A stretch of 64,000 bases of DNA, from NCBI GenBank assembly GCA_016790285.1, contig JAEUPJ010000083.1, positions 1 through 64,000 of the forward strand, written 5' to 3'. Every line of letters begins with the position of its first letter. The stretch's first letter is position 1. The notes under the pieces were generated by a model that was given only the letters and a program-made list of their open reading frames with translations, ran no database searches and was not told the DNA's origin. The stretch comes from Roseateles sp. GTDB taxonomy: Bacteria > Pseudomonadota > Gammaproteobacteria > Burkholderiales > Burkholderiaceae_C. Positions 1-64,000 of this stretch are shown here, in pieces. The translations under genes were made by a program, and so were the position numbers.

Positions 1-1397
1 GTGTCGCGGATCTCCTGCAGCACGTCGTCGACCTGCGTCGATGCCGGCCGCACCTCGACCTCCGGGTCGACCAGGCCGGTCGGCCGCACCAGTTGCTCGA
101 CGACCTGGCCCGCGTGGTCGCGCTCGTAGTCCGCCGGCGTCGCGGTGACGAAGACCGCCTGGCGCACCTTGTGCTCGAACTCCGCGAACTTCAGCGGGCG
201 GTTGTCGAGCGCACTCGGCAGGCGAAAGCCATACTCGACCAGCGTCGTCTTGCGCGCGCGGTCGCCGTTGTACATCCCGCCCAGCTGGCCGACCAGCACG
301 TGGCTCTCGTCGAGGAACATCAGCGCGTTCGCGGGCAGGTAGTCGACCAGCGTCGGTGGCGGGTCGCCCGGCGCGGAGCCCGAAAGGTGGCGCGTGTAGT
401 TCTCGATGCCCTTGCAGTGGCCGACCTCCTGGAGCATCTCGAGGTCGAAGCGGGTGCGTTGCTCGAGGCGCTGCGCCTCGACCAGCTTGCCGTCCTTGAC
501 GAAGAAGTCGAGCCGCTCTCGCAACTCCTGCTTGATCGTCTCGATCGCCGACAGCACGCGCTCGCGCGGCGTCACGTAGTGGCTCGACGGGTAGACGGTG
601 AAACGCGGCACCTTCTGCCGGATGTGGCCGGTGAGCGGATCGAACAGCTGCAGCGTCTCGACCTCGTCGTCGAAGAGCTCGATGCGCACCGCGAGCTCCG
701 AGTGCTCGGCGGGAAAAATGTCGATCGTGTCGCCGCGCACGCGGAAGCTTCCGCGGCCGAACTCGGTCTCGTTGCGCGTGTACTGCATGCGGATCAGCTG
801 CGCGATCAGGTCGCGCTGGCCGACCTTGTCGCCCACGCGGGTGATCAGCCGCATCTGCGTGTAGTCCTCGGGCTTGCCGATGCCGTAGATCGCGCTCACG
901 GTGGCGACGATCACGGTGTCGCGCCGCTCGAGCACGCTCTTGGTGGCGGACAAGCGCATCTGCTCGATGTGCTCGTTGATCGACGAGTCCTTCTCGATGA
1001 ACAGGTCGCGCTGAGGCACGTAGGCCTCGGGCTGGTAGTAGTCGTAGTAGCTGACGAAGTACTCGACGGCGTTCTTCGGGAAGAAGTCCTTGAACTCGCT
1101 GTACAGCTGCGCCGCCAGCGTCTTGTTGGGCGCAAAGACGATGGCCGGCCGCCCCAGCCGGGCGATGACGTTGGCCATCGTGAAGGTCTTGCCGGAGCCG
1201 GTCACGCCCAGCAGCGTCTGGTAGCTGAGGCCGTCGTTCACCCCTTCCACGAGCTGGGCGATGGCGGTCGGTTGATCCCCCGCGGGAGGGAAAGGCTGGA
1301 ACAGCTGGAACGGTGAGCCTTCGAAGCTGACGAATTCGCCCTTGCGTTCCTCCGAGTCACTTTCGGGGGTGGACATGGCGTTCAAGGCTTCTCGCAT
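1..1397 (-). CDS. uvrB: UvrABC excinuclease subunit B (3' part cut by window edge)
   Basis: Helicase-like damage-verification subunit of nucleotide excision repair, which loads UvrC after UvrA hands over the lesion. The first 465 residues are visible and the C-terminal third lies outside the window. The N-terminus carries the family signature [14 protein letters not shown], then Walker A GVTGSGKT and the beta-hairpin stretch [21 protein letters not shown] (the DEAD-like box) follows further on. Start: ATG at 1397 gives [13 protein letters not shown]; an in-frame ATG at 1376 is equally possible. A near-match to a LexA box lies about 50 bases upstream, which would fit SOS control as in E. coli. 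The identification is firm; only the start is uncertain. Confidence 0.96.
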
Positions 1398-1447
1398 GGG
1401 GGATTACCTGGGTTCGGCGGCAAAATTGCTGCACTGCATCGACTGCA

Positions 1448-1463
1448 CTGTGAATACGGTCAG
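1448..1463. promoter_or_regulatory. Possible LexA box between uvrB and the aminotransferase gene
   Basis: CTGT-N8-TCAG matches the proteobacterial LexA consensus CTGT-N8-ACAG at seven of eight conserved bases. It lies about 51 bases upstream of the outer uvrB start, in a shared divergent promoter region. uvrB is a classical SOS gene, so the position makes sense, but the right half-site is imperfect. Confidence 0.35.
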
Positions 1464-1526
1464 GTTAGCGCAGACCCTGATCTTTCAACCCTCCCCTGCT
1501 GCCAACGCCCTTTCAGGAACCTCGTC

Positions 1527-2717
1527 ATGTCTTCTTTGTTCGCCGATGTCGCCCTTGCCCCCCGTGATCCCATCCTCGGCCTGAATGAGCAGTTCAACGC
1601 CGACACCCGCCCGGGCAAGGTCAACCTCGGCGTCGGCGTCTACTACGACGCCGCCGGCAAGCTCCCGCTGCTGCAATGCGTGCGCGAGGCCGAGGCGGCC
1701 ATGGCGGCCGCCCCCAAGCCGCGCGGCTACCTGCCCATCGACGGCATCGCCGCCTATGACAAGGCCGTGCAGAAGCTCGTCTTCGGCAGCGAACTGAAAA
1801 ACGTGGCCACGGTGCAGGCCCTGGGCGGCACCGGCGCGCTCAAGATCGGCGCGGACTTCCTCCAGCAGCTCAACCCGGGCGCCAAGGTGCTGATCTCCGA
1901 CCCCAGCTGGGAAAACCACCGCGCCCTGTTTACCCAGGCCGGTTTCACCGTCGAGACCTACCCCTACTACGACGCTGACAAGAAGGGCATCAACTTCGCC
2001 GGCATGCTCGCCGCGCTGAACGCCGCCCCCGCCGGCACCATCGTCGTGCTGCACGCCTGCTGCCACAACCCGACCGGCTACGACATCACCGCCGCCCAAT
2101 GGGCCGAGGTGGTCGCCGCCGTCAAGGCCAAGGGCCTGACGCCCTTCCTGGACATGGCCTACCAGGGCTTCGGCTTCGGCCTGAAGGAAGACGGCGAGGC
2201 GGTTCGCCAGTTCCAGGCGTCCGGCGTGGGCTTCTTCGTGTCGACCAGCTTCTCCAAGAGCTTCTCGCTGTACGGCGAGCGCGTGGGCGCCCTGAGCGTG
2301 TTCTGCAGCAGCGACGACGAGGCCGTGCGCGTGCTCTCGCAGCTCAAGATCATGATCCGCACCAACTACTCCAACCCGCCCACCCACGGTGCGCAGGTCG
2401 TGGCCCAGGTGCTGGCTGACGACAAGCTGCGCGCCATGTGGGAAGAAGAACTCGCCGGCATGCGCGTTCGCATCAAGGCCATGCGCTCGGCGCTGGTGGC
2501 CGCGCTCAAGGCCGCGGGCGTCACGCAGGACCTGTCCTTCGTCACCGAACAGCTTGGCATGTTCAGCTATTCCGGCCTGACCGCGGCCCAGATGCAGCGC
2601 CTGCGCAGCGAGTTCGGCGTGTACGGCGTCGACTCCGGCCGCATCTGCGTGGCCGCGCTCAACGATGGCAACCTGCCGACGGTGGCTGCCGCCATGGCGG
2701 CTGTCATCAAGGGCTGA
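1527..2717 (+). CDS. tyrB: Aromatic amino acid / aspartate aminotransferase (class I, PLP)
   Basis: PLP-dependent transaminase of 396 residues, the usual length of the TyrB/AspC (subfamily I-alpha) enzymes that swap amino groups between aspartate, tyrosine or phenylalanine and 2-oxoglutarate. The PLP lysine is K244 in STSFSKSFSLYGERVG. The N-terminal NLGVGVYYD and the HACCHNPTG cofactor motif are intact. It is divergent from uvrB and stands alone; a perfect hairpin lies 31 bases after the stop. Sequence alone does not cleanly separate AspC from TyrB; tyrB is the usual name for this form in Burkholderiales. Confidence 0.9.
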   Translation: MSSLFADVALAPRDPILGLNEQFNADTRPGKVNLGVGVYYDAAGKLPLLQCVREAEAAMAAAPKPRGYLPIDGIAAYDKAVQKLVFGSELKNVATVQALGGTGALKIGADFLQQLNPGAKVLISDPSWENHRALFTQAGFTVETYPYYDADKKGINFAGMLAALNAAPAGTIVVLHACCHNPTGYDITAAQWAEVVAAVKAKGLTPFLDMAYQGFGFGLKEDGEAVRQFQASGVGFFVSTSFSKSFSLYGERVGALSVFCSSDDEAVRVLSQLKIMIRTNYSNPPTHGAQVVAQVLADDKLRAMWEEELAGMRVRIKAMRSALVAALKAAGVTQDLSFVTEQLGMFSYSGLTAAQMQRLRSEFGVYGVDSGRICVAALNDGNLPTVAAAMAAVIKG

Positions 2718-2747
2718 CGCGCCCCGCGTGCACCGTTGAAGTGCGCA

Positions 2748-2772
2748 GGATTGGCGGTTTGACCGCCAATCC
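2748..2772. repeat. Perfect 11-bp inverted repeat (hairpin) between tyrB and phaZ
   Basis: GGATTGGCGGT (2748-2758) and its exact complement ACCGCCAATCC (2762-2772) flank a three-base loop. It sits 31 bases after the tyrB stop, as a terminator would, but no T-run follows on either strand. It may be a terminator without a U-tract, an RNA-end-protecting stem or a protein site. Confidence 0.6.
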
Positions 2773-2793
2773 ATTGCTGCAGCGCACAACGCC

Positions 2794-2805
2794 GAAAACG
2801 TTTTC
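2794..2805. promoter_or_regulatory. 12-bp palindrome upstream of phaZ
   Basis: GAAAACGTTTTC is a perfect palindrome 45 bases before the phaZ start. AT-rich perfect palindromes are rare in this GC-rich sequence, so it could be an operator for phaZ. LacI-type regulators favour central CG palindromes of this kind. No regulator gene is nearby. Confidence 0.3.
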
Positions 2806-2849
2806 TGGCACCATTCCGGGGTTCCCAGGCCCCTCATGCAAGGTTTGCC

Positions 2850-4184
2850 ATGCTGTATCAGTTCTTCGAAACCCAACGCGCCCTGATGAGCCCCTTCTCG
2901 GAGTTCGCGGCTGCGTCGGCCAAGCTCTACAGCCACCCGCTCTCCCCGTTCGCGCACACGCCCATGGCGCAGCGGCTCTCGGCCGGCCTGGACCTGATGC
3001 ACCGGCTGGCCAAGGACTACGAGAAGCCCGAGTTCGACATCAAGACCGTCGAGGTGGACGGCGTCCAGGTGGCCGTGCAGGAGCTGGTGGCGCAGGAGAA
3101 GCCCTTCTGCCGCCTGCTGCGCTTCAAGCGCTACACCGACGACCCGGCGGTGCTGGCCAAGATGAAGGACCAGCCCACGGTGCTCGTCGTGGCGCCGCTG
3201 TCGGGCCACCACAGCACGCTGCTGCGCGAGACGGTCAAGCAGCTGCTGAAAGATCACAAGGTCTACATCACCGACTGGACGGACGCCCGCATGGTGCCGC
3301 TGGAGGTGGGCCCCTTCCACCTGGACGACTACATCCACTACGTGCAGGAGTTCATCCGCCACGTGGGCGGCGCCGACTGCCACGTGATGTCGGTCTGCCA
3401 GCCCACCGTGCCGGTGCTGGCGGCCATCTCGCTGATGGCCAGCGCCGGTGAGGCCACGCCGCGCAGCATGACCATGATGGGCGGCCCCATCGACGCCCGC
3501 AAGAGCCCGACAGCCGTCAACAACCTGGCCATGAACCGCAGCTACAGCTGGTTCGAGAACAACGTCATCTACCGCGTGCCGACCAACTTCCCCGGCGCCG
3601 GCCGCGCGGTCTACCCGGGCTTCCTGCAGCACACGGGCTTCGTGGCCATGAACCCGGACCGCCACCTGTCCTCGCACTACGACTACTTCCTGGACCTGGT
3701 GCGCGGCGACGACGACAGCGCCGAGGCGCACCGCCGCTTCTACGACGAATACAACGCCGTGCTGGACATGCCGGCCGAGTACTACCTGGACACCATCAAG
3801 ACCGTCTTCCAGGACTTCGCCCTCGTCAACGGCACCTGGCAGGTCGACGGCGCCTTCGTGCGCCCGCAGGACATCACGACCACCGCGCTGCTGACGGTGG
3901 AAGGCGAGCTCGACGACATCTCCGGCGCCGGCCAGACCCGCGCCGCTCACGACCTGTGCGCCGGCGTGCCCAAGCAGCACCAGTACCACTACGACGCTAT
4001 CGGCGCCGGCCACTACGGCATCTTCTCGGGCCGCCGCTGGCGCGAGAAGGTCTACCCCGAGGTGCGCGAGTTCATCGCCAAGTACGAGGCCGCCCCGCTG
4101 AAGAAGACGACCAAGGCCACCCCGGTGAAGGCCGCCGCCAAGGCCCCGGCCAAGCCGGCGCCCGCCCGCAAGCGCAAGGCGTGA
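2850..4184 (+). CDS. phaZ: Intracellular polyhydroxyalkanoate (PHB) depolymerase
   Basis: Alpha/beta-hydrolase that thiolytically or hydrolytically mobilises PHB granules in the cytoplasm. It is 444 residues and has no signal peptide. The catalytic triad falls at the same residue numbers as in Cupriavidus PhaZ1: nucleophile C183 in SVCQPT, D355 in GELDD and H388 in GAGHYGIF. Compared with that roughly 419-residue enzyme it has an extra C-terminal tail of about 25 residues, rich in Lys, Ala and Pro, which could bind granules or nucleic acid. The stop overlaps the GTG start of the following ferredoxin gene. No PHA synthase is in the window. Confidence 0.94.
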
Positions 4185-4828
4185 ACCTCGCGGCCCAGAT
4201 CGACGCCGCGCTGCCGCAGACCCAGTGCACGCGCTGCGGCTACCCGGACTGCCGCCGCTACGCCGAGGCTGTCGCCGCGGGTGAGGCCGAGATCAACCAG
4301 TGCCCGCCCGGAGGCGCCGAGGGCGTGGCCCGTCTGGCCGCCCTCACCGGCCGGCCCGTGCTGCCGCTGAACCCGGCCAACGGCATCGAGGCCACGCGCG
4401 GCGTGGCGGTCATCGACGAGGCCTGGTGCATCGGCTGCACGCTGTGCATCAAGGCCTGCCCGGCGGACTGCATCGTCGGTGCTCCGAAGGCCATGCACGT
4501 GGTGGTCGCCGCCCAGTGCACTGGCTGCGAGCTGTGCGTGCCGGCCTGCCCCGTGGACTGCATCTCCATGCCCGAGGTGACGACCACCACCGGCTGGGCG
4601 GCCTGGAGCCCTGCGCAGGCCGACGAGGCGCGTGAGCGCTACTCCTTCAGGCAGTTCCGCCGCCACCGCGAGGCCGAGGAGAACGACGCCCGCCTGATGG
4701 CCAAGGCCGAGGCCAAGCTGGCCGACGTCGCCGCGGCCTCCGTCATCACCGACCCGGCCACGCTGGACCGCAAGCGCGCCATCATCGAAGCCGCCCTGGC
4801 CCGCGCCCGCGCCAAGCGCGGTGGCTGA
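4181..4828 (+). CDS. rnfB: RnfB-like iron-sulfur protein (lone electron-transport subunit B)
   Basis: 215-residue iron-sulfur protein. It has an N-terminal Fe-S domain with CTRCGYPDC (RnfB-type 4Fe-4S cluster) and two ferredoxin 4Fe-4S motifs, [12 protein letters not shown] and [13 protein letters not shown] charged helical tail follows. Start: GTG at 4181 overlaps the phaZ stop. The N-terminal membrane helix of a full RnfB is missing, as are rnfA, C, D, G and E, so this is a stand-alone soluble form. It lies directly before nth; in E. coli nth is the last gene of the rsx(rnf) operon, so the pair looks like a remnant of that arrangement. Its redox partner is unknown. Confidence 0.85.
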
Positions 4829-4838
4829 GAATGGCCGC

Positions 4839-5483
4839 ATGAACGCGAGCCAGATCGAACGCTTCTTCGCCACGCTGCAGGCGGCCAACCCGTCGCCGCA
4901 GACCGAGCTGTCCTATGCCAGCGTCTTCGAGCTGCTGACCGCGGTGCTGCTGTCCGCCCAGGCGACCGATGTCGGCGTCAACAAGGCCACGCGGCGGCTC
5001 TTCGCCGTGGCCAACACGCCGGCCCAGATCCTCGCACTGGGTGTGGAAGGCCTGGAGAGTCACATCAAGACGATCGGCCTGTACCGCAGCAAGGCCAAAC
5101 ACCTGCTGCAGACCTGCCAGATCCTCATCGAGCAGCACGGCGGCGAGGTGCCGCGCTCGCGCGAAGCGCTCGAAGCCCTGCCCGGCGTGGGCCGCAAGAC
5201 GGCCAACGTCGTGCTCAACGTGGCTTTCGGTGAGCCGACGATGGCGGTGGACACGCACATCTTCCGCGTCAGCAACCGCACGGGCCTGGCGCCCGGCAAG
5301 ACGCCACTGGCGGTGGAGCTCGGCCTGCTCAAGCGGGTACCGCCCGCCTACCTCGTCGATGCCCACCACTGGCTCATCCTGCACGGCCGCTACGTCTGCC
5401 AGGCGCGCAAGCCGTTGTGCCAGGTTTGCGCCGTCGTGAACGAGTGCGACTTCGGCCGGCACCTAAAATCGGCTGCCGCCTGA
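4839..5483 (+). CDS. nth: Endonuclease III (DNA glycosylase/AP lyase)
   Basis: Base-excision repair enzyme that removes oxidised pyrimidines and cuts the abasic site. The 214 residues match the family. The helix-hairpin-helix is LPGVGRKTANVV, which includes the catalytic lysine; the catalytic aspartate lies in VDTHIFRVSNR. The C-terminal 4Fe-4S ligands are spaced C-x6-C-x2-C-x5-C (CQARKPLCQVCAVVNEC). Start: the ATG at 4839 (MNASQIERFF) fits the family; an in-frame GTG at 4821 would overlap rnfB. Confidence 0.96.
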   Translation: MNASQIERFFATLQAANPSPQTELSYASVFELLTAVLLSAQATDVGVNKATRRLFAVANTPAQILALGVEGLESHIKTIGLYRSKAKHLLQTCQILIEQHGGEVPRSREALEALPGVGRKTANVVLNVAFGEPTMAVDTHIFRVSNRTGLAPGKTPLAVELGLLKRVPPAYLVDAHHWLILHGRYVCQARKPLCQVCAVVNECDFGRHLKSAAA

Positions 5484-5496
5484 CCCGAGCCCATCC

Positions 5497-5709
5497 ATGG
5501 CCAGCCTGACCGACCTGACAGAACGCGTGGAGCGCCTGCTCCTTCGCCACGACGAAATCCTGCGCACCAACCTGCTCCTGCAGGTGCAGCTCACCTCGAT
5601 CACGCAGGAGCGCGACAGCCTGCGCTCGCGGCTCAACGCCGCCCGCGCCCGCGTGGACGCGCTGCTGGAGCGCCTGCCCGCCGAGGCGCCCAAGGAAGAA
5701 CAGCCATGA
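5497..5709 (+). CDS. Small coiled-coil protein, ZapB-like / TIGR02449 family
   Basis: 70-residue protein that is almost entirely heptad-like coiled coil (ERVERLLLRHDEILRTN through RARVDALLERL), ending in a short acidic-proline tail. Short coiled-coil proteins of this type are commonly encoded just before zapA and are thought to act in divisome or Z-ring organisation. Its stop overlaps the zapA start (ATGA). The role is inferred from context and fold; no catalytic motif is present. Confidence 0.8.
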   Translation: MASLTDLTERVERLLLRHDEILRTNLLLQVQLTSITQERDSLRSRLNAARARVDALLERLPAEAPKEEQP

Positions 5710-6029
5710 AGCAGATGGAAGTGACCATCATGGGCCAGAGCTACCTGCTCGGTTGCCCGGAAGGCGGCGAGGCGGCACTGGGCGCGGCCGTGGCCCAGGT
5801 GGACCGCGAGATGAGTGCCATCCGCGACGCCGGCAAGGTCAAGGCCCGTGAGCGCATCGCGGTGCTGGCAGCGCTCAACCTGGCCTATCAGCTCGCTGAC
5901 ACCCCCCGTGCGGCGGCTCCCGCCCCCGCGCCGCAGGCTCCCGCGGCGGACACGCTGTCAACGTCCGAGCTCGATGCCCTCGTCAAGCGCCTGGATGAAG
6001 CACTCGAACACGACGGACAGCTCCTCTAG
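5706..6029 (+). CDS. zapA: Cell division protein ZapA
   Basis: 107-residue FtsZ-associated protein that cross-links Z-ring filaments. It begins with the typical beta-strand MEVTIMGQSYLLGCPEGGE and has the conserved helix with KARERIAVLAALNLAYQL. A low-complexity Ala/Pro linker (about residues 68-80) separates it from a short C-terminal helix. It is translationally coupled to the small coiled-coil gene. The 6S RNA begins within a few bases of its stop. Confidence 0.93.
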   Translation: MKQMEVTIMGQSYLLGCPEGGEAALGAAVAQVDREMSAIRDAGKVKARERIAVLAALNLAYQLADTPRAAAPAPAPQAPAADTLSTSELDALVKRLDEALEHDGQLL

Positions 6030-6033
6030 CGCC

Positions 6034-6236
6034 TTAGAATCCATCCCGTCCATCGCAGTCCCCGGGGCTTTTATTTCCTTCATCCGATGCTCTATGAGCA
6101 AGGGCTTGGAACATTCCGGACGGGCGTGATCGTCTCGCGTCAGATGAACCCGAAGTCCGGCTGACCTCGCCCACCTGTATACCCCAGGGTGTTCAGGATC
6201 TCGGCCCCCAGGACTCGCGGTGGACACCTTCTTCCT
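6034..6236 (+). ncRNA. ssrS: 6S RNA
   Basis: Regulatory RNA that mimics an open promoter and sequesters the housekeeping RNA polymerase. The sequence 6048-6061 (GUCCAUCGC-AGUCC) pairs with 6211-6225 (GGACUCGCGGUGGAC). The stem continues with GGGGC (6063-6067) pairing with GCCCC (6204-6208). The 5' strand CAGUCCCCGGGGCUUUUAUUUC closely resembles the E. coli 6S segment CAGUCCCCUGAGCCGAUAUUUC, where product RNA starts. A pyrimidine-rich central bubble and a long internal stem-loop follow. The position just after zapA is the conserved 6S location. Ends are estimated from pairing. Confidence 0.85.
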
Positions 6237-6252
6237 CCCTTAGCATCGGCCG

Positions 6253-6711
6253 ATGAACTACTGGCTGATGAAGTCCGAGCCCGACGAGGCTTCCATCCAC
6301 GACCTCCAGCGCGCCGGCACCCTGCCCTGGACGGGCGTGCGCAACTACCAGGCACGCAACTTCATGCGCGACGCCATGCGCGTCGGCGACGGCGTGCTGT
6401 TCTACCACTCGTCCTGCCCCGAGCCAGGCATCGCGGGCCTCGCCGAAGTCTGCAGCGCCGCCTACCCGGACGCGACGCAGTTCGACGCCAAGAGCCCCTA
6501 CTTCGACCCCAAGTCCAAGCCTGACGCCCCGCGCTGGGTGCACGTGGACGTGCGCTGGCGCGAGACGACGCCGCTGTTGAGCCTGAAGGCCATGCGCGAG
6601 GCCCCGGAGCTGGCCACCATGGGGGTGCTGCAAAAGGGCAGCCGGCTGTCGATCACGCCCGTCACGGCGGCCGAGTGGAAGGCCGTGCTCAAGCGGCTGC
6701 ACGCGGCATGA
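6253..6711 (+). CDS. EVE domain-containing protein
   Basis: 152-residue single-domain EVE protein (PUA-like fold), the family of thymocyte nuclear protein 1. It starts with the hallmark MNYWLMKSEPDE and includes WTGVRNYQARNFMRD and VLFYHSSCPEPGIAGLAEV, which line the pocket that recognises modified bases. EVE domains are proposed to read modified DNA or RNA. The stop overlaps the next start (ATGA at 6708). The molecular target is not known. Confidence 0.92.
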   Translation: MNYWLMKSEPDEASIHDLQRAGTLPWTGVRNYQARNFMRDAMRVGDGVLFYHSSCPEPGIAGLAEVCSAAYPDATQFDAKSPYFDPKSKPDAPRWVHVDVRWRETTPLLSLKAMREAPELATMGVLQKGSRLSITPVTAAEWKAVLKRLHAA

Positions 6712-7520
6712 CCGCATCGCTCATCGTCGAACTGCTGGCGCTTGGCCTGGCTGCGGGCTTCCTGGCCGGGCTGCTGGGCATCGGCGGGGGCATGCTGCTC
6801 GTGCCCTTCCTCACCTTCATCCTGAGCCAGCGCGGCGTGCCCGATGGCCCGGCGGTGAAGATGGCGATCGCCACCTCGATGGCCACCATCATGTTCACCT
6901 CGCTGTCCAGCGTGCGCGCCCACCACCAGCGTGGCGCGGTGCGCTGGGACCTCGTGCGCGGGCTGGCGCCGGGCATCGTGCTGGGCGGCTTGCTCGCCGG
7001 GGCGGGCCTTTTTGCCCTGCTCAAGGGCGCCTGGCTGGCGCTCGTGTTCGCCGCCTTCGTGAGCTTCTCGGGCTGGCAGATGCTGCGCAACAAGCGGCCG
7101 GCGCCCAGCCGGCAGATGCCAGGTGCGGCGGGGCAGCTCGGCGCCGGCGCGGGCATAGGGTTGCTGTCGGGCCTCGTGGGTGCGGGCGGCGGCTTCGTCA
7201 GCGTGCCCTTCATGGTGTGGTGCAACGTGCCCGTGCACCTGGCGGTGGCCACGAGCGCGGCGCTGGGCTTCCCGATCGCCCTCGCCAACACGGTGGGTTA
7301 TGTCATCGGCGGCTGGGGCCTGGCGCCGGCCTTGCCCGGCACCTTCGGCTACCTCTACCTGCCGGCGCTGGCCGTCATCGCCGCGGCCAGTGTGACGATG
7401 GCGCCACTCGGCGCACGCACGGCCCACGCCATGAACGTGGCGCAGCTCAAGAAGGCCTTTGCCAGCCTGCTCTTCCTGCTGGCCGCCTACATGCTCTGGA
7501 AGGGGCTGTCGCAGCTCTGA
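6708..7520 (+). CDS. Sulfite exporter TauE/SafE family membrane protein
   Basis: 270-residue multispanning inner-membrane protein with about eight hydrophobic segments in two related halves. Each half opens with a Gly-rich motif: GLLGIGGGMLLVPFL near the start and GLVGAGGGFVSVPFM near residue 160. The family exports sulfite, sulfoacetate or other anions, or moves them in. Start: ATG overlapping the EVE stop. Substrate cannot be told from sequence; the neighbouring genes are not sulfur genes. Confidence 0.88.
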   Translation: MTASLIVELLALGLAAGFLAGLLGIGGGMLLVPFLTFILSQRGVPDGPAVKMAIATSMATIMFTSLSSVRAHHQRGAVRWDLVRGLAPGIVLGGLLAGAGLFALLKGAWLALVFAAFVSFSGWQMLRNKRPAPSRQMPGAAGQLGAGAGIGLLSGLVGAGGGFVSVPFMVWCNVPVHLAVATSAALGFPIALANTVGYVIGGWGLAPALPGTFGYLYLPALAVIAAASVTMAPLGARTAHAMNVAQLKKAFASLLFLLAAYMLWKGLSQL

Positions 7521-7549
7521 GCCCTGACAAGGGCTTAAGCTGCGCGGCC

Positions 7550-8494
7550 ATGAAACACACCGCACGCGCCCTGACGCTCGCCCTCACACTCACCGGTCTG
7601 CTCGGCGCCGCCATCGCCGCCCCCAAGGCACAGCCCAAGGCGCCCATTCCCAGGAAGAGCGCCCAGGAGATCCTGGCCGCCTCGCCCGCGAGCGACTGGC
7701 GGGCGCTGAACCCCGACAACACCCTGCTGATGGAGCTGGCCTCGGGCCAGGTCATCATCGAGCTGGCGCCGCGCTTCGCGCCCGCCCACGTGGCCAACAT
7801 CCGCGCGCTGGCCCGCGGCGGCTACTGGGATGGCCTGGCCATCCTGCGGGTGCAGGACAACTTCGTCACCCAGTGGGGCGACCCGGACGGCGAAGACGCC
7901 GCCAAGGCGCGTGCGCTGCCCGCCGGGGCAAACGCCAAACTGCCGGCCGAGTTCTCGGTGCCCATCGACGCCATCGGCAAGAGCGCCCGCTTCACCAAGC
8001 TGCCGGACGTCGATGGCTGGGCGCCACGCACGGGCTTTGCCGAGGGCTTTCCCGTGGCCGCTGACCCGAAGCTGGGCAAGGCCTGGCTGGCGCACTGCTA
8101 CGGCGTCGTCGGCGCGGGGCGCAGCGATGCGGTCGACTCCAGCAACGGCACGGAGCTCTACGCCGTCATCGGCCAGGCGCCGCGCGGGCTGGACCTCAAC
8201 ATCACCGTCGTCGGGCGCGTCATCAAGGGCATGGAGCTGCTCTCCGCCCTGCCCCGTGGCGCGGCGGCCATGGGCTTTTACGACAAGCCCGAGCAGCGCA
8301 CGGGCATCCAGCGCATCCGGCTGCTGGCCGACGTGCCGCCGGCCGAGCGCCCGGCCCTGCAGGTGCTGAAGACGGAATCACCCACCTGGACCCAACTGCT
8401 CGACGCCCGCCGCTACCGCGGTGGCTGGTTCGTCCACAGCCCCGGCCACATCGACATCTGCAGCGCGAGCGTGCCGACGCGGCCGGCGCCCTGA
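7550..8494 (+). CDS. Periplasmic cyclophilin-type peptidyl-prolyl isomerase
   Basis: 314-residue protein with an N-terminal signal peptide ([18 protein letters not shown]). The cyclophilin fold follows: [28 protein letters not shown], then FVTQWGDP and GVVGAGRSD. An insertion (about residues 115-170) splits the core compared with the compact PpiA/B enzymes, and about 40 residues extend past the domain. It probably assists folding in the periplasm. It converges on feoB, with only seven bases between the stops. Confidence 0.85.
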
Positions 8495-8501
8495 GCCAGC
8501 G

Positions 8502-10394
8502 TCACCCCCAGCCAAGCAGCAGCGCGACGCGGTAGGTGATGAACGAGGCCAGGTAGGCCAGGCCGAACAGATAGCCGGTCATGATCAGGGGCAGCTTGTA
8601 GCCCCCGGTCTCGCGCTTGACGGCGGCCAGCGTCGCGATGCACTGCGGCGCGAAGACGTACCAGGCCAGCAGCGACAGGGCCGTGGCCAGGCTCCAGCTC
8701 TGGGCGATCAGCGGTGCCAGGGCCTGCGCGGCGTCGTCGCCGGTGGCGGACAGCGCGTAGACCGTGCCCAACGCGCTGATGGCGACCTCGCGCGCCGCCA
8801 GGCCCGGCACCAGCGCCAGGCTGATCTGCCAGTTGAAGCCGATGGGCTCGAAGATCTTGGCGAGACCCGCCCCGAGCCAGCCCGCCACGCTGTACTGGAT
8901 GGGTGCGCCCGTGGCGCCTTCCGGCGGCGCCGGGAAGCTGGCCAGCAGCCACAACGCGACGGTGAGCACCATGATGATGCCGCCCACGCGCTTGACGAAG
9001 ATGACCGCCCGCTGCCACAGCCCGATGGCGATGGAGCGTGGGTGCGGCCAGTGGTAGCTGGGCAGCTCCATCATCAACGGGCGCACCAGGCGGCCGCTGC
9101 TGGTGAAGCGCTTGAGCACCCAGGCCACGGCCAGCGCGCCCAGGATGCCGGCGAAGTACAGCCCGAACAGCACCAGCCCTTGCAATTCCAGCCCCGCCAC
9201 CTGCCGCTGCGGGATGAAGGCGCCGATCAGCAACGCATACACCGGCAAACGCGCCGAGCAGGTCATGAGCGGCGCGATGAGGATGGTGACGAGCCGGTCG
9301 CGCGGGTTCGAGATCGACCGCGTGGCCATGATGCCGGGGATGGCGCAGGCAAAGCTCGACAGAAGCGGGATGAAGCTGCGCCCGGACAGCCCCACGCTGC
9401 CCATCAGGCGGTCCAGCAGCAGCGCGGCGCGCGGCAGGTAGCCCGACTCCTCCAGCACCAGGATGAAGAAGAACAGGATGAGGATCTGCGGCAGGAAGGC
9501 CAGCACGCCGCCCGCGCCGGCGATGACGCCGTCCACGATGAGGCTGTGCAGCCAGCCCTCGGGCAGCCAGTGCCCGACCTGGGCGCCGAGCCAGGCCATG
9601 CCGGCCTCGATCACGTCCTTGGGCGGCTCGGCCCACGAGAAGACGGCCTGGAACAGGAAGAACAGCAGCACGGCCAGGATGACCGAGCCCGCCACCGGGT
9701 GCAGCAGCACGCGGTCCACGCGGTCACTCGGCAGCGTCGGCAGGTCCTGGTCGAGCTGCAGCGCCTTGAGCATGGTCTTGACGGTGACGTGGTCGTCGAC
9801 CTGCAGCTCGCCCCCCTGTGGCAGGGGCGCACCTTGCCACACCTCGGGCTGGTCCAGCAGGCCGCGCAGCTCGTCCAGGCCTTCCTTGTGGATGGCCACC
9901 GTGCGCACCACGGGCAGGCCGAGCTGGGCGCTGAGGGCTGCGGCATCCACCTTGAGCCCGCGGCGCGCGGCCAGGTCAGCCATGTTCAGGGCCACGACGA
10001 TGGGCAGGCCCATGCGGCGCACGGCCAGCAGCAGGCGCAGGTTGCGGCGCAGGTTGGTCGCGTCCAGCACGCACACGACGAGGTCGGGACGCTTCTCGCC
10101 CTTGGCGCGGCCGGCGAGCACGTCGCAGGTCACGCGTTCATCGGGGGAGCGCGGGTGCAGGCTGTAGGTGCCGGGCAGGTCGAGCAGGCGCAAGGCCTTG
10201 CCGGCTGGCGTGAGCAGCCGCCCTTCCTTGCGCTCGACCGTGACGCCAGCATAGTTGGCCACCTTCTGGTGGCTGCCGGTCAGGCCGTTGAAGAGCGCCG
10301 TCTTGCCGCAGTTCGGGTTGCCCACGAGGGCGACCAGCTTGCCCCCGCGGTGGACGTGGATGACGGCCGGGTGGTCGTTGCGGGCCTCAGACAT
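8502..10394 (-). CDS. feoB: Ferrous iron transport protein B
   Basis: 630-residue Fe(II) permease. The N-terminal G-protein domain has G1 GNPNCGKTALFN (residues 25-36), G3 DLPGTYSL and G4 NMAD. The polytopic membrane part carries the paired gate motifs, including the SFIPLLSSFACAIPGIM region. It is shorter than E. coli FeoB (773 residues) but complete in frame. The start overlaps the feoA stop by eight bases, so the two are co-translated under the upstream Fur box. No feoC-like gene follows. Confidence 0.96.
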   Translation of the reverse strand: MSEARNDHPAVIHVHRGGKLVALVGNPNCGKTALFNGLTGSHQKVANYAGVTVERKEGRLLTPAGKALRLLDLPGTYSLHPRSPDERVTCDVLAGRAKGEKRPDLVVCVLDATNLRRNLRLLLAVRRMGLPIVVALNMADLAARRGLKVDAAALSAQLGLPVVRTVAIHKEGLDELRGLLDQPEVWQGAPLPQGGELQVDDHVTVKTMLKALQLDQDLPTLPSDRVDRVLLHPVAGSVILAVLLFFLFQAVFSWAEPPKDVIEAGMAWLGAQVGHWLPEGWLHSLIVDGVIAGAGGVLAFLPQILILFFFILVLEESGYLPRAALLLDRLMGSVGLSGRSFIPLLSSFACAIPGIMATRSISNPRDRLVTILIAPLMTCSARLPVYALLIGAFIPQRQVAGLELQGLVLFGLYFAGILGALAVAWVLKRFTSSGRLVRPLMMELPSYHWPHPRSIAIGLWQRAVIFVKRVGGIIMVLTVALWLLASFPAPPEGATGAPIQYSVAGWLGAGLAKIFEPIGFNWQISLALVPGLAAREVAISALGTVYALSATGDDAAQALAPLIAQSWSLATALSLLAWYVFAPQCIATLAAVKRETGGYKLPLIMTGYLFGLAYLASFITYRVALLLGWG

Positions 10395-10647
10395 GGCGCG
10401 GCGTCACGGCGATGCATTCCGCCTCGGCGTGGCGCAGCGCGAACGTCGATTGCCCCACCCGCACCACCAGGTTGCCCGTGCGCTGGGCACCGCGGCGCAG
10501 CACGCGCACGGCTTCACCCGGCAGGAAACCCAGGTCTGCCAGCCAACCCGCCCACTCCGGCGAGTGCTGGGGCGCGCTGACCTGCTCGACGGTCAGTGCC
10601 TGCCCGGCAGGGGCGGCGGCAAGACTGGTGGGCAGCGACTCGGACAT
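10387..10647 (-). CDS. feoA: Ferrous iron transport protein A
   Basis: 86-residue SH3-like cytoplasmic partner of FeoB. It shows the core WLADLGFLPGEAVRVLRRG followed by LVVRVGQSTFALRHAEAECI. It is first gene of the feoAB operon. A strong Fur box starts about 22 bases upstream of the ATG, so expression should rise under iron limitation. Confidence 0.93.
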   Translation of the reverse strand: MSESLPTSLAAAPAGQALTVEQVSAPQHSPEWAGWLADLGFLPGEAVRVLRRGAQRTGNLVVRVGQSTFALRHAEAECIAVTPRHV

Positions 10648-10668
10648 GGCGTGGCGACGACGGTCGTT

Positions 10669-10689
10669 TGATGAGAATGATTCTCATTG
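10669..10689 (-). promoter_or_regulatory. Fur box of feoAB
   Basis: ATGAGAATGATTCTCAT (10671-10687) is a near-perfect inverted repeat matching the Fur consensus GATAATGATAATCATTATC. A TACAAT hexamer on the minus strand (10691-10686) overlaps it and could be the -10 element, so bound Fur would block RNA polymerase. Confidence 0.88.
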
Positions 10690-10701
10690 TACGCAAGCTT
10701 G

Positions 10702-10734
10702 CCCGGCGTCGGCGCCGGGTACGGGCTTTGCCCG
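10702..10734. repeat. Two tandem GC hairpins between feoA and the hybrid kinase gene
   Basis: CCCGGCG-TCGG-CGCCGGG (10702-10719) and CGGGC-TTT-GCCCG (10722-10734) lie side by side between the 3' end of the kinase gene and the feoA promoter. They may end kinase transcription before it enters feoAB, but no T-tract follows. Confidence 0.4.
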
Positions 10735-10754
10735 CAACTTTCCTGCGCCGGGGG

Positions 10755-14548
<3,794 letters not shown>

Positions 14549-14552
<4 letters not shown>

Positions 14553-15793
14553 GGCCGCCCTCCACTGCGAGAAATGACCGCGACCCAATGCTCGGTCGAG
14601 CGGAAGCCGGGCCAGGGCTCGGGCCGGATGTAGCGCGGCAACAGATAGACCTCGGCCAGCTCGCCGCCCGGACGCACCTGCGCGATGCGCAACTGGCGCC
14701 ACTGGTGGCGGGAATGGCCATCGATCGCTGCGAAACCCTCGGGCGCGGCCACGCTCTGGTGCACGACGTTGGCATTGACGGCATCGGTGCGCGCGCTGCC
14801 GATCTCCACCACCGACGCCGCCCAGAGCTTGAGGGCGACATAGGTCGAGACTGCCGGGTCGCTGGCGGTGGCGCCCTCACCCTGGCTGCGCCGCAGCCGC
14901 GCGAGGAAGTCCTGGTTGCCGGGGCCGGGGAGCGACTGCAGATAGCCCCAGGCCGTGAAGTGACGGTCCAGCCGGCCGCCGTCGAAGGCCTTCATCTCGG
15001 GCTCCGCGGCGCTCAGGGACAGCAGCGGCAGGTCCGTCAGGCCGGCGGTGGCGAGGGCATCGAAAAAGGCCTGGTTGCTGTCACCGCTGATGGTGCTGAG
15101 CACGACGTCGGGCGTGAGCTTCATCAGGTCGGCCATGACGCCGCCCATGTCACGGCCGCCCATCGGCAGGTAACGCTCGCCCAGCACCTGCCCGCCGCTC
15201 AGCGCAATGAAGTCGCGCAGCACCGCGCCGAGCCGCCGCGGGTAGCTGCCTTCGGAGCCGACCAGGTAGACACGTCTGCCGAACCCGTGCATGGCCCAGT
15301 CCGCGGCCGGCAGGGCCTGCTGGTTGGGCGTGGGGCCGGTGTAGACGATGTGGGCCGACGTCTCCATGCCTTCGTAGGCGGCCGGGTAGAACAGCAGGTG
15401 CCGGTGCGCCTCCACCACCGGCTTGACGGCCTGGCGGCAACTGGCCGAGCCGCACCCGAAGAGCGCGGCGACGCGTTCGGTCGTGATCAGCCGCTCTGCC
15501 GCTGCCGCCGCCACGCGGGCATCGGCGCGGGTGTCCTCCAAGCGCAGTTCCACCCGCCGGCCCAGCAGGCCGCCGCCCGCGTTGATCTCATCCACCGCCA
15601 GACGCGCTGCGGCCACCTGGGGCACCTCGCCCTGGGCCGTCGGGCCGCTGAGGGCGTACAGCAGGCCGATGACGATGGGGCCGCGCTCGGCGGGCACCGC
15701 CGGCTTCAGGGTCATCCACGCAGCCAGCGCAAGACCGAGCAACAGGAGCAGCAGGCCGCCGCGCCGTGCGAGTCGGGCCCGCGCAGCCTGCAT
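14549..15793 (-). CDS. UrtA/AmiC-like periplasmic substrate-binding protein
   Basis: 414-residue type I periplasmic binding protein with an N-terminal hydrophobic segment (LLLLLLGLALAAWMTL) that is a signal peptide or anchor. It resembles the urea/short-chain amide group: IGLLYALSGPTAQGE, LLFYPAAYEGMETS, YTGPTPNQQ and DVVLSTISGDSNQAFF. No ABC permease or ATPase gene is near. It sits between a receiver/kinase gene and a hybrid kinase gene, with coupled translation to the latter. It therefore probably acts as a ligand-sensing accessory of the phosphorelay rather than in uptake. Confidence 0.85.
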
Positions 15794-15796
15794 GCG

Positions 15797-16963
15797 CTAC
15801 CCCGCCGTGCGCCGCGCCTCGGGCGAGATCAGGGGCAGTGTGAGGCGCACCGTCGTGCCCACGCCGGGTGTGGACTCGACCTGGATCTGCCCGCCGAGCG
15901 CAAACGTGACGAGGTTGCGCACGATGTACAGCCCCGGCTCGCTGCGATTCTGGCCAAAGCGCGTGGAGAAGAAGGGGTCGAACACCCGTCCCAACATGCC
16001 CGGCGGGATGCCCACGCCGTGGTCCTGCACGGTGATGACGAGCTGGTCGGTGCCCAGCGGCCGCACCCGCAGGTGCACCTCGCCGCCGGCTTCCCGGTAG
16101 GCATGCTTGATCGCGTTCTGGATCAGCGTCGTGAGCACCTTGGCCAGCGCACCTCGGAAGCTCAGCAGGTGCTGGTCGTCGGTGGCGTCGACCTCGCAGC
16201 GCACCTGGTGCGTCTCGAGTGCGGGGGCGAGCGAAGCCACGGTTTCGTCGATCACCTCCAGCAGCGAAAAGCTGCGCCGCTGGTCACCAAAGTTGTCGGC
16301 GGTGGACTGCAGGAAGGAGTCGACGATGGACAGCGTGCGCTGCAGGTTGGACAGCACGAGCGCGACACTCTCCTCGCTGACGCGCAGGTGCTTGTCCAGG
16401 TCGCTGCGCTTGATGTTGCCGCCTTGCGAGACGACGCGCAGCTGCGCCAGGTCGTCCTGCAGCGTGCAGGCCGAGATGAGGGCGTTGCCCAAGGGCGAGC
16501 TCAGCTCCTGGGCGATGCCCGAGATGGTGCGCCCGACCGAGGCGAGCTTGTCGCGCTGGAACAGCTCGATCTGCGAGCGCGCGAAGCTCTCGGAGGCGAG
16601 CTTCAAGGCCAGCTGGGTGCGCACCCGCGCCTTGACGACGACGTCGACGAAGGGCTTGGGGATGTAGTCGACCGCACCGTGGGCGAAGCCCTCGGCCTCG
16701 TCAGCCGCGCCGCCCTGCACCGTCACGAAGATGACCGGGATGCCCCGGGTGCGCGGGTCGGCCTTCAGGCGGTCGCAGACCTCGTAGCCGCTCATCTCCG
16801 GCATCAACACATCCAGCAGGATCAGGTCTGGCAGCTGCTGTGCGCAGTAGGCCAGCGCCTCAGCACCGCTGGTGGCCATGGAGACCTCGCACTCGTCCAC
16901 CAGCAGTTGGTAGAGCGCGTGGATGTTGCTGGGCTGATCGTCGACGACAAGGATGAGTGGCAT
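15797..16963 (-). CDS. Receiver plus degenerate histidine kinase (phospho-His replaced by Gln)
   Basis: 388-residue protein with an N-terminal receiver (VVDDQPSN, phospho-site D51 in LLDVLMPEM, K in IPKPF), a coiled linker and a kinase-type core. The H-box reads GIAQELSSPLG where related kinases have AHELNTPLG: residue 152 is Gln (codon CAG). The ATPase domain keeps its N-box (IQNAIKHA) and DHGVGIP loop. It cannot autophosphorylate at the usual site and may act as a scaffold, phosphatase or ATP-binding switch controlled by its receiver. It is first in the minus operon, three bases before the binding-protein gene. Confidence 0.88.
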   Translation of the reverse strand: MPLILVVDDQPSNIHALYQLLVDECEVSMATSGAEALAYCAQQLPDLILLDVLMPEMSGYEVCDRLKADPRTRGIPVIFVTVQGGAADEAEGFAHGAVDYIPKPFVDVVVKARVRTQLALKLASESFARSQIELFQRDKLASVGRTISGIAQELSSPLGNALISACTLQDDLAQLRVVSQGGNIKRSDLDKHLRVSEESVALVLSNLQRTLSIVDSFLQSTADNFGDQRRSFSLLEVIDETVASLAPALETHQVRCEVDATDDQHLLSFRGALAKVLTTLIQNAIKHAYREAGGEVHLRVRPLGTDQLVITVQDHGVGIPPGMLGRVFDPFFSTRFGQNRSEPGLYIVRNLVTFALGGQIQVESTPGVGTTVRLTLPLISPEARRTAG

Positions 16964-17010
16964 GGCTGCTCAGGATAACCGGAGCCCCCCCAGTACTTGG
17001 CCCTGGCGCG

Positions 17011-17029
17011 CCCTGGGCTTTCCCCAGGG
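17011..17029. repeat. Inverted repeat in the divergent kinase promoter region
   Basis: CCCTGGG (17011-17017) and CCCAGGG (17023-17029) form a symmetrical site in the 129-base region between the two divergent signalling operons. It lies about 64 bases before the plus-strand start and about 48 bases before the minus-strand start, so one bound regulator could control both. A CATAAT hexamer at 17063-17068 is a candidate -10 for the plus operon. Confidence 0.4.
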
Positions 17030-17092
17030 AGACACCTGCACTTTTCACAGGCTCGACCATCCCATAATCTGGGGAAGTCACCACACCCCCCG

Positions 17093-19432
17093 ATGCCACA
17101 GCGCCCGCTCAAGCCAGGTCTTCTCTGGGTCGCCCTGGCCGCACAGCTGGCACTGCTGCTGCTCCTGTTGTCGGCACGCCAGGGTCTCGGCCCCACGCTG
17201 TACGCAGCCCTGGTGATTATTTGCCTCTTGATCGGCTTGACAGCCACCCAGCTCTGGCAGCTTGGCCGCCGCACTGACGCCTCCGGTGCGCCGCCCCTCG
17301 CGACCGGCGACGCCCAGGCCCGCACACGCTTCCTGACGCAGCTCAGCCACGAGATCCGCACACCCATGAACGCCGTCATGGGCATGACGCAGCTGGCGCT
17401 GCAGACACCCCTGAGCGCCGAGCAGCGCGAGCTGCTGAACAAGGCCGACGCCGCCTCCCGCGCACTGCTCGGGCTCATCGTCGATGCCCTGGACGTCGCC
17501 CGGCTGGAAGACGGCCAGACCCGGCTGGCCGAGCAGCCGCTGCGCCTGGAGGATGTCGTCGCGCAGGCCATTGAGCAGGTGCGACCGCTGCACACCAACC
17601 CGGGAGTGGCCCTCGTCTGCGACTGGGCCGACGCCAGCCTGCTCGGCCTGCGCGGCGAACTGCTTGGCGACGCGCAGCGCCTGCAGCAGGTGCTCGTCAA
17701 CCTGCTGGCGCACGCCATCCGGTTTACCTCCAGCGGCCAGGTGCTGCTTCGCGTGGCCGCCCACCCGAGCGACGCGACCGGGCGCGTGCCGCTTTGCATC
17801 ACCGTGCAGGACAGCGGCCCGGGCATGACCCCGGAGCAGCTGGACAGCCTCATCAGCGACACGCCGCCGGCCGAGACGCCCGGCTCGCTGCGCTTTGCGG
17901 GCGCAGGGCTTGGCCTCACCACCGCCCGCCGCCTGGCCGAGCTGATGAGCGGCCGGCTGGACGCCCAGAGCCAACCCGGGCGCGGCAGCAGTTTCGAGGT
18001 GCGCCTGGCGCTGCTGCCCAACCCGCAGGGCTTGCCCGCCACGCCCCTGCCACCGCTGCGGCTGCTGCTGGCCAAGGCGGCGACGGACAGCCGGGAAGCC
18101 GCCCTCGCCCTGCTCGACCACCTGGGCCTGGGCGCCGGGCGGGCCGCCAGCGCGACGGCGGCCTCCACGCTGGCAGCCGTCGCCGAGGCGCGCGAGGCCG
18201 GCCGGCCATTCGACTGGCTGCTCCTGGACTGGTTGCTGCCTGGGCCTGGGCCGACGGGCGCCGACCTGCTCGCTCAGTTGCGCCGTGAACACCCCGGCCT
18301 GCGCATTGCGGTGCTCACCCCACCGGGGCCGGACGCCGAGCCCGCGCAGGCCCGTGCCTTTGGTGCGCGGGCGCTGTGCCCCGAGCCGCTGCTGCCCGCC
18401 GATCTGCGCCGGCTGCTTGCGGACTCGCCCGCCGATGTCCCGGGCGACCGCCCCGCCGGCGCCGACGCCCAGCTGCTGGCGGGCCTGCGCGTGCTGCTCG
18501 TGGAGGACCACCCGATCAACCAGGAGATCGCCGTGCGCATGCTCAGCAGCCGCGGCGCGACGGTGACGGTCGCGGGCAACGGCCAGGAAGGCCTGGACCG
18601 CCTCCAGGCCGAAGGCCCCGCAGCCTACGACCTGGTGCTGATGGACCTGCAGATGCCCGTGCTGGACGGCCTGAGCGCGACGCGACGGCTGCGCGAGCTG
18701 CCTGCCTTCGACGCCTTGCCCGTGCTGGCCATGACGGCGCATGCCCTGCCCGAGGAGAAGGCCCAGTGCCTGGCGGCCGGCATGCAGGGCCACATCGCCA
18801 AGCCGCTCAACGTGGGCCGGCTCGTCCGCGAGGTCAAGCGCTATCTGCCCGCCCCGCCGCCGGAGGCGGAGCGGGCCCCGCTGGACCTGCAGCTGGGCTT
18901 GCGCCAGTTCGACGGGCAGACGGCGCTGTACCGTCGCACGCTGCAGGGCTTTGCCGACCAGTACGCCGACGGCCTGGCGCAGTGGCCCGCATGGCTGGCA
19001 GAAGGCGCCTGGCTGGACCTGCGCCGTGCGGCGCATACCCTGCAAGGCCTGGCCGCCACGCTGGGCGCCCAGCCCCTGCATGCCGCCGCCCTCGCGCTGG
19101 AGCGCAGCGCCATGCTGGCCGATGCGCACGGCGCCGCCGCCCACCTGGGGCGCACACAGTCGGCCTTGCAGCGCGTGCTCGACGACATCGCCCAGGCTCT
19201 GGCGCGCCCCGCCGAATCCACGCCCGCGGCCGACGCAGGCCCGGGGCAGCTGGCTGAACTGCGCGAGCTCCTGGCCCAGAACGACAGCCGCGCGCTGGAC
19301 TGGTGGCAGGCCCACGGCGCCCACAGTGGCATGGACGGCGAGCGACGACATGCCATCGATGCCGCCCTCGCCGCCCTGGACTTCGACGCCGCTGCCGCCG
19401 CGCTCGGCCCGCCTGCGGAGGGCGGCGCGTGA
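17093..19432 (+). CDS. Hybrid histidine kinase with altered N-box, pseudo-receiver, REC and HPt
   Basis: 779-residue inner-membrane kinase. Two membrane helices (about 10-28 and 34-56) leave almost no periplasmic domain. HisKA has H86 in [10 protein letters not shown]. The ATPase N-box reads NLLAHAIRFT, so the metal-binding Asn is His207, while DSGPGM and GAGLGL are kept. A first receiver-like domain lacks the acidic pair and the lysine. A second is complete (LLVEDHPIN, LMDLQMPVLDG, AKPLN). HPt contains AHTLQGLAATLG and a helical module ends the protein. Start: ATG at 17093. The stop overlaps the next GTG. Confidence 0.9.
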   Translation: MPQRPLKPGLLWVALAAQLALLLLLLSARQGLGPTLYAALVIICLLIGLTATQLWQLGRRTDASGAPPLATGDAQARTRFLTQLSHEIRTPMNAVMGMTQLALQTPLSAEQRELLNKADAASRALLGLIVDALDVARLEDGQTRLAEQPLRLEDVVAQAIEQVRPLHTNPGVALVCDWADASLLGLRGELLGDAQRLQQVLVNLLAHAIRFTSSGQVLLRVAAHPSDATGRVPLCITVQDSGPGMTPEQLDSLISDTPPAETPGSLRFAGAGLGLTTARRLAELMSGRLDAQSQPGRGSSFEVRLALLPNPQGLPATPLPPLRLLLAKAATDSREAALALLDHLGLGAGRAASATAASTLAAVAEAREAGRPFDWLLLDWLLPGPGPTGADLLAQLRREHPGLRIAVLTPPGPDAEPAQARAFGARALCPEPLLPADLRRLLADSPADVPGDRPAGADAQLLAGLRVLLVEDHPINQEIAVRMLSSRGATVTVAGNGQEGLDRLQAEGPAAYDLVLMDLQMPVLDGLSATRRLRELPAFDALPVLAMTAHALPEEKAQCLAAGMQGHIAKPLNVGRLVREVKRYLPAPPPEAERAPLDLQLGLRQFDGQTALYRRTLQGFADQYADGLAQWPAWLAEGAWLDLRRAAHTLQGLAATLGAQPLHAAALALERSAMLADAHGAAAHLGRTQSALQRVLDDIAQALARPAESTPAADAGPGQLAELRELLAQNDSRALDWWQAHGAHSGMDGERRHAIDAALAALDFDAAAAALGPPAEGGA

Positions 19433-21441
19433 AGGGGCCGGCCCTCGTCGTGCTCGGCCCGTTCGGCACGCGCTGGCTGTTCAAGGTCATCGTCGCCTCG
19501 GCGCTGCTCGCCTGGGCCAGCGAGACGGCACTCGGCGTCATCGAGCCCAGCGACCGCATCGCCTACCCGCTCATCGCCACCAGCTTTTCCGCACTCGCGC
19601 TGCTCGTGTGGCGCCGGCCGCAGCATCTGCGGCGCTGGCAGCGCACGGGCGCGACCATCGTGGCGCTGTATTTCAGCCTCAGCATGCTGCAGTTCACGCT
19701 GCGCCCCGACCCCGGGCCGGGGCTGTACACGCTCGGCAGCTTCGGCGCCTGGGCGATGGGCGGCTGCCTGCTGCTGTTCACGACGTGGCGTGCGCGCGAA
19801 GCCCTGGTCATCTCGCTCGGGATGATCTTCGCGATGGTGGCGCCGCCGACGGTGCTGCGCTTCCTGGGCACGCCGCCGCAGTGGCTCATCGAGGGCTGGC
19901 CGCTGATCGCCAACCTCGTGCTGTGCCAGACGATGTTCTGCTTTGCGCTGTGGGGCCTGTCGCGCCAGCTCGCGCGGCTCACGCAGCTGGCCCCCACACC
20001 GCGCGGCCTGGTCACGGCGGACGACCTCGTCGCCGCGCGGCTGGCCGAGGTGGAGCGCTCGCGCGCGGCGGCGGAGGCGGCCTCGCGGGCCAAGTCCGAC
20101 TTCCTCGCCAACATCGGCCACGAGATCCGCACACCGATGAACACCGTGCTGGGCCTCACGCGGCTGCTGCTGCAGGGGCGGCTGCAGACGGAGCAGCGCA
20201 GCAAGCTGCAGGAGGTGGCACGGGCGGGCGAATCGCTCGTCAAGCTCATCGACGGCCTGCTCGACTTTGCCGACCTCGACGCAGGCCGCATGCAGCTCAG
20301 CGCCGACCCCGTGCACCTGGAGTCCCTGCTCGCCCATGCCTTCGACGTGGTGCGGCCCAGTGCCCAGTCCAAGCACCTGGAGCTGGTCTGCGACATCGTC
20401 TCGCCCGAGCTGCTGGGGCAGGCCGGTGCGCGCCGCGGCGACGCGGTGCGCCTGACGCAGCTCATCACGGAGCTGCTGGTGAACGCGGTGAAGTTCACCC
20501 CGAGCGGCCAGGTCAGCCTGAGCGCCATGGTCGACACCACGGGCGGCTGGGTGCTGCGCGTGCGCGACAGCGGCGTGGGCCTCACGCCCGAGCAGCTCGC
20601 CCGGCTCTTCACGCCCTTCGGCCAGGCCGAGGCCGGCGCCACGCGCCGCTTCGGCGGCACGGGCCTGGGCCTGGCCATCTGCCGCGCCCTGGCCGAGCGC
20701 ATGGGTGGGTCTCTCACCGCCCGCAGCAGCCTCGGCCAGGGCAGCGAGTTCGAGCTGACGCTGCCGCCGTCGCCCTGCCCCGACTACAAGCTGCCCTCGC
20801 CGCCACCGGCACGCCGTGTGATGCTGGTGCAGGCTCCGCACGCCGGGGGTCATGACAGCCTCATGGCCCTGCTCAAGGCGCTGGTGCCGGGCAACCGCAT
20901 CGAGCTGGTCTCGCAGGGGCGCCAGGCCATCAGCCGGCTGCTCGCGCTGCCGCAGGCGCAGGCCTACGACCTGCTCATCATCGACTGGGTGCTGCCCGAC
21001 ATGGAGGGCGGCGAGTTGCTGATGCAGCTGCCCCGCAGCGGCCCGCCCAAGGCCCGCCGCACGGTGCTGCTGAGCGCCTTCGACACCCCGGTGCTGCGCG
21101 AGCGCGCCCAGCGCCAGGGTGCGCAGGCGGTGTGCGCCAAGCCGCTGCTGCCGCACATGCTGCGCCGGCTGCTGGACCTGGATCGCCCCCTGCCCGTGGA
21201 GGCACCGCCCGCCGACGATGGCCCCGCCAGCGCTCCGCCGGCCGACCCCGCCGCCCTCATCCGCGAACTCGACGCCCTGCTGGGCCAGGCCGACAGCCAC
21301 GCGCTCACGCTGTGGGCCCAGCACGAAGCCACGTTCATCGGCGCCCTGCCCGCGCGCCAGGCCAAGGCGCTGGCCGGGGCGATGCAGCGGTTCGATTTCG
21401 ATGAGGCCCAGGCCGCACTGCGAGGGGAGATCCCGCCATGA
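19429..21441 (+). CDS. Six-helix membrane hybrid histidine kinase with atypical receiver
   Basis: 670-residue kinase starting at GTG 19429, which overlaps the previous stop. About six membrane helices fill residues 10-180 and look like an unnamed integral sensor. Then come HisKA with H231 in [11 protein letters not shown] and an intact ATPase domain (TELLVNAVKFT, DSGVGLTPE, GGTGLGLA). The receiver keeps the phospho-site (LIIDWVLPD) and lysine (AKPLLP) but has QA in place of the metal-binding acidic pair. There is no HPt; it ends in the helical module shared with its neighbours, so phosphotransfer probably uses another protein's HPt. Confidence 0.9.
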   Translation: MKGPALVVLGPFGTRWLFKVIVASALLAWASETALGVIEPSDRIAYPLIATSFSALALLVWRRPQHLRRWQRTGATIVALYFSLSMLQFTLRPDPGPGLYTLGSFGAWAMGGCLLLFTTWRAREALVISLGMIFAMVAPPTVLRFLGTPPQWLIEGWPLIANLVLCQTMFCFALWGLSRQLARLTQLAPTPRGLVTADDLVAARLAEVERSRAAAEAASRAKSDFLANIGHEIRTPMNTVLGLTRLLLQGRLQTEQRSKLQEVARAGESLVKLIDGLLDFADLDAGRMQLSADPVHLESLLAHAFDVVRPSAQSKHLELVCDIVSPELLGQAGARRGDAVRLTQLITELLVNAVKFTPSGQVSLSAMVDTTGGWVLRVRDSGVGLTPEQLARLFTPFGQAEAGATRRFGGTGLGLAICRALAERMGGSLTARSSLGQGSEFELTLPPSPCPDYKLPSPPPARRVMLVQAPHAGGHDSLMALLKALVPGNRIELVSQGRQAISRLLALPQAQAYDLLIIDWVLPDMEGGELLMQLPRSGPPKARRTVLLSAFDTPVLRERAQRQGAQAVCAKPLLPHMLRRLLDLDRPLPVEAPPADDGPASAPPADPAALIRELDALLGQADSHALTLWAQHEATFIGALPARQAKALAGAMQRFDFDEAQAALRGEIPP

Positions 21442-22556
21442 CGACGACGCCGCCCGAGCTCTCGGTGGCCATGCACGGCGCGCAGGCCACCGTGCTGGTC
21501 GTGGACGACACGCCCGCCAACCTCACCTTGCTGGCCCAGGTGCTCAAGCCCGACTTCCGCGTGCAACTGGCGGTCAGCGGCGCCAAGGCGCTGGAGCTGT
21601 GCCGCCGCCAGCCGCCCGACCTCATCGTGCTGGACGTCATGATGCCGGAGATGGACGGCTACGAGGTTTGCCGCCGCCTCAAGGCCGACCCGGCCACGCG
21701 GCGCGTGCCCGTGATCTTCCTGACCGCCCTGACCCGGCCCGAGGACGAGAGCGCCGGCTTCGAGGCCGGCGGCGCCGACTTCATCCACAAGCCCTTCAAC
21801 CCCGCCACCGTGCTGGCCCGGGTGCGCACCCACCTGCAGCTCAAGCTGGCCGAAGACCACCTCCTGCGGCACAACGCCCAGCTCAGCAGCGAGCTCGACG
21901 CCCGCCGCCGCGAGGTGGAGCGGCTGCGCGACACCACGCTGTTCGTCATGGTGGGCCTGGCCGAGTTCCGCGACGCCGACACCGGCAACCACATCCAGCG
22001 CACCCAGGAGTACGTGCGCACGCTGGCCCGCTGGATCGCCGCGCAGCCCGACGGGCCGGCCGACCTGACCGAGGCCGCCATCGACGAGCTGGCCAAGGCC
22101 GCGCCCCTGCACGACATCGGCAAGGTCGCCATCCCCGACGGCATCCTGCTCAAGCCCGGCAAGCTGTCGCCGGATGAATGGCAGGTCATGAAGACGCACG
22201 CCGAGCACGGTGCCGACCTGCTGCAGCGCGCCGTGGACCGCCTCGGCGACGACGCCGGACTCATGCTGACCTACGGCCGCCAGATCGCCCGCCACCACCA
22301 CGAGAAATGGGACGGCAGCGGCTACCCGGACGGCCTGGCTGGCGAAGCCATCCCGCTGGCCGCACGGCTGATGGCCGTGGCCGACGTGTACGACGCGCTG
22401 ATCAGCGTGCGACCCTACAAGCAGGCCATGACGCACGACGAGGCGCTGGCCTTCATCCGCCAGGGCGCCGGCAGCCACTTCGACCCGCGCGTGGTGGAGG
22501 CGCTCAACGCCTGCCTGGACGAGGTGCGCGCCATCGCCGCCCGCTGGGCCGACTGA
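21438..22556 (+). CDS. Response regulator with HD-GYP cyclic-di-GMP phosphodiesterase
   Basis: 372-residue output protein, start overlapping the previous stop (ATGA). The receiver is complete (VVDDTPAN, LIVLDVMMPEMDG, HKPF). The HD-GYP domain has H225-D226 in HDIGKVAIPDGIL, then HHHEKWDGSGYPDGL and ADVYDAL, so it should hydrolyse cyclic-di-GMP. It is the only enzymatic output of the kinase island and links it to motility or biofilm decisions. No DNA-binding domain is present. Confidence 0.94.
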   Translation: MTTTPPELSVAMHGAQATVLVVDDTPANLTLLAQVLKPDFRVQLAVSGAKALELCRRQPPDLIVLDVMMPEMDGYEVCRRLKADPATRRVPVIFLTALTRPEDESAGFEAGGADFIHKPFNPATVLARVRTHLQLKLAEDHLLRHNAQLSSELDARRREVERLRDTTLFVMVGLAEFRDADTGNHIQRTQEYVRTLARWIAAQPDGPADLTEAAIDELAKAAPLHDIGKVAIPDGILLKPGKLSPDEWQVMKTHAEHGADLLQRAVDRLGDDAGLMLTYGRQIARHHHEKWDGSGYPDGLAGEAIPLAARLMAVADVYDALISVRPYKQAMTHDEALAFIRQGAGSHFDPRVVEALNACLDEVRAIAARWAD

Positions 22557-22580
22557 GCTCCGCCGATAATCCGCCCACCT

Positions 22581-23321
22581 ATGCAGTCCGGCCCGATCCT
22601 CAACATTTCCTGCTACCTCTTCGTCTCGCTGAACGACACCGCCGCCTTGTGCGAGCGGCTGCACGCACGGGCGCAGGCCTTGGCGCTCAAGGGCACCGTG
22701 CTGCTCGCTGAAGAAGGCATCAATCTCTTCCTCGCCGGCCCGGCGGATGCCGTCAACGCCTGGGTGAGCGAGCTGCGCGCCGACCCGCGCTTCGCCAGCC
22801 TCACGCCCAAGCAGAGCTGGAGCGACACCCAGCCCTTCCAGCGCCTGAAGGTGAAGGTCAAGGGCGAGATCATCCGCATGAACCGCCCGACGGTGCGACC
22901 CGACCAGGCCCCGCGCGCGCCCGCGCTGCCGCCGGCGACGCTGGCGCGCTGGCTGGACCAGGGCCATGACGACGACGGCCGCGAGGTCGTCATGCTGGAC
23001 ACCCGCAACGGCTTCGAGGTCGACCACGGCGCCTTCGACGGTGCCATCGACTGGCGGCTGCACAAGTTCAGCGACTTCCCCGAGGCCCTGGTCGCCCACC
23101 GCGACGAGCTCGTCGGCAAGACGGTGGTGAGCTACTGCACCGGCGGCATCCGCTGCGAGAAGGCCGCCATGGTGCTGGAGGCCGAGGGGCTGCACGCCTG
23201 GCAGCTCGATGGCGGCATCCTCAAGTACTTCGAGGACACCGGCGGCAAGCACTACCACGGTGGCTGCTTCGTCTTCGACGAGCGCGAGTCCCTGGCCCCT
23301 GACCTGAGCCCGGTGTCGTGA
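22581..23321 (+). CDS. trhO: tRNA uridine-34 hydroxylase (rhodanese-fold)
   Basis: 246-residue member of the YceA/TrhO family, which makes 5-hydroxyuridine at the wobble base of some tRNAs. It has an N-terminal acylphosphatase-like domain (GTVLLAEEGINLFLAG) and a rhodanese domain with the active cysteine in VSYCTGGIRCEKA. The usual zinc-finger-like C-terminal extension of longer members is shortened. The stop overlaps the GTG of the following hydrolase. Confidence 0.88.
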   Translation: MQSGPILNISCYLFVSLNDTAALCERLHARAQALALKGTVLLAEEGINLFLAGPADAVNAWVSELRADPRFASLTPKQSWSDTQPFQRLKVKVKGEIIRMNRPTVRPDQAPRAPALPPATLARWLDQGHDDDGREVVMLDTRNGFEVDHGAFDGAIDWRLHKFSDFPEALVAHRDELVGKTVVSYCTGGIRCEKAAMVLEAEGLHAWQLDGGILKYFEDTGGKHYHGGCFVFDERESLAPDLSPVS

Positions 23322-24274
23322 GCGGCCGCTGGTCCGAGTGGCTGCTCAAGGCGGTCGGCATCCTGCTGATGCTGGCGGCGCTGGCGTTCGCCGTCGCCAA
23401 GGCGCCGGACCGTTCGCTGGAGAGCCTCGTGCCCCGCTGGGCGCCGCCGCCGTCCGACTTCATCGAGCTGGACGGCCTGCTGGTGCACTACCGCGACCAG
23501 GGCCCGAGCAGCGACCCGCTGCCGCTCGTGCTCATCCACGGCACCAGCGCCAGCCTGCACACCTGGGAAGGCTGGGTCGCCGGCCTGAGCGCCACGCGGC
23601 GCGTCATCAGCTTCGACCTCCCCGGCTTCGGCCTGACCGGCCCCAACGCCGACAACGACTACAGCGACGCCCGCTACGTCGCCTTCGTGCGCCAGTTCCT
23701 GGCCCGGCTGGGCGTGGGCCGGGCCATCCTGGTGGGCAATTCCCTCGGCGGCGAGATCGCCTGGCAGGTCGCGCTGGCGGACCCGTCGCGCGTGGCGGGC
23801 CTGGTGCTGGTGGACGCCGCCGGCTTCGAGTTCGTGCCCGAGTCGCTGCCGCTCGGGTTTCGCATCGCCCGCATCCCGGTGCTGCGCGAGCCCATGCGCT
23901 GGGTGCTGCCGCGCCGCGCCATCGAGGACAGCGTGCTGGACGTCTACGGCGACCCGAGCCGCGTGACCGCCGCCCTGGTGGACCGCTACTACGAACTGGC
24001 GTTGCGCGAAGGCAACCGCGTGGCGCTGATGCGCCGCATGGACCAGCTCGCGCCCGGCCCCGTGGAGCGCCTGGGCGAGATCAAGGTGCCCACGCTCATC
24101 CTCTGGGGCGAGCGCGACCGGCTCATCCCGCTGCGCTGGGGCCAGGCCTTCGAGAAAGGCATCCCGGGCAGCAGATTGGTGGTTTTCCCGAAGCTCGGCC
24201 ATGTGCCGCAGGAGGAAGACCCGGCTGCTACGCTTGCGGCCTTGCGCGACTGGCTACCTCAAGTCACTCCCTGA
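23318..24274 (+). CDS. Alpha/beta hydrolase
   Basis: 318-residue hydrolase with an N-terminal membrane anchor or signal (WLLKAVGILLMLAALAFAVA). The oxyanion region is HGTSASLHTW, the nucleophile elbow is VGNSLGGE, and the catalytic acid lies in LILWGERDRLIP with His in KLGHVPQEE. The fold resembles 2-hydroxymuconic-semialdehyde hydrolases and lipases. Start: GTG at 23318, coupled to trhO. The substrate is unknown. Confidence 0.85.
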   Translation: MSGRWSEWLLKAVGILLMLAALAFAVAKAPDRSLESLVPRWAPPPSDFIELDGLLVHYRDQGPSSDPLPLVLIHGTSASLHTWEGWVAGLSATRRVISFDLPGFGLTGPNADNDYSDARYVAFVRQFLARLGVGRAILVGNSLGGEIAWQVALADPSRVAGLVLVDAAGFEFVPESLPLGFRIARIPVLREPMRWVLPRRAIEDSVLDVYGDPSRVTAALVDRYYELALREGNRVALMRRMDQLAPGPVERLGEIKVPTLILWGERDRLIPLRWGQAFEKGIPGSRLVVFPKLGHVPQEEDPAATLAALRDWLPQVTP

Positions 24275-24293
24275 TCCCCACGAAGGACCCCAC

Positions 24294-25079
24294 ATGAAGA
24301 CCCGCCTCCTTGCCCTGGCCCTGCTGGCCACCGCATCGCTCGCCCAGGCCCAGGCCCCCGAGTGGAAGAAGCTGCGCATCGGCGTCGAAGGCGCCTACCC
24401 GCCGTTCTCCGAGATCGGCCCCGACGGCAAGCTCAAGGGCTTCGAGATCGAGCTGGTGCAGGCCTACTGCGCCGAAATGAAAGCCCAGTGCACGCTGGTG
24501 CAGCAGGACTTCGACGGCCTGATCCCCGCGCTGCAGTCGCGCAAGGTCGACGCCATCTTCGCCAGCGTCTCCATCACCGAGGAGCGCCAGAAGGTCATCG
24601 CCTTCTCCAAGCCCTACTACAACACCCCGGCGCGCCTCATCGCCAAGGCCGGCGCCAAGCTCGAGCCCACGGCCGCGGGCCTGAAGGGCAAGAAGATCGG
24701 CGTGCAGCGCGGTACCACCCACGAGGCCTACGCCAGCAAGACCTTCACGCAAAGCGAGATCGTGCGCTACGCCAGCCAGGACCAGGTCTTCCTGGACCTG
24801 AAGAGCGGCCGCATCGACGCCACGCTGATGGACTCGCCCGCCGGTGACTTCGGTTTCCTGAAGAAGCCCGAGGGCAAGGGCTTCGCCTTCTCGGGCGCGG
24901 CCATCCTGGACGACAAGTTCTTCGGCGTGGGCACCGGCGTGGGCATGCGCAAGGCCGACGAGGCCACGCTCGGCAAGAAGTTCAACGCCGCCATCGACGC
25001 CGTGCAGGCCAACGGCACCTTCAAGAAGCTCGCCGACAAGTACTTCGACTACGACATCGCGCCCCGCACCAAACAGTGA
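24294..25079 (+). CDS. Polar amino-acid ABC transporter substrate-binding protein (first copy)
   Basis: 261-residue periplasmic receptor with a clean signal peptide (LLALALLATASLAQA) and the family-3 solute-binding fold: LRIGVEGAYPPFSEI, GFEIELVQA, FDGLIPALQSRKVDAIFASVSIT. It resembles the lysine/arginine/ornithine and histidine receptors. It starts an operon of binding protein, second binding protein, two permeases, a deacylase and an ATPase. Its stop overlaps the start of the second receptor (TGATG). Confidence 0.9.
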   Translation: MKTRLLALALLATASLAQAQAPEWKKLRIGVEGAYPPFSEIGPDGKLKGFEIELVQAYCAEMKAQCTLVQQDFDGLIPALQSRKVDAIFASVSITEERQKVIAFSKPYYNTPARLIAKAGAKLEPTAAGLKGKKIGVQRGTTHEAYASKTFTQSEIVRYASQDQVFLDLKSGRIDATLMDSPAGDFGFLKKPEGKGFAFSGAAILDDKFFGVGTGVGMRKADEATLGKKFNAAIDAVQANGTFKKLADKYFDYDIAPRTKQ

Positions 25080-25858
25080 TGCGACGCCGCGCAGCCCTCG
25101 CCGCGACCGCCCTGCCCCTGGCCGACCTGGCCTGGGGCCAGGCGCCGCAGCGGCTGCGCATCGGCTTTGCCGTGGGCTACGCCCCCTTCAGCGAGGTGGG
25201 CACCGACGGCCAGCTCAAGGGCTTCGAGATCGACCTGGGCCGCGCCCTGTGCGAGAAGATCGGCACGGGCTGCACACCCGTCATCCTGGAGTTCGACGGG
25301 CTCATCCCGGCACTGCAGTCGCGCAAGATCGACGCCATCATGGCCTCGATGTCCATCACGCCGGAGCGGCAGCAGGTCATCGCGTTCTCGCAGCCCTACT
25401 ACTTCTCGCCGGTGCGCCTGGTCATGCGCAGCGGCACCTCGCTCGACGCTTCGCCTGCGGGGCTGCAGGGCCGCAAGATCGGCGTGGAGCGCGGCACGGT
25501 GCATGAGCGCTTCCTGGCCGACGAGTTCAAGGGCAGCCAGGTGATGCGCTATGCCACGCAGGACCAGGTCTTCCTGGACCTCAAGTCCGGCCGCCTGGAC
25601 GCCACGCTCGTGGACGCCGTCATTGCCCAGTTCGGTTTCCTGAACCACGCGGACGGCCGCGGCTTCGGCTTCGTCGGGCCGGACTTCGGCCGCAACGAGG
25701 CGTACTACGGCAAGGGCATCGGCGTGGGCCTGCGCAAGGCGGACGCCGCCACGCTGGGCCGTCGCGTCGACGAGGCGCTCGCCGCGCTTCGCCGCAGCGG
25801 CGCGCTCAAGCAGCTCAACGACCGCTACTTCAACTTCGACCTCGTCGGCACACGCTAG
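25079..25858 (+). CDS. Polar amino-acid ABC transporter substrate-binding protein (second copy)
   Basis: 259-residue paralogue of the preceding receptor, with the same blocks: LRIGFAVGYAPFSEV, GFEIDLGRALC, FDGLIPALQSRKIDAIMASMSIT. Its signal peptide is short and atypical (RRRAALAATALPLADLAWGQA), with a charged residue in the core. Start: ATG 25079, with a GTG codon immediately before it in frame. Two receptors sharing one permease pair widen the substrate range, as with LAO-binding protein and HisJ. Confidence 0.88.
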   Translation: MRRRAALAATALPLADLAWGQAPQRLRIGFAVGYAPFSEVGTDGQLKGFEIDLGRALCEKIGTGCTPVILEFDGLIPALQSRKIDAIMASMSITPERQQVIAFSQPYYFSPVRLVMRSGTSLDASPAGLQGRKIGVERGTVHERFLADEFKGSQVMRYATQDQVFLDLKSGRLDATLVDAVIAQFGFLNHADGRGFGFVGPDFGRNEAYYGKGIGVGLRKADAATLGRRVDEALAALRRSGALKQLNDRYFNFDLVGTR

Positions 25859-25860
25859 AC

Positions 25861-26553
25861 ATGCTGTTGCACGGATTCCTTCCCAGCCTGCTCGAGGGCG
25901 CTGCCGTCACGCTGGGCGTGGCGCTGTCCTCGCTGCTCATCGCCGCGGTGCTCGGCCTCACCGGCGCGCTGGCCAAGCTGTCGCGTTCGCGCATAGCCCG
26001 GGGCGTGGCCGGCGTCTACACCACCCTCATCCGCGGCGTGCCCGACCTGGTGCTGATGCTGCTCGTGTTCTACGGCGGGCAACTGGCGGTCAACACCGTC
26101 GCGCCCATGCTCGGCCACGAGGACTACATCGACATCGACCCCTTCGTTGCCGGCGTCCTGACCATCGGCTTCATCTTCGGCGCCTACCTGACCGAAGCCT
26201 TCCGCGGCGCCTTCCTGGCAGTGCCCGCCGGCCAGCGCGAGGCGGGCCTGGCCTTCGGCATGAGCCCGCGCCAGGTGCTGTGGCGCATCACGCTGCCGCA
26301 GATGCTGCGCCACGCGCTGCCGGGCATCTCCAACAACTGGCTGGTGCTGATCAAGAGCACGGCCATCGTGTCGGTCATCGGCCTGTCGGACCTGATGACG
26401 CGCGGCCAGCAGGCCGCCGGCAACACCCGGGAGCCGTTCAGCTTCTACCTTGCCGTGGCCCTCATCTACCTCGTGTTCACGACGGTGTCGGAGCTGGGCT
26501 TCAGCTGGGCGCACCGGCGCCTGGCCATCGGCGTGAAGGAGGGCCGCCTGTGA
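25861..26553 (+). CDS. Amino-acid ABC transporter permease, HisQ type
   Basis: 230-residue inner-membrane permease. It opens with LLHGFLPSLLEGAAVTLGVALSS and has the GVPDLVLMLLVFYGG block and the EAA loop EAGLAFGMSPRQVLWRITLPQ that contacts the ATPase. It pairs with the next permease gene, whose GTG overlaps this stop. Confidence 0.92.
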   Translation: MLLHGFLPSLLEGAAVTLGVALSSLLIAAVLGLTGALAKLSRSRIARGVAGVYTTLIRGVPDLVLMLLVFYGGQLAVNTVAPMLGHEDYIDIDPFVAGVLTIGFIFGAYLTEAFRGAFLAVPAGQREAGLAFGMSPRQVLWRITLPQMLRHALPGISNNWLVLIKSTAIVSVIGLSDLMTRGQQAAGNTREPFSFYLAVALIYLVFTTVSELGFSWAHRRLAIGVKEGRL

Positions 26554-27236
26554 ACTTCGAGGCCATCGGCGAGAACCTGCCGCTGTACCTGTCCGGGCTG
26601 CTCGTCACGCTCAAGCTGCTGGTGCTGTCGCTGGGCTGCGGCCTGGTCGTCGCCCTGCCACTGGCGCTGGTGCGCACCGTCTCCAAGGGCTGGGCGTCGC
26701 GGGCGGTCTGGGTCTACACCTACGCCTTTCGCGGCACGCCCATGCTGGTGCAGCTCTTCCTGTGCTACTACGGCTTGGCCCAGTTCGACGCCGTGCGCGA
26801 GAGCTTTGCATGGCCCTGGCTCTCGTCGGCCACGTTCTGCGCCTGGCTGACGTTCACGCTCAACACCGCCGCCTACACGACCGAGATCATCGCCGGCAGC
26901 ATCCGCGCGCTGCCCGCCGGCGAGATCGAGGCCGCCAAGGCGCTGGGCATGAGCCGCGGCCTGATGCTGCGCCGCATCGTGGTGCCCGCCGCCCTGCGCC
27001 GCGCGCTGCCCGCCTACGGCAATGAGGCCATCTTCATGCTGCACGGCACGTCGCTCGCCAGCGTCGTGACGCTGCTGGACGTGACCGGCGCGGCGCGCGA
27101 GGTCAACGCCAAGTACTACCTGCCCTTCGAGGCCTTCATCACCGCCGGTGCCTTCTACTTCGTGCTCACGCTGGGCTTGGTCGGCCTGTTCCGCTGGGCC
27201 GAGCAACGCTGGGTCAAGCCCATGATGAGCCGCTAG
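26550..27236 (+). CDS. Amino-acid ABC transporter permease, HisM type
   Basis: 228-residue permease with the typical N-terminus LYLSGLLVTLKLLVLSLGCGL, the RGTPMLVQLFLCYYG block and the EAA loop EIEAAKALGMSRGLMLRRIVVP. Start: GTG at 26550, overlapping the HisQ-type stop. It completes the membrane channel. Confidence 0.92.
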   Translation: MNFEAIGENLPLYLSGLLVTLKLLVLSLGCGLVVALPLALVRTVSKGWASRAVWVYTYAFRGTPMLVQLFLCYYGLAQFDAVRESFAWPWLSSATFCAWLTFTLNTAAYTTEIIAGSIRALPAGEIEAAKALGMSRGLMLRRIVVPAALRRALPAYGNEAIFMLHGTSLASVVTLLDVTGAAREVNAKYYLPFEAFITAGAFYFVLTLGLVGLFRWAEQRWVKPMMSR

Positions 27237-27248
27237 CCCGTATCGCCC

Positions 27249-28364
27249 ATGCAAGTCGTCCGCCACCCCCTCCTGTCTCCCGCCCCCGGCACGCAGCGCG
27301 AGCTCGTCTCGCTGCACTACGGCCGCCCCGGCGGCCCCAAGGCCTACATCCAGGCCTCGCTGCACGCCGACGAGCTGCCCGGCATGCTCGTGGCCCACCA
27401 CCTGCGCGGCCTGCTGGATGCGCTGGACGCCGCGGGGCAGATCACCGGCGAGATCATCCTCGTGCCGATGGCCAACCCCATCGGGCTGTCGCAGTTCGTC
27501 ATGCACGGCCACCAGGGCCGCTTCGAGCTGACCACGGGTGAGAACTTCAACCGCCACTATCCCGACCAGATCGACGCCGTGGCCGAAGCCGTGGGCCCGC
27601 AGCTCACGCAGGACCCCACCACCAACGTCGCCTTGCTGCGCCGGGCGCTCAAGGCGGCCGTGCTCGCCTCGCCCGTCGACACCGAGCTGCAGTCGCAGCG
27701 CCGCACGCTGATGGGCCTGTCCTGCGACGCCGACGTCGTGCTCGACCTGCATTGCGACGCCCAGGCGCTGATGCACCTCTATACCGAGACGCCCTGCTGG
27801 CCCGACTGCGAGCCGCTTGCGCGCTTCCTGCGCTCGCGCGTGACGCTGCTGGCCCAGGACTCCGGCGACAACCCCTTCGACGAGGCCTGCTCTCAGGTCT
27901 GGTGGAAATGGGCGGCTCGCTTCGGCGACCGCTTCCCCATCCCGCAGGCCTGCCTGTCGGTCACCGTGGAGCTGCGCGGCGCCGCCGACGTGACGCACGA
28001 GCTGGCCGCGGCCGATGCCCAGCACATCGTCGACTTCCTGCACTGGCGCGGCCTGATCAGCGGCGACAAGCCCGCCCTGCCCGACGCGGTGGGCGACGCC
28101 CGCCCGCTGGCCGGCAGCATGCCGATCAAGTCCACGACGGCCGGCGTGCTGACCTTCCTGAAGGAGGTGGGCGCCGAGGTGCAGGCCGGTGACGTGCTGG
28201 CCCACGTCATCGACCCCATCACGGCCCAGGTGACCGAGCTGAAGAGCCCGGTCGACGGCCTGTTCTTCGCCCGCGACTTCGTTCGCTTCGCGAGCGCCGG
28301 CATGCGTGTTGCCAAGGTGGCCGGCCGCGAAGCGTTGCGCACCGGCAAGCTCCTGGGGGCCTGA
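27249..28364 (+). CDS. Succinylglutamate desuccinylase/aspartoacylase family deacylase
   Basis: 371-residue zinc-dependent deacylase of the AstE/ASPA group, inserted between permease and ATPase genes. The zinc ligands are visible in SLHADELPG (H-x2-E) and DLHCDAQALMH. The C-terminal 90 residues form a biotinyl-like beta domain (TTAGVLTFLKEVGAEVQAGDVLA). Lying inside a transport operon, it probably removes an acyl group from an imported N-acyl amino acid or a related amide. The exact substrate is not known. Confidence 0.86.
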   Translation: MQVVRHPLLSPAPGTQRELVSLHYGRPGGPKAYIQASLHADELPGMLVAHHLRGLLDALDAAGQITGEIILVPMANPIGLSQFVMHGHQGRFELTTGENFNRHYPDQIDAVAEAVGPQLTQDPTTNVALLRRALKAAVLASPVDTELQSQRRTLMGLSCDADVVLDLHCDAQALMHLYTETPCWPDCEPLARFLRSRVTLLAQDSGDNPFDEACSQVWWKWAARFGDRFPIPQACLSVTVELRGAADVTHELAAADAQHIVDFLHWRGLISGDKPALPDAVGDARPLAGSMPIKSTTAGVLTFLKEVGAEVQAGDVLAHVIDPITAQVTELKSPVDGLFFARDFVRFASAGMRVAKVAGREALRTGKLLGA

Positions 28365-28365
28365 C

Positions 28366-29133
<768 letters not shown>

Positions 29134-29491
29134 AACGGCTGCGCACGCTGCTGTGGCGCACGCTGGCGCTGGTCAGCGTGCTGCTCGGGCTCGTCGGCAT
29201 CGTCCTGCCTGGGCTGCCGACGGTGCCCTTCCTGCTGCTGGCCGCCTGGGCGGGTGGCAAGGGCTGGCCGGCGCTGGAGGCCTGGCTGCTGAACCACCCG
29301 CGCCACGGGCCGGCCATCCGGCGCTGGCGCGAGCGCGGCGCCGTGCCGCGGCGGGCCAAATGGGCGGCCAGCGGCATGATGGCCTTGAGCACCTGCCTGC
29401 TCGCGCTGTCGGGCGCGCCCCTCGCCGTGAAAGCGGGCGCCCCGCTCGTGATGGCCGCCGTGGCGCTGTGGCTGTGGCGGCGGCCTGAAGC

Positions 29492-31531
29492 CTAGGCCGG
29501 CAGCAACCCGCGGTCCTTGAGCATCGGCTCGACGACGGGGTCGCGCCCGCGGAAAGCGCGAAAGGCTTCGCCTGGCTCGCGGCTGTTGCCAGCGGACAGG
29601 ATGCAGTCCTTCAGCCGCGCAGCCACGCCCGGGTCGAACACGTCGCCGGCTTCCACGAAGGCATCGAAGGCGTCGCAGTCGAGCACCTCGGCCCACAGGT
29701 AGACGTAGTAGCCCGCGGCATAGCCCGCGCTGCTGAAGAGGTGCTGGAAATGCGTCAGCCGGTGGTTGAGCCCGACCTCGGCCGGCAGCTGCCACGCCGC
29801 GAGCGTATCGCGCTCGAAGGCGACGACGTCCTGCGGCGCCTCGGGCAGCGCGTGGGCGGCCATGTCGACGAGGGCGCTGGCCGTGTAGCGCAGCGTCTCG
29901 TAGCCCTGGCCGAACTGGCGCGCCGCCTGCAGCTTGGCCAGCAGGGCATCGGGCAGCGGCTCGTCCGTCTGCCAGTGGCGGGCGAACTTCTTGAGCACGG
30001 CCGGCTCGGCCATCCAGTGTTCATACAACTGCGAGGGCAGCTCGACGAAGTCGCGCAGCACCTGCGTGCCCGACAGGCGTTCGTGCTCCACCTCGCTGAG
30101 CAACCCATGCAGGCCGTGGCCGAACTCGTGGAAGAGCGTGCGCACGTCGTCAAAGCTCAGCAGCGTGGGCTCACCGGCCGCACCGCGCGCGAAGTTGTTG
30201 TTGTTGAGGATGACGGGCGTGGCCGCGAGCGCGCGGCTCTGGTTGCGCAGCGCGTTCATCCAGGCGCCGCTGCGCTTGGTCGGCCGCGCGAAGTTGTCCT
30301 GCAGGAAGAGGCCGCGCAGGGAGCCGTCGGCGTTGAACACCTCGTACGCCCGCACGTCCGGGTGGTAGCCGGCCACGTCGGGCCTTGCCTTGAACTGCAG
30401 GCCGAACAGGCGACTGGCGCAGTCGAACATGGCCGCCACCATGCGGTCGAGCGAGAAGTAAGGCTTGACCTCGGCCTCGTCGAGCTCGAAGCGCGCGCGG
30501 CGCGCCTGCTCGGCGTAGAAGCGCCAGTCCCAGGCCTGCAGCGTGTGCGTCGCACCGGCCGCGGCCATGGCGCCCTGCACCGCCTCGCGCTCACGGGCCT
30601 GCGCGGCCAGGGCCGGGTGCCACACGCGCTCCAGCAGGCCCATGACGGCGCCCTGGCTGCGCGCCATGGTGTCCTCGAGGGCGTAGTCGGCGTAGCAGGC
30701 GTGACCATGCAGGCGCGCCTGCTCGGCGCGCAGCGCAAGGATCTCGCGGCAGATCTCGCGGTTGTCGGTGTCGCCCGTGTCGTCGCCGCGGCCCACCCAG
30801 GCGCGCCAGGCCTGCTCGCGCAGGTCACGCCGGGCACTGAAGGTCAGGAAGGGCACGATCAGCGAGCGCGACAGCGTGATCACGTGGACGCCGTCACCCA
30901 GGCCGCGGTCCAGGGCCGCCTGGCGCGCTGCCGCACGCACGAAGGCCGGCAGGCCTGCCAGTTCGGCCTCAGTGGAGAGTTGCAGCTGGAAGCCGTTCTC
31001 GGCGGCCAGCACGTTCTGCGCAAAACGCGTGTTGAGCTCCGCCAAGCGCGTCATGACAGCGGCATAGCGGGCGCGCGCCTCGGGCGCCAGGCGTGCGCCG
31101 GCGCGCAGGAAGTCCAGGTGCACCCGCTCCAGCAGGCGGCGCTGCTCGGGCGTCAGGTCCAGCCGCTCGCGCTGGGTGTGCAGCGCGTCGATGCGGGCGA
31201 AGAGACCCTGGTGCATGTAGACGGCGCTGCCATGCTCGGCCAGCGGCGCGGCCAGCGCCCGCTGCACGGCCTGCAGTTCGGGCGACGTGGCCGATGCCGC
31301 CAGCGTGTAGAACAGGTGTTCGAGGCGGGTCAGCTGCCGGCCGCTGGCGTCAAACGCCGCCAGCGTGTTGGCGAAGCTCGGCGGCTCGCTGAGTGCGGCG
31401 ATCGCATCGATCTCGGCGCGGTGCGCGGCCAGCGCGGCGTCGAAGGCGGGCTGGAAGTGGCCCGGCTGGATGTCGGCGAAGGGCGGCAGGCCGTGGACGC
31501 CCGTCCAGGGCTGCATCAGGGGGTTGCTCAT
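29492..31531 (-). CDS. prlC: Oligopeptidase A (M3 metallopeptidase)
   Basis: 679-residue cytoplasmic zinc endopeptidase that degrades short peptides, including released signal peptides. The zinc motif is HEFGH at 468-472, with the downstream glutamate in the same helical domain. The length matches E. coli PrlC (680). It converges with the YbaN-like gene, overlapping by four bases at the stops. Start: ATG at 31531, MSNPLMQPWTG. Confidence 0.95.
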   Translation of the reverse strand: MSNPLMQPWTGVHGLPPFADIQPGHFQPAFDAALAAHRAEIDAIAALSEPPSFANTLAAFDASGRQLTRLEHLFYTLAASATSPELQAVQRALAAPLAEHGSAVYMHQGLFARIDALHTQRERLDLTPEQRRLLERVHLDFLRAGARLAPEARARYAAVMTRLAELNTRFAQNVLAAENGFQLQLSTEAELAGLPAFVRAAARQAALDRGLGDGVHVITLSRSLIVPFLTFSARRDLREQAWRAWVGRGDDTGDTDNREICREILALRAEQARLHGHACYADYALEDTMARSQGAVMGLLERVWHPALAAQAREREAVQGAMAAAGATHTLQAWDWRFYAEQARRARFELDEAEVKPYFSLDRMVAAMFDCASRLFGLQFKARPDVAGYHPDVRAYEVFNADGSLRGLFLQDNFARPTKRSGAWMNALRNQSRALAATPVILNNNNFARGAAGEPTLLSFDDVRTLFHEFGHGLHGLLSEVEHERLSGTQVLRDFVELPSQLYEHWMAEPAVLKKFARHWQTDEPLPDALLAKLQAARQFGQGYETLRYTASALVDMAAHALPEAPQDVVAFERDTLAAWQLPAEVGLNHRLTHFQHLFSSAGYAAGYYVYLWAEVLDCDAFDAFVEAGDVFDPGVAARLKDCILSAGNSREPGEAFRAFRGRDPVVEPMLKDRGLLPA

Positions 31532-31544
31532 GCGGGTGGCTCGC

Positions 31545-31582
31545 GAAAAGGAAAAAGGGCCGCTCCCGGCAGGGGGCGGCCC
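31545..31582 (-). terminator. Rho-independent terminator of the secreted coiled-coil gene
   Basis: On the minus strand, GGGCCGC and GCGGCCC (31582-31576 and 31563-31557) form a stem closed by further C-G pairs and followed by TTTTTCCTTTT. It lies 29 bases after the stop at 31611 and before prlC. Confidence 0.88.
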
Positions 31583-31610
31583 GTTTGGCGGTGTCAGTGG
31601 CCGGCCGGGA

Positions 31611-32276
31611 TCACTTGCCCGCGGCGGCGGCCTTTTCCTTGCGGATGGCCTTCTCGTCGTTCTCGTCGTAGGGCTTGTTCTGGCACTCGGCCTTCCACTT
31701 GTCGTTGGCGTCGAAGTGCTTCTCGGTGCGCTCCTCGATGCCCTTGAACTGGGCGTCCAGGGCGTCGACCTTGTCGGAGAAGGCCTTGCGCTTGACGGCC
31801 TGCTCGGCGTCGGCGGCCTTGACGACGTCGATCATCGTGCCGAAGGCGGTGGTGCGGGCGGTGTAGGCCTCGTTGCGGGCCTTGAGCTCGTTCTTTTCGA
31901 GCTTGGGGGCCTCGGCGGTCAGCGCTTCGTGGGCCTTCAGGATGGCTTCCTTCTCGGCCTTCACCTCGGCGACCTGCTTGGCCAGTGCGGCCTCGCCGGC
32001 TTCGATGGTGGCCTTCTCGCCCTTGAGCTTGTCGGCATTGGCCTTGTAGGAACTCTGCTCAACCTTGATGGCTTCGGCTTCCTTGCTGTTGGCTTCCTGC
32101 TGGTCGATGCAGGCGCGCAGTTCGTCGCGCGACATCAGCTTGACCTTGGGCTTTTCCACCACCGGGTTGCTGACCTTGTTGTTCTTGGGGTCGACCTTGG
32201 CCTTGGTGTTGTTGGTGATCTGTGCCTGGGCGGAGACGGCGACCACCAGGGCCAGCGGGAGGAGGATGCGTTTCAT
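31611..32276 (-). CDS. Secreted coiled-coil protein of unknown function
   Basis: 221-residue protein with a clear signal peptide (MKRILLPLALVVAVSAQAQ). About 150 residues of Lys/Glu/Ala-rich helix follow, with heptad repeats, a single Cys pair (C in ELRACIDQQ and KAECQNKP) and a charged C-terminus. No catalytic motif is recognised. It stands alone with its own terminator, divergent from yaeQ. The Cys pair at opposite ends of the helical part could close a helical hairpin by a disulfide. Confidence 0.7.
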   Translation of the reverse strand: MKRILLPLALVVAVSAQAQITNNTKAKVDPKNNKVSNPVVEKPKVKLMSRDELRACIDQQEANSKEAEAIKVEQSSYKANADKLKGEKATIEAGEAALAKQVAEVKAEKEAILKAHEALTAEAPKLEKNELKARNEAYTARTTAFGTMIDVVKAADAEQAVKRKAFSDKVDALDAQFKGIEERTEKHFDANDKWKAECQNKPYDENDEKAIRKEKAAAAGK

Positions 32277-32381
32277 GTCGAGCGCGCAACGCTGGGTTGC
32301 GAAGGTTCAGGAACGGAAGGCGGAATCATGCCACGAGGCTTCCCCCGATAATGGCGGGCTGCCCTTAGTAACCATCGTTTC

Positions 32382-34302
<1,921 letters not shown>

Positions 34303-34307
34303 ACCAC

Positions 34308-34345
34308 TGGTCAGGCATCCAGTAGTGCTGTATAAACTTACAGCA
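34308..34345 (+). promoter_or_regulatory. LexA-controlled promoter of a small peptide gene
   Basis: A LexA box CTGT-N8-ACAG (34328-34343) matches the consensus exactly and is extended to symmetrical TG/CA ends (34326-34345). A promoter fits over it: TGGTCA at 34308-34313, a 17-base spacer and TATAAA at 34331-34336, so the -10 lies inside the operator. Bound LexA would block it. The only gene downstream on this strand is the 26-codon ORF at 34365. Confidence 0.85.
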
Positions 34346-34364
34346 CTTTCAGTGGAGCCTGACC

Positions 34365-34445
34365 ATGCATCACCAATACCGCCAGAACTACGTCCCGAGC
34401 CGCCCGCTGCCGCGCTGGCTGCAACTGTTGATCCGCTGGCTCTGA
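34365..34445 (+). CDS. Putative SOS-induced 26-residue cationic amphipathic peptide
   Basis: ORF of 26 codons with a strong ribosome site, GGAG at 34354-34357, seven bases before the ATG. The N-terminal half is polar (MHHQYRQNYVPSR). The C-terminal half is PLPRWLQLLIRWL, a short amphipathic helix with R17, Q20 and R24 on one face and Trp/Leu/Ile on the other, ending at the stop. This looks membrane-active. It is directly behind a perfect LexA box and has no partner gene. SOS-controlled small membrane peptides such as TisB and SidA are precedents, but no sequence similarity to them is seen. Expression is inferred. Confidence 0.65.
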   Translation: MHHQYRQNYVPSRPLPRWLQLLIRWL

Positions 34446-34468
34446 CCCGTGAGGCAGGTGTCTCGCGG

Positions 34469-35254
34469 TCAGGCGTCGTCGGCGATACGCAGGAAGCTGG
34501 CAAAGCGCGGTTTGCCCGCAGGTGTCAGGTCACGGTAGCGGTACGTCACGCGTGACCCCACCGGCGGAGGATGGCGGCGCTGGTCGTCCGTGAAGCCCGT
34601 GCCGAGCTTGAAGCGAATGCCCTCCGGCGTCTCCAACTCCAGCGCGCCCATCAGGCCGGCAAACCGCCCCCTGCCAGGTTCATGGGCCACGACCGTCGCC
34701 TCGGCGTCCAGCTGGGGCTTGAGCTTGAGCAGCCGGTCGCTGCGGCCGGTGGCGGGCGGCGCGTCCGCCCGGTGCAGCATCAGACCCTCACCCCCAGCCT
34801 GGACGACAGCCCGCAGCCGGGCCTGCAACGCTGCGGGGGAATCGATGCGATCCTGCGCCACCGCCACGACCAGCCCCCCGGCGAGCGCCTGGATGCGCTG
34901 CGCCCGTGCCTCGAACGAGCCGCCGGCCTCCGGCAGCTCGAACACGTGATACCGCACGCGACGCCACTCGGCGTCCTGCGGCTCGCTGCGCCGCACGATG
35001 GCCGAGAGCTCGTCGAAGGTGCGGCGCCCCATCCACAGCTCGCCATCCAGGGCTTGCCGCGGCAACCCGGCCAGGAACCACGCGGGTGCGGCCACCACAC
35101 GGCCGCTGCGAAACCTGAGCACCTGCCCGTCCCACAGGGCGCGCACGCCGTCGAGCTTCTCGCTCACAAGGTAGCCGCGCGGGTCGATGCCCGCTGGCGC
35201 ACTGCGGGCCAGCAAGGGCTCCAACGCCCGCGCGGGCCCGCCGCCCAGGCCCAA
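34469..35254 (-). CDS. ATP-dependent DNA ligase, LigE-like (start uncertain)
   Basis: Small ligase with motif I EKLDGVRALWD (the lysine is adenylated), motif III YHVFELPE, motif IV EGLMLH, motif V RLLKLKPQLDAEA and an OB fold to the end. The layout matches the Lig E group, exported enzymes linked to DNA uptake or external DNA. TTG at 35254 is the first permitted start after murB. The reading frame continues upstream as TRRLLLGLGGLLGLGGGPARA, a signal-peptide-like stretch, but the codon where a start is expected (35290) is GTC. The true start or a sequence change is unresolved. About 261 residues from the TTG. Confidence 0.8.
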   Translation of the reverse strand: MGLGGGPARALEPLLARSAPAGIDPRGYLVSEKLDGVRALWDGQVLRFRSGRVVAAPAWFLAGLPRQALDGELWMGRRTFDELSAIVRRSEPQDAEWRRVRYHVFELPEAGGSFEARAQRIQALAGGLVVAVAQDRIDSPAALQARLRAVVQAGGEGLMLHRADAPPATGRSDRLLKLKPQLDAEATVVAHEPGRGRFAGLMGALELETPEGIRFKLGTGFTDDQRRHPPPVGSRVTYRYRDLTPAGKPRFASFLRIADDA

Positions 35255-35292
35255 CAGGCCGCCCAGGCCGAGCAGCAGGCGGCGCGTGACGC

Positions 35293-36372
35293 CTACAGCA
35301 CCACGGGCTCCGGCTCCAGACGGATGCCAAAGCGCCCATAGACGCTTTCCTGGATCGCCCGCGCCAGGGTCACCACCTCCGCCCCCCGGGCATCGCCCTT
35401 GTTGACGAGCACCAGGGCCTGCTTCTCGTAGACCGCCGCCCCGCCCACCGTTTTCCCTTTCCAGCCGCATGCGTCGATCATCCAGCCGGCAGCCAATTTG
35501 ACGCTGCCATCCCCCATCGGGTAGTGAACGATCCCCGGGTCGCGGTCGATGATGTCGCGGCACTGCTCGGCGGTCACCACCGGGTTCTTGAAGAAGCTGC
35601 CCGCGTTGCCGATGACGGCTGGATCAGGGAGCTTGGCGCGCCGAACGGCCACGATCCAGTCGAAGATCTGTCGGGCATCGGGGCTGCGGATGCCCGTCTC
35701 GGCCATCTTGCGCTCGATCTCGAGGTAACCCAGCACCGGCTGCCAGGGCCGCGGCAGCCGAAAGCGCACCCTCGTGATGACGCTCTTGCCCGCCAGGCCG
35801 CCGAAATCGGAGTGCTTGAAGACGCTGTCCCGGTAACCGAAGCGGCAGACTTCGGCCGGCAGCAGCGCCGGCCGGCCGGTGATGAGGTCCATCACCTCCA
35901 TGGCCTCCAGCCTGTCCTTCACCTCGATGCCGTAGGCGCCGATGTTCTGCACCGGTGCCGCGCCCACCGTGCCCGGAATGAGGGCCATGTTCTCGAGGCC
36001 CGGGAAACCGTGGTCCAGCGTCCAACTGACCAGCTCATGCCACGGCACCCCGGCGCCCGCCTCCACGATCCAGGCGTCGTCGCGCGCTTCCAACAGCCGG
36101 ATCCCGGTAATTTCCACCTTGAGCACCACGGCGTCGACGTCGCGGGTCAGCACGAGGTTGCTGCCGCCGCCCAGCACGAACTTGGGCGCGCGGCCGAGAT
36201 CCGGGTGGTCCACCACCCGGCGCACATCGGCCGCCTCGCGGATGCGCACCAGGCGCCGGGCCACGGCCGGCAGGCCGAAGGTGTTGTAGGACTTCAGGTT
36301 CACGTCCGTCTCGACCTGCAGCCCGGGGGCTTCATTCGAGGGGGTTGGTGTCGTGACGGGAGGAATGGACAT
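35293..36372 (-). CDS. murB: UDP-N-acetylenolpyruvoylglucosamine reductase
   Basis: 359-residue FAD enzyme of cytoplasmic peptidoglycan precursor synthesis, reducing enolpyruvyl-UDP-GlcNAc to UDP-MurNAc. FAD-binding blocks include [12 protein letters not shown] and [22 protein letters not shown]; the catalytic serine region is [11 protein letters not shown]. It is the class I (E. coli) type. Start: ATG at 36372, [10 protein letters not shown]. It stands away from other mur genes and is followed directly by the ligase gene. Confidence 0.95.
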
Positions 36373-36447
36373 GGGAAAATTTGTTGGACGTCTAGCGCCG
36401 TGCTTGAACGGCCAATTTTCGCAGACGCCCACCTAACGACATCACAC

Positions 36448-36936
36448 ATGCCCAGCTTCGACACCGTTCTCGAACCCGACCACGTCAAGATCCGCAATGG
36501 CGTGGACAACACCATCAAGGAAATCGGCACCCGCTTCGACTTCAAGGGAACCGGGGCCAAGGTCGAGCTCAAGGACAAGGAAATCCACGCCACGGGCGAC
36601 AGCGAGTTCCAGCTCGAGCAGATCGAGGCCGTGCTGTACGGCAAGCTGACCAAGCAGGACGTCGTCATCAGCTTCCTGGACAAGCAGGACAAGATCGAGA
36701 AGCTCGGCGGCGACAAGGTGCGCCAGGTCTACAAGATCAAGGAAGGCATCGCGGCCGACCTCGCCAAGAAGATCGTCAGCTCGCTCAAGGAGAGCAAGCT
36801 CAAGGTGCAGGCGAGCATCCAGGGCGACGCCGTGCGCGTGACGGGCAAGAACCGAGACGACCTCCAGACGGCGATCGCGCACCTGAAGAAGAGCTTCAGC
36901 GACACGCCGCTCACCTACAACAACTTCCGCGACTGA
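36448..36936 (+). CDS. yajQ: YajQ family nucleotide-binding protein
   Basis: 162-residue protein of two related ferredoxin-like domains. It begins [21 protein letters not shown], contains [13 protein letters not shown] and ends [10 protein letters not shown] as typical members do. Family members bind nucleic acid or cyclic-di-GMP (shown for Xanthomonas). It is divergent from murB; the protease gene follows four bases later. Confidence 0.95.
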
Positions 36937-36940
36937 CCCC

Positions 36941-37588
36941 ATGCACCGCTTCCTGCCCGTGCCGCTGCTGCTGGCCTGCGGCCTGGCCCTCGGCCAGGGG
37001 CTGCCACCCGGCCAGGTGCAGCTCAACGGCATGCTGGGCGCACGCTCGGCCCTGCTGATCATCGACGGCGAGGCACGCACGGTCGAGGTCGGCGCGTCGG
37101 CCAAGGGCGTCAAGCTCGTGGCGATCGAGGACGGCCGCGCGGTGGTCGAGTTCGGCGGCCGTCGCCAGACCCTGACCTTGGGCGCCGCTCCCGGCCGCGT
37201 CGTGCCGCAAACTGCCGCGCCGCGCCAGATCGTCCTGCCCATGGGCCAGGGTGGGCACTACACCACCATCGGCATGATCAATGGGCAGGTCACGAGCTTC
37301 CTGGTGGACACCGGCGCCACCAGCGTGGCCATCAGCCAGATCGAGGCCGAAAAGCTCGGCCTGCGCTACATGTACGGCAAGCGCATCGTGACGATGACAG
37401 CCAACGGCGTGGTGCCGGCCTACCAGATCCAGCTCGGCACGATCCGGATCGGCGACGTGGAGGTGCGTGATGTCGAGGCCATCGTCATCCCCGGCACCAT
37501 CAGCCACGTGTTGCTGGGCAACAGCTTCCTGAACCGCTTCCAGATGCGTCGTGAGAACGACGTCATGACCTTGGAGCTGCGCTACTGA
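36941..37588 (+). CDS. Retropepsin-like aspartic protease (TIGR02281 type)
   Basis: 215-residue exported protein with signal peptide LLLACGLALGQG. A single clan AA aspartic protease domain carries the active triad VDTGATSV near residue 123, with ILLGNSFLN-like VLLGNSFLNRF near the end. Like retroviral proteases it would act as a dimer. Substrate is unknown; it lies between yajQ and prsT. Confidence 0.88.
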   Translation: MHRFLPVPLLLACGLALGQGLPPGQVQLNGMLGARSALLIIDGEARTVEVGASAKGVKLVAIEDGRAVVEFGGRRQTLTLGAAPGRVVPQTAAPRQIVLPMGQGGHYTTIGMINGQVTSFLVDTGATSVAISQIEAEKLGLRYMYGKRIVTMTANGVVPAYQIQLGTIRIGDVEVRDVEAIVIPGTISHVLLGNSFLNRFQMRRENDVMTLELRY

Positions 37589-37644
37589 ACTTCGCGCAGG
37601 CCGGCGCCTATCATCGCCGGCCACAGAAAGTTCGACGCCCAGCC

Positions 37645-40488
37645 ATGCCCCATTCCGCTCCTGCCGCCCACGGCCGCCTCGGCACACGCTTGCTCGCCAG
37701 CGTCGCCTGCGCCGCGATGCTCGCCTGCGCCGCGACCCCGGTCGTCGCCGAAGACAACAAGGCCAAGGCGGCCAAGTACTACGAGGATGCGTTGAGCCGC
37801 TACGAGCGCAACGACATCCCCGGCAGCATCATCCAGCTCAAGAACGCGCTGCAGGCCGACAAGACGATGCTGCCCGTGCAGCTGCTGCTGGCCCGCGCGC
37901 TGATGGCCGACGGCCAGGTGGCGGCAGCCGAAGTCGCCATCACCGAGGCGCTGCGGCTGGGCGTGGACCGGGCCGAGGTCGTGCAGACGCTGGGCAACGC
38001 GCTGCTGGCCCAGGGCAAGCATGAGCAACTGCTGGAGCAGGCCCGCATGGCGCCTGCGGGCCTGCCCAACAGCGTGAGGCTGCAGGTGCTGCTGCTGCGC
38101 GCCTCGGCGCAGGCCGACCTCGGCGACCCCACCACCGCGCTCAAGTCCGTCACCGAGGCGCGGGCCATCGACCCCAATGCGGTCGAAACCTGGCTGGCCG
38201 AGGTGTCCATCCGCCTGCGCGCTCGCCAGTTCGCCGAGGCCACGACGGCGGCTGACACCGCCATCAAGCTGGCGCCGCAGTCGGCTGAAGCCTATTACCA
38301 GCGCGGCAGCGTCAGCCACGCGCGCGGCCAGGTGGCCGAGGCGATGAAGGCCTACGACCAGGCCATCTCGCTGACCCCGACGCACTACGAGGCCCGCCTG
38401 GCGCGCGCCGGCCTGCACCTGGATGCCGGCCGCAATGCGGAGGCGCTCGCCGACATCACCGAGGCGCGCAAGTCCCAGCCCCGCGAGCCCCGGGCCGCCT
38501 ACCTGCAGGCCGTGCTGGCTGACCGCGCCGGCGACCGGCCCGCGGCCCGTGCCGCGCTGTCGCAGGTCACCGCCCTGCTCGACCCCGTGCCGCTGGACTT
38601 CATCAAGTACCGGCCGCAGATGCTGCTGCTCAACGGCCTGAGTCACTTCGCGCTGGACGAGGGCGAGAAGGCCCGCCCGCTGCTCGAAGCCTTCGCGCGC
38701 ACGCAGCCGGTGACGCCCGTCAGCAAGATCCTGGCGCAGCTCTACCTCAAGGCCAACGACCCGGACCGCGCCATCGCGGTGCTGGAGGCGTATCTGCGCG
38801 GTGTCCCGGGAGACGGCAAGGCGCTCACGCAGCTCGCCGCCGCGCAGATCGCCAAGGGCCGGCCGGCACGCGCCACGCAGCTGATGCAGAAAGCACTGCG
38901 CGCCCGCGACGTGCCCGAGCTGCGCACGGTGCTCGGCGTGAGTCTGCTGCAAAGTGGCGACAGCAATTCGGCGCGCGCCGAGCTTGAAGCCTCGTTCAAG
39001 AAAGACCCGAAGCAATTGCAGGCCGGCATGGGCCTGATTGCGATCTACCTGCGCGAACGCGACCCCGCGAAGGCGGCCAACGTCGCCAACCAGCTGCTGC
39101 GCAGCCAGCCCAACAACCCTGCGCTGCTCAACCTGGCCGGCGTGGCCAAGGCCGAGGCAGGCGACTTCGGCGGCGCGCGACGCGCCTTCGAGCATGCCCT
39201 GGCTCTGGACAAGACGATGATCGCCGCGCAGCTTGGCCTGGCGCGGGTGGACATCGCCACGGGCGCTCTGCACGCCGCGGAAGTGCGCCTGAAGGCCTTG
39301 CAGAAGGCCGACGAACGCAACCCGGAAGTGCTGTACGACCTGGCCGTGCTCACGGTGCGTAAAGGGCAGGTCGATGAAGGCCTGGCCCTGCTGCGCAAGG
39401 CGGCCGACGTGTCCCCCAAGAGCGACAGCCGAGCGCTGGAGGCCCTGATCGACTTCTACCTCAAGCACGGCCGGGCCGTGCAGGCCCTGGACGCCGCCAA
39501 GGTGCTGCTGGCCCAGTCGCCCGAAGACGTCCAGTACCTGACGATCTATGCCAAGGCACAGCTTGCCAGCGGCGACAGCAACGGTGCCCGCCTCACGCTC
39601 ACCAACGCGACCCGCCGGGCGGGTTACAGCGCGTTTGCCCTGACCAGCCTGGCACGGCTGCAGATGGCCGCCAATGACCTGGACGGCGCGGCCTACACGC
39701 TGGACAAGGTGCTGAGCGCCGAGCCGGAATTCCTGGCTGCGCAGGCGCTGCTGGCCAACATCGAGACGCGCAAGGGCGACTTCGCCCGCGCTGAGCCGCG
39801 CATCCGCCGCATCGTCAGCCAGTACCCCAAGCTGGGCGTCGGCTACGGCCTGCAGGGCGACCTGGCCAGCGCGCGCCGCCAGCCAGCCGCCGCGATCGAG
39901 GCCTACCGGCAAGCGCACAAGGTGGAGCCCAGCGTGGGCACGGCCCTGGCGCTGATCAACTCGCTGGGCGCCCAGGGCCAGCTGCAGGACGCCCGCAACG
40001 TGGCGGATGCCTGGCTCAAGACCAACCCCGCCGATGTCCAGATCCAGAAGTCGCTGGCCAACCTGCTGGCGCGCTCCGGCGACTTCGCCCGCGCCCGCAC
40101 GGCTTACGAGGCGGTCCTCAAGCTGGTGCCCGACGATGTGGAGACGCTCAACAACCTCGCCAACGTCCACCTGCGCCTGAAGGACACCCGCAGCGCCATC
40201 GCCACCGCAGAGCAGGCCGTGGCCAAGGCGCCGACCAACCCGCTGGTCATCGACACCCTGGGCTGGGCCCTGTTCGAGGCCGGCCAGACCGATGCCGCCC
40301 TGGCCAAGTTGCGCGACGCGCGCCTGCGCGCCCCCACGAACCCGGACATCCGCTACCACCTGGCCGCCGTGCTCGCCAAGCAGGGCAAGCGGACCGAAGC
40401 CCGGGACGAGCTGACGACGGCCCTGCGTGATTACCCGAACTTCGAATCACAAAGTGCGGCAAAAGCCCTGCTGGCCACACTCAACTGA
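37645..40488 (+). CDS. prsT: PEP-CTERM system TPR-repeat protein PrsT
   Basis: 947-residue exported protein: a signal sequence with LACAATP (possible lipidation cysteine), then about 20 tetratricopeptide repeats through the whole length. The opening KAAKYYEDALSRYERNDIPGSIIQLKNALQADK is characteristic of PrsT, encoded with exosortase and PEP-CTERM loci. It probably scaffolds surface-protein or exopolysaccharide assembly in the periplasm. The rest of the system (exosortase, PrsK, PrsR) is not in the window, but a PEP-CTERM substrate follows directly. Confidence 0.9.
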   Translation: MPHSAPAAHGRLGTRLLASVACAAMLACAATPVVAEDNKAKAAKYYEDALSRYERNDIPGSIIQLKNALQADKTMLPVQLLLARALMADGQVAAAEVAITEALRLGVDRAEVVQTLGNALLAQGKHEQLLEQARMAPAGLPNSVRLQVLLLRASAQADLGDPTTALKSVTEARAIDPNAVETWLAEVSIRLRARQFAEATTAADTAIKLAPQSAEAYYQRGSVSHARGQVAEAMKAYDQAISLTPTHYEARLARAGLHLDAGRNAEALADITEARKSQPREPRAAYLQAVLADRAGDRPAARAALSQVTALLDPVPLDFIKYRPQMLLLNGLSHFALDEGEKARPLLEAFARTQPVTPVSKILAQLYLKANDPDRAIAVLEAYLRGVPGDGKALTQLAAAQIAKGRPARATQLMQKALRARDVPELRTVLGVSLLQSGDSNSARAELEASFKKDPKQLQAGMGLIAIYLRERDPAKAANVANQLLRSQPNNPALLNLAGVAKAEAGDFGGARRAFEHALALDKTMIAAQLGLARVDIATGALHAAEVRLKALQKADERNPEVLYDLAVLTVRKGQVDEGLALLRKAADVSPKSDSRALEALIDFYLKHGRAVQALDAAKVLLAQSPEDVQYLTIYAKAQLASGDSNGARLTLTNATRRAGYSAFALTSLARLQMAANDLDGAAYTLDKVLSAEPEFLAAQALLANIETRKGDFARAEPRIRRIVSQYPKLGVGYGLQGDLASARRQPAAAIEAYRQAHKVEPSVGTALALINSLGAQGQLQDARNVADAWLKTNPADVQIQKSLANLLARSGDFARARTAYEAVLKLVPDDVETLNNLANVHLRLKDTRSAIATAEQAVAKAPTNPLVIDTLGWALFEAGQTDAALAKLRDARLRAPTNPDIRYHLAAVLAKQGKRTEARDELTTALRDYPNFESQSAAKALLATLN

Positions 40489-40590
40489 GGGGTCCAAACG
40501 CCCCCCCTAGGTGTCAGTTCTCCTTACAATTTTTCCAACAGGCGAAATGCCGCGCTGCCAAGCAATTGATCCCAAAAGGATTTTTCAACC

Positions 40591-40606
40591 TGGCATGCCA
40601 CGTGCT
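40591..40606 (+). promoter_or_regulatory. Sigma-54-type promoter of the PEP-CTERM gene
   Basis: TGGCATG-CCAC-GTGCT places GG and GC at the -24/-12 spacing of the RpoN consensus (TGGCACG-N4-TTGCW), with two mismatches. It is 52 bases before the GTG start. PEP-CTERM genes in many Proteobacteria are controlled by RpoN with PrsK/PrsR, which supports the call. Confidence 0.65.
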
Positions 40607-40657
40607 TTACCCCTGGCAACAATTTCGGCCCTGGCCAAAAACTAAAGAGGAGTTCCC

Positions 40658-41551
40658 GTGAACGCAATCAAGTCGCAAATGATCCAGGCACTGGTCCTGG
40701 TCTGTGGCCTCGGTGTGGGTGCGATGGCTCAAGCAGCCACCACGTGGCAGTTCTCCGGCAACGGCACGTACAACACCCAGGGCGAAGAAAACGCCAAGAC
40801 GAGCTACACGGGCGCCGACGCGACGCTGAACATCAGCGGTGCCTACGTCGCCAACGTGAATGGCGTGGCCGACTCGACCAAGAAGTTCAGCACGACGGCT
40901 CCCAACGCCAACCCGCTGTACTTCGGCGGCAACGGCCTGGGCATGTGCTCGGACCCGGCCAGCTCCACCAGCTGCCCGGCCTCCAACCCGCCCAACCACG
41001 CCATCGACAACTACGGCACGACTGAAGGCATCCTGCTGAACTTCACGAGCAAGGTCGCGCTGCAGCAGATCTACCTCGGCTTCACGAGCACCGACTCCGA
41101 CATCTCGGTCTTCCGCTACACCGGCGTCGGCGCCAACGGGGTGACCGCGACGACCAACCTGGCCAACGTGTCGGCCTCCGCAGGCGGCCTGACGAACGCC
41201 GGCTGGGAACTGGTGGGCAACTACGGTGACGTGGCTTACGACACCAACCCCGCCGCCCCGAACCAGAACATCAACGCCTCTGGCCTGACCTCGACCTGGT
41301 GGCTCATCACGGCCTACAACTCCGGCCTGGCTGGCACGACCAAGAAGTCCGGCAACGAGGTGTCGAACAACAACGACTTCTTCAAGATCTTCGCCGTCGC
41401 CGGCACCGCCTGCGCGACGCAGATCGTCAACGGCCAGTGCGGCAGCAGCGGCGGCAAGCTGCCTGAGCCGGCCACGCTGGCCCTGACCAGCGTCGCGCTG
41501 CTGGGCGTGGCTGGCCTGCGTCGCCGCCAAGCCGGCAAGACCCAGGCCTGA
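40658..41551 (+). CDS. PEP-CTERM surface protein (XDP1-like exosortase substrate)
   Basis: 297-residue secreted protein. A signal peptide (MIQALVLVCGLGVGAMAQA) precedes an Asn/Thr-rich beta domain with NHAIDNYG and STDSDISVFRYTG, blocks seen in exosortase-dependent protein XDP1. The C-terminus has the sorting signal PEPATLALTSVALLGVAGLRRR: PEP motif, membrane helix and basic end. An exosortase would cut at PEP. Start: GTG at 40658 behind AGAGGAG. It has its own sigma-54-type promoter and terminator. Confidence 0.92.
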   Translation: MNAIKSQMIQALVLVCGLGVGAMAQAATTWQFSGNGTYNTQGEENAKTSYTGADATLNISGAYVANVNGVADSTKKFSTTAPNANPLYFGGNGLGMCSDPASSTSCPASNPPNHAIDNYGTTEGILLNFTSKVALQQIYLGFTSTDSDISVFRYTGVGANGVTATTNLANVSASAGGLTNAGWELVGNYGDVAYDTNPAAPNQNINASGLTSTWWLITAYNSGLAGTTKKSGNEVSNNNDFFKIFAVAGTACATQIVNGQCGSSGGKLPEPATLALTSVALLGVAGLRRRQAGKTQA

Positions 41552-41573
41552 TTCTTCGGACCAGCCCCCCTCG

Positions 41574-41601
41574 AAAAGGCACTCTTCGGAGTGCCTTTTT
41601 G
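41574..41601 (+). terminator. Rho-independent terminator after the PEP-CTERM gene
   Basis: GGCACTC-TTCG-GAGTGCC followed by TTTTT: a seven-pair stem with a stable UUCG-type loop, 26 bases after the stop. Confidence 0.95.
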
Positions 41602-41702
41602 CTTTTGGGCGCTGTGTCGTGCGGTTGTCTCTGGCCGGACAGCCAGGATGCGAACGACCGTGCTAAAACGCGTCGCATTCCCTCACGACAACGAAGCGAG
41701 AC

Positions 41703-42902
41703 ATGGACCTGAACTTCACCGATGCGGAGCTCGCCTTCCGCGCTGAGGTGCGCGACTGGGTGCGCGCCAACCTGCCGGCGGATATCGCCCACAAGGTGCG
41801 CCACGCGCAGCGCCTGCACAAGGACGACATGCAGCGCTGGGCCAAGATCCTCGGCGCGAAGGGCTGGCACGGCTGGGCGTGGCCCCAGCAGTTCGGCGGC
41901 CCGGGCTGGAACGCCGTACAGCGCCACCTGTTCGAAGAGGAATGCGCCCTCGCCTGTGCGCCCCGCATCGTGCCGTTCGGCCCCGTCATGGTGGCGCCCG
42001 TCATCATGGCCTTCGGCACGCCCGAGCAGCAGCAGCGCTTCCTGCCCGGCATCATGAGCGGCGAGGTGTGGTGGAGCCAGGGCTACAGCGAGCCGGGCTC
42101 CGGCTCCGACCTCGCGTCGCTGAAGTGCCGCGCCGAGCGCCAGGGCAACAACTACATCGTCAACGGCCAGAAGACCTGGACCACCCTCGGCCAGTACGGC
42201 GACTGGATCTTCTGCCTGGTGCGCACGTCCACCGAAGGCAAGCCCCAGACGGGCATCAGCTTCCTGCTGATCGACATGAAGTCGCCTGGCGTCACCGTCA
42301 AGCCCATCATCATGCTGGACGGCGAACACGAGGTGAACGAGGTCTGGTTCGACAACGTCGAGGTGCCGGCCGAGAACCTCATCGGCGAGGAGAACAAGGG
42401 CTGGACCTACGCCAAGCACCTGCTCTCCCACGAGCGCACCAACATCGCCGACGTGAACCGCGCCAAGCGCGAGCTGGAGCGGCTCAAGCGCATCGCCACC
42501 GCCGAGGGCCTGATGGACGACCAGCGCTTTCGCGACCAGGTCGCCCTGTGCGAGGTCGACGTCGTCGCGCTGGAGATGATGGTGCTGCGCGTGCTCTCGG
42601 GCGAGCGCACCGGCAAGCAGCCGCTGGACGTGGCCGGCCTGCTCAAGATCCGCGGCAGCGAGCTGCAGCAGCGCTACACCGAGCTGATGATGCTGGCCGG
42701 CGGCCCGCTGGCCCTGCCGCACATCCTGGAGGCCATGGAGGCCGGCTGGCAGGGCGACCAGTGGCTGGGTGGCGCCTGGATGGGGGGCGCTTCGCACGCC
42801 ATCCCGCTCACCGGCAACTACCTCAACGTGCGCAAGACCACCATCTACGGTGGCTCGAACGAAGTGCAACGCAACATCGTCGCGCAGACGGTGCTCGGCT
42901 GA
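41703..42902 (+). CDS. Acyl-CoA dehydrogenase, PimC-like large subunit
   Basis: 399-residue FAD flavoprotein resembling the large subunit of pimeloyl-CoA dehydrogenase. It shows QGYSEPGSGSDLASL (FAD-binding), VNGQKTWTT and the C-terminal IYGGSNEVQRNIVAQTVLG. The usual catalytic glutamate in a TEY-type loop is not evident; the partner subunit carries it. Likely oxidises dicarboxylyl-CoA or branched acyl-CoA in the cytoplasm. It forms an operon with the next gene. Confidence 0.9.
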   Translation: MDLNFTDAELAFRAEVRDWVRANLPADIAHKVRHAQRLHKDDMQRWAKILGAKGWHGWAWPQQFGGPGWNAVQRHLFEEECALACAPRIVPFGPVMVAPVIMAFGTPEQQQRFLPGIMSGEVWWSQGYSEPGSGSDLASLKCRAERQGNNYIVNGQKTWTTLGQYGDWIFCLVRTSTEGKPQTGISFLLIDMKSPGVTVKPIIMLDGEHEVNEVWFDNVEVPAENLIGEENKGWTYAKHLLSHERTNIADVNRAKRELERLKRIATAEGLMDDQRFRDQVALCEVDVVALEMMVLRVLSGERTGKQPLDVAGLLKIRGSELQQRYTELMMLAGGPLALPHILEAMEAGWQGDQWLGGAWMGGASHAIPLTGNYLNVRKTTIYGGSNEVQRNIVAQTVLG

Positions 42903-42920
42903 CCCGGGGAGACAGACAAC

Positions 42921-44048
42921 ATGGATTTCGATTTCACGGAAGACCAGGAAGCCCTGCGCGACGCCGTGCGCCGCTTCGTCGACAAGGACTACGCCTTCGA
43001 TCGCCGCACGCAGATCGTGCGCGCCGGCGGCTTCGACCGCGCCACCTGGGAAGGCCTGGCGGGCCTGGGCCTGACGGCGCTGGCCATACCTGAAGCCCAC
43101 GGTGGCCTGGGCTTTGGCGCCGTCGAGGCGATGGTGGCCATGGAGGAACTCGGCCGCGGCCTCGTCATGGAGCCCATCGCCCAGGGCGCCCTGATCGCGC
43201 CGGCCCTGCTCGGCCACGCGCCCGAGGCCCTGCAGGCCAGCTGGCTGCCCCGCATGGCCGGCGGCGAAGCCCTCGTCGTGCTGGCCCACCAGGAAGCCAG
43301 GTCGCGCTACCGCCTCAACCAGGTGGCCACGCGGGCCGTGGACGGCAAGCTCAGCGGTGTGAAGAGCCTCGTGCCCGCGGGCGACGTGGCCGATGCCTTC
43401 ATCGTGCCGGCCCGCGTGTCGGGCGATGACCGCGCAGCCGAGGGCATTGCGCTCTACCTGGTCGAGCGCACGGCCCCCGGCGTGCACACCCGCGCCTACT
43501 CGCTGCACGACGGCTCGCGCGCGGCCGAAGTCAACCTGGACAACGCCCCGGGCCAGCTCATCGCCGGCCCCGAGCAGGGCCTGGCGCTGCTGGAGCTGGC
43601 GGCCGACATCGGCATCGCCGCGCAGGCGGCCGAGGCAGTCGGCGTGATGGAGAAGTACCTGGCCCTGACCGTCGACTACCTGAACACGCGCAAGCAGTTC
43701 GGCGTCGTCATCAGCAGCTTCCAGGCGCTGCGCCACCGGGCGGCCGACGTCAAGATGCAGCTGGAGCTGGCCCGCTCCATGAGCTACTACGCCACGCTGC
43801 GCCTGGGTGACGCCCCGGCCGTGCGGCGCCGCGCGCTGTCCCAGGCCAAGGTGCAGCTCGGGCAGGCCATGCGCTTCGTCGGCCAGCAATGCACACAGAT
43901 GCACGGCGGCATCGGCGTGACGGACGAATACGTCGGCAGCCACTACTTCAAGCGGCTGACCGTCATGGAGATGCAGTGGGGCGACACCCTGCATCACCTC
44001 GGTGAAGTCAGCGCCCGGATGCAGGACACTGCGGGGGTGTTTGCCTGA
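42921..44048 (+). CDS. Acyl-CoA dehydrogenase, PimD-like small subunit
   Basis: 375-residue partner of the preceding dehydrogenase. It has the N-terminal helical domain (FTEDQEALRDAVRRFVDKDY), a shortened middle domain, and MHGGIGVTDEYVGSHYFKR, where the Glu is the expected proton-abstracting base. Together the two probably form a heterotetramer. Start: ATG 18 bases after the large-subunit stop. Confidence 0.9.
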   Translation: MDFDFTEDQEALRDAVRRFVDKDYAFDRRTQIVRAGGFDRATWEGLAGLGLTALAIPEAHGGLGFGAVEAMVAMEELGRGLVMEPIAQGALIAPALLGHAPEALQASWLPRMAGGEALVVLAHQEARSRYRLNQVATRAVDGKLSGVKSLVPAGDVADAFIVPARVSGDDRAAEGIALYLVERTAPGVHTRAYSLHDGSRAAEVNLDNAPGQLIAGPEQGLALLELAADIGIAAQAAEAVGVMEKYLALTVDYLNTRKQFGVVISSFQALRHRAADVKMQLELARSMSYYATLRLGDAPAVRRRALSQAKVQLGQAMRFVGQQCTQMHGGIGVTDEYVGSHYFKRLTVMEMQWGDTLHHLGEVSARMQDTAGVFA

Positions 44049-44064
44049 CCGCGGAGGTCACCCG

Positions 44065-44619
44065 ATGAAAGCCCCCCTTGCCATGCTGCTGGCCAGCATG
44101 GCCGCCCTTGCCGGCTCCCACGCCCACGCCCAGACCATGAAGCCGGGCCTCTGGGAGTTCAAACAGACGCCCCAACTCGACCCGGCGCGCCAGGCCCAGA
44201 TGGCCCAGGCACAAAAGGCCATGGAGAGCATGCCCGCCGAACGCCGCGCCATGATCGAGCAGATGATGGCGCAGCGCGGCGTGAGCGTGTCCATGGCGGG
44301 CGGCGCGATCACGGTGAAGACCTGCATCTCCAAGGAGCAGGCCGAGCGCAATCAGGCGCCCGTGGCGCAGCATGGCAACTGCACCCAGGACACCAAGCGC
44401 AGCGGCAGCGTGATCCAGACGCATTTCGTCTGCACCGACCCCGCCTCCGAGGGCGATGCGACGGTGACCCTGCGAGGCAGTGAAGGCTTCACCAACGAGG
44501 TGACCGTGCGCACCCAGCGCCAGGGCAAGACCGAGACCGTGAAGGTGACGGGCGAAGGCCGCTGGCTGGGCGCCGACTGCGGCGATGTGCAACCGATGAA
44601 GTCCCAGGCCAAACCTTGA
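44065..44619 (+). CDS. DUF3617 family secreted protein
   Basis: 184-residue exported protein with signal peptide AMLLASMAALAGSHAHA, then MKPGLWEFKQTPQ, the hallmark of DUF3617. A Met/Gln-rich helical stretch (about 35-75) and four Cys residues in the C-terminal beta part follow. Function of the family is unknown. Its stop overlaps the TTG start of rsuA. Confidence 0.85.
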   Translation: MKAPLAMLLASMAALAGSHAHAQTMKPGLWEFKQTPQLDPARQAQMAQAQKAMESMPAERRAMIEQMMAQRGVSVSMAGGAITVKTCISKEQAERNQAPVAQHGNCTQDTKRSGSVIQTHFVCTDPASEGDATVTLRGSEGFTNEVTVRTQRQGKTETVKVTGEGRWLGADCGDVQPMKSQAKP

Positions 44620-45341
44620 AGCAGCGGCTTTCGCAGATCCTGTTCAGCCAGGGGTTCGGAACACGGCGCCTGTGCGCCGGGCTGGTGTGGAATGGTGAAG
44701 TCTCGGTCCACGGCGAGGTGGTCGACGACCCCGATGCCGAGTACGAGACACAAGGGTTCAGCTTCGTCATCGACGGCGTCACCTGGCCCTGCTTCGACAA
44801 GGCACTCGTGCTGCTGAACAAGCCCGCCGGCTACGAGTGTTCGCAAAAGCCCAAGCACCACCCGAGCGTGATGAGCCTGCTGCCACCACCGCTGCGCGAG
44901 CGCGGCGTGCAGCCGATCGGCCGGCTCGATGAAGACACCACCGGCCTGCTGCTGCTCACCGACGACGGCACCCTCATCCACAAGCTCACCTCACCCAAGC
45001 ACCACGTGCCCAAGGTCTACGAGGCCCGCTGCAAGCATCCGCTCACCGCGGCCATGGTCGAGCAGCTGCTGGCAGGCGTCGAGCTCAAGGAGCCGGAAGG
45101 CAAGTTCCAGCGCCCGCCCGAGGTCAGCAAGGCCGAAGGGGCGGAGATCGTCGACGAGACGCTGCTGCGCCTCACCCTCATCGAAGGCAAGTACCACCAG
45201 GTCAAGCGCATGGTCGCGGCCGTGGGCAACCGGGTGGAGACCTTGCACCGCCCGAGCTTCGGTGCCCTGACGCTGCCGGGCGACCTCGCCCCCGGCCAAT
45301 GGCGCTGGGTCGGCAGCCCCGCCGAGGTCTGGGGACAATGA
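44616..45341 (+). CDS. rsuA: 16S rRNA pseudouridine-516 synthase
   Basis: 241-residue enzyme of the RsuA branch: an N-terminal S4-like RNA-binding domain (FSQGFGTRRLCAGLVWNGEVSVHG), then the catalytic domain with the nucleophilic Asp in GRLDEDTTGLLLLTDDG and the KYHQVKRM motif. It isomerises U516 of 16S rRNA. Start: TTG at 44616. The stop region overlaps ribF. Confidence 0.88.
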   Translation: MKQRLSQILFSQGFGTRRLCAGLVWNGEVSVHGEVVDDPDAEYETQGFSFVIDGVTWPCFDKALVLLNKPAGYECSQKPKHHPSVMSLLPPPLRERGVQPIGRLDEDTTGLLLLTDDGTLIHKLTSPKHHVPKVYEARCKHPLTAAMVEQLLAGVELKEPEGKFQRPPEVSKAEGAEIVDETLLRLTLIEGKYHQVKRMVAAVGNRVETLHRPSFGALTLPGDLAPGQWRWVGSPAEVWGQ

Positions 45342-45346
45342 CGGGC

Positions 45347-46363
45347 ATGCGAGTTTTCAGAGGTTTCCACCATCCCGGCGTCGCACCCGCCTGCGCGCTG
45401 ACCATCGGCAACTTCGACGGCGTGCACCGCGGCCACCAGGCCATGCTCGCCCTGCTGCAGTCCGAGGCCCGCCACCGCGGCCTGCCGACCTGCGTGATGA
45501 CCTTCGAGCCCCATCCGCGCGACTTCTTCGCCGCGAAGATGGCCAAGCCCGAGCTGGCGCCCGCACGCATCGCGCCGCTGCGCGACAAGCTCGGCGAGCT
45601 GGAACGCTGCGGCATCGACCAGGTCGTGATCCTGCGCTTCGACGAGGCGCTGGCCTCCCTGCCGGCGCAAGGCTTCATCCGCCAGGTGCTGCAGGAGGGG
45701 CTCGGCGCCCGCTACGTGCTCGTCGGCGACGACTTCCGCTTCGGCGCCAAGCGCCAGGGCGACTACGCCACGCTGGACGCCGCCGGCCGCGCCCAGGGCT
45801 TCGACGTCGCCCGCATGATGAGCTACGAGGTGCACGGCCTGCGCGTCAGCAGCTCGGCCGTGCGTGAAGCGCTGTCGGCAGGCGACATGACGGCCGCGGC
45901 CGCGCTGCTGGGCCGGCCTTACGCCATCAGTGGCCACGTCACCCATGGCCGCAAGCTCGGCCGCCAGCTCGGCGAGAGCACCCCGGGTGCCGCCGACGGC
46001 TTTCGCACGCTGAACCTGCGCTTCCCGCACGACAAGCCGGCGGCGCACGGCATCTTCGCCGTGCTCGTGCATGGCCTCACGCCGCAGCCTTTGCCCGGCG
46101 TGGCGAGCCTGGGCAACCGGCCCACCGTGGAGGACGCCGGCCGCGTGCTGCTGGAGGTGCACTGCCTCGAGTGGCCCCTCGGTGCCGAAGGGGGCTACGG
46201 TAAACTCGCCCGCGTGGAACTGCTGCACAAACTTCGCGACGAAGCCCGCTACGACGGGCTGGACGCACTGACGGCTGCCATCGCGGCCGACACGGCGGCA
46301 GCACGCGCCTTCCTGGCCACCCACGCCGCCCAGCGTCGCCAGACCACGCGCGACCGAATTTGA
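45347..46363 (+). CDS. ribF: Bifunctional riboflavin kinase / FAD synthetase
   Basis: 338-residue enzyme making FMN and FAD. The N-terminal nucleotidyl-transferase domain has TIGNFDGVHRGHQ and VGDDFRFGAKRQGD; the C-terminal kinase domain has SLGNRPTVEDAG and the metal-binding region after HGRKLGRQLG. Start: ATG 45347 (MRVFRGFHHP) is typical; an ATG at 45338 overlapping the rsuA stop is possible. ribF upstream of ileS-lspA is a widespread order. Confidence 0.95.
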   Translation: MRVFRGFHHPGVAPACALTIGNFDGVHRGHQAMLALLQSEARHRGLPTCVMTFEPHPRDFFAAKMAKPELAPARIAPLRDKLGELERCGIDQVVILRFDEALASLPAQGFIRQVLQEGLGARYVLVGDDFRFGAKRQGDYATLDAAGRAQGFDVARMMSYEVHGLRVSSSAVREALSAGDMTAAAALLGRPYAISGHVTHGRKLGRQLGESTPGAADGFRTLNLRFPHDKPAAHGIFAVLVHGLTPQPLPGVASLGNRPTVEDAGRVLLEVHCLEWPLGAEGGYGKLARVELLHKLRDEARYDGLDALTAAIAADTAAARAFLATHAAQRRQTTRDRI

Positions 46364-46435
46364 AGCGGCGCCCCGCCGCTCTCATTCCCGTCCTCCCGCC
46401 TTCCGACCGCCAGGCTCGCCGCCTGGCCGCACGCC

Positions 46436-49258
46436 ATGACCACCCCGGACTACCGCTCCACGCTCAACCTGCCCGACACGCCCTTCCCCATGCGCGGCGA
46501 CCTGCCCAAGCGCGAGCCGGGCTGGGTCAAGGCCTGGGACGAGCAAGGCCTGTACAAGCGCCTGCGCGATGCGCGCTGTGGCGCCCCGAAGTTCGTCCTG
46601 CACGACGGCCCGCCCTACGCCAACGGCCAGATCCACATCGGCCACGCCGCCAACAAGATCCTCAAGGACATGATCGTCAAGGCCCGCCAGCTGGCGGGTT
46701 TTGATGCCGCCTACATCCCCGGCTGGGACTGCCACGGCCTGCCCATCGAGAACCAGATCGAGAAGACCTTCGGCCGCGGCCTGCCGCGCGACGAGGTGCA
46801 GGCCAAGAGCCGCGCCTACGCCACCGAGCAGATCGACGGCCAGCGCACCGACTTCAAGCGCCTGGGCGTGCTCGGCGAATGGGACAACCCGTACAAGACG
46901 ATGAACTTCGCCAACGAGGCCGGCGAGATCCGCGTCTTGAAGCGCCTGTTCGAGCGCGGCTTCGTCTACCGCGGCTTGAAGCCCGTCTACTGGTGCTTCG
47001 ACTGCGGCTCGTCGCTCGCCGAGTTCGAGATCGAGTACGCCGACAAGCAGTCGCCCGCCGTGGACGTGGCCTTCCTGAGCGCCGAGCCCGACAAGCTGGC
47101 CGCGGCGTTCGGCGTGGCGCCCCTCACCAAGGACGCCTTCACCGTCATCTGGACGACCACCCCCTGGACCATCCCGGCCAACCAGGCGCTCAACCTCAAC
47201 CCCGAGCTGCCCTACGCGCTCGTGGACACGCCCAAGGGCTACTTCGTCGTCGCCGAGGCGCTGGTGGAGAAGTGCCTGGCGCGCTGGCAGCTCGAAGGCC
47301 AGGCCGTGGCCACCGTGCCCGGCCGCAAGCTCGAACTGCTGAAGTTCAAGCACCCGATGGCGCATGTCGACGCCGGCTATGACCGCGAAAGCCCGGTCTA
47401 CCTCGCCGACTACGCCACCGCCGACGACGGCACCGGTGTCGTCCACTCCGCCCCCGCCTACGGCCTGGACGACTTCCAGAGCTGCGTGGCCCACGGCCTG
47501 AAGTTCGACGACATCCTGAACCCCGTGCAGGGCAACGGTGCCTATGCGGCCGAACTGCCGCTGTTCGGCGGCCAGCACATCTGGAAGGCCAACGCCGTCA
47601 TCGCCCAGGCGCTGCTGGACGCCGGCCGCCTGATGGCGCAAAGCAAGATCACCCACAGCTACCCGCACTGCTGGCGCCACAAGACGCCGGTCATCTACCG
47701 CGCGGCGGCCCAGTGGTTCGTGCGCATGGACGAGGGCGAGGGCCTGTTCACCACGGACAAGGCCCCGCTGAGCCTGCGCCAGACGGCCCTGGCCGCCATC
47801 GACGCGACCAGCTTCTACCCCGAGAACGGCCGCGCCCGGCTGCACGACATGATCGCCGGCCGGCCCGACTGGTGCATCTCGCGCCAGCGCAGCTGGGGCG
47901 TGCCCCTGCCCATCTTCCTGCACAAGGACACGGGCGAGGCCCACCCGAGCACGCTCGAATTCATCGAGCGCGCCGCGCAGCTGGTGGAGGCCAACGGCAT
48001 CGAGGCCTGGTCCAAGCTCGACCCGGCCGAGTGGCTCGGCGCCGAAGCTGCCCAGTACACCAAGGGCAACGACATCCTGGACGTGTGGTTCGACTCCGGC
48101 TCCACCTTCGAGCACGTGCTCAAGGGCAGCCACAAGGGCGCCGCGCACGAGAGCGGCCCCGAGGCCGACCTCTACCTGGAAGGCCACGACCAGCACCGCG
48201 GCTGGTTCCACTCCTCGCTGCTGATCGCCTGCGCCCTCTACGGCCGCGCGCCGTACAAGGGCCTGCTGACCCACGGTTTCGTCGTGGACGGCCAGGGTCG
48301 CAAGATGAGCAAGTCCCAAGGCAACGTGGTCGCGCCGCAGGCGGTGTCGGACAAGTACGGCGCCGAGATCCTGCGCCTGTGGACCGCCGCGACCGACTAC
48401 TCCGGCGACCTGGGCCTGGACGACAAGATCCTCGCCCGCGTGGTCGACAGCTACCGCCGCGTGCGCAACACGCTGCGCTTCCTGCTGGCCAACGTGAGCG
48501 ACTTCGACCCCGCCACCGACGCCGTCCCGGCCGAGCAGCTGCTGGAGGTCGACCGCTACGCCCTGGCCCGCGCGGCCGAGCTGCAGGCGGAGATCCTCGC
48601 TCACTTCGAGCGTTATGAGTTCCACCCGGTCGTGGCCAAGCTGCAGGTCTACTGCTCCGAAGACCTCGGCGCGTTCTACCTGGACGTGCTCAAGGACCGC
48701 CTCTACACCACCGCGCCCAAGAGCCTGGCCCGCCGCTCGGCCCAGACGGCGCTGTGGCAGATCACGCACGCCATGCTGCGCTGGATGGCGCCCTTCCTGA
48801 GCTTCACGGCCGAGGAAGCCTGGGCCCTGTTCGGCAAGGGGGAGTCCATCTTCACCGAGACCTACTGGGCCTTCGGTGCGACCGACGCCAGCCTGCTGGC
48901 CAAGTGGCAGCGCATCCATGAGATCCGCGACGACGTGAACAAGGCCATCGAGGCCGTGCGCACGACCGGCGCGGTGGGCGCGTCGCTGCAGGCCGAGCTG
49001 ACGCTGCACGTCAACGCCGAGGACGAAGCCCTGCTCAAGACGCTGGGTGAGGACCTGCGCTTCGTATTCATCACGTCCGCCGTCACGCTGGTGCCGGCTG
49101 CAGAGTTCAGCGTGGTGGTCACGCCGAGCGCGCATGCCAAGTGCGAGCGCTGCTGGCACTACCGCGCCGACGTCGGCAGCATCGCCGCGCACCCGACGCT
49201 GTGCGGCCGCTGTGACAGCAACCTCCACGGTGCGGGCGAAACCCGCACGGTCGCCTGA
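46436..49258 (+). CDS. ileS: Isoleucyl-tRNA synthetase
   Basis: 940-residue class I synthetase. HIGH is at residues 67-70 ([10 protein letters not shown]) and KMSKS at 623-627. The editing domain lies between them ([12 protein letters not shown]). The C-terminal zinc finger is [12 protein letters not shown]...CGRCDSN. The length matches E. coli IleS. lspA starts two bases after its stop. Confidence 0.97.
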
Positions 49259-49260
49259 CC

Positions 49261-49752
49261 ATGGCGGGCAAGCAAGGCAACGGCGCCGGGTTGACGCAAT
49301 GGCTGCTGATCGCAGCCGTCATCATCCTGGCCGACCAATTCACCAAGATCCTCGTCATCGGCGCCTTCCGCCTGGGCGACGTGCACCCGGTCACCGGCTT
49401 CTTCGACCTGGTGCGCGCCCACAACTACGGGGCGGCCTTCAGCTTCCTGCACGGGGCGTCGGGCTGGCAGCGCTGGTTCTTCCTGGGCCTGGGGCTGGCG
49501 GCGGCCGGCTTCATCGTCTGGATGCTGCGCCGGCACGGCCACCAGCGGCTCTTCGGCTGGGCGCTGACGCTCATCCTGGGCGGGGCGCTGGGCAATGTCA
49601 TCGACCGCGCCATCCACGGCTACGTGGTCGACTTCATCCAGGTCCACGCCGGCGGCTGGTATTTCCCCGCCTTCAACGTCGCCGACAGTGCGATCACCAT
49701 CGGAGCCATCCTGCTGATCCTGGATGAGCTCCGACGTGTCCGACGCACCTGA
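49261..49752 (+). CDS. lspA: Lipoprotein signal peptidase
   Basis: 163-residue inner-membrane aspartic protease that removes lipoprotein signal peptides. It has four membrane helices. The catalytic aspartates are in [16 protein letters not shown] and [11 protein letters not shown]. It follows ileS immediately, the standard order. The end overlaps the next gene by 29 bases. Confidence 0.97.
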
Positions 49753-50548
49753 GCAGTACCCTCCCGGCTATGTCCCCTACGTGCCCGAGCCCACCGTGGA
49801 GCTCGGGCCCAGGCTGCAGCGCCTGCCGCTTTCGGCACCGCTGCAGTGGCTCCGCCTCGGCTGGGCCGACTTCCGCCGCGCGCCCGGCGTTGGGCTCTTC
49901 TTCGGCCTGTGCTTCGCGCTGATGGGGCTGGCAGTGCTCATGGTGTTCCGCCATGCGCCCATCTACACGTTGGCCCTGTGCGCCGGCTTCGTGCTGCTGG
50001 GGCCCCTGCTCTGCCTGGGCGTGTACCAGGTCAGCCTGCGGCTGGAGCGCGGCGAGAAGCCCACGCTGGACGACGCGCTCGGCGCCTGGCTGGCCAACGT
50101 CAAGCAGATCGCCATCTTCGGCTTCGTGCTGCTGATCCTGGAGATGCTCTGGGGGCGCGCGGCCCTGGTGATCTTCGCGGTGAGCTTTGACGGCATGCCC
50201 GATTTCGCCGGGTCCGTGCAGAAGCTGCTCAGCGCGGACACCCTCGGCTTCGTCACCGCCTACCTCGCCGTGGGCGCCCTTTTCGCGGGGCTGATCTTCG
50301 CCATCAGCGTGGTGGCCATGCCGCTGCTGCTGGACCGCGAAACCGACGCCGTGACCGCGGGGCTGGCCAGCCTCAAGCTCTGCCTCACCCAGCCGCTCGT
50401 CATGCTGTGCTGGGGCGTCATCGTCACGACGCTGGTCGTGCTGGCCATGCTGCCCTACTTCGCCGGCCTGATCGTCATCGGCCCGTGGCTGGGGCACGCG
50501 AGCTGGCACCTGTACCGGCATGCCCTGGGTCAAGGTCAGTCGACTTAG
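49724..50548 (+). CDS. DUF2189 multispanning membrane protein
   Basis: 274-residue protein with about six membrane helices after a 50-residue cytosolic N-terminus. It carries the DUF2189 core ([38 protein letters not shown]). Start: ATG 49724 inside lspA, in a different frame (29-base overlap); GTG at 49736 is an alternative. Function is unknown. Confidence 0.85.
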
Positions 50549-50612
50549 CGCACTAGTTCACGCGAGGCAGGTGTGACAAACGGTGACAATCGCGCGCCGC
50601 TACACACCCGCC

Positions 50613-52079
<1,467 letters not shown>

Positions 52080-52091
52080 CGCCCACGCGCG

Positions 52092-53078
52092 TCAGGGCAG
52101 CAGGATGGCACTGCCGGTCAGCCGGCGGGCCTCCAGGTCGCGATGCGATTCGGCCACGTCGGCGAGCGCATAGCGGCGGTCGATGTGGATCTTGACCTGG
52201 CCGCTCGCGACCATCGCGAAGAGATCGTCGCCCATCGCCTGCGTGGACTCGTGCGTGGCGATGTGCGTGAACAGCGTCGGCCGTGTGATGTAGATGGACC
52301 CCTTGGCCGCCAGCGTGCCGATGGCGATGGGCGGCACGGCGCCGGAGGCCGCCCCGAAGCTGGCCAGCAAGCCGAAAGGCGCCAGGCTGTTGAGCGAGCC
52401 CTCCCAGGTGTCGGCGCCCACGGAGTCATAGACCACTTTCACACCGCGCCCCCCGGTGATCTCCTTCACCCGCGCGGCGAAATCTTCGGTGCGGTAGTTG
52501 ATGGCATGCGCCGCGCCGTGGTCGATCGCGAGCTGGCACTTCTCGTCGCTCCCGGCCGTGGCGATGAGCTGAAGGCCCAGGGCGCGGGCCCACTGGCAGG
52601 CGATCAGCCCGACACCACCGGCGGCGGCGTGAAACAGCAGGTGGTCGCCCGCCTGCAGGCCGCCCAGGGGCAAGGTCTTGCGCAGCAGGTACTGCACGGT
52701 CAAGCCCTTGAGCATCATGGCCGCGCCCGTCTCGAAGCTGATGACGTCGGGCAGCTTGAGCACGCACTTGGCCGGCATCACGCGCACGGTGGCGTAGGCC
52801 CCCGGCGGCTGGCTGGCGTAGGCCGCACGGTCGCCCGGCTTCAGGTGCGTGACGCCCTCGCCCACCGCCTCGACGACGCCGGCCCCTTCCATGCCCAGCC
52901 GCGCCGGCAAGGGCAGCGCGTAGCTGCCGTTGCGGTGGTAGACGTCGATGTAGTTCAAGCCGCAGGCCGCATGGCGGATGCGGATCTCGCCCGGGCCAGG
53001 CTCGCCGACGTTCACGTCCACCAGCTTCAACTGCTCGGCACCACCCGGCGCCTCGATCACCACGGCCTTCTCGCTCAT
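52092..53078 (-). CDS. NADPH:quinone oxidoreductase (zeta-crystallin type)
   Basis: 328-residue zinc-free medium-chain dehydrogenase. It contains ACGLNYIDVYHRNGSYALPLP, GMEGAGVVEAVG and the nucleotide-binding loop HAAAGGVGLIACQWARALG. It likely reduces quinones one electron at a time. Start: ATG 53078, MSEKAVVIEAPGG. It is divergent from the pseudouridine synthase. Confidence 0.92.
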   Translation of the reverse strand: MSEKAVVIEAPGGAEQLKLVDVNVGEPGPGEIRIRHAACGLNYIDVYHRNGSYALPLPARLGMEGAGVVEAVGEGVTHLKPGDRAAYASQPPGAYATVRVMPAKCVLKLPDVISFETGAAMMLKGLTVQYLLRKTLPLGGLQAGDHLLFHAAAGGVGLIACQWARALGLQLIATAGSDEKCQLAIDHGAAHAINYRTEDFAARVKEITGGRGVKVVYDSVGADTWEGSLNSLAPFGLLASFGAASGAVPPIAIGTLAAKGSIYITRPTLFTHIATHESTQAMGDDLFAMVASGQVKIHIDRRYALADVAESHRDLEARRLTGSAILLP

Positions 53079-53140
53079 GCGACGTCTCCTGTTGCTAGGT
53101 GGGCTATCGTGCCAGCCCTTCGCAACCCGCGCCGCTGGTG

Positions 53141-53752
53141 ATGACGCTGACCCCACGAGCCCTCCGGATCGTCCATGCCGACGCACGTCTGGTCGTCATC
53201 GACAAGCCGGCCGGGCTGCTCAGCGTCCCGGGCCGCACCGAGCCCGACTGCGCCAGCGCCCGCGTGCAGGCCGAGTTCCCGGACGCGCTCATCGTGCATC
53301 GCCTGGACCAGGCCACCTCCGGGCTGCTGCTGTTCGCGCGCGGCGCGCAGGCCCAGCGCGAGCTCAGCGCCGACTTCGCCGAGCGCCGCATCGAGAAGCG
53401 CTACGTCGCCATCGTCGGCGGCCAACTTGATGGCGAAGGCCTCATCGACCTGCCGCTCGCCGCCGACTGGCCCAACCGCCCGCGCCAGCAGGTCGACCTC
53501 GCCCGGGGCAAGCCTTCGCAAACCCGCTGGCGAGCGCTCGGCCGGGAAGGCGCGCACACTCGGGTGGAACTCACCCCCATCACCGGTCGCAGCCACCAGC
53601 TGCGCGTGCATCTCGCGGCCTTGGGCCATCCCATCGTGGGTGACGCGCTCTATGCACCCCCCGCCCTCGCCACGGCCAGCCCCCGGCTGCTGCTGCACGC
53701 CAGCGCGCTGCAGGTGGCCGGCCACCATTTCGTGTCGTTCCCGGAGTTCTGA
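53141..53752 (+). CDS. RluA-family pseudouridine synthase
   Basis: 203-residue catalytic domain without an S4 domain. It shows VVIDKPAGLLSVPG, the nucleophilic Asp in VHRLDQATSGLLLFA, and TPITGRSHQLRVHLAALGHPIVGD. It is close to the short RluA type that modifies 23S rRNA and tRNA; the target is not certain. Start: ATG at 53141. The SDR gene begins directly after the stop. Confidence 0.88.
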   Translation: MTLTPRALRIVHADARLVVIDKPAGLLSVPGRTEPDCASARVQAEFPDALIVHRLDQATSGLLLFARGAQAQRELSADFAERRIEKRYVAIVGGQLDGEGLIDLPLAADWPNRPRQQVDLARGKPSQTRWRALGREGAHTRVELTPITGRSHQLRVHLAALGHPIVGDALYAPPALATASPRLLLHASALQVAGHHFVSFPEF

Positions 53753-54457
53753 ATGCATCTCTTCATCGTCACCGGCAGCTCGCGGGGCCTCGGCGCCGCG
53801 CTCACGCAGCAGCTCGCGCAGGCCGGGCACACGGTCCTGGGCATCGCGCGGCGCGCGCAGCCGGCTCTGCAGGCCGACCAATGGGCGCTGGACCTGGCCG
53901 ACCCGCTGCCCGCCGCACAGCGCCTGCAGGGCTGGCTGCAAGCGCACGCCGGGTGCGAGAGCGCCACGCTCATCAACAACGCCGCGCTGCTGAGCCAGCC
54001 GGGGCCCCTGGCAGCCACCGAGCTCGAGGAACTGTCGGCAGCCCTGCGCGTCGGCCTGGAGGCACCGGTCATGTTGAGCCGCGCCTTCCTGGCCGCCACC
54101 GCGGGCGTGCCCACCCGCCGCATCCTGAACATCTCATCGGGCCTGGGGCGGCGGCCGATGGCCGGCAGCGTTGCCTACTGCGCCATCAAGGCCGGCCTGG
54201 ACCACATGAGCCGCGCGCTGGCTCTGGAGGAGCCCGGTGTGGCCATCGAGTCCCTGGCGCCGGGCGTCATCGACACCGACATGCAGGGGCAACTGCGCGG
54301 CGCCGACCCCGCCCGGTTCACCGAGCAGGCGCGCTTCCAGGGCCTGAAGGACGCCGGCCAGCTGCAGACCGCCGAGGCGACCGCGGCCGCGATAGTTCGT
54401 CACCTCTTGCAGCCAGACTTCGGAAAAACCGTTGTTTCTGACATCAGAGACGCTTGA
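53753..54457 (+). CDS. Short-chain dehydrogenase/reductase
   Basis: 234-residue SDR with the nucleotide-binding loop VTGSSRGLGAAL, the NNAA motif (LINNAAL), catalytic Ser in ILNISSGLG and Y-x3-K in YCAIKAG. PGVIDTDMQ follows, as in sepiapterin-reductase-like members. Start: ATG immediately after the pseudouridine-synthase stop. Substrate is unknown. Confidence 0.9.
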   Translation: MHLFIVTGSSRGLGAALTQQLAQAGHTVLGIARRAQPALQADQWALDLADPLPAAQRLQGWLQAHAGCESATLINNAALLSQPGPLAATELEELSAALRVGLEAPVMLSRAFLAATAGVPTRRILNISSGLGRRPMAGSVAYCAIKAGLDHMSRALALEEPGVAIESLAPGVIDTDMQGQLRGADPARFTEQARFQGLKDAGQLQTAEATAAAIVRHLLQPDFGKTVVSDIRDA

Positions 54458-54515
54458 AAATACTGAACCAAGTCCGCATCTGCAGACCTGTTCGATTCCT
54501 CACCCGGAGACTCAC

Positions 54516-55403
54516 GTGAACCGCATCATTGCTGTGACCCTCGCCACCTTGCTGGCCGTTGCCCTGCCCGTGCAGGACGCCGAGGCCAAGCGCCTGTCCA
54601 GCGGCGGCATGAAGCGCAGCGTGCCCACGCAGCCTGCGCCGCAGACGCCGCCCACCCAACCCGCCGCGCCGCAACAGGCCGCGCCGGGCAAGCAGGCTGC
54701 CGCCCCCACCGCACCGGCTGCGGCGGCGCCCAAGCGCTCGTGGCTCGGCCCCATTGCCGGCCTGGCCGCCGGCCTGGGCCTGGCGGCACTCGCCAGCCAC
54801 CTGGGCTTCGGGGGCGAACTGGCCAACTTCATGACTTTGCTGCTGCTGGGCATCGTCGCCTTCATCGCCATCCGCTTCCTGATGCGCCGCTTCGCTTCGC
54901 CCAAGCCGCAGCTCGCCGGTGCCAACGGCGCGAACTTCCGCGACGCCGAGCCGGCGTGGAACCCGGCCCCTGGGGCCGCGGCGGCCGGTGGCGCCGCCGC
55001 TGGTGCCACGGCTGAGCCCCTGGTGACGCAAGGCGCCGTGCCGGCGGACTTCGACGCCGCCGGCTTCGAGAAGATCGCCAAGCAGGTGTTCATCCGCCTG
55101 CAAGCCGCCAACGATGCGGGCGACCAGGGCGACCTGCGCCGCTTCACGACGCCGCAGATGTACGCCAGCATCCAGCAGGAGCTGCTCGAACGCGGCGGCC
55201 AGACGCAGCGCACCGAGGTGTTGCAGCTCGACGCGCGCGTCGTCGACGTCGCCACCGAGAACGGCCAGCAAGTCGTCTCCGTGCGCTTCTGGGGCCTGGT
55301 GCGCGAGCAAAGCGAGCAGGCGGCAACCGACTTCGACGAAGTCTGGCACCTGACGCAATCGGGCGAGGGTTGGCTGATCGCCGGCATCCAGCAGACCGCC
55401 TGA
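54516..55403 (+). CDS. Tim44-like domain membrane protein
   Basis: 295-residue protein: signal peptide (IIAVTLATLLAVALPVQDAEA), a Pro/Gln/Ala-rich linker (about 35-75), two membrane helices (GLAAGLGLAALASHLG and FMTLLLLGIVAFIAIRFLM) and a C-terminal Tim44-like domain (FEKIAKQVFIRLQAANDAGD through WLIAGIQQT). Start: GTG at 54516 behind GGAGA. Role in bacteria is unknown. Confidence 0.87.
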   Translation: MNRIIAVTLATLLAVALPVQDAEAKRLSSGGMKRSVPTQPAPQTPPTQPAAPQQAAPGKQAAAPTAPAAAAPKRSWLGPIAGLAAGLGLAALASHLGFGGELANFMTLLLLGIVAFIAIRFLMRRFASPKPQLAGANGANFRDAEPAWNPAPGAAAAGGAAAGATAEPLVTQGAVPADFDAAGFEKIAKQVFIRLQAANDAGDQGDLRRFTTPQMYASIQQELLERGGQTQRTEVLQLDARVVDVATENGQQVVSVRFWGLVREQSEQAATDFDEVWHLTQSGEGWLIAGIQQTA

Positions 55404-55463
55404 TGCTGGCCTCGGGCATGACCTGCGTAACAGCGGGTTAGACCCGAGTCCGGGCGGGCCGAG

Positions 55464-55492
55464 AATGGGCGCTTCGAGCGCCCATTTCTCTT
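55464..55492 (+). terminator. Rho-independent terminator after the Tim44-like gene
   Basis: TGGGCGC-TTCGA-GCGCCCA followed by TTTCTCTTT, 63 bases after the stop and 15 before the next ATG. It also lies in the leader of the peptidase gene, so it might attenuate it. Confidence 0.75.
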
Positions 55493-55506
55493 TGAGGCCC
55501 CACCCC

Positions 55507-57516
55507 ATGATCCGACTCAAGCTTTCGCTCTGCGCCCTCGGCACGGCCCTGCTGGCCGCCTGCGCATCCGGCCCCACGACCACCGCGCCGGCCGCGGTCG
55601 TCGCGCCCAACCCCAACCTCGTCGTGCAGGGCATCCCGCCGGTCCCGCAGTCGCTGGCGGACGCCATCAGCCGCTACAACGACTTCCGCGGTCACACCTT
55701 CACCGACTGGCACCCCACGCAGCGCGAGATGCTCGTGAGCCATCGCAAGGCCGGCGCCAACACGTCGCAGATCTTCCGCGTCACGACGCCACTGACCGAA
55801 GGCGAGCAGCTCACCGACGGCGCTGACCCCGTCACCCGCGCCACCTATGAGCCGCGCACCGGCCAGTACATCGTCTTCGAGCGCGCCACGGGCGGCAACG
55901 AGGTGGGCCAGCTCTACCGGCTGCCGCTGGGCCAGCCCGGTGCGCAACCCGCGCTGCTGACCAACCCCGACGAGCGCAATGCCTTCAACACCTGGCTGCG
56001 CAAGAGCGGCCAGCTGATCTACTCCAGCGTGCCCATCGACCGCACCGCCCAGGGCGGCACGCGCAGCAAGGTCACGACGAGCTTCTGGCTCATGGACCCG
56101 CTGGCCCCCGAGGGGCGTCGCAAGCTCACCGAACTCGACGGTGGTGGCTGGTCGGCCGGCCGGCCTTCACCCGACGAGCGCATCGTGACGCTGACGCGCT
56201 ATCTGTCGGCCAACGAATCGCAGATCTGGACGCTGGATCTCGCCAGCGGCGCCACGCGCCAGGTGCTGCCGGCGGCAGGCAGCCAGGAGGCGAAGGCCTC
56301 CTACACACCGGCCGGGTGGTCGGGTGATGGCCGCTCGATGTGGATCGCCAGCGACCGCGCGGGTGAGTTCCGCGAGCTGATGAAGCTCGACGTCGCCAGC
56401 GGCCGCATCGACCGCGTCAGCGCGCACATCCCGTGGAACATCAACGGCCTCACCCTCACCGAGGACGGCAGCCGGATGGCAGCCCAGTTCAACGTGGACG
56501 GCCGCGACGAGCTGCGCTTCTTCGATGGTGTCACCGGCAAGGAAATCCCCGCCCCGGCCGCCCTGCCCAACGGCAACGTCGGCACAGCGTACTACCACCG
56601 CGGTCGAGCTGAACTGGCGTTCTCGGTGAGCAATGCACAAGGTCCCAGCCAGATCTACTCGCTGGGCACCGACGGCAAAGTCCAGCAATGGACGCGCGCC
56701 GCCGCTGCCGCCGGCATGGACACGACCGGCTTCACCGAGCAGAAGATCGTGCGCTGGAAGAGCTTCGACGGCCTGACCATCTCCGGCCTGCTCACCTCCC
56801 CGCCCAAGAAGTTCACCGGCAAGCGCCCGGTGCTGATCAGCATCCACGGCGGGCCTGAAGGCCAGGCCACCGTCGGCTTCCTCGGCCGCAACGCCTACTT
56901 CGTGCAGGAGCTCGGCATGGCCGTGATCCAGCCCAACGTGCGCGGCTCCAGCGGCTACGGCAAGACCTTCCTCGCGCTGGACAACGGCTTCAAGCGCGAA
57001 GACTCCGTCAAGGACATCGGCGCGCTGCTGGACTGGATCGCCACGCAGCCGGACCTGGATGCCTCGCGCGTGCTGGTCACGGGCGGCAGCTACGGCGGCT
57101 ACATGACGCTGGCGGTGTCCACGCACTACGCCGACCGCATCGCCGGTGCCATCGACGTGGTTGGCATCTCGCACTTCGTCACCTTCCTGAACAACACCGA
57201 GAGCTACCGCCGCGACCTGCGCCGCGTGGAGTACGGCGACGAACGTGACCCCGCGATGAAGGCCCACCTCGAGAAGATCTCGCCGCTGACCAACGCCGCC
57301 AGGATCAAGAAGCCGCTCTTCGTCATCCAGGGCAAGAACGATCCGCGCGTGCCCTTCACCGAGGCCGAGCAGGTCGTGGCCACGGTGCGCGCGGGCGGCA
57401 CGCCCGTGTGGTACCTGCGCGCCGAGAACGAAGGCCACGGCTTCCAGAAGAAGGACAACCAGGACTACCAGTTCTACGCCACCGTCCTGTTCATGCAGCA
57501 GACCGTGCTGAAGTAG
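55507..57516 (+). CDS. S9 family prolyl oligopeptidase-type lipoprotein
   Basis: 669-residue serine peptidase with a lipoprotein signal (GTALLAACAS, lipidated Cys). A beta-propeller domain (to about residue 410) is followed by an alpha/beta-hydrolase domain with Ser in GGSYGGYM, Asp in GKNDPRVP and His in ENEGHGF. It probably trims peptides in the periplasm. Start: ATG at 55507. Confidence 0.93.
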   Translation: MIRLKLSLCALGTALLAACASGPTTTAPAAVVAPNPNLVVQGIPPVPQSLADAISRYNDFRGHTFTDWHPTQREMLVSHRKAGANTSQIFRVTTPLTEGEQLTDGADPVTRATYEPRTGQYIVFERATGGNEVGQLYRLPLGQPGAQPALLTNPDERNAFNTWLRKSGQLIYSSVPIDRTAQGGTRSKVTTSFWLMDPLAPEGRRKLTELDGGGWSAGRPSPDERIVTLTRYLSANESQIWTLDLASGATRQVLPAAGSQEAKASYTPAGWSGDGRSMWIASDRAGEFRELMKLDVASGRIDRVSAHIPWNINGLTLTEDGSRMAAQFNVDGRDELRFFDGVTGKEIPAPAALPNGNVGTAYYHRGRAELAFSVSNAQGPSQIYSLGTDGKVQQWTRAAAAAGMDTTGFTEQKIVRWKSFDGLTISGLLTSPPKKFTGKRPVLISIHGGPEGQATVGFLGRNAYFVQELGMAVIQPNVRGSSGYGKTFLALDNGFKREDSVKDIGALLDWIATQPDLDASRVLVTGGSYGGYMTLAVSTHYADRIAGAIDVVGISHFVTFLNNTESYRRDLRRVEYGDERDPAMKAHLEKISPLTNAARIKKPLFVIQGKNDPRVPFTEAEQVVATVRAGGTPVWYLRAENEGHGFQKKDNQDYQFYATVLFMQQTVLK

Positions 57517-57523
57517 GCCCGGC

Positions 57524-58723
57524 TTGGCGCCGCTGGACCCCGTCAGCCCCCTGCCCGCGGTCGCCGCGGCCGGGCTGGCCTTCGCCACGGCAGCGCTGTG
57601 GGCGCGCGTGGCCGGTGCGCCTGCGGTGGCGGGGCGCCATGCCAGCATCGACGGCCTGCGCGGCTACCTCGCGCTGGGCGTCTTCCTGCACCACGCCAGC
57701 ATCTGGTACTTCTACAGCCACACCGGGCGCTGGCAGCTGCCGCCCTCGCAGCTCTACACCCACCTCGGCCACGGCAGCGTCGCCCTGTTCTTCATGATCA
57801 CGGGCTTCCTGTTCTTCGCCAAGCTGCTCGACGCGCGCCGGCGGCCCATGGACTGGTTGCACCTGTACACATCACGCGTGCTGCGCATCGTGCCGCTGTA
57901 CCTGGTGGTGATGCTGCTGCTGTTCGCGACGGTAGCGGTGCTGTCGGGCGGCGAGCTGCACGAGCCGCCGCGCACGGTGGCCAAGCAGCTGCTGCGTTGG
58001 CTGGGCTTCACGATGTACGGCAACCCGCCCATCAACGGGGTCGAGGCTACCAAGATCATCGTGGCCGGCGTGACGTGGTCGCTGCCTTACGAATGGTTCT
58101 TCTACGGCGCCCTGCCCCTGTTCGCCCTGGTGCTGGGCCTGCGCCCCCGATGGCCGTGGCTGCTGCTGGGCCTGGCGTCGACCGCCGCGCTGCTGGACTG
58201 GCACGCGCTCGCCCCACATCTGTGGGCCTTTGCCGGGGGCATGGCAGCGGCCGTCATCAGCCGCTGGACTGGGGCGCACAGGTTGGCACGCACGCCGCTC
58301 GCGAGCGGCCTGGTCGTCGCCTGCGTCGCGGCCGCCGTGGCCCTCTTTCCGCTGGCAACGGATGCCGGCGCCCTGGTGCTCTACGCACTGGCCTTCGTGC
58401 TGGTGGCCTGCGGGAACCCGCTGTTCGGCCTGCTGCACCACCCCGTCTCGCGCCTGCTGGGAGAGTCGGCCTACAGCATCTACCTGCTGCACGGCCTGCT
58501 GCTGTTCGGGCTGATGCATTTCGGCCTGCGCGCCGACGCTGCAGGCGGTGCGCTCGCTGCGGCCACGCACTGGGCCTGGGTGCTGGTGTTGACGCCGGTC
58601 GTCGTGCTCGTGAGCCAGCTCAGCTACCGCGCCATCGAGGCCCCGGCGATGCGGGCCGTGCCGCGGGTGACGGCGGCACTGCGGCGGCGGCTTCAGCGCT
58701 CGAGCGGGCAGCTCGCCGCATAG
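57524..58723 (+). CDS. Acyltransferase-3 family membrane protein (OafA/YrhL type)
   Basis: 399-residue protein with about ten membrane helices. It has the entry motif SIDGLRGYLALGVFLHH, RVLRIVPLYLVV and LGESAYSIYLLHGLLLF. Members O-acetylate surface sugars. Start: TTG at 57524, seven bases after the peptidase stop; the first in-frame ATG would remove the first motif. It converges with and overlaps cobC by 31 bases. Confidence 0.88.
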   Translation: MAPLDPVSPLPAVAAAGLAFATAALWARVAGAPAVAGRHASIDGLRGYLALGVFLHHASIWYFYSHTGRWQLPPSQLYTHLGHGSVALFFMITGFLFFAKLLDARRRPMDWLHLYTSRVLRIVPLYLVVMLLLFATVAVLSGGELHEPPRTVAKQLLRWLGFTMYGNPPINGVEATKIIVAGVTWSLPYEWFFYGALPLFALVLGLRPRWPWLLLGLASTAALLDWHALAPHLWAFAGGMAAAVISRWTGAHRLARTPLASGLVVACVAAAVALFPLATDAGALVLYALAFVLVACGNPLFGLLHHPVSRLLGESAYSIYLLHGLLLFGLMHFGLRADAAGGALAAATHWAWVLVLTPVVVLVSQLSYRAIEAPAMRAVPRVTAALRRRLQRSSGQLAA

Positions 58724-59217
58724 CCCAGCGGCGGGGGCCACGTGCCCGGCGTGGGCGGGCCGCCCCGCCAGCAGCGGGCGCTGATCCAGCCGGCATGCCC
58801 CACGGCCAGCGCGCAGGGTGGCTCCCAGGCGGCGGCGCGGGCCAGCAGCTGCCCAAGCGTCTCTCCGCCGTCAAAGCCGAAGCCGGTGAAGTCGGCCATC
58901 CACCGGTCGAACTCCGCGGGCGGGATGTCGGCCCAGGCGCGGCCGTCCCAGGCGCCGAAGTCCATCTCCTTGAGCGCGGCGTCGGTACGCCAACGAAAGC
59001 CCCACCGCGCGAGCCACCGCCCCACCGCCGCGGCCCGCGCCAGGGGCGAGGTGACGACTTCGCGTGGCAGGCCGTGCCTGCGCGCGTGGGCGCGGATGCG
59101 GTGGGCCAGCCGTTTGGCCTTGCGCGGGTCCACGGGCAGGTCCGTGCGTCCGCCGATGCAGCGCCCCTGCGCGCCGCGTGGCCGCGGGTGGCGCCAGACC
59201 GTGCAGGCCGCGCTCAC
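58693..59217 (-). CDS. cobC: Alpha-ribazole phosphatase / histidine phosphatase
   Basis: 174-residue histidine phosphatase. The N-terminal motif is WRHPRPRGAQGRCIG (RHP in place of the usual RHG), with TSPLARA, EMDFGAWDG and the second His in AVGHAGW. In the cobalamin cluster it should dephosphorylate alpha-ribazole phosphate or adenosylcobalamin phosphate. Start: GTG 59217, overlapping the cobS stop (GTGA). Confidence 0.86.
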   Translation of the reverse strand: MSAACTVWRHPRPRGAQGRCIGGRTDLPVDPRKAKRLAHRIRAHARRHGLPREVVTSPLARAAAVGRWLARWGFRWRTDAALKEMDFGAWDGRAWADIPPAEFDRWMADFTGFGFDGGETLGQLLARAAAWEPPCALAVGHAGWISARCWRGGPPTPGTWPPPLGYAASCPLER

Positions 59218-59975
59218 AGCGACGCCGTGAAGGCCAGCAACACGGCGATCTCGGCGAGCTGCTCGGTGGCGCCGAGGCCGTCGCCCGTGTAGCCGCCCAG
59301 GCGGCGCCGCAACCACTGCCGCATCACCACGGCCACCAGCAGCGCGGCCAGCGCCGCCACGGCCAGGCGCTGCCAGGCCACACCCCAGGCCGCGAGAGCA
59401 CCCGCCAGCGCCAGGCACCAGCTCAAGGCGATGGCCAGGTTGCGCGGCGCCACGGCCAACGCCAGCGGCTTGGCCTTGGCATGCTCGGCATCGCCGCCAT
59501 AGGGCAGGCTCACCATCACGCCCACTGCCGCGGCGCGCGCCCAGGCGTGGCTGGCCAGCAGGGCCGCGACGGCGCCCGCGAGGGGGCGCGTCGCCAGCAC
59601 GGCCAGCAAGGCGGCGCGCAGCAGCAGCGACAGCCCCAGCGCCAGCGCGCCGTAGCTGCCGATGCGCGAGTCCTTCATGATGGCCAGCGCCTTCTCGCGC
59701 GGCACGACGCCGCCGAGCGCGTCGAAGGTGTCCGCGAGGCCGTCCTCATGGAAGCCGCCCGTCAGCGCCACCGTGGCAGCCAGGGCCAGCAGCGCAGCCA
59801 CCCACGCCGGCCACCACTGGGCACCGGCCACGAGCACGCCGGCGCCCACGCTGCCGACGAGCGCCCCCACGAGCGGGAAGTGGCGCACGCAGTCGTTCAG
59901 CCAGGCCGGCTCGAACCGGTGGAGGCGCACCGGCAGCCGGGTCAGGAACTGCAAAGCGACGAGGAAGAGACGCAA
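59214..59975 (-). CDS. cobS: Adenosylcobinamide-GDP ribazoletransferase
   Basis: 253-residue inner-membrane enzyme joining alpha-ribazole to adenosylcobinamide-GDP, the final cobalamin step. The signature GGFHEDGLADTFDALGG is near residue 70, with several membrane helices. It begins MRLFLVALQFLTRLPV, typical for CobS. It lies between cobT and cobC. Confidence 0.95.
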   Translation of the reverse strand: MRLFLVALQFLTRLPVRLHRFEPAWLNDCVRHFPLVGALVGSVGAGVLVAGAQWWPAWVAALLALAATVALTGGFHEDGLADTFDALGGVVPREKALAIMKDSRIGSYGALALGLSLLLRAALLAVLATRPLAGAVAALLASHAWARAAAVGVMVSLPYGGDAEHAKAKPLALAVAPRNLAIALSWCLALAGALAAWGVAWQRLAVAALAALLVAVVMRQWLRRRLGGYTGDGLGATEQLAEIAVLLAFTASL

Positions 59976-59987
59976 TGCCGCCCCGCC

Positions 59988-61013
59988 TCAATCGCGATGG
60001 CTGACGCCGGCGCTCTCGAAGCTGGCCATGTCCGCCAGCAGCGCGCAGGCCGCCGGCAGCAGGGGCCAGGCCAGCGCCGCACCGCTGCCCTCGCCCAGGC
60101 GCAGATCCAGGTCCAGCAGCGGGCGCACGCCCAGGTGCTCCAGCCAGCGGGCATGCGGGCCCTCGGCCGAGCGGTGTGCAAACACGCAGGCCGCGAGCAC
60201 GCCCGGCCTGAGCGCCTCCGCGAGCGCCACGGCTGCCGTGGTGATGAAGCCATCGACCACGACGACGCGCCGCGCCGCAGCCGCGGCGATCACGCTGCCG
60301 GCCATCGTCACGATCTCGAAGCCCCCGAGCGCCGCGGCGATCTCGAGCGGGCTCAAGGCGCTGGCGTTGGCCTGCAGCGCCTGTTCCAGCACGCCGAGCT
60401 TGCGTGCCAGGCCTGCGTCGTCCAGCCCCGTGCCGCGGCCGACGCACTCTTGCAGGGACAGCCCGGTGAGGCGCTGCATCAACAGGCTCGCCGACGAGGT
60501 GTTGCCGATGCCCATTTCGCCCAGCAGCAGGGCATTGCCGGGCAGCCGCTCGATCAGCGCCATGCCGTTGTTCAGCCCCTGCAGGGCCTGGGCGATAGGC
60601 ATGGCTGGCCCCGCACTCGCATCGGCCGTGCCGGGCGCCAGGCGCAGGTCGGCGGCGCCTTCGGCCAACGGCGCATCCACGCCGCAGTCAGCAATCGTCA
60701 GCGCCAGCCCCTGCTGGCGCGCCAGCACGGAGACGGCCGCACCGCCCGCCAGCATGTTGGCCACCATCTGCGGCGTGACCTCGCGCGGGTAGGCCGACAC
60801 GCCGCGGCGGGACAGCCCGTGGTCTGCGGCATAGACAACCAGCTGCGGCTCGCGCAGCGCGGGCCGGGCCACGCCCTGGATGAGCGCGAGCTGCAACGCC
60901 AGGGCCTCGATGCGGCCCAGGGCGCCCAGCGGCTTCGTCTTGTGATCGAGTGCGTGCTGCACGCGCGCAGCGAGTTCAGGCGCGGCCAGGGCCGGCAGGT
61001 CGGGAAACTGCAT
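59988..61013 (-). CDS. cobT: Nicotinate-nucleotide-dimethylbenzimidazole phosphoribosyltransferase
   Basis: 341-residue enzyme producing alpha-ribazole phosphate from dimethylbenzimidazole. It has DHKTKPLGALGRIEALA, VVYAADHGLSRRGVSAYP and LLLGEMGIGNTSSASLLM, the phosphoribose-binding loop. Length matches the family. It is 12 bases upstream of cobS. Confidence 0.95.
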   Translation of the reverse strand: MQFPDLPALAAPELAARVQHALDHKTKPLGALGRIEALALQLALIQGVARPALREPQLVVYAADHGLSRRGVSAYPREVTPQMVANMLAGGAAVSVLARQQGLALTIADCGVDAPLAEGAADLRLAPGTADASAGPAMPIAQALQGLNNGMALIERLPGNALLLGEMGIGNTSSASLLMQRLTGLSLQECVGRGTGLDDAGLARKLGVLEQALQANASALSPLEIAAALGGFEIVTMAGSVIAAAAARRVVVVDGFITTAAVALAEALRPGVLAACVFAHRSAEGPHARWLEHLGVRPLLDLDLRLGEGSGAALAWPLLPAACALLADMASFESAGVSHRD

Positions 61014-61028
61014 GGAGAGGGGCCGGGG

Positions 61029-62018
61029 TCAGCCGACCAGGTTGGCGAGGGTCAGCAGCGCGAGCAAGAGCATCCACAGCACGACCGACCGCCACACCAG
61101 CCCGACGACGCTTTGCAGGTGACCCAGTTGCGGCGGTGCCCCGGCCGTGGAACCGGCTGCACCGGTGGCGCCAGGCTCGGAGCCGGCGTCGAAGGTCTTG
61201 CTGCGGTCGGGCGTGATGCCCGGGGCGGCCGCACCCCCCAGCTGCAGGCCCACGGCCCCGGCGGCCGAGGCAAGGATGATGCCCTCGTTGGCATGCAGCC
61301 AGAGTGCCGCATCACGGCGCCAGCCATTCACGGCCTCCTCGAAGTTGCCGACGATGGCAAAGCCCGTGGCGGTCAGGCGTGCAGGCAGGTGGTCGATCCA
61401 GGTGAAGGCCTGGCGGGACAGGGCCAGCAGCCGCGCATTGGTGGGCGCGTCGAGCGTGCGGCTCTTGAACGCCCAGTAGCGGCCGGCGAACTCGGCCATG
61501 CGGTAGACCACGGCGCCCGCCGGGCCCAGGCCGAGCGTGGAGCAGACGATGAACCAGAAGAACACGCCGAACACGTGGCGATGCGCGGCCAGCAGGGAAT
61601 GCTCGATCACGTGGCGGATGAGCTCGGTGCGCGGCAGCTCGCTCGCATCCAGGTGACGCCACTCGGCGAGCAACTGCCGGGCGGTGGCGTCGTCCCCGCG
61701 CTCCAGGGCGTCACGGATGTCGGTGAAGTAGTGGCTGAACTGGCGGAAGCCCAGCGTGAGGTAGAGCACCAGCACGTCCACCCCCAGCGCCAGCAACAGG
61801 CTGAAGTGGCGCAGGGCGAGGTAGATCGCCGCAATCAGCAAGCCCGGCACGAGCACGGTGATGGCCCACACGATCGCCGCATGGTGCTCGTCGCCGGCGT
61901 CGAAGTTGCGGCCCGTCCAGCGGACCCATGCGATCACGGACTGATGCACCCGGTTCCCGTGTCTCAGGGGCTTGAGTTGCTCACACAACAGGGCCAGCAG
62001 CACCGCAAAGAAATTCAT
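61029..62018 (-). CDS. CobD/CbiB family membrane protein
   Basis: 329-residue protein with about four membrane helices, related to adenosylcobinamide-phosphate synthase CobD/CbiB. It contains NFDAGDEHHAAIVW, the EHSLLAAHRHVFGVFFWF block and a C-terminal membrane helix. It is more distant from the canonical enzyme than cobS and cobT are from theirs, but the position in the cluster supports cobalamin synthesis. Start: ATG 62018. Confidence 0.8.
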   Translation of the reverse strand: MNFFAVLLALLCEQLKPLRHGNRVHQSVIAWVRWTGRNFDAGDEHHAAIVWAITVLVPGLLIAAIYLALRHFSLLLALGVDVLVLYLTLGFRQFSHYFTDIRDALERGDDATARQLLAEWRHLDASELPRTELIRHVIEHSLLAAHRHVFGVFFWFIVCSTLGLGPAGAVVYRMAEFAGRYWAFKSRTLDAPTNARLLALSRQAFTWIDHLPARLTATGFAIVGNFEEAVNGWRRDAALWLHANEGIILASAAGAVGLQLGGAAAPGITPDRSKTFDAGSEPGATGAAGSTAGAPPQLGHLQSVVGLVWRSVVLWMLLLALLTLANLVG

Positions 62019-62040
62019 GGGCCGGGATGATAGTGGCGCC

Positions 62041-62724
62041 TCAGGCGCCGCTGAGCAGACGGTAGAGGTTGCGCAACATGGCAGCCGTCGCGCCCCAGAT
62101 GAAGTACTCGCGCTCGGCGCCCTGCCAGGGCATGGAAAGGAAGCGCCGTTGGGTGCCGGCAAAGTCGAACTGATGATGCCGGTGGTGCGCCGGGTTCATC
62201 AGGAAGGCCAGCGGCACCTCGAAGGCCTCGGCCACCTCGGCCGGGTCCGGAGTGAGCGTGAAGCCCGGCTGGACGAGCGCGACGACCGGGGTCACCTGGT
62301 AGGCGGTGACCGTCGAGTACACAGGCAGTTGGCCGATGACCTCGATGAAGCGGCGCGACAGGCCGATCTCTTCCTCGGTTTCGCGCAGGGCCGTCGCCAC
62401 GGGGCCCTCGTCCTCGGGCTCGACGCGACCTCCGGGGAAGCTGATCTGCCCGGCGTGATCGCGCAGGTGGTCGGTGCGCCGCGTCAGCAGCAGTTGCAGG
62501 CCCGCATCCCGCTGCACCAGCGGTACAAGCACCGCCGCACCAGTCGGCTCTCGGTCGACGAAGCGCCCACCGTCGCCGGCGAACTCGGGCGTCCACGCCT
62601 GCGCGGCGGCGAGCCGGGCGCGGATGGCGGGAATCGTGAGCGCCTGCGCCGGCACGGGCGGCAAGGCGTCGTCAATGCCCGTGACGGGCACGAGGTGGGG
62701 CTGGGTGATTGCGGGTCGGGTCAT
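62041..62724 (-). CDS. CoA pyrophosphatase (Nudix hydrolase, NudL type)
   Basis: 227-residue Nudix hydrolase. The UPF0035-type motif LLTRRTDHLRDHAGQISFPGG precedes and merges with the Nudix box GGRVEPEDE...RETEEEIGL. This combination marks enzymes that cut CoA and acyl-CoA. Start: ATG 62724, MTRPAITQPHL. It is followed by the cobalamin genes but is probably not part of that pathway. Confidence 0.9.
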   Translation of the reverse strand: MTRPAITQPHLVPVTGIDDALPPVPAQALTIPAIRARLAAAQAWTPEFAGDGGRFVDREPTGAAVLVPLVQRDAGLQLLLTRRTDHLRDHAGQISFPGGRVEPEDEGPVATALRETEEEIGLSRRFIEVIGQLPVYSTVTAYQVTPVVALVQPGFTLTPDPAEVAEAFEVPLAFLMNPAHHRHHQFDFAGTQRRFLSMPWQGAEREYFIWGATAAMLRNLYRLLSGA

Positions 62725-62732
62725 GCGGCGGA

Positions 62733-62770
62733 CAAAACAAAAGCCGCCAAGAGCGTAGCTCTGGGCGGCT
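62733..62770 (-). terminator. Rho-independent terminator after rplS
   Basis: On the minus strand, GCCGCC (62769-62764) pairs with GGCGGC (62748-62743), with an inner GAGC/GCTC stem, followed by TTTTGTTTTG. It lies 22 bases after the rplS stop. Confidence 0.92.
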
Positions 62771-62791
62771 TCAGTGGCGCGAACCGGGGGA

Positions 62792-63145
62792 TCAGGCCAG
62801 CTTTTCCTTGATGCGGGCCGACTTGCCCGAACGCTCGCGGAGGTAGTACAGCTTGGCGCGGCGGACGTCACCACGGCGCTTGACTTCGATCGAGGCGATC
62901 AGCGGGCTGTACAGCTGGAACGTACGCTCCACGCCTTCGCCGCTGGAGATCTTGCGGACGATGAAGCTGCTGTTCAGGCCGCGGTTGCGCTTGGCGATCA
63001 CGACGCCTTCGTAGGCCTGCACGCGCTTGCGGCTGCCTTCAACGACGTTCACGCTGACGATCACGGTGTCGCCGGGGGCAAACGTCGGGATCGTCTTGTT
63101 CAGGCGAGCAATTTCTTCTTGCTCAAGGGTTTGGATCAGGTCCAT
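62792..63145 (-). CDS. rplS: 50S ribosomal protein L19
   Basis: 117-residue ribosomal protein at the 30S-50S interface. It contains [34 protein letters not shown] and the C-terminal [22 protein letters not shown]. It follows trmD, the standard rpsP-rimM-trmD-rplS order, and ends with a strong terminator. Confidence 0.98.
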
Positions 63146-63269
63146 CTGTACTCCTAGGGATCTTGGCGAACCGCTATTTATCGGTTGGGTTTGCAGCCAT
63201 CAGCCTTGCAAGGCGTCGGGTCCACTCGGCTCGCCAGAGGATCGGACAGCCCGCAAGTATAGCCCGGTA

Positions 63270-64000
63270 TCAGGGCTTATGCCTAGATTTGGCGAGGTAG
63301 GCTTCGTCGGCCTTGCTGAGCCGCCCCGCGGCGCGTGCAGCCTCGATGAGGTCGGGACGCCGTGCGGCCGTGATCGCCAGCGACTGCTCGCGCCGCCAGC
63401 GCCGGATGTCCGCATGGTGGCCAGAGAGCAGCACGGGCGGCACGGCGCGCCCATCGGGCAGCACCTCCGGGCGGCTGTAGTGCGGGCAGTCCAGCAGGCC
63501 GTCGGAAAAGCTGTCCTGCTGGTGCGACTGCGCGTCACCCAGCACGCCATCCTGCAGGCGCGCCACGGCGTCAAGCAATGCCAGCGCGGGCAGCTCGCCG
63601 CCCGACAGCACGAAGTCGCCCAGGCTCAGTTCCAGCGTCACATGCCGGTCCAGCACTCGCTGGTCAATGCCCTCGTACCGGCCGCACAGCAGCACGGCGC
63701 CCGGGCCCGCTGCGAGTTCGGCCACGCGGGATTGGTCCAGGCGCGCCCCGGTCGGCGTGAAGTGGATGACCGCTGGCGCGTCACCGCCACGATCAGCGGT
63801 GACGGCCGTGAGCGCCCTCTCGAGCGGCTCGGCCAGCATCACCATCCCGGGTCCACCGCCATAGGTGCGGTCGTCCACGCGGCGGTAGTTGTCGTCAGCG
63901 AAGTCGCGCAGTGGCCACAGGCGCACGTCGACCTGGCGGCTCTCGAAGGCACGCCGCGTGACGCCGTGCGTCAGGTGCGGCGCGAACAGCTCCGGGAAGA
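63270..64000 (-). CDS. trmD: tRNA (guanine-37-N1)-methyltransferase (5' end cut by window edge)
   Basis: Methylates G37 next to the anticodon to prevent frameshifting. 242 residues are visible, from [13 protein letters not shown] onward, and about nine N-terminal residues lie outside the window. The trefoil-knot SAM site shows [15 protein letters not shown] and [15 protein letters not shown]. An earlier substrate loop reads [11 protein letters not shown]. It is upstream of rplS. Confidence 0.97.

Follow-up and report, generated by a model that had tools for sequence, protein, structure and literature searches.

The 64,000-nt stretch of Roseateles sp. DNA analysed here (the window) carries, between two larger genes, a compact unit made up of a putative promoter, a LexA-type operator, a potential ribosome-binding site and an ORF of 26 codons (Table 1). 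The ORF upstream was recognized by its sequence and we take it to be argG; the ligase-like gene on the other side is a neighbour which lies outside the peptide unit. The earlier note, written from the letters alone, had listed an operator, a TGGTCA-N17-TATAAA promoter, a GGAG, an ATG and a 26-codon ORF, and on direct reading each of these is found where it had been placed. It had also remarked that no other plus-strand gene follows, which is borne out, the next gene being the minus-strand DNA ligase identified with NCBIfam.

Table 1. Features of the peptide locus and its neighbours (positions in the window)
Feature	Position	Strand	Basis and remarks
argG (argininosuccinate synthase), presumed	32986..34302	+	Co-directional; ends 62 nt upstream of the peptide start
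-35-like hexamer TGGTCA	34308..34313	+	Read from sequence; varies among relatives
Long inverted repeat, operator in the middle, Shine-Dalgarno site in the 3' arm	34308..34365	+	Predicted fold
LexA-type operator CTGTATAAACTTACAG	34328..34343		Embedded in TGCTGTATAAACTTACAGCA
-10 hexamer TATAAA	34331..34336	+	Within the operator; 17 nt after TGGTCA
Shine-Dalgarno-like GGAG	34354..34357	+	7 nt upstream of ATG 34365
26-codon peptide gene MHHQYRQNYVPSRPLPRWLQLLIRWL	34365..34445	+	ORF list; kept in 20/20 same-genus genomes
Strong hairpin across both stop codons (peptide gene, convergent ligase gene)	34441..34473		Fold prediction
ATP-dependent DNA ligase-like gene	34469..35563	-	Convergent; NCBIfam NF006592, E 1.2e-99

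Transcription from this promoter would start near position 34343, giving an inferred leader of approximately 20 nt. A sigma-70 consensus scan of positions 34200–34600 reported neither a promoter nor an intrinsic terminator, with the caveat that the scan demands a final T which TATAAA does not have. Among the same-genus operators the -10 sequence is TATAAA in 19 of 20 and TATACA in the other. The hairpin which spans the two stop codons was not called as an intrinsic terminator in the same scan; it is possibly the shared 3' end of the peptide and ligase genes.

The window contains one CTGT-N8-ACAG sequence against 0.87 expected by chance, and therefore the box alone proves nothing; it is conservation, and not the box by itself, for which the gene is taken as real. 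The stricter pattern CTGTAT-N6-ACAG occurs at 8 sites in the 5.88 Mb source genome (five forward and five reverse matches, two sites being palindromic), compared with 0 and 1 matches for the reversed control. These stringent sites include recA, imuA, an rSAM_link_UDG repair gene and the peptide ORF, and lexA possesses a looser box (CTGGATGAAAATACAG) near its start. Since boxes are present at recA, imuA and lexA, the source genome has a LexA system which makes use of such sequences; LexA itself is encoded there (TIGR00498, 224.8 bits).

A six-frame search recovered the peptide from 20/20 genomes of the genus, the source included (E ≤ 1.2e-7). Roseateles saccharophilus DSM 654 is among the strains with a copy (L079). 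All of the same-genus boxes are of the form CTGTATA....ACAG (CTGTATAAA in 19, CTGTATACA in one) and lie about 20 nt before the ATG. The ORF, the box and a Shine-Dalgarno-like stretch of 4–6 letters occur together in every one of the 20 genomes, so that the joint conservation of box and ribosome site with the peptide, which the earlier note had proposed to look for, is present throughout. Pooling of the 20 ORFs gave pS = 0.41 and pN = 0.16, a pN/pS ratio of 0.38, compared with 0.93 and 1.76 for the shifted forward frames of the same DNA. Variation was seen at 21 of the 26 third codon positions, at 12 first and at 11 second positions, and column identity averages 0.86 across the ORF vs 0.43–0.44 in its flanks. 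To judge from these substitution patterns, the peptide ORF is under purifying selection. What the earlier note had named as contrary to its own reading, a box kept for another transcript beside an ORF without conservation, is not the situation found, the ORF being conserved at this pN/pS ratio.

Relatives beyond the genus were sought in a sample of 399 genomes spread evenly over the GTDB family, which we assume to correspond to the Comamonadaceae/Sphaerotilaceae group. A single-sequence search of 299 family genomes gave 13 weak matches beyond the genus, of which L032 and L037 were judged to be real on reading. These two divergent relatives, together with the genus members, make up profile A2; profile A3 comprises 23 members. 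Because L032 and L037 were accepted as seeds after their boxes had been seen, the profiles, though they score protein only, are not wholly blind to the box. At E ≤ 1 profile A2 listed 315/399 genomes, mostly through short chance matches, and the counts given here come instead from the A3 search, in which a match at E ≤ 3.3e-5 was obtained in 64/399 family genomes, including 58 outside the genus. This presence is patchy at the strict limit, which argues against an essential checkpoint common to the whole family. The set of loci from outside the genus used below numbers 74, from 71 genomes and 33 genera, and consists of all 61 strong loci (E ≤ 3.3e-5; 27 genera) plus a further 13 of lesser strength (E 2.3e-4 to 0.04), hand-picked for a near full-length match before box inspection, the remaining weak matches being left outside the set. 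With its own genus included, the peptide is found in 28 genera by strong matches and in 34 when the weaker ones are added.

Searches of the order (399 genomes) and the class (350 genomes) gave no match outside the family as strong as those of the family members; absences are soft, at most 21 or 24 candidates per genome having been scored in full. Sixteen outside candidates were read, L100 at a wrong position. One of them, L102, comes from another family of the order (genome G532, 86% complete) and reads RQFYRPRSYKLPPWKKRIYRW; it lies at a contig end, with most of its upstream DNA missing, and is perhaps distantly related to the peptide. A copy which is 90% identical over 20 residues is contained in JAIPCJ010000049.1 (L080), a record whose title, Methylotenera sp., is probably wrong.

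Boxes outside the genus were scored by the number of letters shared with the 12 of CTGTAT-N4-ATACAG at no more than 120 nt from the start, CTG and CAG not being required. A box of at least 9/12 accompanies the peptide at 63/74 loci vs 14/3896 random windows of the same loci, and one of at least 10/12 at 52/74 vs 2/3896; GC-matched windows (n=2208) reach these scores in 2% and 0.7% of cases, respectively. At the lower threshold the box is found at 52/61 strong and 11/13 weak loci and in 29/33 genera, counting a box without the C at L148 and a site 24 nt before the chosen ATG at L177. Seven of the 11 loci without a near box have one farther upstream (L136, L144, L155, L168, L179, L181 and L185), and L195 and L197, members of a subgroup linked to DNA polymerase II which is described below, have a site of 8/12 only. 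The strong loci L141 and L183 have no box of at least 9/12 within 400 nt. As far as sequence comparison can tell, the pairing of box and peptide recurs across many genera. At 16 loci from 10 genera there are tandem boxes exactly 18 nt apart, against 0.013 expected from the flanks, and three further loci have two boxes 17 or 19 nt apart. Tandem LexA operators are found at colicin genes, and by analogy such an arrangement would suit genes that need tight repression.

We consider it almost certain, on this comparative evidence, that the locus is a LexA-controlled, translated peptide gene. The proposal in the earlier note of an undescribed SOS peptide gene is supported by the sequence comparisons in this sense: it appears to be LexA-controlled, translated and so far unnamed. 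The membrane activity and the growth or division brake of that note are candidate roles. Further features of the family, described below, go beyond what the note had listed: the R-Q-x-Y-x-P motif, the fixed W-[L/F] end, the second small protein at 18/74 loci, the tandem operators and the hairpin centred on the operator.

The consensus of 45 aligned members is M-x(n)-[LYF]-R-Q-x-Y-x-P-x(4-6)-P-x-W-L-R-R-[ILV]-W-x-W-[LF]-stop, in which R, Y, P, P and one Trp are invariant. The penultimate residue is Trp in 93 of 94 members and the last residue Leu in 65, Phe in 27 and Cys in 2. Within the genus the net charge is +3 to +5, and outside it the median is +5; lengths outside the genus range from 25 to 40 residues, with in-frame length changes. 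None of the 94 members reached a Kyte-Doolittle value of 1.6 over 19 residues (maximum 0.42), while the octanol scale, which rewards Trp, gave a favourable 19-residue sum in 64/94, that of the window peptide being -4.8 kcal/mol. The longest uncharged run has a median of 6 and a maximum of 15 residues in these 94 peptides. With the hydropathy scales in conflict, it is doubtful that the peptide forms a transmembrane helix like those of TisB and SidA.

The C-terminal 11-mer has a favourable interfacial energy in 94/94 members (median -4.7 kcal/mol), and the amphipathic order of residues beats shuffled order at p < 0.1 in 65/94. A helix lying on the membrane surface or in a hydrophobic groove is in our judgement more likely than one passing through the membrane. 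The conserved R-Q-x-Y-x-P sequence points to a specific partner, and the conserved R, Q, Y and P would be no less compatible with a protein target than with a membrane.

The stretch which follows argG and takes in the peptide gene (34303–34475) folds strongly, with a z of -4.4, and the flank upstream of the gene has a z of -4.46. A relative of argG is directly upstream in 14/20 same-genus loci (tblastn), and relative to shuffled sequence the flank gives z values of -2.0 to -6.2 in these 14 but of -0.5 to +1.0 in the other 6. The association of hairpin and argG linkage in the genus (Fisher p 2.6e-5, the hairpin being absent from the 6 non-argG loci) is to be read with the qualification that the 14 argG-linked loci may be a single clade. 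In 13 of these 14, one near-duplicate having been dropped, the two arms of the repeat pair at a mean of -20.5 kcal/mol vs -16.3 when the arms are swapped between species (permutation p 5e-5), which means that the pairing is kept despite letter changes. The same exercise in the 6 other same-genus loci gave -13.0 for own and -12.6 for swapped arms (p 0.38). The predicted openness of the Shine-Dalgarno site in the window is 0.00 in RNA reading through from upstream vs 0.62 in RNA started at the operator, and at 13/14 argG-linked loci, L008 being the exception, the site is less open in the read-through RNA.

Beyond the genus a z of -4 or lower occurs at 3/16 loci with a close co-directional gene (two of them from one genus) vs 0/46 without (p 0.015), and a z of -2 or lower at 4/16 vs 6/46 (p 0.27); the rule for a close co-directional gene was fixed after one miscalled gene (L018) had come up. 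The hairpin is a local addition and not a family trait. We read it as a device which would shut off translation of RNA arriving from argG. Similar locks on read-through RNA, with a promoter inside an inverted repeat, are found at the IS10 transposase and phage T4 lysozyme genes. As there, only RNA from the inner promoter would have an open ribosome site; unlike in those two cases, the hairpin loop at the peptide locus is the LexA operator. The hairpin may also aid the ending of argG transcription, and the scan of 34200–34600 found no T-run terminator near it.

We propose the following sequence of events. In undamaged cells LexA would repress the promoter by occupying the operator over the -10 hexamer. 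After DNA damage LexA would be cleaved, and RNA would start near the end of the operator and be translated. Read-through RNA from argG would fold into the operator-centred hairpin with its Shine-Dalgarno site shut, so that the peptide would be made solely from the SOS promoter. Less certain are the later steps, in which the C-terminal amphipathic helix (PxWLRRxWxWL) would lie on the surface of the inner membrane or in a protein groove at that surface, specificity would come from RQxYxP, and the peptide would slow division or growth during DNA repair; in some species a protein of about 70 residues, acidic and from the same operon, might cooperate with the peptide or restrain it. With this mechanism taken in full, we put the probability that positions 34308–34445 are a single-gene SOS unit for a new family of short, positively charged and Trp-rich peptides at roughly 0.6. 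For the one step in which the peptide serves as an SOS brake on the membrane surface the chances are somewhat less than even, and it is the reading which we prefer.

Library searches with the peptide found no match at E ≤ 1 in Pfam or NCBIfam (three members; for Pfam this includes SulA, PF03846), and none in PADLOC (two members) or the PDB (45-member profile). Two PHROG families gave a weak match, each to a single one of the 23 members. Nothing was found in plasmids or phages by tblastn with one family member as query, pattern scans with A2 and A5 gave no relative in viral contigs, and an Rfam scan of 32000–37000 returned only three matches, far under the family cut-offs. In size and control the peptide resembles SidA, DinQ and TisB, without homology detected in the family-library searches. 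TisB/IstR-1 of E. coli is likewise a small SOS peptide. TisB is a membrane toxin with an antisense antitoxin and a long leader, neither of which was seen at the peptide locus by the Rfam scan and from the inferred leader of approximately 20 nt.

SidA of Caulobacter is a 29-residue inner-membrane SOS inhibitor of division which acts on FtsW (PMC4211646). It is like the peptide in size and LexA control; unlike the peptide, it has an established target and membrane site. DinQ of E. coli is described as a LexA-controlled, 27-residue single transmembrane peptide of the inner membrane with two close LexA operators, which is regulated by the agrB antisense RNA and by RNA processing (PMC3567139). The two share LexA operators that overlap the promoter, a similar length, and translation limited to particular transcripts; as differences, the peptide has a doubtful transmembrane helix and an inferred leader of about 20 nt, and its surroundings showed no antisense RNA. 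Literature searches brought to light no description or name of the peptide. The beta-proteobacterial LexA regulon is predicted to comprise a limited core set of genes for repair and mutagenesis together with two hypothetical genes, hypA and hypB (PMC3323433); the peptide gene may conceivably be hypA.

SulA is comparable in function, an SOS-induced division block being the role proposed for the peptide. The SulA family is present in 0/20 genomes of the genus. It was above cut-off in 2/40 family genomes, one peptide-bearing (with internal stop codons) and one peptide-free, and is thus lacking in 19/20 peptide-free vs 19/20 peptide-bearing sampled genomes. Since peptide-free genomes lack SulA too, its lack does not point to the peptide; the missing SulA leaves room for another type of division inhibitor, an argument of little weight.

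When the proteins encoded around the peptide were clustered, two associations stood out across genera, the other clusters covering no more than 5 loci. A linkage to argG or to the ligase beyond the genus is rejected by the same clustering. The first association is that of a divergent subgroup (RYVFRPxRPAPALLRRIWAWF type: L194–L197, L199 and L201) with an upstream, opposite-strand protein of about 800 residues, the start of which is 97–147 nt from the peptide in five of the loci and about 0.7 kb away in L194. The one protein of the subgroup which was searched, that of L196, is DNA polymerase II (1257 bits). An operator resembling CTGATnnTTTnTACAG precedes the peptide at all six loci.

The second association is with a small protein of about 70 residues (core EGVxRYVWExRFGxMLIEVxxGxxYVNGxxVEP) encoded on the same strand at 18/74 loci, from 16 genomes and 12 genera, one of the 18 copies (L199) being cut short. 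It follows the peptide at 11 loci and precedes it at 7, and in 6 of these 7 its stop overlaps the peptide start. Its charge is negative in 14 and zero in 2 of 16 usable rows, 2 of the 18 rows covering the wrong stretch. There was no match to this protein in Pfam or NCBIfam (two members) or in PADLOC (one member), one weak match among the PHROGs (E 0.06), chance-level matches only in the PDB (8 at E 0.3–0.36), and nothing in plasmids with one sequence as query. A structural model from 5 sequences has four strands (mean pLDDT 68, pTM 0.43) and is too weak for a fold to be named. The protein is absent from the flanks of 56/74 outside loci and 20/20 genus loci (≤3.5 kb and ≤1.5 kb per side, respectively), and likewise from the window and, in the source genome, from approximately 1.5 kb around each of the 8 stringent boxes. 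Genome G092 has three operons of this protein with the peptide (L181, L183 and L185), which suggests duplication or mobility. An SRAP-like protein is found near the two-gene operon at L141, L181 and L185, in two genera; the assignment is by PF02586, just above cut-off, for the one member searched.

One rival to the brake at the membrane surface, which we rank close behind it while thinking it rather improbable taken singly, is that the peptide regulates a DNA-repair or translesion protein, with RQxYxP and the free W-[L/F] end docking into a polymerase, the clamp, RecA or a protease and tuning it in the SOS response. The residue-specific conservation across the 45 members and the fixed C-terminus would be accounted for, as would the operator region which the divergent subgroup shares with DNA polymerase II and the SRAP-like protein near 3 loci (one member searched). 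However, DNA polymerase II is above cut-off in 1/25 peptide-bearing vs 1/25 peptide-free genomes, the former being those that come first by handle among the strong genomes outside the genus, without G130 and the polymerase-linked subgroup; a general link is therefore rejected, and its equal frequency with and without the peptide makes this association a local one. Moreover, neighbours other than the polymerase of that subgroup and the 70-residue protein are shared by 5 loci at most.

Of about the same rather low probability is a module of two proteins, the peptide and the acidic 70-residue protein forming an SOS toxin-antidote pair or a joint effector, with solitary copies of the peptide using a distant partner or having lost it. 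The two genes share a strand at the 18 loci in either order and in 12 genera, the stop/start overlap is present in 6/7 partner-first loci, and the charges of the two products are opposite; the 56/74 outside and 20/20 genus loci with no partner in their flanks, and a source genome with none in the approximately 1.5 kb around any of its 8 stringent boxes, speak against it. Very unlikely is an exported or antimicrobial-type peptide, SOS-released against competitors as colicins are: the cationic, Trp/Arg-rich composition and the tandem boxes at 16 loci, recalling colicin operators, would suit it, but the polar motif is conserved, nothing turned up in plasmids or phages (tblastn, one member), and no neighbour other than the 70-residue protein is widespread, so that there is no recurring export, immunity or lysis gene. 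Least likely of all is an incidental ORF beside a box which controls a different transcript or a regulatory RNA, a reading to which the strong upstream and 3' hairpins and the conserved box might lend themselves but which is largely refuted by conservation at the protein level (pN/pS 0.38; 86% ORF column identity vs 43–44% in the flanks; in-frame length changes with the same C-terminus across many genera) and by Rfam matches in 32000–37000 that are far under cut-offs.

Returning to the brake at the membrane surface, its most ambitious form is a DNA-damage checkpoint effector of a new type: a Trp/Arg peptide of the membrane surface, doubly insulated by operator and translation lock, with an acidic and, going by the model, probably beta-sheet partner in part of the family, which would do the job of SulA, SidA or YneA in these beta-proteobacteria. 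This we put forward tentatively, as a little less probable than either of the first two rivals. The peptide is probably a new part of the reaction to DNA damage in about thirty genera of one family, and in a family mostly without SulA in the genomes sampled it offers a direct and inexpensive candidate for effectors of the DNA-damage response which have yet to be named. Together with its partner it suggests that LexA regulons contain translated genes too short for routine annotation.

Stringent LexA-like sites were also observed elsewhere. In L205 (contig C23 of the source genome) a CTGTAT-N6-ACAG sequence at 1501–1516 lies approximately 100 nt upstream of mraZ (958–1398, TIGR00242). The mraZ gene is usually the first in the division and cell wall gene cluster, and SOS control of division genes through this box is possible on the sequence. 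In L204 (contig C19, also of the source genome) a site at 1501–1516 is found approximately 100 nt before an ORF which we presume, from its sequence alone, to be topoisomerase IV ParE-like. In L209 a perfectly palindromic box at 1501–1516 stands immediately before a gene for a putative DNA repair protein of the radical-SAM type (TIGR03916).
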